DNA of 64,000 nucleotides from Puccinia triticina (lineage: Eukaryota > Basidiomycota > Pucciniomycetes > Pucciniales > Pucciniaceae), in contig NC_070567.1 in assembly GCF_026914185.1 (NCBI RefSeq), positions 6,598,001 through 6,662,000 of the forward strand, given 5' to 3'. Positions 1 to 64,000 of this stretch are shown piece after piece (positions within the stretch are counted from its first letter, which is position 1; every line of letters starts with the position of its first letter). Made by a program: the position numbers and the translations under genes. The notes below the pieces were generated by a model that worked only from the letters and a program-made list of their open reading frames with translations, ran no database searches and was not told the DNA's origin.

Positions 1-560
1 TACCTTTGCCGACGGCATGTGCTTAACAACCCGCAAGATTACCAGATGTAAACCACAAGTTTGCAAGATGTAAACCACAAGTTTACAAGATTTAAACCAC
101 AAGTTGACAAGATGTAAACCACAAGTTTACAGCTTGTAAGCCACAAGTTTACAAGTTGTAAACAACAAGTTTGCAAGTTGTACAACACAGGCTCACAAGT
201 TGTAAACCACAAGTTTACAAGTTGTAAACCACAGGTTTGCAAGATCTAAACCAGTTTAAAAGATGTAAACCACAATTTTACATGATGCAAACAACAATTT
301 TACCAGATGTAAACCAAAAGTTTACAAGAGTAAACCACAATTTTACAAGATGTAAACCACAGGTTTACAAGATCTAAACCACAAGTTGACAAGATGTAAA
401 CCACAAGTTTCCAGCATGTGAACTACAGGTTACAAGACCACAAGATTACCAGATGTAAACCACAAGTTTGCAAGATGTAAACCACAAGTTTACAAGTTGT
501 AATCCACAGTGTACAAGTTGCAAAACACAAGTTTACAATCAGGAAACCACAAGTTTACAG
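1..560. repeat. 22-bp palindromic minisatellite, block 1
   Basis: Degenerate tandem copies of a 22-bp unit whose core GTTTACAAGATGTAAAC is an inverted repeat (GTTTACA and TGTAAAC around AGA), joined by CACAA or CACAG. Copies here are diverged, with AAGTTG and TCTAAA variants. The block starts at or before the window edge. No coding role is supported. Confidence 0.9.
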
Positions 561-1989
561 CATGTGTGACAGCTCTGTTTATGAAGCTTAGGGCAAAAAA
601 CCCGTCAAAATAAGGGTTTTGGGCCCTAGCACTATAACTGTGCTGATGTAAACACTGGTAATATAAATTACCAAGCTTTTTACGTGGCAAATATGGCCAC
701 TACAAGGGTTTAAACACTCTGTAACAGAGGAAGGATTAATTATGTAATTAATTATAATATGTAATTATTAATTACAGGGAATTAATTTGGCGTAAAAGTA
801 AGTGGTAAGCGCTTAAACTGATTGGCTGCTTGACAGAGGCAGAGGTCTTATGGCAACTACTTATGAGGATAAAGCTTTAAATATGCTAATAAGGGATTTT
901 TGATATTTTAAAGGGTTTAATCCAGTGGATTTTACGTGCTGGGGATGGTTTATAAGGAAAAGGGGCTACTGTAGTAGCAGGGGAGAATATTCACGGCAAA
1001 CTCACAGTTTATGGGCGGTGAATGGTCTGGGGGATCTTTTCCTGAGGGCCAAATAGGCCTCTATTTATAGAGGGGACTTGAGTGGGCGTAAACACTAATT
1101 CCTTTTCTCCCTATGGGAGTATCCTGAGGTGTAGCCGTGAACAGGGCTTGGCTGTGGGCAAATTATTTGTATTATGATAGACTAATTTCCCTGACTCTGT
1201 CACATGACATATTTATAACCAATTGTCCTGTGAAAGAGCTTCAGTAGAAGTCTACATAATACTTTCACGGGGTATTTTTACAAAAGTAATATTACTCATT
1301 ACTGTACAACAGTTTATTTTTTATGTACTTTGTTTGTTTTACTAAATTTTTTTATGTAATACTATTTTTGGGCGCTTTCTGTGGCCAATTCTTATTTAAC
1401 AATTAGTACATGAAGGAATAGGAATAAGGGGTTACTTTGAGTGGGTGACCCCCCTTAATTTATGATGAGGAATCTGATTCTGCACTAATAATTTGATAAT
1501 TATTATTATTTACTGATTTATTGCAGTTTTTTGGATACTTGATGTATCTCTAAGGCTGACAATGTGATAAGTTCAGGCTAAAAGAAATTGATTTCAGTAA
1601 AAAAAAAAATAAGATAGAAAACAATGATGATTGATTTTTACCTGAAAGAAAAAGGAACAAAGTTGAGATGAGAACACATGGGCTAAGATAATAAATGAAG
1701 AGTGAGCTAATCATGGTCAACAGGATAGATGAGAAAGAAAGATAAAAAGATAAACCTGAGAATTGTGCCGCCTAGACTAGTGACCTTGACAAGGAACCAC
1801 ACTATGATTTGGTGTTTGACTAGCCCCTGGCTGGATAGAAGGTGTCAAGATGCAGGAAAGGAAATTGGTGACTGTCAACTGGATCAAGGAGTAGCGCTCA
1901 ACTGCTTTCAATTTGAAACCTTCACACCCGTTGACATCATTGAAAACAAGTTTGAAGTCACAAGCCGTACCACTGTGCACCCACATATT
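561..1989. other. AT-rich spacer without recognisable gene
   Basis: About 1.4 kb between two minisatellite blocks. I see AT-rich stretches (around 720-780 and 1300-1380), isolated GTAAACACT fragments resembling half repeat units, and no open frame resembling a known family. The open stretch near 1729-2046 runs into the repeat and is not supported as a gene. Confidence 0.4.
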
Positions 1990-4264
1990 CTAACAGCATG
2001 TAAACTAAAGTTTACAACATGTAAACCACAAGGTCCCAAGATGTAAACCACAGATTAACAACATCTAAACCAAAAGTTTGAAAGATGTAAACCACAATTT
2101 TACATGATGCAAACAACAATTTTGCCAAATGTAAACTACAAGTTTGCAAGACAAAAACCACAAGTTTATGGCAGGTGAACTACAGGTTACAAGATGTAAA
2201 GCGCAATTTTACAAGATATAAACTGGTTGTTTACATCTTGTTAACCTGTGGTTTACATCTTGGAAACCTATAGTTTACATCTTGTAAACTGTAGTTTACA
2301 TGCTGTAAAATTGTGGTTTACATCTTGTAAACTTGGGGTTTACATCTTGTAAACTTGGGGTTTACATCTTGTAAACTTGGGGTTTACATCTTGTAAACTT
2401 GGGGTTTACATCTTGTAAACTTGTGGTTTACATCTTGTAAACTTCTGGTTTAAATCTTTTGACCTGTGGTTCACATGCTGGAAACTTGTGGAATACCTCT
2501 TGTAAAATTTAAACCACAAGTTTACAAGACGTAAACCACAAGTTTACAGCATGTGAACTACAGGTTACAAGATGTAAACCACAAGTTTACACATGTGAAC
2601 TACATGTTACAAGATGTAAACTTGTGGTTTACATCTTGTAAACTGGTGGTTTATATCTTTTAAACTTGTGGTTCACATCTTGTAAGCTTGTGTTTACAAC
2701 TTTTAAACTTGTGGTGTACAACTTTTAAACTTGTGGTTTACATCTTGTTAACCCTTGTGGTTTACAACTTGGAAGCTTGTGGTTTACATCTTGTAAACTT
2801 GTGGTTTATATCTTGTAAACTGGTAGCATACATCTTGTAAACTTGGGTTTACCTCTTGTAATCTTGTGGTTTACATATTTTAAACTTGTGGTTCACATCT
2901 TCTAAGCCTGTGGTTTAGAACTCTTAAACTTATGGTTTACATCTTGTTAATCCTTGTGGTTTACAACTTGGAAGCTTGTGGTTCACAACTTGTGAACTTG
3001 TGGTTTACATCTTGTAAACTTGTGGTTTACAACTTGTAAACTTGTGGTTTACATCTTGTAAACTTGTGGTTTACATCTTGTAAACTTGTGGTTTACATCT
3101 TGTAAACTTGTGGTTTACATCTTTCAAACTTGTGGTTCACATCTTGCAAACCTGTGGTTTACATCCTGTAAAAAGCCTGTGGTTTACAACTTGTGAACTT
3201 GTGGTTTACAACTTGTAAACTTATGGTTTACAACTTGTGAACTTGTGGTTTACAACTTGTAAACTTATGGTTTACAACTTGTAAACTTGTGGTTTCCAAC
3301 TTGTAAACTTGTGGTTTACAACTTGTAAACTTGTTGTTTAGATGCTGTAAACTTGTGGTTTACATGCTGTAAACTCGTGGTTTACATGCTGTAAACTTGT
3401 GGTTTACATGCTGTAAACTTGTGGTTTACATCTTGTAAACTTGTGGTTTACATCTTGTAAACTTGTGGTTTACATCTTGTAAACTTGTGGTTTACATCTT
3501 GTAAACTTGTGGTTTACATCTTGTAAACTTGTGGTTTACATCTTGTTAACTTATAGTTTACATCTTGTTAACTTATAGTTTACATCTTGTAAATTGTAAT
3601 TTACATTTTGTAAAATGTAGTTTACATCTTGTAAACTGTAGTTTACTACTTGTAAACTGTAGTTTACATGCTGTATACTGGGGGTTTACATCTTGTAAAC
3701 CTGTGGTTTACATCTTGTAAACTGTAGTTTACATGCTGTAAACTGGTGGTTTACATGCTGTAAACTGGTGGTTTACATGCTGTAAACTGGTGGTTTACAT
3801 GCTGTAAACATGTGGTTAACATGCTGTAAACTTGTGGTTTATATGCCGTAAACTTGTGGTTTACATGCTGTAAGCTTGTGGTTTACATGCTGTAAACATG
3901 TGATTTACATGCTGTAAACATGTGGTTTACATGCTGTAAACTTGTGGTTTACATGCTGTAAACTTGTGGTTTACATGCTGTAAACTTGTTGTTTACATGC
4001 TGTAAACTTGTGGTTCACATGCTGTCAACTTGTTGTTTACATGCTGTAAACTTGTTGTTTACATGCTGTAAACATGTGGTTTACATGCTGTCAACTTGTG
4101 GTTTACATGCTGTAAACTCGTGGTTTACATGTTGTAAACCTGTGGTTTATATCTTGTAAAACTGTGGTTGAAATCTTGCAAACCTGTGGCTTACATCTGA
4201 TAAACTTGTGGTTTACATCTTGTAAACTCGTGGTTTACATCTTGTGAGCTTGTGGTTGACATTG
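1990..4264. repeat. 22-bp palindromic minisatellite, block 2 with orientation switches
   Basis: About 2.3 kb of the same unit. The orientation is CACAA-after-core until about 2225, flips to TTGTGG-before-core at about 2225-2500, flips back near 2505-2610, then stays reversed to 4260. Sub-variants form local blocks: TGCTGTAAAC units dominate 3660-4130 and ACTTGTAAAC units 3170-3330. This implies repeated local amplification and inversion. Confidence 0.93.
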
Positions 4265-4330
4265 TGTGGTGCTCCATAGCATATCACCAGTGGTATCTTT
4301 GCTTTCTTATTTCCGCATAGTAAAAGTTAT

Positions 4331-5699
4331 ACGGGTTTACTTTGCCCACGGAGGGAAACTTGTTGCGCACAGGAATTTCCGTTGACTCGACGTCACGTGA
4401 CGTTGGGCCCCCCTCCGTGTGCGCCACCAGCTCCCCTCAAAAAACTATCCGCACACGGGGGTGCCGTGCGGTGACAGGTGGCCAGGGTGAAGCACTCCGG
4501 CCATCCGGAGGAAACAATTCCCTTGAAGACCGGTGTGGTAAGCCAATCCTGAATATGGCACCAAAATCAAAGTCTTTTTCCCTCAATATAACCTTCTCTG
4601 GAATACTCAAGGCCCCACCTCCTCAAGAATCAAGGCCAGGACAACTCATCCCATCAACAGGCCCCCCATCCTCTCTTCACCCTTTTTTTTCACCTCCTGG
4701 ATACCCACCTACACCAACTCAACACTCCTCAGGCTCCCAGCTAGGCACAAGTGGGAGAAAGTCACCCATCAGACAGAGCCAGACTATTAGGAAAGAACCT
4801 GGATATTCATCATCTTTTCCTCCCTTCCCAATCCAGCATAACAACCCCATTTTGGAATTAGCCACACATTTAATAACCATAGAGATCTTATCCTGGTTAC
4901 CCCTTGTCTCCTTTGGTTTCAGCCCTTCCCTTTTCAGCCACTCATATGATATGTAATCCCCTTCTCCTGATGTTTCATTGTCTCTCCACATTCCAGCCTT
5001 ATTCCAGAACTCTCCATACCCATAGCATTTTCAGCCTCAGCCGCTTGATTGAGAATTTTTACTGTTTCATCTTTTCTTCCAACCACAACTCAGCCCCATA
5101 ATATTTTGTATATAGTCTGCCCTCTTTGGCCCTACCTTTTGTTCCCCATCAGATCCTGTCCCAGCGATCCAGATCACTGGTCACCATTCACTAGCCTAGC
5201 TTATGCCATTAAATCAGAGTGGACAAGCTTGATAAGTCTATGCCAAATATATCAGGTTGGACAGACTTTACATTACCTTTACCTTGCTATTAGATTAGTA
5301 GAAAGTAAACCCTTAGACATACCTCAAGAATCCTCTATAGCCACACCTTTCCTTAAGAGTCCATACTCTTATATTCTTTCTCTTGTTCCCCTGAGAGGCA
5401 GCCCTTCAAGCACCAAATCCCTCTCAAGCTCTATTCTTCCCTCAGAGTAGTTCCACACCGGCGAGAGGGATGTAGTAGCTTGATGACCGGTCTGTGCCGG
5501 TCATCAAGGGTTTTTTTTCCTCCGGATTGCTGGAGTGTCTCAACCCGGCCACCTGTCACCGCACAGCACCCCTGTGTGCAGATAGTTTTTTGAGGGGAGC
5601 TGGTGGCGCGCACGGAGGGAGGCCCTACTTCACGTGACATCAATTCAACATAAGTTTCCGTGCGCAACAAGTTTCCCTCTGTGCTCAAAGTAAACCCGT
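4331..5699. mobile_element. 1.37-kb TIR element with 6-bp target duplication
   Basis: The ends are inverted: ACGGGTTTACTTTG at 4331 matches CAAAGTAAACCCGT ending at 5699. The similarity continues inward for about 200 bp through the GGAGGGAAACTTGTTGCGCA and GGGGAGCTGGTGGCG regions. AGTTAT flanks both sides (4325-4330 and 5700-5705). The right arm has a perfect 12-bp hairpin at about 5479-5508 (CTTGATGACCGG with its complement). The interior has no recognisable transposase, so it is probably non-autonomous. Superfamily not assigned; the open frames that start in the TIR are not credible genes. Confidence 0.8.
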
Positions 5700-5908
5700 A
5701 GTTATAATCATCAAAGGCTATAAGATTACATAGTATCCTTACATATATTCCCAAATAGTATTCCATATTCAGATTCCTCATCTCATTTTGCCCCTAGCTC
5801 CTCACTCACACTATGCCCTAATTCCTCATACTTTCATAGTTATAGCCATTCATAGTTCGTACTGCCACTTTGAATTATTACAAGTCATCACCTACATAGT
5901 ACAGACAA

Positions 5909-6286
5909 CGGTGGGTAGTTATCGCTACAGTAACGCGTAACGTAATGATAACGTAACGTTTTTTGGCCGTTATCGTTATTGTTACCAGTAACGGCAGTGC
6001 GATATTGATATCACACCAAGAGTTTTTTTTTTGGCAACGGCCATTACTATATCTGAGCGCGTAGCAACAGATATCGGGCAAGATAACAAGCAATAAAAGG
6101 CCAAAATAGGGCCAATTTAGCCTTTTATTGCTCAATAACGTGTTATCCGCTGGATAACGCGTTACTTTGCTGGTAACGACCTCAAAAAAAGAGGCCCGCT
6201 ACGTTACGCGTGATGCCGCTGTTCGCGCGTTAGTTCGCGCGTTACTGCTAACGATAACGGCGCAAAAAGTAACGGCGTTATCCCTC
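5909..6286. mobile_element. GTAAC-rich TIR element, degenerate copy
   Basis: Starts CGGTGGGTAGTTATCG, closely related to the end of the element at 6832, and is packed with GTTAC, GTAAC and TAACG motifs. It contains an internal hairpin near 6090-6132 (AGCAATAAAAGGC with its complement). The right end near 6286 (GTTATCCCTCC) is approximate. Confidence 0.45.
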
Positions 6287-6633
6287 CATCATCACCTTAG
6301 ACTATTGATTGTTTCTCCCCCCATATGTTTGGATATTGTATACTCCACTCATCAACATTGATTATTGCTTATTGATTGAACCTCATCACTCACCTCATCG
6401 AATATCATATTGAAAATCATTGCTCCTCATATTGAACCTCATTGCTCCTCATGTTGAACCTCATTGCTCCTCATATTGAACACCTCATTGCTCCTCAGAT
6501 TGCACACCCTATTGCTCAACAATTTCACCATCATTTTATTGCTCTCACCTTAGTAGAAAGTAGTCATCTCATATGTATTAGTCAGTCTAACATAAAGTAG
6601 AAATCCAGCCACACCTATTTCTTATTTTTCTTA

Positions 6634-6794
6634 GGCCCCGTTTGGCTGCCGCGTTATACGTCATAAATTGTTGAATTTATGACGCCGCAACCCAAAGTTC
6701 GCCCCCCGTTGCCACCAAAACTTTGAAACCCCCGGGGGTCGCGCGTCATAAATTTGACCATTTATGACGTATAACGTGGCAGCCAAACGGGGCC
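6634..6794. mobile_element. PIF/Harbinger-type MITE with TTA target duplication
   Basis: 161 bp with TIRs starting GGCCCCGTTTGGCTGCC. The left TIR continues into GCGTTATACGTCATAAA and its complement closes the right end. TTA lies immediately outside both ends (6631-6633 and 6795-6797). The paralogous sequence near 63050 has the uninterrupted CTTAGTGTTAC, so the empty site is seen directly. GG-starting TIRs with a TTA/TAA duplication are characteristic of PIF/Harbinger (Tourist-like) MITEs. No coding capacity. Confidence 0.9.
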
Positions 6795-6831
6795 TTAGTG
6801 TTACTCTCATACCCACCAGCACGGTGGGCAG

Positions 6832-7385
6832 ATACGTTACGATACGTTACTGGGGCAATTTTGGATACCATAACTATTTTTAGTTATCCATATCTGCCCT
6901 CTGGGATAATGTACATTAATTTTTACTCTGTTGTAATGTAACATAATGCACAGATGGGGTACTGTTTTTGCAGCCATGTTAACGTAACTTTCCCATGAAT
7001 TGGGCGCAGTTAACGTAATTTTGGGGCATTACAATATCTGTAACGTCAAAAAAACCCTTTTAATACAGGTGTTGAGGCACCCACACCCACATAGGGGACT
7101 GGCTACCCCCTCCCAGGGTGGGAGTTGAACACGCGACATATACAGCAGCTGGCAGACACCTAACCAACCCCTTACCAGCTGGTATAATTCACACTTGTCA
7201 AACTGCGGATAACAGAGCAACTCAACCATTGCGATATCCAATATCGTAACTTAAACTACGTTATCCAATTTTGCAAATTGGATAACGTAACTCAGCCACC
7301 AGCTATCAGTAACTGGGCCGTAACGTAACTGTAAAGGTAACGTTACAGGCAGAGTTATCCAAATTGATAACGTATCTGCCCACCG
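6832..7385. mobile_element. GTAAC-rich TIR element (554 bp)
   Basis: TIRs are CGGTGGGCAGATACGTTA on the left and its complement ending CTGCCCACCG on the right. The interior is rich in GTTAC/GTAAC motifs and holds tRNA-like fragments. The flanks CACCAGCA (left) and CTGCAGCA (right) agree at 6 of 8 positions, suggesting an old 8-bp target duplication. The paralogue near 52697 (ATCAGCATTAGTC) gives the approximate empty site. Confidence 0.75.
7116..7170 (-). ncRNA. tRNA-like fragment (possible SINE head)
   Basis: On the minus strand GGTTGGTTAGGTG resembles an A box, and about 30 nt later GTGTTCAACTCCCACC resembles a B box with a T-arm-like end. A second A-box-like stretch follows at 7200-7250 (minus). 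It sits inside the GTAAC-rich element, so it may be an acquired tRNA or SINE piece. No full cloverleaf is visible. Confidence 0.3.
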
Positions 7386-7505
7386 CTGCAGCATTAGTCA
7401 GGAAGGCAGCTTGTGTATCAGCATTCTTAGCATAACCCACATTAGTACTAGTCTAGTTAACCATTTCCCCTCCAAGCTATATTCTCCCCTTTGAGTAATT
7501 CCACA

Positions 7506-7977
7506 GCGGCCTCCATTAATTCATGGCACTCATCTGTTTCTGAGGAACGTTGGGTCCACCAGAGTGTTGATTTAACCTTGGGAAAGTGGTTTGGCAATTG
7601 GTCAATGGGGGCAACCGGGGGACCAATAGGGAAACAGCCCATCTGCCCAGGGGAGGGGCACTGAGTTGGGGAGAGGAAATGCAGGTGTCAAGGGGCACAT
7701 GGCATGGTGAAATTTGCATACACAAAGCACCAATTGTTGGAGATCCTCCTGGAATTGGTAATTTATAGGTCCCCAGGAAGGTCCTGGGTTTGATTCCTGG
7801 GATCAGCAAGACACCAAATGTTGTCTCTGTGTTAGAAATCCATCTGCACAACAGATTATTTAAATCTATTGGTGCAGCCATCAGACCTCTGCATACTCAG
7901 CAGGTCCCTTGACATAGACAATGCGGCCCCTTTGGGAACATGTCTGCTGAACCAGACTGTCTCACCAATGGTCTTCA
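7506..7977. other. Unassigned sequence after LTR-like copy A
   Basis: Follows the TTCCACA end of the LTR-like repeat. A GGTTTGATTCC stretch near 7789 resembles a pol III B box, but no A box at a suitable distance is convincing. The overlapping small open frames on both strands show no family resemblance. Confidence 0.3.
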
Positions 7978-10540
7978 ATGCCTGTGGTTTACATCTTGTA
8001 AACCTGTGGTTTACAACTTGTAAACCTGTGGTTTACATCTTGTAAACCTGTGGTTTACAACTTGTAAACCTGTGGTTTACATCTTGTAAACCTGTGGTTT
8101 ACAACTTGTAAACCTGTGGTTTACATCTTGTAAACCTGTGGTTTACATCTTTTAAACCTGTGGTTTACATCTTGTAAACCTGTGGTTTACATCTTGTAAA
8201 CCTGTGGTTTACATCTTGTAAACCTGTGGTTTACATCTTGTAAACCTGTGGTTTACATCTTGTAAACCTGTGGTTTACATCTTGTAAACCTGTGGTTTAC
8301 AACTTGTAAACCTGTGGTTTACATCTTGTAAACCTGTGGTTTACATCTTGTAAACCTGTGGTTTACATCTTGTAAACCTGTGGTTTACATCTTGTAAACC
8401 TGTGGTTTACATCTTGTAAACCTGTGGTCTACATCTTGTAAACCTGTGGTTTACATCTTGTAAACCTGTGGTCTACATCTTGTAAACCTGTGGTTTACAT
8501 CTTGTAAACCTGTGGTTTACATCTTGTAAACCTGTGGTTTACATCTTGTAAACCTGTGGTTTACATCTTGTAAACCTGTGGTTTACATCTTGTAAGCCTG
8601 TGGTTTACATCTTGTAAGCCTGTGGTTTACATCTTTTAAACCTGTGGTTTACATCTTGTAAACCTGTGGTCTACATCTTGTAAACCTGTGGTTTACATCT
8701 TGTAAACCTGTGGTTTACATCTTATAATAAACCTGTGGTTTACAACTTGTAAACCTGTGGTTTACATCTTGTAAACCTGTGGTTTACAACTTGTAAACCT
8801 GTGGTTTACATCTTGTAAACCTGTGGTTTACAACTTGTAAACCTGTGGTTTACATCTTGTAAACCTGTGGTTTACATCTTGTAAACCTGTGGTTTACATC
8901 TTGTAAACCTGTGGTTTACATCTTGTAAACCTGTGGTTTACATCTTGTAAACCTGTGGTTTACATCTTGTAAACCTGTGGTTTACATCTTGTAAACCTGT
9001 GGTTTAAATCTTGTAAACCTGTGGTTTACATCTTGTAAACCTGTGGTTTAAATCTTGTAAACCTGTGGTTTACATCTTGTAAACCTGTGGTTTACATCTT
9101 GTAAACCTGTGGTTTACATCTTGTAAACCTGTGGTTTAAATCTTATAATAAACCTGTGGTTTACATCTTGTAAACCTGTGGTTTACATCTTGTAAACCTG
9201 TGGTTTACATCTTGTAAACCTGTGGTTTACATCTTGTAAACCTGTGGTTTACATCTTGTAAACCTGTGGTTTACATCTTGTAAACCTGTGGTTTACATCT
9301 TGTAAACCTGTGGTTTACATCTTGTAAACCTGTGGTTTACATCTTGTAAACCTGTGGTTTACATCTTGTAAACCTGTGGTTTACATCTTGTAAACCTGTG
9401 GTTTACATCTTGTAAACCTGTGGTTTACATCTTGTAAACCTGTGGTTTACATCTTGTAAACCTGTGGTTTACATCTTGTAAACCTGTGGTTTACATCTTG
9501 TAAACCTGTGGTTTACATCTTGTAAACCTGTGGTTTACATCTTGTAAACCTGTGGTTTACATCTTGTAAACCTGTGGTTTACATCTTGTAAGCCTGTGGT
9601 TTACATCTTTTAAACCTGTGGTTTACATCTTGTAAACCTGTGGTTTACATCTTGTAAACCTGTGGTTTACATCTTGTAAACCTGTGGTTTACATCTTGTA
9701 AACCTGTGGTTTACATCTTGTAAACCTGTGGTTTACATCTTGTAAACCTGTGGTTTACATCTTGTAAGCCTGTGGTTTACATCTTTTAAACCTGTGGTTT
9801 ACATCTTGTAAACCTGTGGTCTACATCTTGTAAACCTGTGGTTTACATCTTGTAAACCTGTGGTTTATATCTTGTAAACCTGTGGTTTACATCTTTTAAA
9901 CCTGTGGTTTACAAACCTGTGGTTTACATCTTGTAAACCTGTGGTTTACATCTTGTAAACCTGTGGTTTACATCTTGTAAACCTGTGGTTTACATCTTGT
10001 AAACCTGTGGTTTACATCTTGTAAACCTGTGGTTTACATCTTATAATAAACCTGTGGTTTACATCTTGTAAACCTGTGGTTTACATCTTGTAAACCTGTG
10101 GTTTACATCTTGTAAACCTGTGGTTTACAACTTGTAAACCTGTGGTTTACATCTTGTAAACCTGTGGTTTACAACTTGTAAACCTGTGGTTTACATCTTG
10201 TAAACCTGTGGTTTACATCTTGTAAACCTGTGGTTTACATCTTGTAAACCTGTGGTTTACATCTTGTAAACCTGTGGTTTACATCTTGTAAACCTGTGGT
10301 TTAAATCTTGTAAACCTGTGGTTTACATCTTGTAAACCTGTGGTTTACATCTTGTAAACCTGTGGTTTAAATATTGTAAACTCACGGTTTGCATCTTGTG
10401 AGCTTGTGGTTGACATCTTGCAAACTTGTGGTTTACATCTTGTAATCTTGTAAATTTACAAGGTGTAAGCCACAGGTTAAAAAGTTGAAACCACAGTTTA
10501 CAAGGTTGAGACCACAGTTTACAAGGTGTAAACCACATTA
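7978..10540. repeat. 22-bp palindromic minisatellite, block 3 (about 110 units)
   Basis: Highly homogeneous array of CTTGTAAACCTGTGGTTTACAT-type units with a strict 22-bp period. Rare variants (ACAACTTG units, CTTTTAAACC units, and a deletion junction reading TTATAATAAACC at about 8722, 9143 and 10042) recur, pointing to block duplication as well as unit slippage. The last 100 bp (10440-10540) reverse orientation. Confidence 0.97.
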
Positions 10541-10718
10541 GGGGGTATCAAATATGAGAAATCCACAATTAGAAACCAGTCAATTAGCCAAAAATCAAAT
10601 TGTTTACCAGTGGGTCATAAAATGGGGTAGAAGAAGGACCAGCATGTTTTAAAAATGATGGGTTTTTTCAAACCAGTCAATTACATAATGGTGGATTTGG
10701 TCATATTTGATACCCCCC
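10541..10718. mobile_element. Short TIR MITE at the end of the array
   Basis: About 178 bp with inverted ends: GGGGGTATCAAATATGA on the left and TCATATTTGATACCCCC on the right, followed inward by ATCCAC and its complement. It sits between minisatellite sequence on the left (AACCACATTA) and TTTTACAAGATAC on the right, so it appears to have inserted into the array edge. The target duplication is not clear. Confidence 0.75.
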
Positions 10719-10730
10719 ATTTTACAAGAT

Positions 10731-10772
10731 ACTAGACTTTCAAGGTGGCTGCGCCGCCGCTTGTTGCAGACC
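10731..10772 (-). mobile_element. Possible Helitron-like 3' end
   Basis: Read on the minus strand, a GC-rich hairpin (GGCGGCGCAGCC) is followed about 11 nt later by CTAG and then T. This matches the Helitron 3' pattern of a hairpin shortly before CTRR with insertion before T. A similar structure occurs at 21808-21835. No 5' end or Rep/helicase gene is visible. Confidence 0.3.
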
Positions 10773-11075
10773 ATGGTGAATTCCAAGTTGAATTGAAACT
10801 TCTATTCCAAGTTCCCTCACAGCTACTTAAAAATAGTCCGCAAGGAGTAATATATATCACACTTTGGAAAAATAAGAAAAGGTAAAAGTTCAAGAATATA
10901 GGAAGACGTCAAGAAAATGATAAATTGTTCCATCTGTCAACTAAGGGAGTGAGAAGAAAACAAAATGGGATTCTTTTTTTCATAGAGGGATATGTGAGAT
11001 GGATGAACAAGCAGAAGGGTCCCCATTTGGGCCAAAAACACCAGATGTCACCTGAAAAACTGCTGAATTAGCTAT

Positions 11076-11175
11076 CATTGCCTTGGCTTAGAAGCCATTG
11101 CCTTGGCTTAGGAGCCATTGCCTTGGCTTAGGAGCCATTGCCTTGGCTTAGGAGCCATTGCCTTGGCTTAGGAGC
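11076..11175. repeat. 20-bp tandem repeat, five copies
   Basis: Five near-perfect copies of a 20-bp unit beginning GCCATTGCCTTGG and ending CTTAGGA. The period is not a multiple of three and no open frame crosses it. Confidence 0.95.
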
Positions 11176-11376
11176 AAGAAATGCACACCTTCATTAACAA
11201 TCTAGCTGTGTTTGAGTCAAACCCCTCCAACAACCCTTTGAGTTGCACCCTCACTCCTGGATATAAATTATCTGATACATGAGGGCGCATCTCACAATTT
11301 TTGATTATGTATGTAACATAAAATTTGCGGATGAGTAAAGCCTGAGATTACGGTTGTGTTGTTGTTGAGTTCAAAC

Positions 11377-11891
11377 TCAAAACAAGGTATAGTTTGAGTA
11401 ATTAAACTTGAGTTGGTTATCCTCTCCCACGTGTGGGCTTGGTATCTTGGACTTTTCAACAATTACACCAAGTTTGACAATCCCAGTTTGATTGGTAAAA
11501 TCAAGGGTGAGGTCAGATTCCTTACCAATGCGCATTATTGAGTCCTGTGTATATGTGATAGTTGGAGTACTGCCATCGTTAAGGAAAATCATTTGCCCTC
11601 CAGTCAGAGAATACAGAATGCCCTCCTCAAGGGCGTTTTTGATTGCCATATTTGCCATGAGTTTGACTTTGAAATCTATTTCCTTCTTGCCTGGGACTCC
11701 GGAACATTGGAAGAAAGTGCCAGTAGTCACCAAGCCGTATTGGTTGCCGCGGAATACATCAAGTTCGGACTAACAAAAAGGTGTAAGCATCACAATAGAC
11801 CAACAGTTTTGAGAAATATGTATACATCAGCTGTGGCTTCACAGTGTCCAGAGACAATGTTTGGATGGTTTGATGGTCTTGGAGTTGACAT
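11377..11891 (-). CDS. Hypothetical protein, two exons (about 152 aa)
   Basis: Model on the minus strand: exon 1 11891-11826 (22 codons, starts MSTPRPSNHPN), a 56-bp GT-AG intron (donor GTATAC, acceptor TTGTTAG), then exon 2 11769-11377 (131 codons including the stop). The intron keeps the frame exactly. Exon 2 encodes a strand-rich sequence with the segments GLVTTGTFFQCSGVPG, FKVKLMANMAIKNALEEG and TYTQDSIMRIGKESD. I recognise no family and no signal peptide. The start is the first ATG in an open frame that extends further upstream without one, so an additional 5' exon is possible. Repeats lie upstream (12062-12465). The consistent splice and non-repetitive sequence favour a real gene, but it could be a remnant. 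Confidence 0.45.
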
Positions 11892-12061
11892 TGTTGAAAA
11901 TTCAAGAAGGAATTTGGAAAAGTGGTACTGATTCTTACGTGGAGGTTTTATGAAGATGTTTAAATTTATTTGTGGGTCAACAGGATCAACTTGGTGTGAG
12001 AGAAAAGTCAAGCACGGAAAGTTCTTATTTATAGAAAACGTGGAAAAAAATTGTTAATGTA

Positions 12062-12465
12062 CAGCGCAGGCAAAAAACCCATTCATCAGATCACTCAAGA
12101 ACCTGGAAACCTTATTTCTCACGGGTGCGTTGAGAAGAATACCCTTTTTCCATATGGTGCAACTTCAGACCACCCATTGAACCTAACCACCGCGAAGGTT
12201 GAAGCCACTCTTCTGAAGGGTCAAGCTGAGAAGAAAAACCTTTGGCAAAAGGGCGCGGTGAGCAGCGCAGGCAAATAACCCATTCAATGAATCACTCATG
12301 AAACTGTCCACTTTTTTTCTCAAGGGTGCGTTGAGAAGAAGACCCTTTGTCAAAATGTTGCGAAAAGAGACCACCCATTGAGCCAAGGAACCGCAAAAAT
12401 TGAAGCCACTCTTACGAAGGGTTGAGCTGAGAAGAAACTCCTTTTACAAAAGGGCGCGGTAAAAG
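12062..12465. repeat. Tandem duplication of about 201 bp
   Basis: Two units starting CAGCGCAGGCAAA at 12062 and 12263 share GGGTGCGTTGAGAAGAA, GACCACCCATTGA, GAAGCCACTCTT and AAAGGGCGCGGT in the same order. Divergence is moderate, about 20 percent by eye. No coding potential recognised. Confidence 0.85.
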
Positions 12466-12546
12466 ACGAGGGGTGAGATTCCACACCCTTGTCCCTGAAT
12501 CCTGAATGACAGTATCATCTTCCAAAGTCTCCTGTGATTCTGTTAA

Positions 12547-12771
12547 TCAAATGAGGCGTAAAATAGGAATGGTCGAGTGAACGTGGATACACGAGGCGCA
12601 AGGGATAGGAAAGTGTTCCACAAGGAAGACCTTAGACGAGTAAGGGTCGCCCTTGTAGGAAAATTTGATTTCGAATGCGGGTTTGTATGAATTCAAACCG
12701 GAAAAAGAAACATCACAAGGTAAGTACTGACAATCCCAAGGAAAAGACGATGAAACACCAAAAAATTTCAT
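12547..12771 (-). CDS. Small hypothetical open frame (74 codons)
   Basis: Starts at a true ATG (MKFFGVSSSFPW) and contains the segment AFEIKFSYKGDPYSSKVFLV. It lies upstream of, and on the same strand as, the gene at 11377-11891. It could be a 5' exon of that gene, with the duplicated 12062-12465 block inside a long intron, or it could be chance. No family is recognised. Confidence 0.2.
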   Translation of the reverse strand: MKFFGVSSSFPWDCQYLPCDVSFSGLNSYKPAFEIKFSYKGDPYSSKVFLVEHFPIPCASCIHVHSTIPILRLI

Positions 12772-12789
12772 GCTGAATAATCCATTTAG

Positions 12790-13090
12790 TCGGAAGGAGG
12801 CTGTGCCTGGGTTGAGGGCAAAACATCTTGATGATTGTGAGTTGTAACCAAAGAGGGAGTGGCGTGGAAGGGGTGTGCCCGGTTCAAGGGGAAAAAGTCT
12901 CAGTAATTGTCATCCGTGCCCAAGAAGGGGGCGCGTGTTGGGAAGTTTCCGGTTTGGTAATTATGAACAAACAGGGAATGGCGTGCAAGGGATGTGCCCG
13001 GGTCAAGGGCAAAACGTCTCAAATCATTGTAATCCGTGCCCAAAGAGGGGGCCGCGTGACTTGGGAATGTTCCAGTTCTGTAGGGAGTTG
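12790..13090. repeat. Tandem repeat with units of about 120 bp
   Basis: Two clear copies share GTGTGCCCGG, TCAAGGG, TCCGTGCCCAA and a run of G, with a period near 120 bp. A third, more diverged and partial copy lies at about 12790-12840. Open frames on both strands run through it but look like by-products of the duplication. Confidence 0.7.
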
Positions 13091-13424
13091 AGTATGAGTG
13101 TGTAAAGTTGTTCGGAGGGTACGCTGAGGATGAAAAAAACAAATTACAAAAGAATATATAAGGCTGTTTGCCATGCAGGTCACATGTTTCCCTCGTGGCT
13201 CCGGATCTTGGCATTATTATGCTGCCGGAGCCGCCTGTTACAATGGGGGCTTAAGGGAAATGGGGGCTTCTGACTGGTTAGCGGGACTTGCTCCAGTCTT
13301 ACGGATAATTCCAAAATAACAGGTGGCTTGAAAACCTTTATTACACCAAACTGTTAGAAAGGGAAAAGAACCGGGTAAACCCATGATAAAAATTTCCGTA
13401 AATCACTGTTTTATTGAAACTTAG

Positions 13425-13575
13425 ATAAACCACAAGTTTACAAGATATAAACCACAGGTTTATAAGATGTAAACCACAGGTTTACAAGATTTAAACCACA
13501 GGTTTACAAGATGTAAACCACAGCTTTATAAGATGTAAACCACAAGTTTACAAGATGTAAACCACAGGTTTACAA
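13425..13575. repeat. 22-bp palindromic minisatellite, block 4 (left of insertion)
   Basis: Seven or so forward units, interrupted at 13575 by the fold-back element. The same array continues in the same orientation from 15449, so blocks 4 and 5 were one array before the insertion. Confidence 0.93.
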
Positions 13576-15448
13576 CACCAGGAAAAAAAAGTAGTCAGTT
13601 GATGACAACTGACATGACACAGCTCTGGTTGCAGCTCCGAAGCTACTCCATCTGCTAGTGCAGCCTGCAGGGGTGGCTGGCACACAGCTCAGTGCCCATT
13701 TTGGCACAGCTGAAGCCTCTAGCTTGCAATTTTCACAAGCTGCTCCTCAGCTTTGTCCCAGGCAAAGCTGCTGCTCAGCCTTGGCCCAGGCCCAGCTGCC
13801 CCTCAGTCTTGGCACAGGACAAGCCACTGCTCAGCCTTTGCCTGAGCAAGAACGGGTGTTGATGAACACACACCCGTCCCCCGGAGGCAAGCCCTCGCCC
13901 ACGCCCTTTGAAAAGGGCGTGTGGGACCGCACAGTACCCTTGATAAAGGGCGAAAGGGCATGCACACCCCTGTATGGGCGTGCGAGGGCGTGCACGCCCC
14001 CACATGGGCGTTCACAGGCGTGCACCATGGCTCGTCGGGAGCTCCTCGGCGGGCAGATGCAAGTATACCTGCTCGCCGAGAGCCCCTCGGCGGGCAGTTA
14101 CACTAGATACCACCTCGCCGAGAGCCTCTCGGAGAGCAGGTATACATGCACCTGCTCGCCGAGAGCCTTGCCTGCTCGCCGAGAAGGATAACTCTCGGCG
14201 AGCAGGTATACAAACACCTACCCGCCGAGCCTGCTCACCGAGAGCCCCTCGGCGGGCAGGTGCATGTATACCTGCTCGCGCAGAGAAATCCTCGGCGAGC
14301 AGGCATACAGATCCCACCTCGCCGAGAGCCTCTCGGCGAGCAGGTATACATACACCTGCCCACCGAGCCTGCTCACCGAGAGCCCCTCGGCGGGCAGGTG
14401 CATTTATACCTGCTCGCCGAGAGAAATCCTCGGCGAGCAGGCATACATATCCCACCTCGCCAAGAGCCTCTCGGCGAGCAGGTATACTTGCACCTGCCCG
14501 CGGAGAGGCTCTTGGTGAGCAGGCTCGGCGGGCAGGTGCATGTATACCTGCTCGCCGAGAGAAATCCTCGGCGAGCAGGCATACATATCCCCGCTCGCCG
14601 AGAGCCCTGCCTGCTCGCCGAGAAGGATAACTCTCGGCGAGCAGGTATACAAACACCTGCCCGCCGAGCCTGCTCGCCAAGAGCCCCTCGGCGGGCAGGT
14701 TCAAGTATACCTTCTCGCCAAGAGCCCCTCGGCGGGCAGGTTCAACTATACCTGCTCGCCGAGAGGCTCTTGGCGAGGTGGGATATGTATGCCTGCTTGC
14801 CGAGGATTTATCTCGGCGAGCAGGTATAAATGCACCTGCCCGCCGAGGGGCTCTCGGTGAGCAGGCTTGGTGGGCAGGTGTATGTATACCTGCTCGCCGA
14901 GAGGAGGTGGGATCTGTATGCCTGCTCGCCGAGGATTTCTCTCGGCGAGCAGGTATAGATGCACCTGCCCGCCGAGGGGCTCTCGGTGAGCAGGCTCGGC
15001 GGGCAGGTGTTTGTATACCTGCTCGCCGAGAGTTGTCCTTGTCGGTGAGCAGGGATACATACACCATACCCGCCGAGGGGCTCTCGGCGAGCAGGTATAT
15101 GTACTTGCGCCTGCCCACCGAGGGGCTCTCGGCGAGCAGGCACGGTGCACGCTTGTGCACGCCTATGTGGGGGCGTGCACGCCCTTGATAAAGGGTGCGC
15201 GGTCCCACACGCCCTGTTCAAAGGGCGTGGTCGTGGGCGTGCCCCCGGAGGACAGGTGTGCATTTATCAATGCCTGTTCTTGCTCAGGCAAAGGCTGAGC
15301 AGTGGCTTGTCCTGTGCCAAGACTGGAGGCAGCTGTGCCTGGGACAAAGCTGAGGATCAGCTCGTGAAAATTGCACTAGAGGCTGGATAGCCAGCTGGAG
15401 CAGGTGTCATGTCAGTTGTCATCTAGTGACTACTGATTTTTCCTGGTG
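13576..15448. mobile_element. 1.87-kb fold-back CACTA-like element (CACCAGG family)
   Basis: TIRs begin CACCAGGAAAAA at 13576 and end with the complement TTTTTCCTGGTG at 15448. The flanking sequence is CAA on both sides, a 3-bp target duplication inside the minisatellite. The arms (about 13576-14030 and 15130-15448) are imperfect inverted copies sharing GATGACAACTGACATGACA, GACAAGCCACTGCTCAGCC and AAAGGGCGTGTGGGACCGC. CAC-starting TIRs, 3-bp duplications and subterminal repeats are CACTA (EnSpm) traits. No transposase is present, so it is non-autonomous. Relatives lie at 54552 and 62289-62400. Confidence 0.85.
14030..15140. repeat. GC-rich palindromic repeat core of the fold-back element
   Basis: Dense alternation of CTCGGCGAGCAGGTATA and complementary TATACCTGCTCGCCGAG modules, about 60-70 bp apart and in both orientations. 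The central 1.1 kb can therefore fold extensively on itself. Long open frames occur on both strands simply because the modules lack stop codons. Confidence 0.9.
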
Positions 15449-16130
15449 CAAGATGTAAACCACAGGTTTACAAGATGTAAACCACAGGTTTACAAGATGT
15501 AAACCACAGGTTTACAAGATGTAAACCACAGGTTTACAAGATGTAAACCACAGGTTTACAAGTTGTAAACCACAGGTTTACAAGATGTAAACCACAGGTT
15601 TACAAGATGTAAACCACAGGTTTACAAGATGTAAACCACAGGTTTACAAGATGTAAACCACAGGTTTACAAGATGTAAACCACAGGTTTACAAGTTGTAA
15701 ACCACAGGTTTACAAGATGTAAACCACAGGTTTACAAGATGTAAACCACAGGTTTACAAGATGTAAACCACAGGTTTACAAGATGTAAACCACAGGTTTA
15801 CAAGTTGTAAACCACAGGTTTACAAGATGTAAACCACAGGTTTACAAGTTGTAAACCACAGGTTTACAAGATGTAAACCACAGGTTTACAAGTTGTAAAC
15901 CACAGGTTTACAAGATGTAAACCACAGGTTTATAAAGATGTAAACCACAGGTTTACAAGATGTAAATCACAGGTTTATAAGATGTAAACCACAGGTTTAC
16001 AAGATGTAAACCACAGGTTTATAAGATGTAAACCTGTGGTTTACAAGCTGTAAACCACAGGTTTAAAAGATGTAAACCACAGGTTTACCAGATATAAACC
16101 ACAGGTTTAAAAGATGCAAACCACAGTCTG
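15449..16130. repeat. 22-bp palindromic minisatellite, block 5
   Basis: Continuation of block 4. About 30 homogeneous forward units with occasional AAGTTG variants, decaying at 15930-16130 where single units are inverted (near 16030) before the 21-bp array begins. Confidence 0.95.
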
Positions 16131-17035
16131 CAAGGTGTCAATCATAGTTTACAAGGTGTAAACCACAGTTTACAAGGTGCAAACCACAGTTTACAAGGTG
16201 TAAACCACAGTTTACAAGGTGTAAACCACAGTTTACAAGGTGTAAACCACAGTTTACAAGGTGTAAACCACAGTTTACAAGGTGTAAACCACAGTTTACA
16301 AGGTGTAAACCACAGTTTACAAGGTGTAAACCACAGTTTACAAGGTGTAAACCACAGTTTACAAGGTGTAAACCACAGTTTACAAGGTGTAAACCACAGT
16401 TTACAAGGTGTAAACCACAGTTTACAAGGTGTAAACCACAGTTTACAAGGTTTAAACCACAGTTTACAAGGTGTAAACCACAGTTTACAAGGTGTAAACC
16501 ACAGTTTACAAGGTGTAAACCACAGTTTACAAGGTGTAAACCACAGTTTACAAGGTGTAAACCACAGTTTACAAGGTGTAAACCACAGTTTACAGGGTGT
16601 AAACCACAGTTTACAAGGTGTAAACCACATTTTACAAGGTGTAAACCACAGTTTACAAGGTGTAAACCACAGTTCACAAGGTGTAACCCACAGTTTACAA
16701 GAAGTAAACCACAGTTTACAAGGTGTAAACCACAGTTTACAAGGTGTAAACCACAGTTTACAAGGTGTAAACCACAGTTTACAAGGTGTAAACCACAGTT
16801 TACAAGGTGTAAACCACAGTTTACAAGGTGTAAACCACAGTTTACAAGGTGTAAACCACAGTTTACAAGGTGTAAACCACAGTTTACAAGGTGTAAACCA
16901 CAGTTTACAAGGTGTAAACCACAGTTTACAAGGTGTAAACCCCAGTTTAAAAGGTATAAACCACAGTTTACAAGGTGTAAACCACAGTTTACAAGGTGTA
17001 AACCCATGTTTGCAAGGTGTAAACCACTGATTACA
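16131..17035. repeat. 21-bp derivative of the minisatellite (about 43 units)
   Basis: The unit GTTTACAAGGTGTAAACC plus ACA is 21 bp, one base shorter than the neighbouring 22-bp unit and carrying GGT instead of GAT. It is very homogeneous, so one base was lost and the new form then amplified. Because 21 is divisible by three, two minus-strand frames stay open for over 300 codons as heptapeptide repeats; these are not treated as genes. Confidence 0.96.
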
Positions 17036-17500
17036 AAATATAAATGTATTAGAACGGCTTGCCTCATCTTGTCTTGGGGAAGGGGTCCTGCATACTATAG
17101 GAACAAGGGTCAGAGTCGTTAGGCATGACTCACATCGTTGTAAAAGTCTATTAGCTTGTCTTGCATCCGCATAGCCCAAACATCCAACTAATCATGGTTG
17201 AGAGGGGATTAGATCAACCACATTAACAAAAGAGGGCAGTGCAGAAAGGAACATAACTTACAATAGAAAACTGTCCATTTGAGAAAAAGAGATTCAGGAA
17301 TGTAGCTAGATTTTCTAGGATTTGAAGAGTTTGATATCCCCACGCGAATAGCGAAAGCCAAGACAAGGAAAAAAGAAGCGGCGAAGAGGATGTACATGGA
17401 AATAGTTCAGAGCAAAGGATTCCTTCCAAGGAAGACGCAACTGGCTGCCAATCCGGCAAAGACCAGACAGAAGAGCATCAAACTAAGATGGTCGGGATAA
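17036..17500. other. Unassigned single-copy sequence
   Basis: About 460 bp between the minisatellite and the 35-bp array. Small overlapping open frames on the minus strand (17209-17459) include a hydrophobic stretch but no recognisable family or start context. Nothing else seen. Confidence 0.3.
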
Positions 17501-17539
17501 AATCACCCAATCAATGCAGGGGACAAAGGAATCAGCTAG

Positions 17540-18110
17540 CCAGGGGGAAACCCTCTTGGCAAGCTGGATACCCGTAACCAGCTCAACGCGAGGAAATTAT
17601 CCCGGCGAGCTGGATACAGGTATCCGGCTCGCCGCGAGGAAATCATCTCGCTGTAACCAGCTCACTCCAGCTAGCCGGGAGAGTTTCCTCTTGGCAAACT
17701 GGCAGCTATCTGGGAGGAAGCCCTCTCGGCGAGCTGGCAGCTATCCGGGAGGAAGCCCTCTCGGCGAGCTGGCAGCTATCCGGGAGGAAGCCCTCTCGGC
17801 GAGCTGGCAGCTATCCGGGAGGAAGCCCTCTCGGAGCTGGCAGCTATCCGTGAGGAAGCCCTCTTGGCGAGCTGGCAGCTATCCGGGAGGAAGCCCTCTC
17901 GGCGAGCTGGCAGCTATCCGGGAGGAAGCCCTCTCGGCGAGCTGGCAGCTATCCGGGAGGAAGCCCTCTCGGAGCTGGCAGCTATCCGTGAGGAAGCCCT
18001 CTTGGCGAGCTGGCAGCTATCCGGGAGGAAGCCCTCTCGGCGAGCTGGCAGCTATCCGGGAGGAAGCCCTTTTGGCGAGCTGGATACCCGTAACAAGCTC
18101 GCCGAGAGGG
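17540..18110. repeat. 35-bp GC-rich tandem array
   Basis: Units of 35 bp (modules GAGCTGGCAGCTATCCGGG and AGGAAGCCCTCTCGGC), with two 32-bp versions lacking three bases. The ends are inverted relative to the interior: AGCTCGCCGAGAGGGCTTCC occurs near 18095. The CTCGGCGAG module also occurs in the fold-back element at 14030-15140, suggesting a related origin. Confidence 0.92.
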
Positions 18111-18134
18111 CTTCCACCAGCTGCCAGCTTGGCG

Positions 18135-18400
18135 GCTTGGGCAACGCGGGGTTGATTAACTCGTCGGACATCTCTGGTCCGACGAGTTAAACCTGTCTAG
18201 TTGAGATGTCCGACGAGTCAAACTTGTCGGACTCACACCCGTCGGACAAGCTAGTCCGACCGGTGAACCTGTCGGACAGGTCTGTCCGACTGGGGAACTC
18301 GTCGGACATACAGGTCCGACCAGTGGGAGCTGGTCGGACAGACATGTCCAAAATCTCCTCGGACGATGTGGTCCGACCAGCCAGTCCGAGGGAAGCTCGG
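18135..18400. repeat. GTCGGAC/GTCCGAC inverted-repeat cluster
   Basis: At least a dozen copies of GTCGGAC or its complement GTCCGAC within about 270 bp, often as pairs around 6-15 bp loops, so many short hairpins can form. The G+C is high compared with the AT-rich flank at 18421. No open frame resembles a protein. Confidence 0.85.
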
Positions 18401-18420
18401 GCTGCGCTCTTAGTAGGAAA

Positions 18421-19260
18421 ATGACCGCCAACCACATAACTTTTTTGTTACACACCCAAACAGTCCAAAAATTTCAGGAATCTTTCCATGATACATATAT
18501 TTGGTGCTATCAAATTATTAGCAATAGTGTGCCATTGTAGATTGACGTATAAGGGGTGCGCGGAGGGCTTACTAGGAAAATGACCGCCAACCATATAACT
18601 TTTTTGTTACATACCCAAACAGTCCAAGAATTTCAGGAAATCTTTCATTTAGCATATCATTTGTGATATGAGATTCATAGCAACTTGATGTGATAAAAAT
18701 AGGAGATATGGGGTGTGTGCAGCGGGCTTTATCCGCGCACACCTTATATATCCTATTTTTATTACACCCCATGGCTAACACATTCATAGCAAGCCTGATG
18801 TGCTACATTGAAAGTTTCCTGAAATTTTTAGACTGTTTGGGTATGTAACAAAAAAGATATAAGGTTGGAGGTCATTTTCCTACTAAGCCCTCCGCGCACC
18901 CCTTATACGTCATTCTACAATGGCACACTATTGCTAATAATATGATAGCACAAAATATATGCATCATGGAAAGTTTCATGAAATTTTTGGACTGTTTGGG
19001 TGTGTAACAAAAAAGGTATATGGTTGGTGGTCATTTCCCTAGTAAGCCCTCCACGCACCCCTTATACGTCATTCTACAATGGCACACTATTGCTAATAAT
19101 TTGATAGCACCAAATATATGTATCATGGAAAGATTCCTGAAATTTTTGGACTGTTTGGGTGTGTAAAAAAAAAAGTTATGTGGTTGGCGGTCATTTTCCT
19201 ACTAAGCCCTACGCGCACCCTTTATATCTCATGTTCTGATGACACACTATTGCTAAGAAA
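18421..19260. repeat. 150-bp dispersed repeat in a tandem and inverted cluster
   Basis: Two units in one orientation (from 18421 and 18574) face three or more in the other (18760-19208). They meet in a palindrome at about 18690-18762 (TAAAAATAGGAGATATGGGG with its complement). Shared landmarks are TGACCGCCAACCA, CAAACAGTCCAA and GCGCACCCCTTATA. Diverged relatives occur at 46440-46760. Confidence 0.85.
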
Positions 19261-19336
19261 TTCAGGGGGTACAATTTATGCATAAATCTCTGTTCTCTCA
19301 AATTTTTATGTCTCTAGTACGTGGAACAAAAAAGTT

Positions 19337-19600
19337 ATACATCCAAGTTTATTAAAGACACAGTTTTATCTGAATTGTAAAAAACAAGATCAAGGGTTCC
19401 CCCTATAAAATAACAAAAGAGAGAAAAAAAAATCAAGGGTTTCCCCTTATGTAAAACTTCCAAAAAATGACCGCACTAATCTCCATACAATAATCATTCA
19501 AAAAAAAAATCTTAACCTAGCCCCCCAACAACAGCAGAGCTGTGTACTCAGGCTCATCCCCCAGCCCGCGTCTAGCGCGCGGGTCAAAAGGGATGGACAT
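19337..19600 (+). repeat. Dispersed repeat, paralogous to 62725-62983
   Basis: Shares CCAAGTTTATTAAAGACAC, AAGATCAAGGGT, GGGTTTCCCC and CACCCAGCCCG-like landmarks, in the same order and orientation, with 62725-62983. Probably two copies of an unclassified transposon end. Confidence 0.7.
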
Positions 19601-20170
19601 GAAGGCCCCCAGCCAGCAGCTAAAGCTACGGACCCGTGGGGGGCCCACTCTTCGCCCCTCAGACTGCACATGTGCAACAGCGGAGGGGTTGAGGGCAATG
19701 GATAGCTGGAAGTGCAGCATCTCCAATCACCCTGGGGGATCGATAGTCTCAAACACTGCCTCTCTTTTAAGCAGTTTGTTCCTTGCTGCGTTGCTAGACT
19801 CTCTGCCGCCATTTTCTCAACTCCCTCTGAATCAAATTCACCGTTACCCTTGCCATGACATTGTACATATCCACCGTCGCTATCTGCAACCCACCAACAC
19901 ACCACCCTATCATCACTGTGCACTAACAAACCACCGTGGCGCAACCTGACTCAGACTTGTACGTCACATCTGCCGTTCCTTTGCCTCACATTCCTTTCCC
20001 CTGTCAATGCTTCTCCATTTTTCCGCTGAAATTCCTCTGAAGCTCCATATTCGCCCCGCTTGACCAGCTCCTTCCAAAACCAAAACCAAAACGGGCCGCG
20101 CAAGTCAATCAGCTTTGGCTTGACCAAAGGGTCCAAGGGTAGCGGAAGTTCGCATTACCTTGGTAGTAAC

Positions 20171-20446
20171 ATGGGTGGCGAGATGGCTTGTTGTTGGATC
20201 AGCTCGGCATCGAATCAGAGCCTCTCTAGCAGAGGGCTACACGAGACACAGATGAGGAGGTCTCAAGCTACCACCTCTTCGCCGAGGCAGATGACAACGG
20301 ATCAGACGATCAAACCGCCTAAATTGCCGGCCCAAGAGGGCAGTTCAAATTTGGAGTCCGCCAAGTCTGAACCCCTCAAGCCTTCTCACCCGCCCTCCCA
20401 GACTTCTCCTCCAAAGCCACCAAAGGAGAAAAAGAAGCCGTGTTGA
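20171..20446 (+). CDS. Hypothetical open frame (91 codons)
   Basis: From a true ATG (MGGEMACCW), rich in Ser, Pro, Lys and Gln, ending KPPKEKKKPC. Open sequence extends upstream without an ATG. It may be an exon of a poorly resolved gene at about 19950-20780 (a possible splice acceptor GTGCAG lies just downstream), or low-complexity chance. No family recognised. Confidence 0.2.
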   Translation: MGGEMACCWISSASNQSLSSRGLHETQMRRSQATTSSPRQMTTDQTIKPPKLPAQEGSSNLESAKSEPLKPSHPPSQTSPPKPPKEKKKPC

Positions 20447-20779
20447 ACTAATTTTTGCTCTGTGCAGGTACTTGGAAGAACGGACTGAATTCAGCTCCTA
20501 GACAGCTCTGCAACGCACAAGGGCCAACCAACGCCCTTGACACCCGAGTCCACCCCGCCGATCTCGCACACATTCAGCTGTATGTCACTCGACGCGCGAG
20601 CCGACCAGTCCGCCGCCAACCCGCTCTTGCATCGCTCTCTTGTCTTGACCTTTAACAAGCTCCCTTCCACCCACAACGCATCCTTTGGCTGTGAATGTGT
20701 TGCACCCAACAACAATATCTGGAAAATTTTGCTTGCCTGTCCCCATCACCCTTTCCCACTCACCCCCTCCACTTGAAGA

Positions 20780-21529
20780 TGTTGCTTGAGAAAAGTGCTG
20801 CTCTTGAAGTAGTGCTCAAGTGAGCCAAGCCAGTTGATCAAAAATTGTTTTTTGATTGTTTTTTTCTGTATTCTCATGATTATTTTGTTTTGCAGCCACA
20901 AATTTATGAGAGGTCAGCAATTAGGTAGATGGTAAACAAAAGAAATAAAGAACATACACCAAAACCAACTGCCTGTGAGACAGCAAAAGAATGTCTTTTG
21001 TTTTTCAGTTGTATCCAGGATCATACATGTTCCTGGAGAGGTTAGCTGTGTACAGTAGCAAGCATGAATTCTAAAGGTACCAGCCAAACTTTATCTCCAG
21101 TCATAATATCCATATACAATCATCTTAGGGAACCTAAGGACACCTACATACAATTGAGCCCTCCTGCTATACCACCATGGCTGGGACACAAGTGCTCAAA
21201 GCTAAGAGATTCTGGGCTATAAGCAGGTCCTAGAAAATTTGGAATGATTAAAAAAATTCATGCTTGGGAAGGAATCATTTTTGGTGAAACTGTTCTATAA
21301 TTAATGGATGGTTGTAATAGAGGGGGGCCAGCCTTGCAAGGAAAACCTGATGTGTCTCAGGGATATTGGATATATTTGTATGAAATTACACTTGGAGGCT
21401 AAATGGGGGGGGCATGAGATTTGAATGCCGGGGAGACAAGGAGAGTAAATAGAGAAGGTGAGTCAACTGAAGCTAAATTTTGCAGCGGCAAAGCTGCCTT
21501 GACCTCTATAATTCTGAATACCAAATTTG
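20780..21529. other. Unassigned intergenic sequence
   Basis: AT-rich with no supported gene. A GCAGCGGCAAAGCTGCC hairpin near 21483-21500, followed by TTGACCTCTATA, looks like a decayed version of the Helitron-like end at 21808. Confidence 0.3.
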
Positions 21530-21716
21530 TTTCATAAAAATTTGATCATACAAATCAGTGAGAGTTGAATTCAAATCACAAAATCATAAAATCATGACAC
21601 TTTTGAGTGATAAATTTTTATGTACAATTCTGGAACTTTGCTCTGTTTTGAGTTTTTGGTTGGAACCTATTTTTTCAGCTTAAATATGATTTTACGCAAG
21701 GCAACTTTGAACACCC
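21530..21716. mobile_element. MITE fragment of the GGTGTTCAAAG family
   Basis: Ends in CAACTTTGAACACC at about 21716. Its interior (AATCATAAAATCATGA, TTTTTCAGCTTA, TTGGAACCTA) matches the element at 45542-45736. The left end is lost or too diverged to see. Confidence 0.6.
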
Positions 21717-21807
21717 TCTAATTGGGAAACTAATGTTAAATTTGCCAATGTAAAAAGGGATAATGGTGAACTGTGTAATTAATTTGTAGAGGCCTAACAC
21801 TGAATTT

Positions 21808-21835
21808 GCAGCGGCGGAGCCGCCTTGGTCTCTAG
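21808..21835 (+). mobile_element. Possible Helitron-like 3' end
   Basis: GCAGCGGCGGAGCCGCC forms a GC hairpin, followed after TTGGTCT by CTAG and then T, the arrangement expected of a Helitron 3' terminus. Similar structures are at 10731-10772 (minus) and 46290-46316. Confidence 0.35.
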
Positions 21836-21869
21836 TATTAAAAATACTAAAAAATAATACAAAAAATTA

Positions 21870-22050
21870 GCACGACGACTCCCAAAAAAAATTTGTTTTG
21901 GGTCGACGACTCCCAAAAAGCCCGTACCCAAAAAAAGGGTCTAGGTTGACGTCAAGCGCTGGTCGAAAAATGGTCGCGCCGACGTATGGGAGTCGTTTTC
22001 CCCAAAAGTTGGGAGTCGTTTTTCCAAGACCCTAATTTTTTGGGGGATCA
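21870..22050. repeat. GACGACTCCCAAAA inverted-repeat cluster
   Basis: Two direct copies of CGACGACTCCCAAAA (about 21880 and 21904) face two inverted copies (GGGAGTCGTTTT, about 21990 and 22011), giving alternative hairpins. Probably a small non-autonomous element. Confidence 0.6.
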
Positions 22051-22655
22051 TAAAAAGCCATTCTCTTGATTCATCAAAAAATATCTCAAGAAATGCACGC
22101 CAATTTTTTGGGGGGAAATGCAGTGCGTGAAGAGCCGTGGCAGAAGTGCGCACTGGTGGCTGGACGTCGAGACGACGACCCCCACAGTGCGCGAAGTAAG
22201 TCCGTATTAATAAGCGTGAGATTCATTATTTTCATGCAGTGCCGTGGTTGTGGTTTTGATAGGTGTTTTAATAAATGGATTTAGAGGGGCAACTTGAGTC
22301 CTTAATTTAGATGGTCCTATGTAGAATCTGGTGTGCACATGATTTGGAAGATTTGGAACATACGCAGATTTCAGTGGCAAGTTGGTAAGATGATTAAAGT
22401 TGCTTGTTATGTACATAAAATCCGATTGGTTTTTGAGATCACCCGGATTTCATTTTGAGGCTGCTGATTATGTAATCCTCGGCTGCGGCACTCGCCTTTT
22501 CTTTCCAAAAAAAATCGGCGGGCCTGCAGCCAGCAGACCAGCCGCAAGCCATCGCCCGAGGATGCAGAACAGCCACCACCAGCGACACCAGAACCCGTCC
22601 CGGCTCAAATCAGTCAGTAGAAGAATGAGGATGCAGAGCACTAACAGTAGTCCTA

Positions 22656-22696
22656 ATAAAATAAAATAAAATAAAATAAAATAAAATAAAATAAAA
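22656..22696. repeat. (AAAAT)n microsatellite
   Basis: Eight tandem AATAA-type pentamers immediately upstream of the serine-rich exon, probably within an intron. Confidence 0.95.
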
Positions 22697-24086
22697 CACT
22701 CGGGAAACTGACTGGCTCCGAACACTCCAGCTCACAGAGAACCTGCGCCTACGACTCAAGTATGCCAAGCTCAAGGTGCTCAACGGCTGGCACCACCAAA
22801 CACTGAACGAGATCGAAAAGACCTTCTACTACCTCAAGCTGCCCAAGCAGCAGCCCAGCAAAACCCAGCAGCACTCCTCCCCATCAACAACAACCACCAT
22901 CTCCTCCGCATCCATCTTCCCACCCCCCGCCCCGCAGCCCAGCCAGCGCCAGCCCAGCCCAGCCTGCCCCTTCAAACTGCCCCACATACCCGCCTCAACC
23001 GTCCCTCAACTCGCCCCTCACTCGCCCCTCCACCCGATCAGAGCATCGAAGCACTGTCTGCAGCGGAACTCGACCCAGGACCCAAGCGATGAGCAGCAGC
23101 AGCCCGTCCCGAGCTCGGCCCTCCGCTCATCCACCAACACCACCTTCAGCCTGCCCTCGAAATACTCGACCCCGTTCAGGAAGATCATCCGGGCCGGCGG
23201 GACGGCCAGCGGGCAACTGACGACCAACGAATCCAACATCTTCTGGCCCACCGGACCGTTCACCTCCTCCTCCTCCTCCACCGGCTCACCCTCCTCGTCG
23301 AGCAGGCTGATGATCAGGGGCACCACGACCAGCAGCAAGCGGCAGCGGAAGAGCCCCGAGGGCCTGTTCTTCAAGCTCGGAGGATCGACGACCGTCGAGA
23401 GGCTCAAGAACAACAACAACAACAACAACAACAACAACCAGGATTCGTCGAGGGAGAGAGAGGATCTGTTCAAGGACTCGATGGACGAGTACAAGGAGCT
23501 CTACAAGCACTCCTCGCCCGCCTCGTTCCTCTTCAACAACCACTACCGGCCCCTGCGCGCCTCCGTCTCCTCCTCCTCCTCCTCAACCTCCCCCTCCAAG
23601 CCCACGCCCTCGCCCAGCTTCTTCAACCACCCCCTCGACCTCCTCAACTCCATCTCCCCCGTCCGCATCCGCTCCCACCTCCACGCCGACCTCCACCGCC
23701 CCCGCTCACAGACCCTGCTCCGGCTCGCCGCCTCCGAGCTCGTCTCCCCCTCGCCCAACCGCTCCCACTCCCACCTCAACAAGATCTTCGCTAGCAACAG
23801 CCGCCCTACACTCTCGCCCAACAACGACCAGAACCAGCCAGGCGAGGAAGAAGAAGAAGGAGGAGAAGAAGGCGACAAGGAGAACACCACCCAGACCCCC
23901 TCCCTTCCCACCACCCGCACCTCGCCCATCAGCTTCTCCCTCCACCCCCGCCCGCCCCGTCTCTCTTCCAACCCCGCTCGAGATCCTCCTCCACATACTC
24001 TCCTCGATCACGAAGATGTCGAGGAAACTGCAGCGGGCGTCGACCAGATTGGGCTCGACGAACTCGACCAGATGAACTGGGAATAA
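22695..24086 (+). CDS. Serine-rich protein, last exon; possible Whi5-like G1/S repressor
   Basis: The frame is open from a stop at 22692-22694 to TAA at 24084-24086. The exon must begin between 22695 and about 22731; CTCCAG at 22725-22730 is a possible acceptor. The 5' exon(s) and start are not resolved, and no ATG opens this frame. Near its beginning the protein reads LRLRLKYAKLKVLNGW then HHQTLNEIEK. This resembles, from memory of the family, the short GTB motif of fungal Whi5/Nrm1 proteins that bind SBF/MBF and restrain G1/S transcription. The rest is disordered and rich in Ser, Pro, Thr and Asn, with an Asn run at about 23410-23440 and an acidic Glu/Gly run near 23845. Short conserved-looking stretches such as STPFRKIIRAGG may be functional. 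G+C is higher than in the neighbours. Gene likely real; function tentative. Confidence 0.6.
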   Translation, partial: NTRETDWLRTLQLTENLRLRLKYAKLKVLNGWHHQTLNEIEKTFYYLKLPKQQPSKTQQHSSPSTTTTISSASIFPPPAPQPSQRQPSPACPFKLPHIPASTVPQLAPHSPLHPIRASKHCLQRNSTQDPSDEQQQPVPSSALRSSTNTTFSLPSKYSTPFRKIIRAGGTASGQLTTNESNIFWPTGPFTSSSSSTGSPSSSSRLMIRGTTTSSKRQRKSPEGLFFKLGGSTTVERLKNNNNNNNNNNQDSSREREDLFKDSMDEYKELYKHSSPASFLFNNHYRPLRASVSSSSSSTSPSKPTPSPSFFNHPLDLLNSISPVRIRSHLHADLHRPRSQTLLRLAASELVSPSPNRSHSHLNKIFASNSRPTLSPNNDQNQPGEEEEEGGEEGDKENTTQTPSLPTTRTSPISFSLHPRPPRLSSNPARDPPPHTLLDHEDVEETAAGVDQIGLDELDQMNWE

Positions 24087-24639
24087 CCTTCTCCCTCCCT
24101 CATTGATTCCCCATACTTTCTTCTTTTTTTTTTTGGAGTGCTCCTGTTTTTATCCTTGTCCATATCTTCATTTTCTGTATATATATATATCTATATAACG
24201 AAAAAAAAAACAGAATCCCTTTATATGTTTTTTTTTGGTGGGTCTAGAGGGAAACAACAGTAGCCTGTCTTTTCTTATTGGTATTTTTAGAGGATTCTTT
24301 TTTTTTTACTTATCTGCGTTGTGTGCGTGTGGTGTGATGAAGGGGAGAACGAAGCCAACTTATGATCTAGATATTTATATTATACATGCAAGAAGTGGAC
24401 TCTGATAAAATATCCATACATACACACTTCTTATCTCTACTCACCTCTCTTATCTCTCTGTGATCTCTCTCGTGTGTGTGCAAAAGGCTGTCCTTGCCAC
24501 AGAGAACACACATCCTGAAATAAATATCCCAAACTACTAGAAATTATCATTGCATCCTGTTGACGTCTTTTTCACCCAGACCTGAGTCAGGACAGTCGTC
24601 AAGTGAGCTCGTTTGCACCGCCAACGGAGCTGTGTGTGC
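24087..24639. other. Downstream flank of the serine-rich gene
   Basis: 3' flank with T-runs and a (TA)n stretch near 24180. No gene seen. The gypsy element enters at GTGC (24636-24639). Confidence 0.4.
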
Positions 24640-25039
24640 TGTAGCAGGGCTACAGTTATACAGGGAGACATAGTCCCCCTGTACGCTCACGACCACGAGG
24701 AGACCACGTGGACTCCTGCCGGACGCAGGAGGTTCGCCGGCTCCCCATGACGCACTACCGGGTTCGGCCTCGCCGGCTCCCCATGACGCACTACCGGGTT
24801 CGGCCCGGAGTTACGATCTGTATCCCATTCTCTCGTCATGTTTTAGCCGCAGGGGCTTGGCGCCCCTTGTCTAGTTGTTTTGTCTAGTTCAGTTTCATGG
24901 CCACCATTTAAGGTGGCCTCTTTTGTAGGGGTTCTCCCCAGTTCGCCCTGTCTCTTGAAAATTCAGAGATCAGTTCGTTTTCCTTTCCTTCGCGCCTCTT
25001 TTCGTCTGAGCCTCTACCAGCCTGAAGAGCCCCGCTTCA
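24640..25039 (+). repeat. 5' LTR of the gypsy element
   Basis: Starts TGTAGCAGGGCTACAG (itself containing an inverted repeat) and ends GCTTCA. It contains a 36-bp tandem duplication at about 24735-24806 (CGCCGGCTCCCCATGACGCA repeated). No canonical TATA box identified. Confidence 0.95.
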
Positions 25040-25040
25040 G

Positions 25041-25053
25041 TGGTAGCGAGAGC
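25041..25053 (+). other. Primer-binding site, initiator-tRNA type
   Basis: TGGTAGCGAGAGC starts one base after the LTR. TGGTAGC complements the 3' end of fungal initiator tRNA-Met, the usual Ty3/gypsy primer. Confidence 0.7.
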
Positions 25054-25476
25054 TAATATTACGATCCGACAAAAAAAAAAAAAAAAAAAAAAAAAATCCT
25101 ACTCTTACAAACACTAGAAAATTTTTTCTTACTCTTTTACAAATTATACTCGTCGCTGTTCGCTTTCCGAACATTTCTTTTCGGAACACTTTCTCGTCCC
25201 CGGCTGCGTACTCTTATCGCGGTTTAATAATTCGACCCCACCGCCTTACCCTCGGTTAGTCGAGCTTTCCTTATCCCACTTTATTAGTTCGTGTCCTCCG
25301 TGGCCGAAGCGGCAGCGTCCCGTTGTACCAGAGAAGTTCTACCTGTTTGGAGTAGTCGACCAGTTAGTGGTTGACACCTCTGGGGTTGAGGCTTAGAATC
25401 GAGCATAGTGCTCTAAGAGAACATATAAAAACAGAACATTGGCTTACTTTTGTTCGTGGTTTTTTTCGCGAAGTGG

Positions 25477-26673
25477 ATGTCGAACCTAGGAAAGGTCGCA
25501 CATAGCCCGAAGGGCAAAGGAACGGCGGAACCGAAGGCCGAAGTCGAGGCTAACCGCCCGAACCCTCCTTTTAACGGCAGTTTTTACACTGGCGCGGACG
25601 TGAAGGAGATGTCGGACCAACAACGTCAGTGGCTCGTCGACCATAACTCCTTGTGCGACCAGTCAGCGTTGAACCTGTTACAAAATGGCGAGGGGAATTC
25701 AGTAGGTTCCTCCTCAGAGACCGTTGGGAAGTTGGAGGCAGCCCTGACGACCGCCTTTAAACAGATGAAGGTCGACCCACCTCAAGAATCCGCGCCGCCC
25801 GACGCTCGAGTCGGGTCCCAGGCTCAGCCCGCCCACCAGTTGGCAGGCAACCACCAAGAATCCCTTGAAGAGGACGACGAGTACTTCGACGACCTCGGAG
25901 AAGAATTGGTCCTCGAGAAGGACCCGATCAAGGCCCTCAAAGGATGGCCCAAGAAAGATAACCCCGTGTTCACGGGTGGCCCGGGTGAGAGTGGCCCTGA
26001 CTGGTTAGAAACCGTCGCGATGCTGCTCGAAGACCGCTGCATTCACCCCGCTATCTGGCATCGAGTCGCCGGCCTTCGCCTCAGTGGCAAGGCTTTTCGA
26101 GATTGGCGGGCTGCAGCGTCAGCCGGGACCCGTCCTAAATCCTGGGCGGAGTTCAAAGTCTGGCTGCTTCGCCTCAACGCAATAGGCGTTACCCCGGCGA
26201 TGATCGCGGCCGAGTTGAATAGGTTGAAGCAACAACCAAACGAGGCCGTCCAGTTGTTCTACGAGAGGTTCTGCGAGTGGCAGACCAAGGCGAACGCTAT
26301 CGGCTTCGCATACGACGAGCAGACGGCCTTCATCCAACGTTTGAACACCGGCCTAAGTCGAAAGGTCTCAGAATTCGTCAGCAATCAGTTGATCCTCGGC
26401 ACCCCGATCAACATGGACACTGTGTTCATGCACGCGGTCACTCACGATCAGCGATACCGCGAGTCGCAAGCGGCGCCAGTAGCCGGCGGTTCGGGATCGG
26501 GTAAGCGCCGAGCCGAGGGAGACGGAAACTCGTCCAACAAGAAGAAAGGCGAGTTCCCTTGTCATAACTGCAAGGAACTCGGCCACCGGGTCCAGAAGTG
26601 CCCGAAGCCCAAGACCGAAGCCCAGTTGGCTTGGGAGGCTAAGAACATAAAGCCTAAATTAAAAAAAGAGTAG
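25477..26673 (+). CDS. gag: gypsy Gag polyprotein (398 aa)
   Basis: Structural capsid and nucleocapsid protein of the element. I chose the ATG at 25477 (MSNLGK); the frame is open upstream without another ATG. The central region (about residues 160-300, with the KGWPKKDNPVF and WLETVAMLLEDR segments) looks like a retrotransposon Gag capsid domain. A CCHC zinc knuckle CHNCKELGHRVQKC lies at about residues 362-375, followed by a basic tail. The frame differs from that of pol, which starts 156 bp downstream. It appears intact. Confidence 0.93.
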   Translation: MSNLGKVAHSPKGKGTAEPKAEVEANRPNPPFNGSFYTGADVKEMSDQQRQWLVDHNSLCDQSALNLLQNGEGNSVGSSSETVGKLEAALTTAFKQMKVDPPQESAPPDARVGSQAQPAHQLAGNHQESLEEDDEYFDDLGEELVLEKDPIKALKGWPKKDNPVFTGGPGESGPDWLETVAMLLEDRCIHPAIWHRVAGLRLSGKAFRDWRAAASAGTRPKSWAEFKVWLLRLNAIGVTPAMIAAELNRLKQQPNEAVQLFYERFCEWQTKANAIGFAYDEQTAFIQRLNTGLSRKVSEFVSNQLILGTPINMDTVFMHAVTHDQRYRESQAAPVAGGSGSGKRRAEGDGNSSNKKKGEFPCHNCKELGHRVQKCPKPKTEAQLAWEAKNIKPKLKKE

Positions 26674-26828
26674 TCGGTGGTGAATCGTCTCTCCCACCGA
26701 CTTTAGCCGTAGTTCCTTCTCTTTCTTGCAATTTAAACACCATTAAGTTAGAGAGAGACCTACCTGAGCCTCATTGTGAGCAGAGCCACCGTGAGTTAGA
26801 AACAGCTGAGATTGCTGATCGCCCAGGC

Positions 26829-29800
26829 ATGGGGACAGCCGCTTCGGATGAGTTGGAGCCTGCCGGGGAGCCGCCGGGCGTCGCCACCGATGTTGTAAGT
26901 GATTGCCTGTGTCTTGATGGAGACCACGCAATGGAGTTGAGCAGCGTTGAAGCCCAAGGGGTCCGCGCTGAGTTCCATCATAGAATTGAGGGCCGTTTGG
27001 CCAGGGTCCTCTTGGATACGGGCGCTGGATCGTCCTATGTATCTGCTTCTTTCGTCACGGACCTCGGTTTACTGATCAGTCGTTCTCCCGAGTCCTTTAG
27101 GGTTACCGGAGCCTTCGGGGATCGGATTCTTGATGACAGATTAGCTACTGTCCGTTTCGTTTTAGCGGAGATCAGCTTCGCGGTAGTTTGTCGACTGGCA
27201 CCGTTGTCCAGCTACGACATTATTTTAGGCCGAGATTGGATCGCGAGCAATGTCGTCTCAACAGACTGGCGTACCAATACTTGGAACCTACAAAGCCTGA
27301 CAGGTAACGTAGTAGAATTTAGCTTAGCCTCTTCGTCATTATGTAGCACGTTGACTCACGAACTTGCCGTGATGAGTGACGACGATGAGGTGCTCCTCCC
27401 GCGATCGATCCGCCGCCACGAGTTCTACGAGGGCGCTAGGGAGTCGTTCGTCTGTCTCATGGAGTCAGAAGGAGTAGAAGGCCCAAGGGATGAACAGCCA
27501 GTAGGCTTACCTACGGCGTTCGGAACCGACGCCCAGTTATCAGAATCTTTGCAGTCGATAGTGACTCGCTTTGCAGAAGTCTTCGGACCAATATCGAAAG
27601 TCTCGGATAAGCCGAGGACAATCGAGCACCTCGTCCATACCGGCAAAGCCCAGCCCGTCCACCAGCCGGTGAGACATTTGTCCCCGGCGTTATTGGGTAC
27701 GCTGAAAGAGCGGCTGGCCGGCCTCCAGGAGGCTGGTTTTATCCGCCCATCGACCTCTCCATGGTCGTCGCCTATAGTAATGGTCAAGCACCCAACGTCA
27801 GGGAAGGTGCGGCTGTGTGTGGATTACAGAAAGGTTAATTCCCTTACCAAGAAAGATCGGCACCCGTTGCCGATAATCCAGGAGTGCTTTGATGCGCTCA
27901 GGGGCGCCAGGTTCTTTTCGAAGATAGACCTACAGCAGGGTTTTCATCAAATGAAAATAGCTGAATCTGACGTACCTAAAACCGCTTTCGGAACCAAGTA
28001 CGGCCATTTCGAATGGTTGGTGATGCCGTTTGGGCTCGTTAACGCCCCTAGTACATTCCAGAGAATGATGACGCAGCTGCTCCGAGAGTTTATCGACGAG
28101 TTCGTTCAGGTATACCTCGACGACATCTTGATTTACTCGAAGTCGGAAGCTGAGCACATCAAGCACGTCGAGCGAGTTCTAGAGGTCCTCCGGCGTGAGG
28201 AATTGAAATGTAGTGGAGCGAAATGCTCCTTTGGGTTGAGAGAGATCCAATACGTCGGCCATGTTATCGGATACAATTCGATTCGGCCGATGGACAAGAA
28301 GTTAATTTGCGTACGCGAGTGGCCCAAACCTCAGACGGTCTTCGACGTGCGCTCGTTTTTGGGCCTCTGTGGGTTCTACCGCAGATACGTGAAGAATTTC
28401 GCTAAGATAGCGGCCCCGTTACACGACCTAACAGCAGGCGGCGTAACAAAGAAGCAACCAGTTCAGTGGTTCCCGGTCCAAGAAGTGGCTTTCAAGCAGT
28501 TGAAAGAAGCACTCACGAGCGCACCGGTACTCCTAATGCCGGACGTTCTCAAGCGCTTCATAATGGAGACCGACGCCTCGGATTTCGCCGTGGGAGCAGT
28601 TCTGTTGCAAGACGGAGAGGACCTTGTCCTCCACCCGGTAGCGTTCGAGTCTTGTAAGCTAAACAAGGCGCAGGTGAACTATCCGGCGCAAGAAAGAGAA
28701 TTATTAGCGATTATCCATGCCTGGAGGAAGTGGCACGTATACCTGGACGGAGCCGTAGAAACGACGGTTGTTTATACTGACCATGCTTCGTTAGCCTATC
28801 TCTCCACGCAGCTCCTGCCGACGAAACGCCTCCTTCGCTGGATCGAGGAATTCGCCGAGATGGACATAGAAATTCGCTACAAGAAGGGAGCTGATAACAT
28901 CGTCCCTGATGCGCTCTCACGAAGGAGTGACCTGGCGCTGATGGAGGAGGTCACGGATAAGCTGCACGAATCCGACTGGCCCCTCATCATCCCGTACCTG
29001 TTAGAAAACAGGGACTTACCAGAAGGGATCCCAGAGCGATTGGTGACCCGAGCAGAACAGAATTTGAAGTTCTTCGAGTACGATCCCGCAGCTGAGACCT
29101 TGATGTATCTGGGCCGGCCGGGGTTGCCAGAAAGATCGCCCTTCGTGGCGTTCGCGTATTGATTTGATCTTCTTCGGTCTGTCCACGACGATCTTGGCCA
29201 CAGGAGCCGGGATTGCACCTTGCAGATCCTGCGGGGTCGGGGTTGGTGGCCGAAGAGGTACGATGATGTTCAGAGTTACATCCGTACGTGTGAGTCCTGC
29301 CAAATTCATGAAAGGCCACACCCAAACCAAGAAACTGCCCTGCAGAAGCCTCTGCCGGCAGTCCTTCCGTTCGAAAGATGGTCGTCAGACCTAATCCAGA
29401 TGACGGAGAGTTATAAGAGCCACTTTAAGTGGATTCTTACTGCAATCGATCATTGCACTTCATGGCCGGTAGCGGTCCCTCTGAAGGAAGCCTCAGCGGC
29501 TGAGATCGCTCAAGCAATTTTTGATCAGATTGTTACCCCTTTTGGGGTACCTAAAGAGTTCCTCACAGACCGAGGGTCTAACTACCTCTCGGCAGGATTC
29601 CAGAAATTCCTGGCAGCAGCCGGAATGAAACCAGTCCGAACGTCAGGGTACCATCCACAGACGAATGGTAAGAGCGAACGGTTTAATGGCATATTAGAAG
29701 CCGCTATCTTTCGCTTGAACAAATCCGGGGACCCTTCCAAGTGGGAAGACGTCCTCCCGGCCGCCCTGTTTTCCACTAGAATTCACATTAGCGATAGCAG

Positions 29801-30461
29801 CGGGTTTTCCCCGTTCGAGTTACTCTACGGAGTAAAGCCGCGACTGCCCCAAGATCGCAGGCGTATGATCGCTGCAGAGCCAGCCATCCCAGGCCAGAGC
29901 GAGCTCAGAAACCGTATTGAGCAGCTCAACAAGACCAGAACGGAGGCAGCCGGCAACACTGCCGTGCGCGCCTCGAGGAACAAGACAGCCTTCGATGAGA
30001 AAACCCATTTTGCACGAGACTTGGACAGTCTTGTCGAGGGCCAAGCCGTGAAGCTCCGAAATGAGAAGCATACCAAGGGAAGCCCGAGGTGGTTCGGACC
30101 ATTCACCATCACTAAAGTATTAGACAATAATGTTTACATCATTGCTGATCACGACGCAGTCGAGTACCCAAGACCGGTTAACGGCAACAGTCTACGACCG
30201 GTAGCACTCCGGTCGCTCATTGTCAATGACATGTGGGCCGCGCCACCCGCTATAGCTCAGCGGGAAAAGCGTGCCGATGCCAAAGTGGCTCGGGACTTAT
30301 TGAAGAAAACAAAAGTCTTAGCAAAGACCAAGAGAAACACGTCGGCTTCTGCCGAGGTGACGAGTTCAGCTACCCCAACACCCCCGGCTAACCCGCCGGC
30401 TCGGAGACTCAAGCTCCGGTTGGGCCCACCACCATCAGGGTCCGGGACGGCCCCCGTTTAG
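26829..30461 (+). pseudogene. pol: gypsy Pol polyprotein, interrupted by one TGA
   Basis: One frame from ATG 26829 to the stop at 30459-30461, interrupted only by TGA at 29160-29162. The first part (777 aa) has an aspartic protease (LLDTGAGSSYV, Asp at about residue 63), reverse transcriptase with YLDDILIYS (about residues 429-437) and RNase H (ETDASD, about residue 580). After the TGA come the integrase zinc-finger residues (VHDDLGH and CESCQ), then the DDE core (SSDLIQM, LTDRGSNY, KSERFNG) and an SH3-like tail (RWFGPFTITKV). The stop lies between RNase H and integrase and is preceded by T, so CGA to TGA in a TCGA context is a likely origin. Readthrough cannot be excluded, but mutation is simpler. 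Confidence 0.93.
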
Positions 30462-30473
30462 AGGGGGGGATGT
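30461..30473 (+). other. Polypurine tract
   Basis: AGAGGGGGGGA just before the 3' LTR, the plus-strand primer site; it overlaps the pol stop. Confidence 0.85.
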
Positions 30474-30873
30474 TGTAGCAGGGCTACAGTTATACAGGGA
30501 GACATAGTCCCCCTGTACGCTCACGACCACGAGGAGACCACGTGGACTCCTGCCGGACGCAGGAGGTTCGCCGGCTCCCCATGACGCACTACCGGGTTCG
30601 GCCTCGCCGGCTCCCCATGACGCACTACCGGGTTCGGCCCGGAGTTACGATCTGTATCCCATTCTCTCGTCATGTTTTAGCCGCAGGGGCTTGGCGCCCC
30701 TTGTCTAGTTGTTTTGTCTAGTTCAGTTTCATGGCCACCATTTAAGGTGGCCTCTTTTGTAGGGGTTCTCCCCAGTTCGCCCTGTCTCTTGAAAATTCAG
30801 AGATCAGTTCGTTTTCCTTTCCTTCGCGCCTCTTTTCGTCTGAGCCTCTACCAGCCTGAAGAGCCCCGCTTCA
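30474..30873 (+). repeat. 3' LTR of the gypsy element
   Basis: Same 400 bp as 24640-25039, including the 36-bp tandem duplication, followed by the target duplication GTGC. Confidence 0.95.
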
Positions 30874-30877
30874 GTGC

Positions 30878-33800
30878 ACATAAACAGCGTGGGTTTTCCA
30901 CAAAGGGATCCAAGTGGGCCACACATGAATATGAATATGTACATATGCAATGTACCCCCCTGGGAGGGGCTATGGAGACAGGAGGCCGAGTGCGGCAAGG
31001 TTACTTTACATAAGATGTGCGCCAACGGAGTGCAGGCGGCAGGCCTTCCCGAGACGAGTGTTTGTGAGGCTTGACCGGGGCTGCCGGGCTGTGTGATCCT
31101 GGAGCTTACATACTTTTACTGCGGCCCTCGCCGCCCTAGTGCTCCTCCTGCAGCCCCGTTAGTGTGTCTGCCCGCTGCCCGGTGGCTGCCAGCTGGTGGT
31201 GGTGATCTGGGGTTGTGAATATCTGGATCGGTCGAGCTGGCCAGACGTCGGCGTGGGCGAGTGCTGAAAATTGCGCTATATTTGTCTGTCGAAGCCCTCT
31301 GGATGAATGGATGATGTGCTTGTGGTGGAGCTGTTGTTTGGGGATATTTTTGTATCTGCATTCTGTGCCAGCCGGGCTTACTTGAAATCCTCGACAAGCT
31401 CTCCAGCTGCTGCTGCTGCTGCTGCTGCTGCTGGGGCTGGCTCTTCTGTCTTCCTGGCGAATAGGATGGGCTGTGTATTGCCAGAAGAACCCAAGCGATC
31501 CTAGTCGAGCTGCTCGGTCTCCAGCCTGGGGATGTTCTCTCACTCTGTCTGGAGGATGGGCTTTTGTATTTATTTTGCTGAAGCTCCGATTGTCGCAGAC
31601 GGAGTAAGATTCTTGCCCGCCCAAACATCACTGCCCCTCTTGCCGGCCCGTGGGCGTTGCTATATATAAAAATGCCATCCTGCCTTATCATACAATTATA
31701 TTTAAGGGAAGTCGCACGTCTCTAGTTTTCTCCAGCTTTGAACTTATAGGAAGCTGAAGCGATACTCTGATCTATAATCGACCGCTATCGGATTATAAGG
31801 CTGTTGGTCGTCGCTGCTGGCCCCATCTGCCGACGGACCACTCCAGCTGGGCCTCACTCGACCCGCAAATCCCAAGCTCAGCCTGCAAATTTCCGCGCCC
31901 TCATCGCACCCACAAGCCCACCCAAGCACCGAGCATCCCAGATATCCACAACGAAAGTCGGACATTCGATATCCTCGAGACACCCTGCAAACCTTAATGA
32001 TCTGCCATCCCATCAGTCTCACTACTATCAACAAAATAAGGAAAAGAAAGGGGGGTTTCTAAACAAAGAAGCTGGAGCCCATTCGACTTCCGACTATCCC
32101 CGACCACACACTCAGCTTATCTGGCACCGATTACAACTCTCCTTGCCCAGGTCATGAAACGAGTTTAACTTGCAAGCCTCTTCTCTAGAATTATTCTCCG
32201 GACACACACAAGTCGACTAATAGTAGTACTAGCACCATCCACGGTTAGCCCACTTTCTTTCTTTTTTTCCCGCAGTCCTAAAATTACCTTCTCCACCAAC
32301 TGACTTCTTTCCCCTTCCCCTTCAAAGCCTCGTTCGACCGCCGCTTGTTCCCCCCCCCCCCCGCCTGCTCTTTCGCCCTCCCTCCCCCAGCCTTTTACCA
32401 GCCAAAGAACGCAAATCGTCCCAGGCCCACCATCCGCCCGGAACACTGGCCAGCCAAAGGCACGCCCATCCACCGCTTTCCATCTGCATACATTCAGCCC
32501 GCTGCCGCAAGATCCCCAGAGTTTCCCTCCAAAACACTTCGGCTCCTGCCCGCCCAGGCTCAGCCCAGCCCACCATCGTCAGTTTCCGCATCTTATTCTC
32601 TCCTTTCACTCCTCCCTAGCCCCCTCTCCCCCCGGGATCGTTGCTTGTTTCATTCAGCCATCTTTCAGATTCTGTCCCACGTTCCTTGCCGGAGATCTTC
32701 ATCTTTGTTTTCTTCCGTCTCTCTCTCTTTCTCTCTCCCCTGCTTCTCTGATCTCGCTCCTCCTCTCCTCCCCGAAGAAGAAGAAGAAGAAGAAGAATGT
32801 GTCTACTCTTTCATTGAAACATATATATACAATACTGCCTCCGACCCAAAATACCATCTCGACTGGCAGAGAGAAGCAGTTAAGAGAATCTCTCGGGAAT
32901 ACTTGCGAGTACCTGCTACAATTTAATTCTTTGGCACACCCACATCCCATTGAGTTCTTGGTACAAGGCGTTCCATCTGATCTGCCTTCATACAAAACAT
33001 ACCACAACCCACAAATTCAACCCGAAAAGAAGATCGTCGTCGGCTGTCCCGGCTCTTCACTCGCTTCCATGTCGTATGCATCCAAACAATTGCTTCCTTA
33101 ATTAACCCCGACCAGCAGTACCACACAACTTGTCTTTTAAGGTTCGTTAAAAACTGGCCGACCAGACTGGCTATCTTCTGTCTTCTTCTAACTCTTTCTC
33201 TGCTGCTGCTGATCAGCTTATGTTTTGTTTGCTTGATGTCGCCGATTCGTCAATCTTGACACTTGCAGTTTGATCTCTCCTGAATTCTCAGCTCACCTCC
33301 TCTTGCGACACCCTCCATCCCTCAGCAGAACTCCCCCCCTAAAAAATATCCAAAACAACTCTCTTTCCATTCGGATTCTCCCGTCCATCTCTCCCCCACT
33401 CTGATCCCTTATCTTCCTCCCAACCCAATCCATTCAATATCATCTCCCCACATCCAAACCTACCCCCCGCTGTCCTTTCCTTTTCTCTCTTGGTTTTTGG
33501 TTTTTGGTTTTTGTTGAAGGCTTTTCCCCTCAGGCTGTTTGCTTTTCTCTGAGTTTTCCTTTGGGCGTTGTACGGAGTTTATGAGTCCAGCCTGATTCTG
33601 GCCATTGTAATTCTCTGTTTCTCTCTTCCATTCAAGAACCTCAGGCCAAGGGCAATTGTTGACGTGTTTTTTTTCTTTTTTTTCTTTCCTTTCTTTCTCT
33701 TTCTTTTTTTTTTTCCTTTTCGATCGGTCGATAGTCTATTAGACTACCCACCCACCCACTAGCTTCAGCCACTAGACCTTCCATCGGCCCGAAGATCCTC

Positions 33801-33950
33801 TGCGCCTGCGATCAGCCCCCTGCCCATTGCAGTCCCGTCACCCGGTTGGCTCCGGCGCTCCACCGCCGCGGTCTGGTCCCTCGGCACGGCTTGATAACCC
33901 AAACCAACAACAACCTTGCTTCGGTTCTTGGGTCTTCTGAATCCCTCCTC
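30878..33950. other. Long non-coding flank upstream of the SREBP gene
   Basis: No supported gene. It includes a (CTG)n microsatellite at about 31402-31432, which makes a polyglutamine in a doubtful minus-strand frame, a TATATATAAAAA stretch near 31661, a (GAA)n run at 32776-32796, and long C/T-rich tracts at 33480-33730 and 34043-34057. The pyrimidine tracts are consistent with a fungal promoter and 5' leader of the downstream gene; no intron in the leader could be proved. Confidence 0.45.
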
Positions 33951-34075
33951 CCCCCATTTAAAGTTTGATATTCCCACAAACCCCCTCCAGGCCCCTCTTT
34001 CTTTCCTACATATTTATCTTGCTCCCATCTTCTGCCCCACGGCCCCCCCCCCCCCCCTCTCTCTCCGGCCGCAAG

Positions 34076-37000
34076 ATGGTGTCTTACTCCAGCTGCGATA
34101 CTACCTCCTACTTCAACCAGTCTGCTGACTTCCGTCCTCCCTCCGCGCCGACTACCAATCCGCCTGATTCGATGAGCCTCCAGCCCCGCCCGAGCACTCG
34201 TGCCAGTGCTGGTGAGACCCAGAATCTCAAGGACCTCTTCAATAACCATATCGGCCTGGCCGTCGCCGATTTGTTCCAACATGCCACCGGCCATCCACCG
34301 CTTGATCTCTCCTGCCACCCCCAAAACCATCCATCCATCATCCAAGCCTCTTCCGACCAGCGCTCTCTCATCTTGGCCCTCCAGAACCAACAGACGCGCT
34401 CATCCCCCCTCACCAACCAGGATGAACCCTCTCCTTCGAGCCCGAGTAATAACCATAAGAATTTAACCGTGAACACTTCCTTGGGCTTCGAAACACCCCA
34501 TCACTCAACCCCCGTCCATCCTCTCCATCTCGGCCAATCAACCCCCGTCGAGCCACGGCTTCCTCAGCTTCCCAACGGCCTCGGCGCGCCCAGCGACCGC
34601 CCCTCCTTGACCCCGCCTGCTGCGCTTTCCAGCAGTTTGTTCTCCTCCAACTGTCCCTCGATCTCACCCCACTCCAAGCATAACAATTCTCCCCAACACG
34701 AACAAGGGCTCAGCTCCGTGCCCGGCTCATCTTTGTCGAGGTCGCCACGGACAGACTCGTCGAGCTGTTCCCGTCACACCGAGCATTCCGACCACATCAC
34801 TACGCCCAATGGTGAGGCGGGTATCAGCTCTTCCGCTGCATACCAATCGACTGCGGTCCTCAGCCGCCAAGGCGTTTCCGCCCCGCGTGGAGCACACGCG
34901 CGTACAAGCTTTGAGTCCGTATTTGCTCCAAAGTCGAATAATGACTCCGGCAACACCTTCAACTTTTCATCTGCGCAAAGCCACCCTTTCCAAGCGTTCA
35001 ATGACTTTAGCGCAATCCAGCATGCCCAGGGAGCACCAGGTATCTTTCCTAAGTTGGAGTCCAACACCGCTAACTCCAGCCCGACCGACTTCGGCCAAAA
35101 AATCTTCACTGATCCCCGCCGTACCTCCACCAATCCGGGCTCGCCCGAGCAGCTTACCGGTGCCGAACCTGCGCCACCATCTTCGGCCGGTGTGGTACCA
35201 CCGGCATGGGCTCAGAGCGCTAATTTGGGCTACCCAGTCTCCGGCGATGCTTACAGCCAGAGCCAGCTCTTCTTTACATCCCAGTCCATCATCCCGCCCG
35301 CCCAATCGCTGCCCACCACCGACCGCGCAAACTCCACGGCTAACAACACCGACCATACTAAGCCGGCCGAGCCTAGCCCGTTTGCGCTCAACCACCCCGA
35401 CACTTCTCCTAGCACTGGCGGCTGGAGCGGCGATGAAATGAACGACAATCAGCCTTCCTCGGCCGCCATGGCAGGGAATGTATCGGTGGTAGATAACCAA
35501 CATCTTTACAGCTTCTCCGCGTCCCATCTACCACCCACCCAACAAGGTAAGCTATAAAAAACCCCCCAGATTTTTCTTGCCCCAGCAAGTCCATGTTTTC
35601 TGATTTTTCGTGTGATTTTCTTTTTCTTCTTTAACTTCCAGCTTTCACGCCCGTTGACCATTCATTCAAGTTCGGCGAGCATACCGGCGTTTCCAACTCC
35701 AATAGCCTCGGTTTGCTCCCCCCTTACACCCAACCACGCGCCTCTTACATGGAGAAGATCCCGGAAAACTTGGTCGTCCTCGGCGAGCCTGGGAGTGCCG
35801 GGCTCAGCAAACTCACCACACATCCCTCGGAAGAAACTGGACACAGTCAGTCCCTCTTTCTCCCCCTCTAATCTCATTCGCCTTTCCGCCAAATACTGAT
35901 CAAGTGAAAAAATTCGTCGGCCTTACAGACGCAGTCGAGAAACGATATCGCAATAATATCAACAGTCATATCGCCGCCCTGGCCGACCTTGTGCCTGCCC
36001 TGCAGCACCTCCGATCTTTGCCTTCTGCAGCAACATCGAGACGTCACTCTAGCCAATTTATCGTCTCTACTAGTGCCATCGGCAAGATTCCCGTAGGCTT
36101 GGTCGATGGTGTCAAGGCTGCGACCAAATTGAGCAAAGGAAACATCTTGAGCAAAGTAAGTCAATTTGTTTCGCATAAGAATGCCAATCACTGAGCAGGT
36201 TGCTAATCATTTCGATTTCGAAAAACAAAACAAAAAAGAGTGTGGATTACATGCGACACTTGCTTAGGAGAAGGGAAGAGTTGAAAGAAGACATCGAAGA
36301 CTTGAAAGATGTCGTGAGGAGTCGGGTGGCAAACGGCGATATCTTGATTGTTGAATGGGAGGCGCAGATCCGTTTGAAATCTCCCCAGCGTCAGCGCCAA
36401 CGAATGCTTGAACAAAGCCAAGGCGAGGAGGATGGCGATGATGATGATGAGATGCACGATCCTAATAATAAGAAGACCAATGGGGCTCATCACAGTAATC
36501 ACGGCCCCAATCCAAGCAAGAAGAGGAAAGTTGCAGATCTCAAGATCGGCGACTCAAACCGACTCAAGGGCGGCAAAATCTACGGCAGAGGAATTAGAAA
36601 ACCGGGCCATTCTTGCGACTTCCGCAATCAACCTCTTGGTCCTTCTCATCCGGAGTCGACGATCATGGCCTCCGAAGCACTCCCTCCCTCCTCTAATCCC
36701 GGCTCATTTGCCCCTGTCTCGGTCAACGGAAGGCAAGAACCATTGGGCAGGATGACTCACGACTTGGTAGATGAACTTGATGTCCTTCGCGAGCCACCCT
36801 CGAACTACCACCATCAATTCATAGCTCAGCAGCATAATCCGCATGACTATAGCCACTTACAGTCCTCTGGCTTTTCATCTGATTTCATGGGCCACCCTTT
36901 CGCCCCCGTCCCACCCCCCGAGCCACGCTCACAACACGCCGGCGGCCATCAAACTCGGCCATTACTTGCGGTCTTCATGGGCCTTTCCTTTGCCGTAGGC

Positions 37001-39101
37001 TCCGGGTATAATTACCACCAAACCCGTTCAAGGTCCTCGGATGACCAAGAAGCCTGGGGTTCACCCAGTCAATCACGTTTCCCCAAGGGTTGCACACCTC
37101 CAAACATGGCATCCTCCAATCCACAGGCTTTCAAATGTCATCGAAACCCCGCCAATCCAGGGCGTGGTCAGCGGCTCTTGAGCGCTACCCAGGCCTCCCA
37201 GATCCCGCACCTTTCATTCTCACAGGCAGGCTTAAATGCGTTGTCAATCGCTTCGATCATCTGGACTTTGATGTTCATACTCAAGCCCGAATTCGTCCTC
37301 AACTTCTTCAGTCCTGGCCGACTGAGACCCGTCAAACGCCGACCGAAACACAAGCGCCCCGTTCTCGTTCCAGGTGTCGTAAATGGCTCAGTTGATTCAG
37401 ATTCAGAGGATGAATGTGACCAGCCTAGCCCAGATGGAAAACATTCCTTCATTCCGATCGATCCCACATCCTTATTTCGTGGAGATGATGATGAGAAGGT
37501 CTTGATGGGTTGCTCTCGGAAGCCAGGAAGGCTCCAATATCATCGTCTGTGTATCATCGCCAGTAGCCCCAATAATTGGGGAAGCCTTCTCCTCGAGTTA
37601 GTCAAGGAAGCCGCGCGCACTGCCGGTATCCTCGTCTGGGGAGACGTGATCGAGAAGATGGCTGACCTCGATCGTAACGGTCGTCACGAGGGGAAACGCG
37701 CTCGGATTAAGAAGATCAAGACGGTCTTAGCCTGGATGAGAATTGCAGATATCGAAAGCCTTTGGTGTAAGTGCCCTGTACTTTTTCTTTGACTGATAAA
37801 AGTGATTTTAATTCTGAAATGGATTTGTTTTTTTTTTCATGCTTTTCTCTCGTGCAGCTTTCGGCTGGTCTTCCTCTTTGAAACGACTCCACACGATCCT
37901 CAAGCTACATAACTTGAGTCGAACGCTTGATTGGCGGGATCGGATGACGAGGGAAGAGCTCGATTGCGGCAAGATCTCGGGGGTATTGGCGCTATCATTG
38001 AAGACTCTCTTTGGCGAATCAAACAGACTGAGTCCGATCTTTTGGAACAAGGCTGTTGAGGCGCACAAGAAAGACCGACTGGCGATCAAGAGCGCCAGAT
38101 GCACCGAGTCGATCCTACCAGCGAGCAACTACCGGCCGAACGCCCAGCGTGTCGCCGAGGAAAGCTGGCTCAACGAGGCCTTGAGTCTTGAGTACGAGGA
38201 GGCTTGCGAACTCTTGGCCGAAAAGGGCGAGGATTACCGGCTGATGTCCGCTGCTGTGGGCGAGTTTGGCGGCAGTCGAGGATGGTCCCCCTTGAAGCAA
38301 ATCGTCGAGAGTCGGGCCGAGCTCGAGCTCATCGAGATCTGGTCCCGGATCTTTGTCTCGATGATCACCAAGACCTGTCCGGTGGAGAAGACGCCTCGAG
38401 ACGGGCGAATCGGCCAGAGCCAGTTCGGCCTCGATGGTGGCCTAGCGGAGCTCCCGACGCGTCTCGAAGAAGCCGGCGCTCCCTACGCGCTCCAAGTGAG
38501 CCAAGGCAGGAGACAGGTCGAGCAGTCAATCGAACGGATATGTCGTCTTCGGCTCGGCTGTGGCTCTGCGGTAGGTAGAATGGCCCGAGTGACCCGAGGG
38601 ATGTGGGCGATGGCGTTCGGGAAGAGAGAAGTGGCGGTAGAGGTGGGTCACGAGCTCAAGAGAGATCCAGGAGAAGAGGACGAGGAGATCGGCTGCGTGG
38701 GTCCCTACCTCGAGCTCGTGCTCGGCAGCCGACTCCCGAACAACCGAAGAAAAGTGGAGCGTGCCAATAATTCCACGCTGGACAAACTGGCCAAGATGAC
38801 GATCGATTGGCTCTTGATCAGAAGGGAACACGTGATCCTCCACCTGATCAAAGGTCCCTCCCAACGGAGTCCACAAGAGACGAACGAGAGGAGGACGATC
38901 CTCAATATCAAATGTCTCGAGCTCCGCCGGATCTTGGACTTGGCCGTACTCGAATCCCAGCGTAATCGAGAGTTGAACGCTCGCTCCACTAAACAATCCG
39001 ACGAGGCTATCCAAGCCGGTGAGGCACGGGAATTCGATCTTCGTACTGCAATCCAGGAATGTCAACGTTCGGTCTTCGTTATTGAGAATCAAAACTTTTA
39101 A
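34076..39101 (+). CDS. SRE1: SREBP/Sre1-type membrane-bound bHLH transcription factor, five exons
   Basis: Join 34076-35546, 35642-35845, 35929-36155, 36239-37766, 37858-39101 gives 1,558 codons with the frame kept through four GT-AG introns of 83-95 bp (donors GTAAGC, GTCAGT, GTAAGT, GTAAGT; branch sites such as CTGAT and CTAAT). The start ATG follows CAAG. Residues 1-557 are a Ser/Pro-rich activation-like region. The bHLH begins at about residue 558 with HNAVEKRYRNNIN; the Tyr in EKRYR is the SREBP hallmark. Helix 2 has KLSKGNILSKSVDYMRHL. The loop is longer than usual. Two hydrophobic segments follow (about 875-893, LLAVFMGLSFAVGSGY, and about 964-990, ALSIASIIWTLMFIL), matching the SREBP hairpin in the ER membrane, then a long C-terminal region. 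The family is cleaved when sterols or oxygen are low, and the N-terminal part activates sterol genes. No partner (SCP1/SCAP) is in the window. Confidence 0.93.
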
Positions 39102-39699
39102 TCGGCTACTCTTCACTTCTTTTTTTGCTCACTTTTCCTCACGCTCAATTCAACCAATAGAACCAACCCCTCCCTAAACAACAAAATCAACAAAAATATA
39201 ACCAAAAAAATCCAACAATCTTTTTAAGCTTGTAACATTTTGAGTTTTCTTTTTTCTTGGTTCTTGCCTTTCGATATATCATGAAGAATACCACAGTGAG
39301 ACTTCCATTCTAATTTCTTGATTTATTGACAACAAAACAAAAATCCTGGCCTCAAGATTCGCCCTCGCCACCGAAAAAAAGAAAAAAAAGAAGTGATTTG
39401 ATGCAATTGGAAATATGTCCACTCTTTCATACCTCAAAACGCCTGTCAATCTTGATCCTCTCTCCATGCTTTGTTGTTGTTGTGCTACGTGTCGTGTCGT
39501 GTCGTGTCGTGTTGTGTTTCTTTATATCTGCTCTCTATTCCATCCTCGTGATCCATCCAGAAATAATAATATAATCTTGAAACTTTCTTGGTTGGTTCTA
39601 TTTGAAAGGCACTGTCCTTTAACTCCCTCTGCTATGCTCAAGATATACAGCAGGCATTTCGTGGGTGAGAATTGAGTCTTTGTAGTAGACCCCATCGAT
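39102..39699. other. 3' flank of the SREBP gene
   Basis: AT-rich with A and T runs, a short GTGTC tandem (about 39489-39510), and no supported gene. Confidence 0.4.
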
Positions 39700-40372
39700 G
39701 TGGTCCTGCCGACTGAAGTCCCTCACTTCAGAGGGCCCAGTGGCTTCCAACTCATCGCGGAATTTTGGTCAGTGACAATTGGATCTTTGGTGGCAGTTCG
39801 TACTGGATTGGCTAATCCAAATGATGATTACGACTACGATCAAGTGACGGGCGATGGATCTGTTGACATTCAACCGAGAGCGGCGAAAAAGAAGGAAGAG
39901 AGGTTTGCCAATGTACTTGATTCTTACCATGCACCTTTTTATAAGGGAAATGAAGCCGAAAAGGGGGAAGAACCCGTGAGTTATACGTGCAGTAAGACTT
40001 ACCGTGGACATGGCTTGACAGACGGAAATCTCATGATGCATCGCAACGGCTCAACTCAGGCCGGCAGGAACGTTAGCGGCTGCCCCAAACATAATGAAGC
40101 TAATGCGGCTGGTATTAAATTACCACCTTCAGTTGCTGAGAGGAGACTCATTGACGCAAAGCAAACCCCAATGAGCACCTTCTTCACCGCAAAGCCCGTC
40201 TTTGACAACCATGTCTTAAACCAAATGATTGTGATCTGGCAAACAAGACAGGCACTTGCATGGTCCCAAATCAAAGACTCTATTCTTTGTGTGGCTTTCT
40301 TATACGCAAACCCCAAGGCATTACTCTTTGGCAGACAATGATCCGTGGACGAGCCAAAGAAGCTTTATTTAT

Positions 40373-40550
40373 GGTGTTCAAAGTTGGTTTGCATAGTTTC
40401 ATGCATGCATAAATTGTAAAATCATAAAATTATCTTTTTTGCAGGGGATATAACTGTCTGATTATGTAATACAAAATTTCCTCACCAAAACATTTTTATG
40501 ATTTTATGATTTATGCATGCATAAAATTATGCAAACCAACTTTGAACACC
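40373..40550. mobile_element. MITE of the GGTGTTCAAAG family
   Basis: 178 bp with TIRs GGTGTTCAAAGTTGGTTTGCATA and its complement; AT flanks both ends. The AT-rich interior contains ATGCATGCATAAA and its inverted copy. Related to 21530-21716 and 45542-45736. It lies within the hAT remnant. Confidence 0.9.
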
Positions 40551-41960
40551 ATCATTCCATCCTCAAGACTACAGTTTTTGAAGATTTAAAGGTAGGATGA
40601 AATTCTATAGTAGAACTATGCTAATGTATGTAAAAAGGTGCTTATTTTTTGGACTTCTACTAGCCTGTCCAATTGCCGTGGTCGTTAAGAAAGGTGATCT
40701 GTAAAAAAAGATGTTGGCTCAGACAACCAACTCTGGCACAAACAACAATAGCAACTACTATGTATCAGTTACTTAAAAACAACAACAATCCGAACACGCG
40801 TGGGACCCAGCCAGCATGCATATTTGATGCTTCTGTCATAAGCTTGCTCTGATTGTAAACGCGGGCTTGTATCCCTTGTCCCTAAAGACCTTGCCTCCTG
40901 GTAAGGCTAAGGAATTGGCCCTCAGGTTCTTCCCTGTGCTTGGGAGGGTTCTTGAGGAGGACAAGGCTGGTCTAGCTCCAGAAGTCAAACCAGCCCCCAC
41001 TCCAATTTCAAACTCAGTTGACCTTGCTCAAGATAACAACAAAGATTGGCAAAGTGACTATGGAAACACCAATGAGATTTCAGATGAAAAGCCTGCTGCT
41101 GCGGTGAATAAAAATCAGGCCAACTCCTTGGCCAAAACTGGTAGTCAAGGCCAACACACCAAGGCCTTGAAGCTCAAGGAGTTTCTCAGCAGACTTGATG
41201 TTGTGATCAAGCAGATAACTCAATTGGCAGGCCAGCACACAAATTTTGATCAAGTGGCGGGAGAAATGAATATCAAGGTGGCCCCGTTGATTGCCAGCTA
41301 TGGCATCCGCTGGAATATAAAGTATCAGAGCTACCGCAAAGCCATTGATGTGCGGGAAGTCATTGACTGCTTGCTCAAGGAAGACCAGGGCCAAAACCAG
41401 CCAGGCAATTTTGAAGACGCTTTCTTCCTCCCTTGTGACTGGAAGGAGATCAATAATCTCAACCGGGAGCTTGAGGTGTGTACAAAACCTACCAAATTCC
41501 TCCCATTGCATCATGATTGGGTTTTAACTCCTATTTTCTTGCATTTTTACTCAGGTTTTTGTCAATCTGACATTGCAGATGGAGGGTGATCAGCCAACCA
41601 GCGCCCACTTACTCCCAAAATACCTGGAGCTCAAGGACCAGCTTTCCAAAAAGCTGAGTGGCTCCAACAAAGGGGACACATTGTACCCAATGTTTCACGC
41701 TATGCTTCAAAGGGTCATTAAATACTTGGACAAAGCTATGGCCTGTGAGACCCTTGTGCTTGCCAAAGTCTTGCATCCCTGCTTCTGGATGGAATTATTT
41801 GAGCTTGCATTCTGAAACAAGAGCAATGAGGTTACCAACTGTCTCAATCTGCTCAATTGACAATTTCAAATCTACAAGGAGGAACACAAGGCCCAGAATC
41901 AGTTGGCTGTGCCCAAATCAGAAGTCGTGGAAATTGAAAAGCCACCCACAACAAAGCCCG

Positions 41961-42695
41961 AACTTAACTAAGTCCCTCCCCCACCTGAGGATTTGCCGGA
42001 GGGACTTATGACTAATCTGCATTTCTTGTATGAGAGATCCGGATAATTGACCACGTTCATCATTATATTCCTTGTTACTCAGTCAATTCTCAACCCCTCC
42101 TTGCGGGACACATTTTTTCTGAATGGCATTCCTCTCAATAAAATTATCATGTATTTTTTATTCCATGTATCTAGCTCATCTACCTCTAAAATAAATATTT
42201 CGAAAATCAGAATAAAAAACAAAATCACTGTGATGTTGAGCACATCACTACATTTCATTCTCAATTCATTTATTATTTCCATAGCGCACTGACCCAACCG
42301 CATTGGGACCCAATAAGCAGAGATGATTGGTGGAAAAAAATATAAACACATACTTATATCATGTTGTATCAGCGAATTGACCTCGAGATAACTGCGCACA
42401 GGCGGTTATTTTCTGATCCGGTGGAAATTCCAAGAAACTCGAGGAAATGGATGTTTTAGAAAAATAAAATGAGGGGGAAGATGGACGCAAAAAATTCTGA
42501 AATTATATCAGAAGGAGTGGCAGATGCAGGCGTATCATCAACCCAAAACTTAGAAGGTTGGGTATTGTCAGAGTTGAGTTCTGGGGGTTCAAAGGAAAAC
42601 ACCACCAAAACCAAAATATCTCTCATGCAAGAAATGCAGATTAGTCATAAGTCCCTCCGGCAAAGCCTCAGGCAGGGGAGGGACTTAGTTAAGTT
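41961..42695. mobile_element. TIR element AACTTAACTAAGTCCC (735 bp)
   Basis: The left end AACTTAACTAAGTCCCTCC and the right end with its complement (GGGACTTAGTTAAGTT) extend about 80 bp inward, including GGAGGGACTTATGACTAATC and CTGCATTTCTTG. The interior is AT-rich and non-coding. It splits the hAT remnant before its C-terminal domain. The target duplication is unclear. A solo end of the same family is at 53711-53765. Confidence 0.85.
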
Positions 42696-43129
42696 TGGAC
42701 CAAGCCCCAGTTGCTCATGGCGCGCCGTGCCTTGAGGAGGTCGAAGACACCAGCTCTGCATGAAGATGAAGTCGAAGTGTTTTTGAAGGCCAAACTACCC
42801 TTCAAGAACCATGCCATTGACTGCAAACCCACACCATTAGAGTGGTGGAAGACAAACACCAACATTTACCTGGCTCTTCCCAGATGGCTCAAGATTATTT
42901 GGGAGAATCTGGGAGCTATTGTGCTGTTGAACACCTATTCTTGGCTGCAGCAGATGTCTGTTCTAGTAACCGGGGGTGCTTGCTCCTGTCATTCATGTCA
43001 TGCTGTGTAAGCAGCATGATGTGGTTTTGGGAGGAGGTACCTCTCACAGGAGTGTTTGAAAAAGCAGGGAAGGTATTGAAGGAAAAAGTGCCCTCCCACA
43101 AAAAAAAATAGTTCTTATAATTTATCATT

Positions 43130-45120
43130 CTTGTTTCTCCCACTTCTTATACATGTTATCCGTAACAAAACCACCATGGTTGGCGCAATAATGTAACACA
43201 AATTTCTTTTTTTTTGTGCTTCTTGCAGATAAAGTAACAAGAATCCCACTTTCTTAAATCCACAGAATTCTAGACCTGTAGATCTAAGTTTTGGGGTGTT
43301 TCCTTTTCACAAATGGGGCCAAAAATGCCCCATTATTCTCACTTGGCACTTTGAATATTCCCAAAGGCCCGAAGGCCCTATGGATGACCCTCCAGCTGTG
43401 CCGGAGCAACAAGCAAAAGAGGGCCGGTTGGTAAACTGTCCAGGGAGGGCCTAACCAAGCAGTTAGGGGGCTCCCAGGGAGGGGGCGGACAAAACCAAAT
43501 CCCCTGCGGATCAATCAATCCCAAATTCCTCCTTATATACCCGCAGGCACCATCTCACCACACTGCCCGCTTACCCAGACCACGGCCACGTACGCTATCG
43601 TAACCGCCTTGGTGGCGCCTCTACCCTTGACGCACCACTTCACACGCCACACCCTTCAACCCACACTCCACACAACGGGCCGTTGTTGCCACGGGGCACA
43701 ATAACTCATACCAGGCCCAACATCACACCGCCCGTTGCCCCAGCATGACAAGCACACAGGCCCATCCCGCTCACCACTGAACCTGGCCTACCCCTTCCTC
43801 GCCAACAACCACCCCGAAACTCTGGCTGAAACCAAAACTCAGCTATCTGGTCGGTTCCAAGGGATCAATGCCAGCTACAAAGCACTCTACCAAGAGCTCC
43901 ATGAAACTCGTCGCCGTCAGGGTGTACTGATTGACCTAGTCGAGAAGACAAAACACCCCTGATGCTAATGGTAAGCCTAGACACCACCAGTCCACCCAAA
44001 AAAATGCAAAATCAACCCCGTCGAGTCCGACTCATGACCCATCAATCCTAGCTATAAAAACCTTCCGACTGAGCGGACCAACCCATTTCTTAGCTGCCCC
44101 CAGCCCCGATTGCAACCCACATTACCTCGAGCCTATGCTGATCTTCAAACTTTTTTTCGCCCTGTTCTAAGCATTGTTGGATTGACTAGGTCGTCACCGT
44201 TGACCATATTCTTATTACCTCCGCGTTCAACAAGCCGTCTCCTCCTGGGATCAGCCAGGCAACCGACTGGCCCAATAATGCTGATGTGCTCCGCACGACC
44301 GTCTAGCTCAGCAGGACCACCCAGTCTGACCTCCTTGCTTGCTAGACTTTACATATCCTGTATCAAGGATGGCCTTGACTTCAGCAAGCCCCCCGCGTCT
44401 GTTGAAACACTCCAGCTGACCGCCGAGTCGCAGCGGGCCGCCCACATGATCCTGCGTCTCAACGACCAGGTCGTTGCCGCCTTCGTCACCAGCCACCTGT
44501 AGCCCGCCATTGTCCGACAGGCCGTTGCTGCCAGTAAAGATCCCGACATTGCTCATTGCTTCGCCGTTGTCGCCCGCATCAGAAGCTCCATCCTTCTCAA
44601 TGCCATGACTGAGATCATTAACAGTGAACACTCTCGACCTCTCCACCAATACCCCGCCCCCTTCCCCCAGTCCACGCCCACCCTCTCTACCTATCCGAAC
44701 TACACCCTTGACAGGAGGACACCAGGCCCCCCTCTCCTCTAAACCTCCCATACTATCACCACCACCAAGTCTCCATCAAAAAACCCTTCATCCTCCGAAA
44801 TTCTGCAGTGACGCGCTGGCAGACTGGCCTTATACACAATCTTGTCCAATCAATCCTCAGCAGTATACTTGATGTTGGCGGGGCACCTGAAGCCTGCTTG
44901 TCATTTTTTATGTTGCTGATGATTTTTCCTATTTGATCATCTAGATAATTGGCTGCATTGGAGGACAAGCCACATAAATACATGTTGAACGCTTGCACGG
45001 ACTTGACAAAGTAAGCACCCAGGTTGTGATTCCTTCTACTAATCAATCTTGCTCAACTCCTACATCACTTATTAACTCTGTCGTTCCCAGTCAACTAACA
45101 ATGTCTTCCTAAGATATTTT
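43130..45120. other. Unassigned region with degenerate coding traces
   Basis: Small plus-strand frames at 43735-43962 (coiled-coil-like SYKALYQELHETRRRQGVL) and 44110-44502 (AESQRAAHMILRLNDQVVAAF) look like decayed protein, possibly a retroelement gag-like or host pseudogene, with frameshifts and stops. I cannot name the family. Confidence 0.25.
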
Positions 45121-45135
45121 TCCCCTTTTTCAAAC

Positions 45136-45318
45136 ATGCAGGTTAAGGCAGCAGATTTAGACAGGATTTGGAAGATATTGGGTAAAGATCCAAGGCATCA
45201 TACCATTAAACTAATTATCAGCAATGAGGAAGATGAAATGGATGCTCATGTGGATGATGAGCATACAGAAGGAACATGGTTTCCTGTTGATATGGAAAAT
45301 GGAATTGGCCTTCCCTGA
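45136..45318 (+). CDS. Short acidic open frame, possible terminal exon
   Basis: 60 codons, or an exon starting after the acceptor-like AACATGCAG at 45133-45141. It encodes a basic start followed by the acidic stretch NEEDEMDAHVDDEH. No family; a fragment of an element or gene is equally likely. Confidence 0.15.
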   Translation: MQVKAADLDRIWKILGKDPRHHTIKLIISNEEDEMDAHVDDEHTEGTWFPVDMENGIGLP

Positions 45319-45450
45319 AGCTATGACTGGCATAACAGATATTTGTCATTTTTTCTTCCTCTTTTTTCTGTTGCCTCCTATCAATGAGGCTTCTCTGCAA
45401 TGTTGTTAATGGTGATTGTATTATATTCTTACCTTGATGGCATACATCTA

Positions 45451-45873
45451 GGGCCGCGTTTGTTAACATGATAAATATAGCATAATCATAAAAACACACT
45501 ATAATTACATATTGTAAAACACATTTTTTTAGGCTAATTAAGGTGTTCAAAGTTGAAATCATAAAATTTTCAATGCATAAAATCATAAAATAATAAAACT
45601 TTCAAGTGATGATTTCATATGTATCATTCTAGAAATGTTGCTCTAATTTGAGTGCTTGGGTGCAACATATTTTTTTCAGCTTAGAATTTTATGATTTTAT
45701 GGTGTTATGATTTTATGCAAGTCAACTTTGAACACCCTAAATATTTTGTAAGTCAACTGTCATAAAACTGAACAGTTGATTTCCAAAAGATTAGCCAAAA
45801 TAATAATGTTTTACATCTAATAAATGTTGTGTGTTTTTAATATTACAGCATATTCATCACGCTAACAAACGCC
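45451..45873. mobile_element. TIR element with nested MITE
   Basis: The ends GGGCCGCGTTTGTTAACATGA and the complement-like GCTAACAAACGCC, followed inward by ATAAATATAGCATAAT and TATTACAGCATATTCAT, mark an older Harbinger-like element. The target duplication has decayed. The MITE at 45542-45736 has inserted into it. Confidence 0.6.
45542..45736. mobile_element. MITE of the GGTGTTCAAAG family, nested
   Basis: Starts GGTGTTCAAAGTTGAAATCA and ends with CAACTTTGAACACC. It shares interior sequence with 21530-21716 (for example TTTTTTTCAGCTTAGAATTTTATGA-like segments). Confidence 0.85.
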
Positions 45874-45879
45874 AAAAAT

Positions 45880-46439
45880 TTATTTTTCAAAGGATTGTGC
45901 CATGGTCAACTAAACATGACTATACCTGAACTACTGCAAATCCAATCTTCAAAAAAGGACATGAAATACAAACAAATTTGATAAATAAAATGCTGCATGA
46001 GGACTGTTTTCCACCACCACCTGCAAGAGAAAGCCACCGTGTCTGGGGCTAAGTCATCAGCAAGCCCAGGTCCATTGGTTCACTCAATTCTTACTGGATT
46101 GATTGCCCACTAGCAGCAACATTGAGCCCAAGAGATGGGGGATTGAGGACCTTAAGAGCCTGAGGCACCATTGAAGGGGGTTTGGTGTGCGCAGTGCAAT
46201 GATTTCACTGTTGACACAACTGTAGAAGAGATGGAGCAGCTGAACCTTGGGCTGTCAGCCATGGGGTTTCTGGCTGGAATTTTATCCCTGCATCGGTGTA
46301 GCTGCTTTGAACTCTAGTATATAAAAAACCACCAAACAACTGTTACCGTAACTAAAAAACATTTACGTGTAACACGCGGATAGCGCGCAAATTCCTGTTA
46401 CGTTACTGTTATTGGTAACATAACTACCCATTGTTGATG
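45880..46439. other. Unassigned, with Helitron-like and GTAAC-family ends
   Basis: 46290-46316 has a hairpin-like GGTGTAGCTGC followed by TTTGAACT and CTAG-T, similar to the possible Helitron end at 21808. 46330-46434 is rich in GTTAC motifs and ends AACTACCCATTGTTG, matching the CGGTGGGTAGTTA end of the GTAAC-rich elements. No gene seen. Confidence 0.4.
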
Positions 46440-46760
46440 ACCGCACAAACCTTATATCTCATTTTCTGAAATACCAGTATGGCCAAGAATTCTATGGCAC
46501 ATATAATATGCATAATAATAAGTTAGTTGAAGTTTCAAGACTGATGGAACATGTAAAAAAGAAGTTCTACTGTAAAAGCCCTCTGTGCACCCCTTATATC
46601 TCATGTTTTTATGCCAGCCCATTCATAGGAGTTTCATGGAATTCCGTATTTTCTGATAACACAATATTCCTAAAAATTTCAAGGAGGTCATTTTATGAAT
46701 AATTTCTTGTATATCAAATTTTTATGCATGTGTTGCATGGGATCAAAAAGTTATGAATAT
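46440..46760. repeat. Diverged copy of the 18421-19260 repeat
   Basis: Contains CACCCCTTATATCTCATG, AATTTTTATG and repeated ATTCCTAAAAATTTC-like modules shared with 18421-19260; about two units. Confidence 0.5.
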
Positions 46761-47170
46761 GCCGGATAATATTAACCTTAGTAGGAGATATGACCAAAAG
46801 CCGCCACCCCCTCAAAACTAACTTCTGTTGCTGGGGTACTTCCTAGAAGCTAACCATTCTTATAGAGGTTATTAAACTCGGTGCTGTGAAATTTTGGGGC
46901 ACTTTGGGGCACCTTAGCTAAGTTTTTGGTAAATGGTTGGAAATCCCCCAAATTACAGCCTCAGTAGCACATAGCTTTCCAACCCCCATCAAAAGAATCT
47001 CAAACATTACAAACAAGTCCCTGCTTTTGAGGAAGAATTTGCAATTAAAGCAAGGGACAAAATCAGGGGGATGTTTTTGAATAGTCATCTTAGTTTGTCT
47101 TCAAGACATGCCTTTCAAACCCAAAGAGGGTTCATGAGCTCACTCCTCAAATTCCACCCGGAGATACTTA
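46761..47170. other. Unassigned intergenic sequence
   Basis: No gene, RNA or repeat recognised in this 410-bp stretch. Confidence 0.3.
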
Positions 47171-47555
47171 GGCCCCGTTTGGAGCCAATATAAATATAGG
47201 CGATATAATCATTTGTAAATTCGATAAAAAATACAAAAATCAACATAAAGAATCCAATTTTTTTTGGAGGAAACCTACAGTACTGGTCTCATCAACTATG
47301 AAGTCAGATTTAACTGATTCAGCCATCTTCAGCACAATAATACCATTATATTGCTTTGTTTTGGTCAAAGGCAATATAATGGTACTACAGTACTGAATAT
47401 GGCTGAATCAGTTGAATCTGACTTCATAATTGAAGAGACCAGTATTGTAGGTTGCCTAGAAAAAATATTTGGAGGCTTTATGTTGAATTTTGTAGTTTTC
47501 ATTGAATTAACCAATGATTATATCACCTATATTTATATTGGCTCCAAACAAAGCC
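47171..47555. mobile_element. Fold-back PIF/Harbinger-type MITE with TTA duplication
   Basis: 385 bp starting GGCCCCGTTTGGAGCCAATA and ending with its near-complement GGCTCCAAACAAAGCC. TTA flanks both sides (47168-47170 and 47556-47558). Almost the whole element is one long palindrome centred near 47360 (GCAATATAATGGTA and complement). Same superfamily ends as the MITE at 6634. The open frame at 47351-47566 is inside this palindrome and is not a gene. Confidence 0.9.
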
Positions 47556-48019
47556 TTAAATTGTGATAAACTTTGAAATTTGAATAATTTTCTCAAACCA
47601 TTCCTGGCAAGACTTCAAAGCTTCATTCTTTTTTTGGTGGAGCAAGCTTGCACATTCAGACGTTATTTTAGATTTAGAAATTCTGAGGGTCAAACAATGA
47701 TAATAAAATAAGTTCAGACAATATTTCACTTTCATCAATATCAGGGATACAATGGGATCAGTCCAGATATCTATGCAATAGTTCCTATCCGGGCTCTCTT
47801 GGAGTAAAAAGTGCCTCAAACATTGACACCAATAGTTCGTAAAGGTTGCAGGAACTAAAGAGGATATGAGAAGACCAGCATGTTTTATCAACCAAAGAGC
47901 CATCCTACAGAGATTGAAAGAATAATCGGAAGAGCCGCTGCGGATGTCGCGCTTCCCGATAATGTTGAAGCAGCGCCCGGTTTGTCCTAAAACCATCAGA
48001 CAAGTAAAATGTGGACGTG

Positions 48020-48751
48020 TCAGTCAACATCCTCCAGATTCATTTCTTTCGTTTTAATCGTCATTTCACGAACCCCTGGTTTACCGTCATCTCCTTTTCC
48101 GCCTTTTCCGCCTTTTCCGCCCTCTTTTCCACCACCTCCGGGTTGGGGTGCGGGTGGTGTGAGTGACGGTGCGGGTGTGGGTGTGGGTGGCTTCTTGGGA
48201 GCAGGATCGGGGAGACCACCAGCGCCACCAGCTCCACCAGCACCACCAGCACCACCAGCTCCACCAGCTCCACCAGCTCCACCAGGTTTTCCACCGTTCG
48301 CTAAGGGTGCGCATGCTTCGACTAATTCAGCTTGCTGGGGATCAAGAGTGCCAGCCAATCAGCTTAGATGCGGAAAAATGGCGAATAAAGTCTGGGAGAC
48401 GCAGATGGAAGAGAAAAAACATACCGTGATTCCTGCAGCCTTGATTTTAGTAGCAGCAGCACTCTCTTTACCTGCCGCCGTTTTTTTGGCCCCCAAGGGG
48501 TCCTTATCCTTATCCTTTGGATCAGTGGGGCTGCCCAAAGCCCCAGGCTTTTCGGCCAAAATCGCTCCCGTTCCGGCCGTTCCGCTAGTTCCGGTTGTTC
48601 CAGCTGTTCCAATTGTTCCGGCGGGCTTTGGAGCGGTTGTGGTATCAGCCAAAACTGAAGTTGTGGATTCTGGGGCCGCCGGGTAAGCCATCGTATTGTG
48701 GATAGATCCCACAGCGACCAGCAACAAGATTGAAAGGTTTTTGAAACTCAT
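48020..48751 (-). CDS. Secreted Gly/Ala-rich protein, copy 1 (two exons, 213 aa)
   Basis: Exon 1 48751-48425, intron 48424-48335 (GTATGT...CCCCAG), exon 2 48334-48020. The N terminus MSFKNLSILLLVAVGSIHNTMA is a signal peptide, probably cut before YPAAPE. A Thr/Ala-rich region follows, then a charged DPKDKDKDP stretch, an AELVEACAPLANGG block with the single mature Cys, a GGA repeat (seven or so), a PTPTPAP linker, and GKGGKGGKG. The protein appears identical to that of the inverted copy at 49534. No catalytic domain; a cell-wall or secreted structural or effector-like role is inference. A third exon adding a hydrophobic C-tail (see the copy at 49534) is possible. TATA-like TTAATAAAAGG lies about 200 bp upstream in the gene direction. 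Confidence 0.8.
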
Positions 48752-49033
48752 TTTTGTTTTCTGATCGAGTAAGGTATCTCGTAGAAAGAAAAATTAAAAC
48801 TTAATGATATAGTAGAGATTGAGGTGATGGGTGACAGGGATGGATGCTATGAAAATAACAAAATGATTAGAAAATCGCCTGGATTGTTTCTGAAGTAAGG
48901 AGGCAAGCAGATGGGATGACCAAAGAAAGCTCAAGGACCCAGCCCTTTTATTAACCGCTCGAGTTTGATGTTACTGCCGTTGCGGAGTTTTTTTTTTTTT
49001 TTTTTTTTTTATAACTGCATCATGTTGTTACAG

Positions 49034-49208
49034 GTTATTACTACATATTGATTGCCATGACTGAGGTCGCAATGCACCCGGTCCCCGAAGGCTTTCGTGG
49101 GAAAATGCAGTCGACTTCTTGATTAAGTCGACTGCATTTTCCCACGAAAGCCTTCGGGGACCGGGTGCATTGCGACCTCAGTCATGGCAATCAATATGTA
49201 GTAACAAC
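49034..49208. repeat. Near-perfect palindrome at the centre of the inverted duplication
   Basis: Perfect inverted repeat of over 70 bp per side with a 7-nt loop (CTTGATT at 49118-49124). The inner stem is GCAGTCGACTT with its complement. It joins the two arms and is the shared upstream region of the two divergent genes. Confidence 0.97.
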
Positions 49209-49533
49209 ATGATGAAGTTGAGTGTTTAGGAGATCGATGGTTTCAGGGAAAGAGAGAGAGGACGGCTACTGCCAACTTGCTTCAGGTAGCTGACATACTT
49301 CGCAACGGCAATAACATCAAACTCGAGCGGTTAATAAAAGGGCTGGGTCCTTGAGCTTTCTTTGGTCATCCCATCTGCTTGCCTCCTTACTTCAGAAACA
49401 ATCCAGGCGATTTTCTAATCATTTTGTTATTTTCATAGCATCCATCCCTGTCACCCATCACCTCAATCTCTACTATATCATTAAGTTTTAATTTTTCTTT
49501 CTACGAGATACCTTACTCGATCAGAAAACAAAA

Positions 49534-50266
49534 ATGAGTTTCAAAAACCTTTCAATCTTGTTGCTGGTCGCTGTGGGATCTATCCACAATACGATGGCTT
49601 ACCCGGCGGCCCCAGAATCCACAACTTCAGTTTTGGCTGATACCACAACCGCTCCAAAGCCCGCCGGAACAATTGGAACAGCTGGAACAACCGGAACTAG
49701 CGGAACGGCCGGAACGGGAGCGATTTTGGCCGAAAAGCCTGGGGCTTTGGGCAGCCCCACTGATCCAAAGGATAAGGATAAGGACCCCTTGGGGGCCAAA
49801 AAAACGGCGGCAGGTAAAGAGAGTGCTGCTGCTACTAAGATCAAGGCTGCAGGAATCACGGTATGTTTTTTTTTCTTCCTTCTGCGTCTCCCAGACTTTA
49901 TTCGCCATTTTTCCGCATCTAAGCTGATTGGCTGGCACTCTTGATCCCCAGCAAGCTGAATTAGTCGAAGCATGCGCACCCTTAGCGAACGGTGGAAAAC
50001 CTGGTGGAGCTGGTGGAGCTGGTGGAGCTGGTGGTGCTGGTGGCGCTGGTGGAGCTGGTGGCGCTGGTGGTCTCCCCGATCCTGCTCCCAAGAAGCCACC
50101 CACACCCACACCCGCACCGTCACTCACACCACCCGCACCCCAACCCGGAGGTGGTGGAAAAGAGGGCGGAAAAGGCGGAAAAGGCGGAAAAGGAGATGAC
50201 GGTAAACCAGGGGTTCGTGAAATGACGATTAAAACGAAAGAAATGAATCTGGAGGATGTTGACTGA
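49534..50266 (+). CDS. Secreted Gly/Ala-rich protein, copy 2 (two exons, 213 aa)
   Basis: Exon 1 49534-49860, intron 49861-49951 (GTATGT...CCCCAG), exon 2 49952-50266; 642 nt in frame. Signal peptide, Thr-rich spacer, AELVEACAPLANGG block, GGA repeats and Pro/Thr linker as in the copy on the other arm; the translated protein appears identical although the introns differ slightly. Alternative 3' end: the acceptor TTTTAG at 50294-50299 opens, in the same phase, a 32-codon exon 50300-50398 reading DKPGAASTLLGSATSAAALP then IILSISVGWLFG. This looks like a GPI-anchor signal; it would need a weak donor (for example GGG/GTTCGT near 50213). I cannot choose between the soluble and anchored forms. Confidence 0.8.
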
Positions 50267-50749
50267 CACGTCCACATTTTACTTGTCTGATGCTTTTAGG
50301 ACAAACCGGGCGCTGCTTCAACATTATTGGGAAGCGCGACATCCGCAGCGGCTCTTCCAATTATTCTTTCAATCTCTGTAGGATGGCTCTTTGGTTGATA
50401 AAAAATGCTGGTCTTCTCATATCCTCTTTAGTTCCTGCAACCTTTAAGTACTATTGGTGTCAATGTTTGAGGCACTTTTTACTCCAATGTTTGAGGCAGT
50501 TTTTACTCCAATGTTTGAGGCAGTTTTTACTCCAAGAGAGCCCGGATAAGAACTATTGCATAGATCTCCGGACTGATCCCATTGTATCCCTGATATTGAT
50601 GAAAGTGAAATATTGCCTGAACTTATTTTATTATCATTGTTTGACCCTCAGAATTCCTAAAATAACGTCTGAATGTGCAAGCTTGATCCACCAAAAAAAA
50701 GGATGAAGCTTTGAAGTCTTGCCACTCAGACTAACAGACAACTCAACAT

Positions 50750-51476
50750 GGCTTGCCCGACCCGGCTCAAAGGCTCCAATGGGGCCTCTCTGGGCCTACG
50801 CCTCAACAGGGTGGCGGTACAGTCGTGGAGGCATGTGGCCGACTCTTGGGCAACCCCAGGGCCATGTGGCATAATCACCCCAAGGCGCCCCCCGTCCTGC
50901 CGGCGGCCAGCCTTGGCAACGCCACGATGAGCCCCAAGGGTCTCTTCTGAAAGAAATCAAAGGACTAAGAGCTTGTAATTAGATAAACATGTATATAATC
51001 TAATTAAAAGTATAAGAGCAATAATAGAAAGGATGAGTTACCTAAGAGCGGAACAAGTGACCGCTGTCTACTTTTCTAAGATAAAAGCAAATTCCTTTAA
51101 GGAATAAGACTGAGGATAGTCTTCCTGTTTGCTGGTAGCAAACTGTAGAGTCACACATTTGGTGTTAGCTCTTGCTGCGCCAGGATTAGAACAACCTCCT
51201 TGTCTTACTTGGATAGAGAGTTTTGTTTCTTATTATCCGGCCTATTTGGCTTCGGCAAAACGGCGTAGGAGTTGCGCAACAGCGTCTGTTTAAGATCAAC
51301 ATAGATGCAGCTCCTTTAGCCTTTTGTTTCTTTTAAATGTAGTGTTACACTTGCTGACTCACCTTTTTCCGTTTCTTCTCTTTGAGAAGATTCAATGGTT
51401 TGTTCGGTCTTTTCCTGTGTGTCTTTGACTACAGAAGGGAATGAAGCTTTTAGCTACAAGGGGTGCCAGATGGGGG
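50750..51476. other. Unassigned; 3' part of an LTR element ending in a polypurine tract
   Basis: AGATGGGGG at about 51468-51476 directly precedes the TG of the LTR at 51477, as a polypurine tract does before a 3' LTR. The upstream 700 bp shows no recognisable polymerase or gag motif and may be the non-coding 3' part of that element. Confidence 0.35.
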
Positions 51477-51768
51477 TGTTGTGGTAACCCTGTTCCTGTT
51501 CATACTATCACCCTCACATCACCTAAACCCTTCATAAATACTTCATTATTACTTCATATTCAGATTCTACACCCCATTTTACCCCTAGTCACCCACTCAT
51601 TTCACCTAGGATTTCCAAATGGATCAGCAGTTATTGGCATGTATAGTTTTGGCAGGTATTTTCTTCATACATATCCTTAGCATTATTACATACATCATTC
51701 ATTAGTATCATAACGACATAGGACTGCAGATCTTGTAGAGGTAGTATATGTTGGTACACCTCACACCT

Positions 51769-51840
51769 GTGGATATAGCTCAACGGTAGAGCAACCCAGC
51801 ATGCATCGGGGAGATGCGGGTTCGATTCCCCCTGTCCGCA
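51769..51840 (+). tRNA. tRNA-like sequence in LTR 1 of the TRIM
   Basis: 72 nt. The acceptor stem GTGGATA pairs with TGTCCGC (with G-U pairs) and the discriminator is A. The D arm is GCTC-AACGGTA-GAGC and the T arm GCGGG-TTCGATT-CCCCC (one mismatch). A box TAGCTCAACGG and B box GGTTCGATTCC are good. The anticodon arm pairs poorly and lacks U33, so no anticodon can be assigned; a pol III promoter rather than a working tRNA is likely. Confidence 0.55.
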
Positions 51841-51993
51841 CTATTCCTTTTACTCGCTCTACAGGTTATGAGCCCAGCGCTATAGGCAGCTGCGTACCTG
51901 GGATGAGCCTCTGGGAGGATTAGTGGGCTCTGTCACCGGTGTAGGTGTACAGGGGGTGTGTAGAGGTAGTATATGTTGGTACACCTCACACCT

Positions 51994-52065
51994 GTGGATA
52001 TAGCTCAACGGTAGAGCAACCCAGCATGCATCGGGGAGATGCGGGTTAGATTCCCCCTGTCCGCA
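51994..52065 (+). tRNA. tRNA-like sequence in LTR 2 of the TRIM
   Basis: Same 72 nt as the copy at 51769, except the B box reads GGTTAGATTCC. This changes an invariant C of the T loop and should weaken pol III recognition. Confidence 0.5.
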
Positions 52066-52806
52066 CTATTCCTTTTACTCGCTCTACAGATCTTACATAA
52101 CTTCATTACTCATTTTACCCTTAACATGAATCAGCAGTACATTCCTTCATAGTTCCTGTAGCTATTATCAAATGCTCATCATTATTTCATCTTCTACGTA
52201 GTTACCTTTCATGTACACTCCTTGGTCATTGCACCTTCATCATTACTGCTCATCTTCAGATATTATTACCATGTGCTCATCATGTATCACCCCCCTGTAG
52301 TACTTCTCACATATATAAACACCCCTCTAGATGTTGTATTCCCCATCATGCACTTTCTACTAAATCCCCTCTGTAGCACCTTTTAAACATCACCCTTATA
52401 TGCACTTTCACCCACTACACTTTGTATGCACTTTCCCCCACATACACTCAGTAGCACCTTTACACACCTCACTTAGATAACATTTCACCCCTCTGAAATA
52501 TATCTCCCAGCATATATCTCATTACACATCTCAGAGTGACTCCCAAAAGAGCTTCTGCTTTTCCCCTTCTCACTTCTCCTCTCTCACTCAGTAGGATTGA
52601 TACACCTCAACTCACTAGTGTTAAAGCCATCTAAGTCAAAGAGAATCATCAGCCACACCCTTTTCTTTTTCTTAGTGTAACCCTCTCTCCATCAGCATTA
52701 GTCAAGAGGGCAGCCTCACCAGCACCTGTAGCTTCTTCTACATTATTAGTAGTGTAGTTGACTATTTCCCCTCACAGCTCTTTCCTGATCTTTTAGGAGT
52801 TCCACA

Positions 52807-53700
52807 GCGTCCCTGGGGTGCCCAGGTCAATGGCAATCCCATGTTGCACATGAGGGTGTCACCTCAACGGTTGGCGCCCCGGTTCATGACAGGGGGCGTC
52901 ACAATGACTGTGTGTCCTCATGAGCCCCAGTGGCGCCAATGTGGCGCCTGCACTGCTGGTGCGCCGGCTGGGCGCCCTGACTCTGCCCTGCTGTGTAGCA
53001 AATGAAATGCGCGAGGCAAGCGGAGTGGGTGGCGCGGCATGTAGCAACCATTGTGGCAAACCTTTGTAGTAGGGGCAACCCGCTGCCTTGGAGCATAGTA
53101 ACCGGTACAGCCAGTACTCTACCCTCCATGGTACACACAACATACAGCATGGAGGGCGACGCCACCGCCACGCTGCTGCCTCGCGACTGCCCGCACAGTT
53201 CTTGTAGACATACATACCCAAAAACTCAAGGTGGGTGAGTTGGTTGGGGTATATAAACCTGGGGTTTGGATTTTTCTAACCCCAGGACGTTCTCTGCCAC
53301 TGCACTTCCAGCTGGCAGCTTGTCCTCAACCCCTCCGCTGTTGCAATTGCGCAGTTTGAGGGTTAATTCTCAATGACCCCCCTTTGCAATTGCCTTAAAT
53401 GCGGCGCACTGGGAGTTATCTGCCCAATACTTGCAACCTCTCTAGAAGAGGATGGGTATTGGTTTTGGTGTTGTTGTTTGACTTTTTTTTCTTCTTCTTT
53501 TTATCATTTTGTAGGGGAAACCCTTGATCTTTGTTTTTGTGATTGTCTGTCTTCAATAAACTTAGATATGTAGAAAGATTCTCCATGATCTTCTGCATCT
53601 TTTGTTCCCCCAACACCTAATCACCCAATGAGAATTGGTGCTGCTACAAAACATCAAAAAACAGCATTATTTGAAATTCTCTCAGGCCACAGGGTCGACA
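52807..53700. other. Unassigned; TATA-containing sequence
   Basis: A GGGTATATAAACC box at about 53250 and a following pyrimidine-rich leader resemble a promoter or LTR, but no matching repeat or gene is seen. GC-rich small frames at 52859-53238 show no family. Confidence 0.3.
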
Positions 53701-53710
53701 TAGCGCGTAA

Positions 53711-53765
53711 GTCCCTGCGGGAAGGCTTCCCCCCTGCACAAAGAGAGGGGCTTAGTTAAGTTAGG
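53711..53765. mobile_element. Solo end of the AACTTAACTAAG family
   Basis: GTAAGTCCCTGCGGGAAGGC through GGGGCTTAGTTAAGTT matches the right end of the element at 41961-42695. The other end is absent. Confidence 0.55.
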
Positions 53766-53777
53766 ACAAATTGTTGG

Positions 53778-53917
53778 TTTTGCGGACGCTAGCTACAAGA
53801 CCGGTATCAATGCTACATTGTTTTCCGGCAGTCTGATCCAATACTACGGTACAGTAGGGTGGCAATGTCAAAAGCAGGATGATGAAGGTCCGGCTCTGTC
53901 AACAACTGAAGCCAAAT
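53778..53917 (+). pseudogene. Ty1/copia RNase H fragment
   Basis: Translated on the plus strand it reads FADASYKTGINATLFSGSL and, further on, QCQKQDDEGPALSTTEAK, matching the copia RNase H ADA...ALSTTEAE motif pair. It ends at a stop. It is on the opposite strand from the nearby copia element and is a separate, older remnant. Confidence 0.7.
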
Positions 53918-54551
53918 GATGAGCCTGCTCCAAGACATCAGATCTTGCTTATCTGTCAAGATTCACAACTTGCAATAATTATTAGTAAGATGTGCTACAT
54001 AGGGCGAAATGAAATGATGAGAAGAATTTTTATTAACTTCCCCGCTAAGCTACACCACAGGAGTGATTGAGAGAAGTTGGTATGTTGCCCAAAAAGTCGC
54101 AGGAATCACGCATCCTGTCAACCACTAGGACCCCAGGGGAACATTGTGGTTGTCTTGATGGCCGCAGGACAGATTTTAGACAGAATGTATTCACTGATGT
54201 CCTCATCAACCGCAATGGTTGTGGGATCTGGGGTTTCTGGGATGTCAAAGTCCCTTTGACGGAAGATTTGGCTTTGAGAGGACGATGGCCTCAACCCAGC
54301 CGTTCTCACCGCTTGACAAAACGTCAAAAAGAGGTTTTCATTAACCAAAACTTCTCTATGACAGTGAGGTCCCCCAACTTGAGCGTTGCTGGAACAGGAT
54401 GGTCTGACCAACCAGTTCTGGAAGCTCAGGTTGCAGAAACTTTTTTTTTTTTTTTTGCTTTCCTGTGCCCACCTGCAAAGATGCATTGCCAAGTGAGCGT
54501 TCAAGAAGACAATTTGATTTTGAATTTTTTTTTCTTTTTTTTTTTTACCTT
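53918..54551. other. Unassigned, possibly decayed copia 3' region
   Basis: Follows the RNase H remnant. An open plus-strand stretch (54067-54579) has no recognisable domain. T-runs at 54440-54454 and 54527-54546. Confidence 0.3.
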
Positions 54552-54665
54552 CACCAGGAAAAAAAAAGTAGTCACTTGATGGCAATTGACATGATGCAGC
54601 TTTCATTTCAGCTCCAACACTGCTCCAATGCTGCTCCTCTCCACCAGCACATCTAGGGCTCACAT
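54552..54665 (+). mobile_element. Left end of a CACCAGG-family element, split by the copia insertion
   Basis: CACCAGGAAAAAAAAAGTAG, then TGATGGCAATTGACATGATG and CAGCTCC repeats align with the left arm of the fold-back element at 13576. The copia element follows with a CACAT duplication. The body resumes at 60540 and probably includes the 28-bp array to 61460. The right TIR is not found. Confidence 0.7.
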
Positions 54666-54766
54666 TGTTGTGAGTGTAAAAACCCTTACTTGTATTGCTC
54701 CTCCCCGACCTCCTCTTGAATCCCACAGGCTCCAAATGTGGAGTTTGTACACCCCACACTCCAACA
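54666..54766 (-). repeat. 3' LTR of the copia element
   Basis: 101 bp, TG...CA. On the minus strand it is preceded by the purine tract at about 54767-54776. Confidence 0.93.
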
Positions 54767-54929
54767 CCCCCCCTCAAACTCCACACCTCTACATACAACT
54801 TGATGACTAAGATGTGGAAAATAAAAGAAACAAGGAAGATAAAAAACAACCAAAAAAGAAAAATCGTTGATAACAAAAGATCATAAGATTTGAAGTAACC
54901 AATGAGATAATAAGAAAATAGAATGGAAA

Positions 54930-55486
54930 TCAAGGGAAAATTTTGGCCATAGATGTTGAATGGAGATTAGCACGTAACAGTTTGGTAAAGAAATCGGCAA
55001 GATTGTTGGAAGTGGAGACCCAGTCAAGTTTGATCTTGTGCTCCCAAACAGCGTTGTTGACAAAAAAGAAATTTTGCTCCAGACTTTTCATTCTTCCTTT
55101 TGAAGCGTTGTCGTCAGATACCAAGACAGCGGCATGGTTATCACATTTGAGTACGATATCGGGATTCACTTTGAGAGACTTCAATATGGGAAGTAGAAAG
55201 AATAAAAAATCCACCGCCGATCCAATCGATATGAATTCCGCAGCGCAAGTCGACGTTGCTACAATCTTTTGTCTTTGAGAGCCCCATGCAATGGGACTGC
55301 CCAAAAATTTGATAATGAAACCCGAGGTGGATCGTTGAAACTCCCCCCCCCCCAGTTAGCATTGGACCAAGTCACCAACTTGTCATCGGAATGTTTGAGT
55401 CTAAGTTTCTTGTCACAAGTCGTCGCGAGATATTGGATGAGGTGTTTGAGTCCATCCAAGTGCGTCACGTCCGGGTTAGAGCTGAA
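54930..55486 (-). pseudogene. copia RNase H region, frameshifted
   Basis: Continues reverse transcriptase after TGA 55487-55489: HLDGLKHLIQYLATTCDKKL then WSNANWGGG. A frameshift follows at a C-run (55346-55356), then in another frame RQKIVATSTCAAEFISIGSA and DNHAAVLVSDD, the copia RNase H catalytic context, through LADFFTKLL to the stop at 54930. Confidence 0.88.
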
Positions 55487-56758
55487 TCAAGCAAGGAAGT
55501 TCACCGCAAAACTAAGATCCGGCCTAGATCCAAGCGCGATGTAGTTGAGAGATCCAATAAAAGACTGATATAGCGTTGCGTTAATTGGCTCATCGGATGA
55601 TGTTGAGAATTTGTCTCCAGTAAGTGGAGTGTAAGTCGGGATGATGCTGGATTGAACCTCAGATTGGAATTTATTGATTGTCTGGTCGATTAACAACGGT
55701 TGACTCAGAAGAATGGTGTCGTTTTCATATTCCATCTTGATTCCCACGAGTTTGTCCGGACGGTCTTCCCACTTTACTCGGAGATTACTTTCAAGATTTT
55801 GTCGAAGATTTTGAAGAGCGGAATTGTCGTTGCTGAATACAATCCCATCATCCACGTGGATCCAAATTATGATAGTCGAGTTCCCTTTTTTATACCTATA
55901 CAAACATTCCTCCACTTCATCACAGTCAAAACCCCAGTTCAGCAAAAGTCCCTTGAAGTGCTTCCACCAGCAGCGGCTTGCTTGGCGAGTTCCGTACAAT
56001 GCTTTCTTCAGTTTGAGGACCTTCCCTTTCAAGTGAGGAAAAAGTTCAGTAGGTGGATCGACATACATGGTCTCGTCAATGGGACTATGAACGAAAGCGC
56101 CCGTTATATCAAACGAATTGATCTTCCATTTGTTCAAGATTGCTAGAGTGAGGAGTAGTTGTAATGTGGTTAGAGATGCCGTTGGTGCGAATGTCGACTT
56201 AACATCCCTTCTGATTCTCTGTTTGAAACCCCGGACCACAAATCTGGCCTTGAGTCTTTCGACGGATCCGTCAGACCAACGTTTGATGTCAAATACAAAT
56301 CTTGTGCCTATCAAGTATTTCTTCTCTTTTTCTTCAACATCGAATGTGTCGATCTGCTCTAGTTGTTCCCATTCAGATAAACATGCTGCTCGCCAGCTTT
56401 CTCGTTCAGGGCACAGGAGCGCGTGTTTCAAGCTGGTAGGAATATCGGCGTCAGATATTGCTTGGATGTCCTCGATTTGGTTATCCTGGGCTTCACAAGT
56501 TTCTTTGGTTGGTTCCTGGCCGAGACGGAGGGTCCTACGGACAGATAAAGTGTTAGGAGATGTTTTTGGAGAAGGAATGATTGGTTTCCCTTGAAAATCT
56601 AAAAACTCAGCACACTCTGAGTTGATGACCTTCTGAGTCGTCGGATTCCAGAAAAACCACCCTCGCTCGTCATCTTGGTAGCCAACAAGGTAGCCAATCC
56701 ATCCACGCGTGTCGAGTTTGTGGCGCCGTTCTCTTGGAATATGAATGCAAGCTTTGGT
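55487..56758 (-). pseudogene. pol: copia reverse transcriptase region
   Basis: Starts at the insertion boundary with KACIHIPRERRHKLD, the integrase C-terminal block. Reverse transcriptase motifs are TRFVFDIKRWSDGSVERLKA, FDITGAFVHSPI, KKALYGTRQASRCWW, and the catalytic IHVDDGIVFS. It ends at TGA 55487-55489 within VNFLA...FSSNPD. The same frame continues beyond the stop. Confidence 0.93.
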
Positions 56759-57665
56759 CACTGCAAGAAAAACTCTAGAAACTGCTTGCAGTTGAGATGC
56801 AAGATCTCAAGGCAAGCTGTGCCTCATGCAAGAATCAATCACTGGGTGATTCAATTTCCATGCACATTGCATAATTTATGCAAGAGGGAGTCTAAGGTAC
56901 AAAAAACTGAGTACAGGCTCCAAAATACTGAGTTGATACCTGTGCAAATTCCCCTTTCATGTGAAAATTCCCCTTTCATGTGCACATACCCCTTTCATGT
57001 TCACATATCTCTTTCATGTGCGTGTATCCCTTTCATGTGCGTGTATCCCTTTCACAATGTGTACATACCCCTTTCATCATGCTTTCATGACCCTTTCATG
57101 TTTACATTTCCCCTTTGAGTTTTTTACATCCTTTTCAACCCTTTCATCATTCAGGTTTACATACCCCTTTGATGTTTACATATCCCTTTCATGTGCAAAT
57201 ACCCCTTATTGCACATACCCCTTTCATGCATACATACCCCTTTCATGAATACATACCCCTTTCATGCATACATACCCCTTTCATCATGTGTACATATCCC
57301 TTCTATGTGTTAATACACCTTCTCACATTCCCCTTTCATGTGTACATATTCCTTTCATATGTACATATCCCTTTCATGTGTACATACCATTTTTATGTTA
57401 TTCTGGCTGGATTCAATGGCACACGGAGTGTTTTCTAAAAGAAAATAAAAGGGTGCTCAGGAGGATGCTCATTTGCAAGGTTGAAAATTTGTCTCAGCCT
57501 ACTGCATGAGCTCTACAGCATGTTAAGCATTGAGTTGCTGAACAAGGTGCACACTGAAGGTGCACCAGCATGGAATTTGGGTGCTTGACTCCAGCTTGAG
57601 CTGAGGCTTGATTCAAGCTTGCTGCATCTCAACTGCAAGCAGTTTCTAGAGTTTTTCTTGCAGTG
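56759..57665. mobile_element. 907-bp CACTG-ended element inserted in copia
   Basis: TIRs of about 43 bp: CACTGCAAGAAAAACTCTAG... on the left with its complement ending TTGCAGTG on the right. GGT is duplicated on both sides (56756-56758 and 57666-57668). CACT-starting TIRs with a 3-bp duplication indicate a CACTA-type non-autonomous element. The interior has a tandem array at about 56948-57395 built on CCCCTTTCATGTGTACATA (19-20 bp). Removing the insertion and one GGT restores the copia reading frame. Confidence 0.92.
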
Positions 57666-57668
57666 GGT

Positions 57669-58811
57669 GCCAAAAGGATAGAAGGAAGATGCCGAAGGTT
57701 CTTGATTGGACCATAACTCGAGTGGACTGGATTTGCACCGAGAGTTGGGAATTCGATTAATCAAATAACACGCACATCTGTACGCGTAAGACCAAAGTGA
57801 ATCCGGTAGAGAAGAATGCCTGAGTGTAGTCCGGGCGATGTCACCAAGCGTGCAATTGAGTCTTTCCGCCTCGCCGTTCTGCTTGGGAGTATATGGAGAT
57901 GTGAATAAAAGGGATGTGCCAACAGATGATAGGTAGGATTCAAAGGACCGGGTAGTGTATTCTTTGGCATTGTCGCAGCGAATGAATTTAGGAGCCAAAT
58001 TAAAAAAAGAAATGAGACGTTTGATTAGAGCAATGATGATTGTGGGAACCTCCGAGCGATTCTTCATGGGAAATACAAAAGAATATGTTGTCGCATGATC
58101 CCGGACTGTTAAGAGAAACCGATGTCCACTGATATCCGGGTCGAGAGGACCCAGCACGTCCGTTACTAGCAGATCAAGTCAATTGTTCATTTGGATTACC
58201 TCCGGGAGATGATGACGTCGACGTTCGCTTTTGCATTGTTTGCACGTCTCGCAAATGAATGGGGTCCAGGACTTCAGATCGAATGATGGTACAAAGCGAC
58301 GTAAAAAATCCTTCACCGTGATATCAGATACATGGCCTAGCCGGCAGTGCCACTCGTAAGACGGAGAAGAGATTTGTAAGTTGGGAGAGAGAGATCGGGC
58401 AGAAGGGAAGATCGGTTGAAACGAATTTTCGGACACAATCCAAGACCGGTTTTGATATTGAGCAGTAAAGGAAAGAAAAGGAGAACGAAGTCGAATGTCA
58501 TTGTTCGGCAAGAATTCTGGCCGAAATCCCAAGTCGATGAATTGACCAAGACTAAGAAGCGTGCCCTTCATTTCCGGGCTGTACAGTACCCGTGGAACCG
58601 CTAGGATACCAGCCCCACTGGTTATCTTGAGGTGACCACTGTGTGTCGCGAGCATGAAACCCGAGGCAGACGCTAAGTTCAGCCTGACTGGAGGAGATAA
58701 TTTTGAGAGATAAGAAAATTGATGAACAGATTGGCTCACGTGATGGGTCGCTCCAGAATCCAAAACCGTGCCTGCGCCAGCGGCACCTGTTGCATCCGCC
58801 CCCACTGCCGA
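57669..58811 (-). pseudogene. pol: copia protease and integrase region
   Basis: From MGADATG after TGA 58812-58814. Protease motif VLDSGATHHV; GAG-pre-integrase finger WHCRLGH...CETCKQCK. TGA at 58179-58181 follows VIQMNN. The integrase core is TDVLGPLDPD, IRCDNAKEYTT and NGEAERLNC, giving the D, D and E positions. It ends at the CACTG-element boundary near SASSFYPFGT. Confidence 0.93.
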
Positions 58812-60359
58812 TCAAATCGCCGGATTCTCCTCAAGTCTAGTGGGGGGGTCGTTCGGAGGTGCGGCTTGACGGGCAAAACCGGAAGCGGGGCGAACAGGTG
58901 TTGGGGTATTGGGAAGTTGCAGGCCGGCGTCTCTGTGGAGGGTCGGGCAAGTCGATCTCCAGTGTCCCAAGACCCCACAATAGAGGCATGGCCTGCCGGT
59001 GAGAAGGTTTGGATCGCTTGGACCGGTGTTTCCTTTTCGGATATTGTTGATCGCTGCCGCAATGTCGTTGATCGTCGGATTTCCTGGAGTGCCGATGTTC
59101 GGATTGCGTGGAGGATTGTTCCCGGATGCCGGTGGACGTGCTTGAGGTGGCGGGCGTTGTGATCGGTCCTGTCTTGGTTGCTGGTTAGTTGCCGGCCGGG
59201 GTGCTCCCCACTGAGTGTTTTGTGGCTGATTCTGCCAAGTGCGGAAGACCGCCCGTACCGTCGCAGTAGACGAATCAAAACAAACTGTTTCACCATAGGC
59301 TGACGTAAGGATAGCTTGAATGTCTCTCGCCGAGACGTCGGGTTTCGCGCCAAGTTGCAAAGAAATGTTTTGAAAAAGTTGCGATCGGGACATGGACGGG
59401 GGAGGCGGCACAACGGACTGGAGTATAAGACTTTCCACGAGGGGAGAGAGAGACGCTCCAACCTTCTGTAAATCAGAGAAGATGTCAAAAATTTTGTTGA
59501 AGAGGCCAGGTATTTGCAAAGGATCTGTCGATTGTCCCAAGACCCGTAATTCCATAAGTCTGTCGACGAGTTCCATTTGTCGGAATCGTATGGTTCCTTG
59601 GAAATTGGTTTCAACCGCTGTGTAAGCCTCAGTTCCCATTGTGTATCGATCCACAAGCAACGACAATTCATCGTGTACCGTGATTTGAATAAGAAAGAGA
59701 AGGCAAGTATTTTCTTGAGTCAACAGTTTGGCGAAGTTTTCAGTTTTGTCAAAAAAGTTCGCGTGACCGAGCGTGAGAAGAATGACTCGGGTGAGGCCCT
59801 GTTTCCATTTATTGAAATTCAATCCATCAGCCGATAGCAACTCCACGTCCTGTTTGTAAATACTTGGCTGTTGGAGGAACTTCGTTCTTGGTGATATGTC
59901 TACGGTGTTGCTTTGTGACATGGGCGGAATGGGCGATTCGGGGGTATGAATGGGTTCCGAAGTCGTTGATGACGATTCCGATGAATATTGAGGAGGGCTC
60001 GTACCCCGCGGTATGTTGATCTTTGGTCAATATCCCGGTTGTGGAATTAATTGGTTGATAGGAAGTCCAAAAGGGTTCCTGACTATGCCATCGTCAGATG
60101 AGATTGAAGTCAATATTAAAGCACCTTCTTCAATGTGTCGAGTTACTACTTTAGAAAATATGTAAGATACCGCAGAAATGAAAGGTGAAGGCGGACAATC
60201 GTGGTTTGTCGGGTCTGTTTTCTCTTCGACCGGGGAAGGTGGTAGTGGTGGCAATTGCAAGAGTGCTTTATAGGCCTTTGTTTGTTTCGGTCGTTTAGCT
60301 CTAGTCGTTGGTGGTAGTAAGCCTGCGAGTGCCGGTTTATCTCTGTGGGTTTTTACCAT
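58812..60359 (-). pseudogene. gag: copia Gag region with one internal TGA
   Basis: Opens at ATG 60359-60357 (MVKTHRDKPAL), 75 bp after the LTR. TGA at 60029-60027 interrupts it, and the same frame resumes (MSQSNTVDISPRTKFLQQ at 59921) through a copia Gag-like helical domain (LLVDRYTMGTEAYTAVETNF, LMELRVLGQSTD). A CCHC knuckle CLYCGVLGHWRSTC precedes the TGA at 58814-58812, after which protease follows in the same frame. Confidence 0.92.
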
Positions 60360-60416
60360 GCAAAGTTGATGCCGATGTCGATCAAAAGTCGGTAGAGAAG
60401 GTTAGTTTAGGTTCGA

Positions 60417-60433
60417 GCAGGTGACTCTTAATC
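60417..60433 (-). other. Primer-binding site, half-tRNA-Lys type
   Basis: On the minus strand GATTAAGAGTCACC directly follows the 5' LTR. Its complement GGTGACTCTTAATC matches the anticodon stem-loop of tRNA-Lys(CUU) up to about position 40, so the primer would be a cleaved 5' half of that tRNA. Confidence 0.65.
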
Positions 60434-60534
60434 TGTTGTGAGTGTAAAAACCCTTACTTGTATTGCTCCTCCCCGACCTCCTCTTGAATCCCGCACGCTC
60501 CAAATTTGGAGTTTGTACACCCCACACTCCAACA
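60434..60534 (-). repeat. 5' LTR of the copia element
   Basis: 101 bp. Differs from the other LTR at three positions in the GAATCCCRCASGCTCC and AAATKTGG stretches. Confidence 0.93.
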
Positions 60535-60539
60535 CACAT

Positions 60540-60896
60540 GACAGGTTTCAGGAGCAAAGCACTCAATGTGACAAAACCAGATTATCCTCAGCTTTGGCCC
60601 TGGATGTAAGAGTCCCGTTGGACTCTTCACTAAAGACTAAGAATGGCGCTGAGAAACTTGTCTCGAGGATTTCTAGTGCCCAACTGTGTTATTTATTTCA
60701 AAGGGAGAAGAACTAGCACGGAGAGATCAACATCTCTCTAACAAAGGGAAGAGGAGAAGAGAGAAAGAGAAAAGGGAAATACATACCTAGCACGGAGAGA
60801 TCAACATCTCTACCAAGCTGGGAAGGCGGGGAGGAACAACTATATGGGTCCCGCGGTGGGACTTGTGATATTTATGTGACACCCCAGGAGGGGGGC
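60540..60896. other. Interior of the CACCAGG-family element
   Basis: Contains CCTCAGCTTTGGCCCTGG, resembling subterminal modules at 13750-13860, and a duplicated CTAGCACGGAGAGATCAACA block (about 60714 and 60786). No gene. Confidence 0.4.
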
Positions 60897-61460
60897 TCAC
60901 ACTGGCCCAGCTGATGCTCAGTGTTTATCCTGGCTCAGCTGATGCTCAGCTTTTGCCCTGGCTCAGCTGATGCTCAGCTTTTGCCCTGGCTCAGCTGATG
61001 CTCAGCTTTTGCCCTGGCTCAGCTGATGCTCAGCTTTTTCCCTGGCTCAGCTGATGCTCAGCTTTTGCCCTGGCTCAGCTGATGCTCAGCTTTTGCCCTG
61101 GCTCAGCTGATGCTCAGCTTTTGCCCTGGCTCAGCTGATGCTCAGCTTTTGCCCTGGCTCAGCTGATGCTCAGCTTTTGCCCTGGCTCAGCTGATGCTCA
61201 GCTTTTGCCCTGGCTCAGCTGATGCTCAGCTTTTTCCCTGGCTCAGCTGATGCTCAGCTTTTGCCCTGGCTCAGCTGATGCTCAGCTTTTGCCCTGGCTC
61301 AGCTTTTGCCCTGGCTCAGCTGATGATCAGCTTTTGCCCTGGCTCAGATGATGCTCAGCTTTGGCACCAGCCACCTGATGATCATCTTTGGCCCTGGCGC
61401 AGCTGATGCTCAGCCTTGGTGGTGGCTCAGCTGATGCTCAGCTTTGGCCCTAGCCTAGCT
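60897..61460. repeat. 28-bp tandem array (about 20 units)
   Basis: Units GCTCAGCTGATGCTCAGC plus TTTTGCCCTG, very homogeneous until 61330, then decaying. Inverted relatives (GAGCATCAGCTGCCCCAGG) lie at 61555-61650. Similar CTCAGCYTTGGCCC modules occur in the arms of the fold-back element at 13576, so this is probably a subterminal repeat array. Confidence 0.93.
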
Positions 61461-61688
61461 GATTTTTGTATCTGGTCCTTTCCAAGATTATGCCCATCTT
61501 TGTCCCTGGCATGGCTCAGCTGATACTTGGGGCCAGCTGGCCCAGGACTAGGTCAAAGCTGAGCATCAGATGGGACAGGAAGGCTGAGAAAAGACTGGTA
61601 CAAATCTGAGCATCAGCTGCCCCAGGACTAGTAAAAAGCTGAGCATCACTTGGGCAAGGATATTGAACAAGTGAAAAGAAAGGTCCAA

Positions 61689-61755
61689 GTGAAGTGGGTG
61701 TTGAACCCACAACCTCGTGTACTGTGAGAGTCAAACTCACATACTCAGCGGGGTG
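61689..61755 (-). ncRNA. tRNA-like fragment with long variable region
   Basis: On the minus strand a perfect 5-bp anticodon-type stem GTGAG-TTTGACT-CTCAC is followed by a 13-nt variable region and a perfect T arm GTGGG-TTCAACA-CCCAC. The acceptor 5' half and D arm are missing or decayed. A tRNA-Ser/Leu-like pseudogene or SINE head. Confidence 0.4.
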
Positions 61756-61759
61756 GTTT

Positions 61760-62150
61760 AATTTTACAAGTTGTATTTTACAAGGTACAAGGCCTTGTAA
61801 AAAAGGTCCTTGTAAAATTACACATTGGGGGGGTGATGTGTAATTTTACAAGGAGTTGTCCAAATCTTGACCTTGTAATGGAAGTCCTTGCAAAAAAGAC
61901 TTTGTAAATTTCCACCTCAGATTTTCCATGTGTAATTTCACAAGGTATATTTTTTCAAGGGGTGACCTTGTAAGAAAATGACCTTTCAAAATTGCACATT
62001 TTTAGCAAAATCTTGAATTTTACAAGGGAAATCTTTTAAATAGTAAAACACCTTGCAAAAGCACCTTGTAAAAATCAATGAAAGTGGTTAGCCAAGTTAA
62101 ATTTACAAGGTTTCAAAAAACATTTACAAGGTTATTTTGTCCCCCACCCC
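61760..62150. repeat. Dispersed TTACAAGG/CCTTGTAA motif cluster
   Basis: At least fifteen copies of TTACAAGG or its complement at irregular spacing in 390 bp. This is the same half-site as in the 22-bp minisatellite (TTACAAG), so possibly a seed or a decayed form of it. Confidence 0.5.
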
Positions 62151-62288
62151 TCCCTTTTTTTTTTTTTTTTTTTTTTTTTGAAAAACAACTTCAAACTGCA
62201 AAATGTGCCTAAGTTAACTGGGTGCCTCCCCCTGGGGATGACTTAGAGCCCTACAGGTTATTTTGTCTCAAGAGGTTGTAAGACCCCT

Positions 62289-62400
62289 CACCAGGAAAAA
62301 ATAATGATCACTTTTCTGCAAGTGACACAGCAAAGAACAAAGGGGCCTTTTTACTATTTTATGTCACTTGTAGGCAAGTGATCATTGTTTTTTCCTGGTG
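62289..62400. mobile_element. 112-bp MITE of the CACCAGG family
   Basis: CACCAGGAAAAAATAATGATC at the left and GATCATTGTTTTTTCCTGGTG at the right, with CCT on both outsides (a 3-bp duplication). AAGTGACA and its complement continue the inverted arms. The smallest member of the family that includes 13576-15448. Confidence 0.92.
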
Positions 62401-62724
62401 CCTGTGCCTTGGGTTTCATAAAACTTCAACAAGACCCAACTCAGACCAAATAGTCATGTTGCCTCCTCCCCTCCTTAGAAAATGGGAAGTTACACTATCT
62501 ATGTCCCTTAGATGTCATTTAGTTATCCAGTGCTATGTGTTGTTAAAAACAACATAAATAGAATCTGTGGGTGCCAAAAGAAAGCTTGAATGTTTCTCAA
62601 AAGGATGGGACCTAATTTCTTCAAAGAAACTCCTGTTTTTGATTTTGAAATGTCAATTATGTCATCAAAAATTAGTTATAATCTAGTCTAAGTTACCCAG
62701 ATACCTAATTTTTGATCTTAAAAA
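62401..62724. other. Unassigned intergenic sequence
   Basis: No gene or repeat recognised. Confidence 0.3.
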
Positions 62725-62983
62725 TCCAAGTTTATTAAAGACACAGTTTTTCCAAAACTAAAAAAATCAAGATCAAGGGTCTTCCCTTACAATTACACAA
62801 AATGAAGAAAAAAAAAATCATGGGTTTCCCCATTAACAAAATCTCAAAAAATAATGCTGGGTTTCCCCATCACAAAAAAGACACAAGCAATTTCTCAAGC
62901 TAGCCTTCCAACAGCGGCAAAGCCGTGCCCACAGGCTCAACACCCAGCCCGTGACAAGCGCACAGGTCAAAAGTGATGGACGT
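62725..62983 (+). repeat. Dispersed repeat, paralogous to 19337-19600
   Basis: Same landmarks in the same order as 19337-19600; it ends where the LTR-like copy C begins. Contains a CAGCGGCAAAGCCGTG hairpin near 62918. Confidence 0.7.
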
Positions 62984-63814
62984 TGTGGAACTACTCAAAT
63001 GAGAGAAGAGCTGCCTTCCTGACTAATACTACTGGGGATGAGTGTAACACTAAGAAAAAGAAGAAAGGTGTGGCTTTTCTACTATAATCTTAGACTGACT
63101 AATACTATGAGCTGACTACTTGTACCTGTAGGGTATGAGGAGGAGTGGAGGAGTAGTGGGGGGCAAAGATGAAAGGTGATGTGCAAATGTGAATGATATA
63201 TACAGGGGGATATATTTCTGGTATGTATGAAAGTGTATAAGATGTGTGAATGGCAATGTTATCTAATGGTGTGGTGAAATATGTACTGATGAAGGTGTAT
63301 CTAATGGTGTGGTGAAAAGGTCATACAGGGTGTATGGAGTAGAAATTCAATGTGGGGATACAACATATAGAGGGGAGTATATATGTGAGGAAATACAACA
63401 AGGGGAAATCATGATGAGCACAATGTAACAAGGTCTGAAGATGAGCAATGATGAAATGTTGAAGTGAAGTAATGATGAGCACTATGTAATGTAATGATGA
63501 AGTTATGTAATGATGAGCACTATGTAATGTAATGAGAAGTGATGTAATGATGAGCACTATGAAATGTGTAATATATGTAGCTATGGTGATGATGACTGTA
63601 ATATTTAATGTAGATGAAATGTAAGAAGCAGGAAAGTACCAATGAAACTGTATATGCTAATAACTTCTGATCCAAAGGGAATTTCAGGGTGGTATGAGTG
63701 AGTGACTAGGGGTAAAATGAGGTGTAGAATCTGAATCTGGAATAATAATGATGGATATGTGAAGGATATGTATGATATGAGAATGGTGATATGAGTGGGA
63801 ACAGGGTTACCACA
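62984..63814 (-). repeat. LTR-like repeat copy C
   Basis: On the minus strand it starts TGTGGTAACCCTGTTCCCAC (63814) and ends GTTCCACA (62984). Homologous to copies A and B, shorter, with local CATCATTACAT-type duplications at 63470-63560. No matching target duplication, so its ends may be rearranged. Confidence 0.6.
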
Positions 63815-64000
63815 CCGGATAAGTCATCCCGGGCCACGACCAAGTATTTCCATTTCCCCGCTTTTATGTGTACAGCGTTGATACTAACTCGTCCAAATAT
63901 AGTAGATTTACCGGTCACATGTTTTAGCTCCATTGGTTTGGTGGAACTCCTCTTTTGGCAGGCTTCGCAAGACTGAACCCATTCTACGACGTTTTTCTTC
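63815..64000 (-). pseudogene. Retrotransposon integrase fragment, runs off the window
   Basis: Minus-strand reading from the window edge: EWVQSCEACQKRSSTKP, then MELKHVTGKSTIFGRVSINA and KWKYLVVARDDLSG. This is the end of an integrase zinc finger (the CxxC) and the first catalytic segment of a gypsy-type integrase. It is cut at the LTR-like copy C, so it is truncated. Confidence 0.7.

What the first reader, a model, noticed from the sequence alone, without database searches (positions are those of the whole stretch)
51734..52088. Miniature LTR retrotransposon whose LTRs carry a tRNA-like pol III promoter
130-bp TG...CA direct repeats, a 5-bp duplication GATCT, a primer-binding site and a purine tract define a TRIM of only 355 bp. 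Each LTR contains a full-length tRNA-like sequence with good A and B boxes. Plant Cassandra TRIMs carry a 5S rRNA promoter in the LTR; a tRNA-type counterpart in a fungus would be a parallel solution in which pol III makes the element's RNA. I do not know of a described fungal example.
Basis: partly seen in the sequence, partly recalled or inferred. Interest (0 to 1): 0.9.

Follow-up and report, generated by a model that had tools for sequence, protein, structure and literature searches.

The report
tRNA-promoter mini retrotransposon in rust
A 355-letter parasitic DNA element in a rust fungus carries a tRNA-like switch in both ends; its kind was described in 2024 under the name Helenus, and sister elements in the same genome are found fused to full-size retrotransposons at the shared primer site, which points to the helper that copies them.

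Summary
It is a family: 61 LTR-PBS junctions in the genome, and 36 of 38 insertion units examined have perfect 5-bp TSDs. The host genome (18 contigs, 122.8 Mb) fits P. triticina.

What I did not find in print: a sister Helenus family here (tRNA-Pro-TGG, same PBS) forms hybrids with Ty1/copia-type elements. Four hybrid insertions, each with one perfect 5-bp TSD, are joined at the PBS: copia LTR + Helenus interior/LTR (1), and Helenus LTR - copia - copia LTR - Helenus interior/LTR (3; RVT_2 seen inside two). The likely cause is plus-strand transfer between co-packaged cDNAs, which would identify the helper. No such hybrid was found for the window's own Ala family (60 of 61 junctions run into an Ala interior). 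Pol III transcription is inferred; no RNA was examined.

The parts
51729..51733 (.). 5' target-site duplication GATCT
51734..51863 (+). 5' LTR, 130 bp, TGTAGAG...CTCTACA; equals the column majority of the family's LTR copies
51769..51841 (+). tRNA-like sequence in 5' LTR (ARAGORN tRNA-Ala TGC; Rfam RF00005 41.3 bits)
51776..51786 (+). box A-like TAGCTCAACGG
   Evidence: sequence; identical in 60 of 77 distinct LTR copies; motif recalled, and box motifs as described in PMC10886601
51819..51829 (+). box B-like GGTTCGATTCC
   Evidence: sequence; identical in 58 of 77 distinct LTR copies
51848..51851 (+). TTTT, candidate weak pol III terminator in 5' LTR (would have to be read through)
   Evidence: one of the only two T4 runs in the element, same places in 29 of 30 loci; the other locus has T5 in LTR1
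51864..51880 (+). primer-binding site, of the published anticodon-loop tRNA-iMet type by recall and paper (this genome's iMet gene not tested)
51864..51958 (+). 95-bp non-coding interior
51950..51958 (+). short polypurine tract, CAGGGGGTG before 3' LTR
51959..52088 (+). 3' LTR, one mismatch to 5' LTR
51994..52066 (+). tRNA-like sequence in 3' LTR (39.1 bits; box B carries C to A at 52048)
52073..52076 (+). TTTT in 3' LTR, candidate end of the pol III RNA
52089..52093 (.). 3' target-site duplication GATCT

Best explanation
It is a recently active copy of a Helenus-type TRIM: a non-coding LTR retrotransposon whose LTRs hold a degenerate tRNA gene as an internal pol III promoter. Shown: the element, its copies, TSDs, the shared PBS sequence and LTR pairs. 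Inferred: pol III starts near 51769 in LTR1, reads through the four-T stop at 51848, and stops at the four-T run in LTR2 (52073). That gives an RNA of about 308 nt with the tRNA-like part as the R region at both ends, so each new copy keeps its promoter. A tRNA-iMet 5' half primes at 51864, and the proteins of a Ty1/copia element do the copying and integration. For the sister Pro-TGG family in this genome the helper is pointed to directly by hybrid insertions joined at the shared PBS; for the window's Ala family the helper is inferred from the same PBS.
For: Pairs of LTRs with 5-bp TSDs in 36 of 38 units. 59 of 61 Ala LTR-PBS junctions run into an Ala interior within 2 mismatches, and one more does at higher divergence. 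tRNA-like hits in both LTRs. Only about 35 bp of LTR lies upstream of the tRNA-like part, little room for a pol II promoter. Same anatomy as published fungal Helenus. Hybrids of the Pro family: CH93 with TSD AACCT; C6, C18, C4 with TSDs TTATT, TCTAG, TCTGA; RVT_2 (PF07727, the copia-type RT) inside the C6 and C18 hybrids. Two further sites with this PBS that are neither Ala nor Pro have RVT_2 2.9-3.0 kb downstream on the same strand, C4:36921 and C5:251689, both with stop codons inside.
Against: No RNA data. The T4-run pattern is not beyond chance: between the two T4 runs, 953 of 1000 shuffles (Ala) and 208 of 1000 (Pro) also lack a T4. The tRNA-like RNA does not fold better than shuffles (z -0.87; 31 of 200 fold at least as well) and the best fold lacks the full cloverleaf; this fits a promoter rather than a tRNA but does not prove it. 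No Ala-copia hybrid was found. The genome's own tRNA-iMet gene was not checked.
Confidence: 0.9

Rival explanations
1. The 130-bp repeats are an ordinary tRNA gene duplicated in tandem.
For: Both tRNA-finding tools call a tRNA in each repeat.
Against: Dispersed on many contigs with 5-bp TSDs in 36 of 38 units, a 95-bp interior and a solo LTR with a TSD. Rfam aligns 10 nt between the anticodon-stem strands and the fold is poor.
Confidence: 0.02
2. A tRNA-derived SINE moved by a LINE, in which paired tRNA units mimic LTRs.
For: tRNA head, short length, non-coding.
Against: TG...CA ends, fixed 5-bp TSDs (integrase-like), no 3' tail, PBS and purine tract, solo LTR, and Pro-family hybrids with copia joined at the PBS.
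Confidence: 0.02
3. A TRIM transcribed by pol II; the tRNA-like sequence is a passenger or a decoy.
For: No RNA evidence for pol III; box B of LTR2 in this copy is mutated; T4-run placement is not beyond chance.
Against: Only about 35 bp of LTR upstream of the tRNA-like part; a tRNA-like sequence recurs in a second, different LTR here, with box A-like TAGTACAGTGG and box B-like GGTTCAACTCC, and in 113 published Pucciniales families.
Confidence: 0.08
4. For the Pro-family hybrids: a copia circle recombined by homology into an already inserted Helenus, rather than strand transfer before integration; or one ancestral hybrid re-transposed as a unit.
For: The C6, C18 and C4 structures equal a one-LTR copia circle inserted at the Helenus PBS. 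C6 and C4 have similar leaders, so those two could descend from one hybrid.
Against: Only 15-18 bp of homology for recombination. CH93 has a copia LTR at one end and a Helenus LTR at the other within one TSD, which circle insertion does not give. C18 has a clearly different leader and LTR end.
Confidence: 0.2

Closest known systems
Helenus (Kojima 2024, PMC10886601; read: parts 1-4 of 6 of the text, the figures-and-tables section, and a term search)
   Same: TRIM with a tRNA-like sequence in each LTR, PBS mostly of anticodon-loop type in fungi, purine tract, 5-bp TSDs in fungi, copia as proposed helper; P. triticina tRNA-Ala-TGC 137, of which 133 assigned to Helenus-4_PTrit, and tRNA-Pro-TGG 128, of which 123 to Helenus-5_PTrit
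   Different: Nothing found in the window element differs. Words beginning chimer-, hybrid- or methylat- have no occurrence in the main text, so copia-Helenus hybrids and CpG decay are not described there under those words. Identity to the Helenus-4_PTrit consensus not tested (supplements closed).
Cassandra (plant TRIM with 5S rRNA; PMC7215508 abstract and passages; the 2008 paper is not held)
   Same: pol III-type promoter in both LTRs, non-coding, forms multi-LTR arrays
   Different: 5S rRNA rather than tRNA, plants, longer
Template-switching complexes (Sabot & Schulman 2007, PMC1950507, whole text)
   Same: Multi-LTR insertions within one 5-bp TSD, explained by co-packaged RNAs
   Different: There the two halves are similar elements and the switch is placed in R; here copia-type elements and a TRIM are joined at the PBS
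Asymmetric-LTR proviruses (Joseph et al. 2022, PMC9278108, passages)
   Same: The authors propose plus-strand strong-stop DNA jumping between two templates at the PBS
   Different: Retrovirus, one lineage; here two different elements

Membership tests
Helenus | TRIM: two LTRs, short (311-1263 bp in the paper), no coding capacity | tested here: met
   355 bp, LTR pair, 95-bp interior
Helenus | tRNA-like sequence with boxes A and B inside each LTR | tested here: met
   box B of LTR2 in the window copy has one change
Helenus | 5-bp TSD (fungal Helenus) | tested here: met
   36 of 38 units
Helenus | PBS directly after the 5' LTR, complementary to a tRNA (mostly iMet anticodon loop in fungi) | tested here: inconclusive
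   PBS present and abutting; complementarity rests on the paper and recall, own iMet gene search unanswered
Helenus | Sequence identity to Helenus-4_PTrit consensus | not testable with these tools
   Supplements closed; isotype Ala-TGC and copy number agree
Helenus | Mobilised by copia elements | tested here: inconclusive
   Hybrids point to it for the Pro family; for the Ala family only the shared PBS
TRIMp3 | Transcribed by RNA polymerase III | not testable with these tools
   No RNA reads on hand
Cassandra | 5S rRNA sequence in the LTR | tested here: not met
   Rfam finds tRNA, no 5S rRNA
tRNA-derived SINE | No LTRs or PBS; variable TSDs | tested here: not met

The most novel reading that the evidence does not exclude
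Helenus TRIMs and copia elements of this rust are reverse-transcribed in the same particle, and the obligatory plus-strand jump at their shared PBS swaps LTRs between them. Besides naming the helper, this places a tRNA-type (pol III) LTR in front of a copia: the C18 hybrid holds an RVT_2 in an open frame of 1445 aa between two tRNA-Pro LTRs. It would be a standing route by which TRIM LTRs and copia LTRs are exchanged, and would explain how TRIM dependence on a helper is kept by little more than a PBS.
Probability: 0.65. Interest if true: 0.6.

Novelty: already known. Interest (0 to 1): 0.42.

Why it matters
The window element shows from raw sequence that a tRNA-type counterpart of Cassandra exists in fungi, which the 2024 Helenus paper had already reported. 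Such elements inflate tRNA gene counts in rust genomes. [quoted passage not shown] Hybrid insertions joined at the PBS and closed by a single TSD are physical records that both were reverse-transcribed together, and they name the copia lineages involved.

Tried and rejected
Tandem tRNA gene and SINE readings were rejected (see rivals). T4-run avoidance as evidence for pol III was tested and is not beyond chance. A search for Ala-copia hybrids gave none: 59 of 61 junctions pair with an Ala interior within 2 mismatches, one (C18:375467) with a more diverged Ala interior, and one (C15:1536753) is another element with a similar LTR end and no tRNA found by ARAGORN in the 196 bp read, of which 148 bp lie before the PBS. 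The window's own copia (about 55.5-60 kb, - strand) was considered as helper; no other match to this PBS with up to 3 mismatches lies in the window. Pfam gave no hit to the 74-aa piece upstream of the C6 copia LTR or to the 76-aa L092 piece, so copia identity rests on RVT_2 hits. Plasmid collection: no match. My first CpG count (80 LTRs) included one truncated LTR extended into flank; the figures used are the recount without it.

Full report
What is there. ARAGORN and Rfam call a tRNA-like sequence in each repeat. Boxes A and B read TAGCTCAACGG (51776) and GGTTCGATTCC (51819); in LTR2 of this copy box B has one change (52048). The RNA is not a convincing tRNA: Rfam places 10 nt between the anticodon-stem strands and the fold is no better than shuffles.

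It is a family with integrase-type insertions. The window's genome (G000, 18 contigs, 122.8 Mb) has 43 matches covering all 355 bases at 98-100% (40 of 94 candidates scored, so a lower bound; some overlap in arrays) and 61 LTR-PBS junctions within 2 mismatches of 26 nt, against 0 for the reversed control. From the 90 loci fetched I derived 38 insertion units: 36 have perfect 5-bp TSDs. These 36 are 31 simple elements, one solo LTR, two 3-LTR arrays, one inverted dimer and one rearranged unit; the two without a perfect TSD are a truncated copy and a 4-of-5 match. A decayed copy fetched later (L100) is not in this count. Of the 33 simple two-LTR units, 10 have identical LTRs, so movement is recent.

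Species and name. P. triticina haplotypes have 18 chromosomes and 121.6-123.9 Mb (PMC10627818, passages), which fits G000 but does not prove it. Kojima 2024 (PMC10886601; parts 1-4 of 6, tables and legends read) describes Helenus: TRIMs with a tRNA-like sequence in the LTR, 5-bp TSDs in fungi and mostly anticodon-loop PBSs there, 113 families in Pucciniales. Its Table 2 gives P. triticina tRNA-Ala-TGC 137, 133 of them Helenus-4_PTrit, and tRNA-Pro-TGG 128, 123 of them Helenus-5_PTrit. This genome holds an Ala-TGC family (the window's) and a Pro-TGG family. About 60 two-LTR Ala elements agree with 133 tRNA calls. I therefore take the window element to be Helenus-4_PTrit; the consensus itself was not seen. 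In a search for Helenus/TRIMp3 since 2023 (10 of 838 papers listed), Kojima's is the only listed paper that holds these words.

How it most likely works. Only about 35 bp of LTR precede the tRNA-like part, so the promoter is most likely the tRNA-like part itself, read by pol III (inferred). The only T4 runs lie just after each tRNA-like part (51848, 52073; same places in 29 of 30 loci, the other having T5 in LTR1). An RNA from about 51769 to 52076 needs read-through of the first and a stop at the second; the tRNA-like part then forms R at both ends. The absence of other T4 runs is not significant. The Pro family has the same layout with T4 after the tRNA-like part.

The helper. The 17-nt PBS occurs 102 times exactly, control 0. 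I fetched 12 stretches holding 13 of these sites, chosen outside the Ala hits then known: five hold plain Pro-Helenus elements or arrays (L091, L094, L096, L098, L101), three a Pro interior behind another LTR (L093, L095, L102), one a decayed Ala copy (L100), and three (L092, L097, L099) an LTR end without a tRNA call in the 350 bp upstream, followed by a leader and related reading frames. Of the five plain Pro loci, three have a perfect outer TSD (AAATC, ATTGG, ACCAG); L096 has 4 of 5 and L098 none. L092's LTR has a 91% partner about 5.3 kb downstream. For L099 and for the PBS at C5:251689 (not fetched) an RVT_2 domain lies 2.96 and 2.90 kb downstream on the same strand, both with stop codons. 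So copia-type elements share this PBS.

The hybrids. L093 has a tRNA-less 5' LTR but a Pro-Helenus interior and 3' LTR. With 700 bp more upstream the whole reads: AACCT, LTR of 563 bp starting TGTGGCG, PBS, 83-bp Helenus interior, 246-bp tRNA-Pro LTR, AACCT. The first 173 bp of that LTR are 88% identical to an LTR at C3:4865163 that has RVT_2 777 bp upstream. At C6, C18 and C4 a tRNA-Pro LTR is followed by PBS and a different leader, and 4-5 kb on by the end of a tRNA-less LTR, PBS, Helenus interior and tRNA-Pro LTR; the three are bounded by TTATT, TCTAG and TCTGA on both sides. Only the junctions were read, plus about 1.4 kb at the 3' end of C6 and 0.45 kb of C18. RVT_2 lies inside the C6 hybrid (open frame 671 aa) and the C18 hybrid (1445 aa); for C4 no RVT_2 was among the 150 of 1760 candidates scored, so copia is inferred there from its leader and LTR end, which resemble those of C6 by eye. 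Genome-wide for the Pro family within 2 mismatches, judged by the last 13 LTR bases: of 40 interiors, 32 follow a Pro LTR end, 6 follow a copia-type LTR end (C2:133724, C2:2448697, C3:6432835, C4:4763938, C6:1201260, C18:4090047), and 2 follow neither (C12, C15); of 39 LTR-PBS matches, 32 run into a Pro interior, 4 into a copia-type leader (C4:698945, C4:4768723, C6:1196088, C18:4094798), 2 are copia-type LTR ends, 1 is another LTR. TSDs were checked in the four hybrids whose both ends were read, 4 of 4; the C2:133724 hybrid has a broken 3' LTR, and C3:6432835 and C4:698945 were read at one junction only. C18 differs clearly from C6 and C4 in leader and LTR end; C6 and C4 are similar in leader, so those two could be one hybrid that moved again. 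At least CH93, C18 and C6/C4 look like separate events.

Reading of the hybrids. The junction is the PBS every time. In LTR-element replication the plus-strand end carrying LTR-PBS must anneal to the PBS of the minus strand. If that jump goes to a co-packaged molecule of the other element, CH93 follows from one jump and the C6/C18/C4 form from two. Joseph et al. (PMC9278108, passages) propose such a jump at the PBS for a retrovirus, and Sabot and Schulman (PMC1950507, whole text) explain multi-LTR insertions with TSDs by co-packaging. The rival, recombination of a copia circle into an inserted Helenus, does not give CH93. This is strong evidence for the copia helper of the Pro family. For the window's Ala family no hybrid was found, so its helper is inferred from the shared PBS. 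Kojima argued for copia from PBS and interior similarity; words beginning chimer- or hybrid- do not occur in that paper's main text, and searches (15 of 135, 12 of 18 and 12 of 48 papers listed; titles and starts of abstracts seen, apart from the papers named) showed no report of TRIM-copia hybrids.

Decay. In 77 distinct LTR copies compared with the window's LTR1, 60 of 62 changes at the 12 CpG positions are C-to-T or G-to-A, against 9 such changes at 54 other C/G positions, 30-fold more per site; 18 further changes are of other kinds. Two of the CpGs lie in boxes A and B. This is the usual mark of methylated cytosine decay and would weaken the promoter; methylation itself was not measured.

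Verdict. Observation confirmed, interpretation supported, element already known as Helenus. The new part is the set of PBS-joined copia-Helenus insertions.

Noticed in passing
C8:7122277-7122986 (L023, L047): Two complete Ala elements tail to tail with no base between the LTRs, and a single outer TSD AACCC: an inverted dimer that went in as one unit.
   Followed up: partly
C17:3400784-3401285 (L012, L062): Element, then 17 bp resembling an inverted LTR start, then an LTR in the other orientation, outer TSD GGACA: looks like a self-integration product.
   Followed up: partly
C9:488667-489246, C3:8458707-8459286 (Ala); L094 (Pro): Three-LTR arrays with one outer TSD each, so they may also come from PBS transfer before integration.
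   Followed up: partly
77 distinct Ala LTR copies: Substitutions pile up at CpG sites, two of them in boxes A and B.
   Followed up: yes
C15:1536605-1536800 (L122, L120): LTR end without a tRNA call whose last bases plus PBS resemble the Ala LTR end, followed by a copia-like leader: a candidate helper for the Ala family.
   Followed up: partly
C14:1274510-1274600 (L119): Another LTR end with a T4 run and nearly the same PBS but a different interior, perhaps a further Helenus family.
   Followed up: no
C11:4194010 and 4194177: Two Ala PBS sites only 167 bp apart, not a standard 225-bp array.
   Followed up: no
window 25429-30461 +: Ty3/gypsy-type element: gag-like, protease, RVT_1, RNase H, integrase.
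   Followed up: partly
window 55487-60026 -: Ty1/copia-type element with RVT_2; no second match to the Helenus PBS in the window.
   Followed up: partly
window 16098-17191: Minisatellite-like repeat open in several frames on both strands.
   Followed up: no
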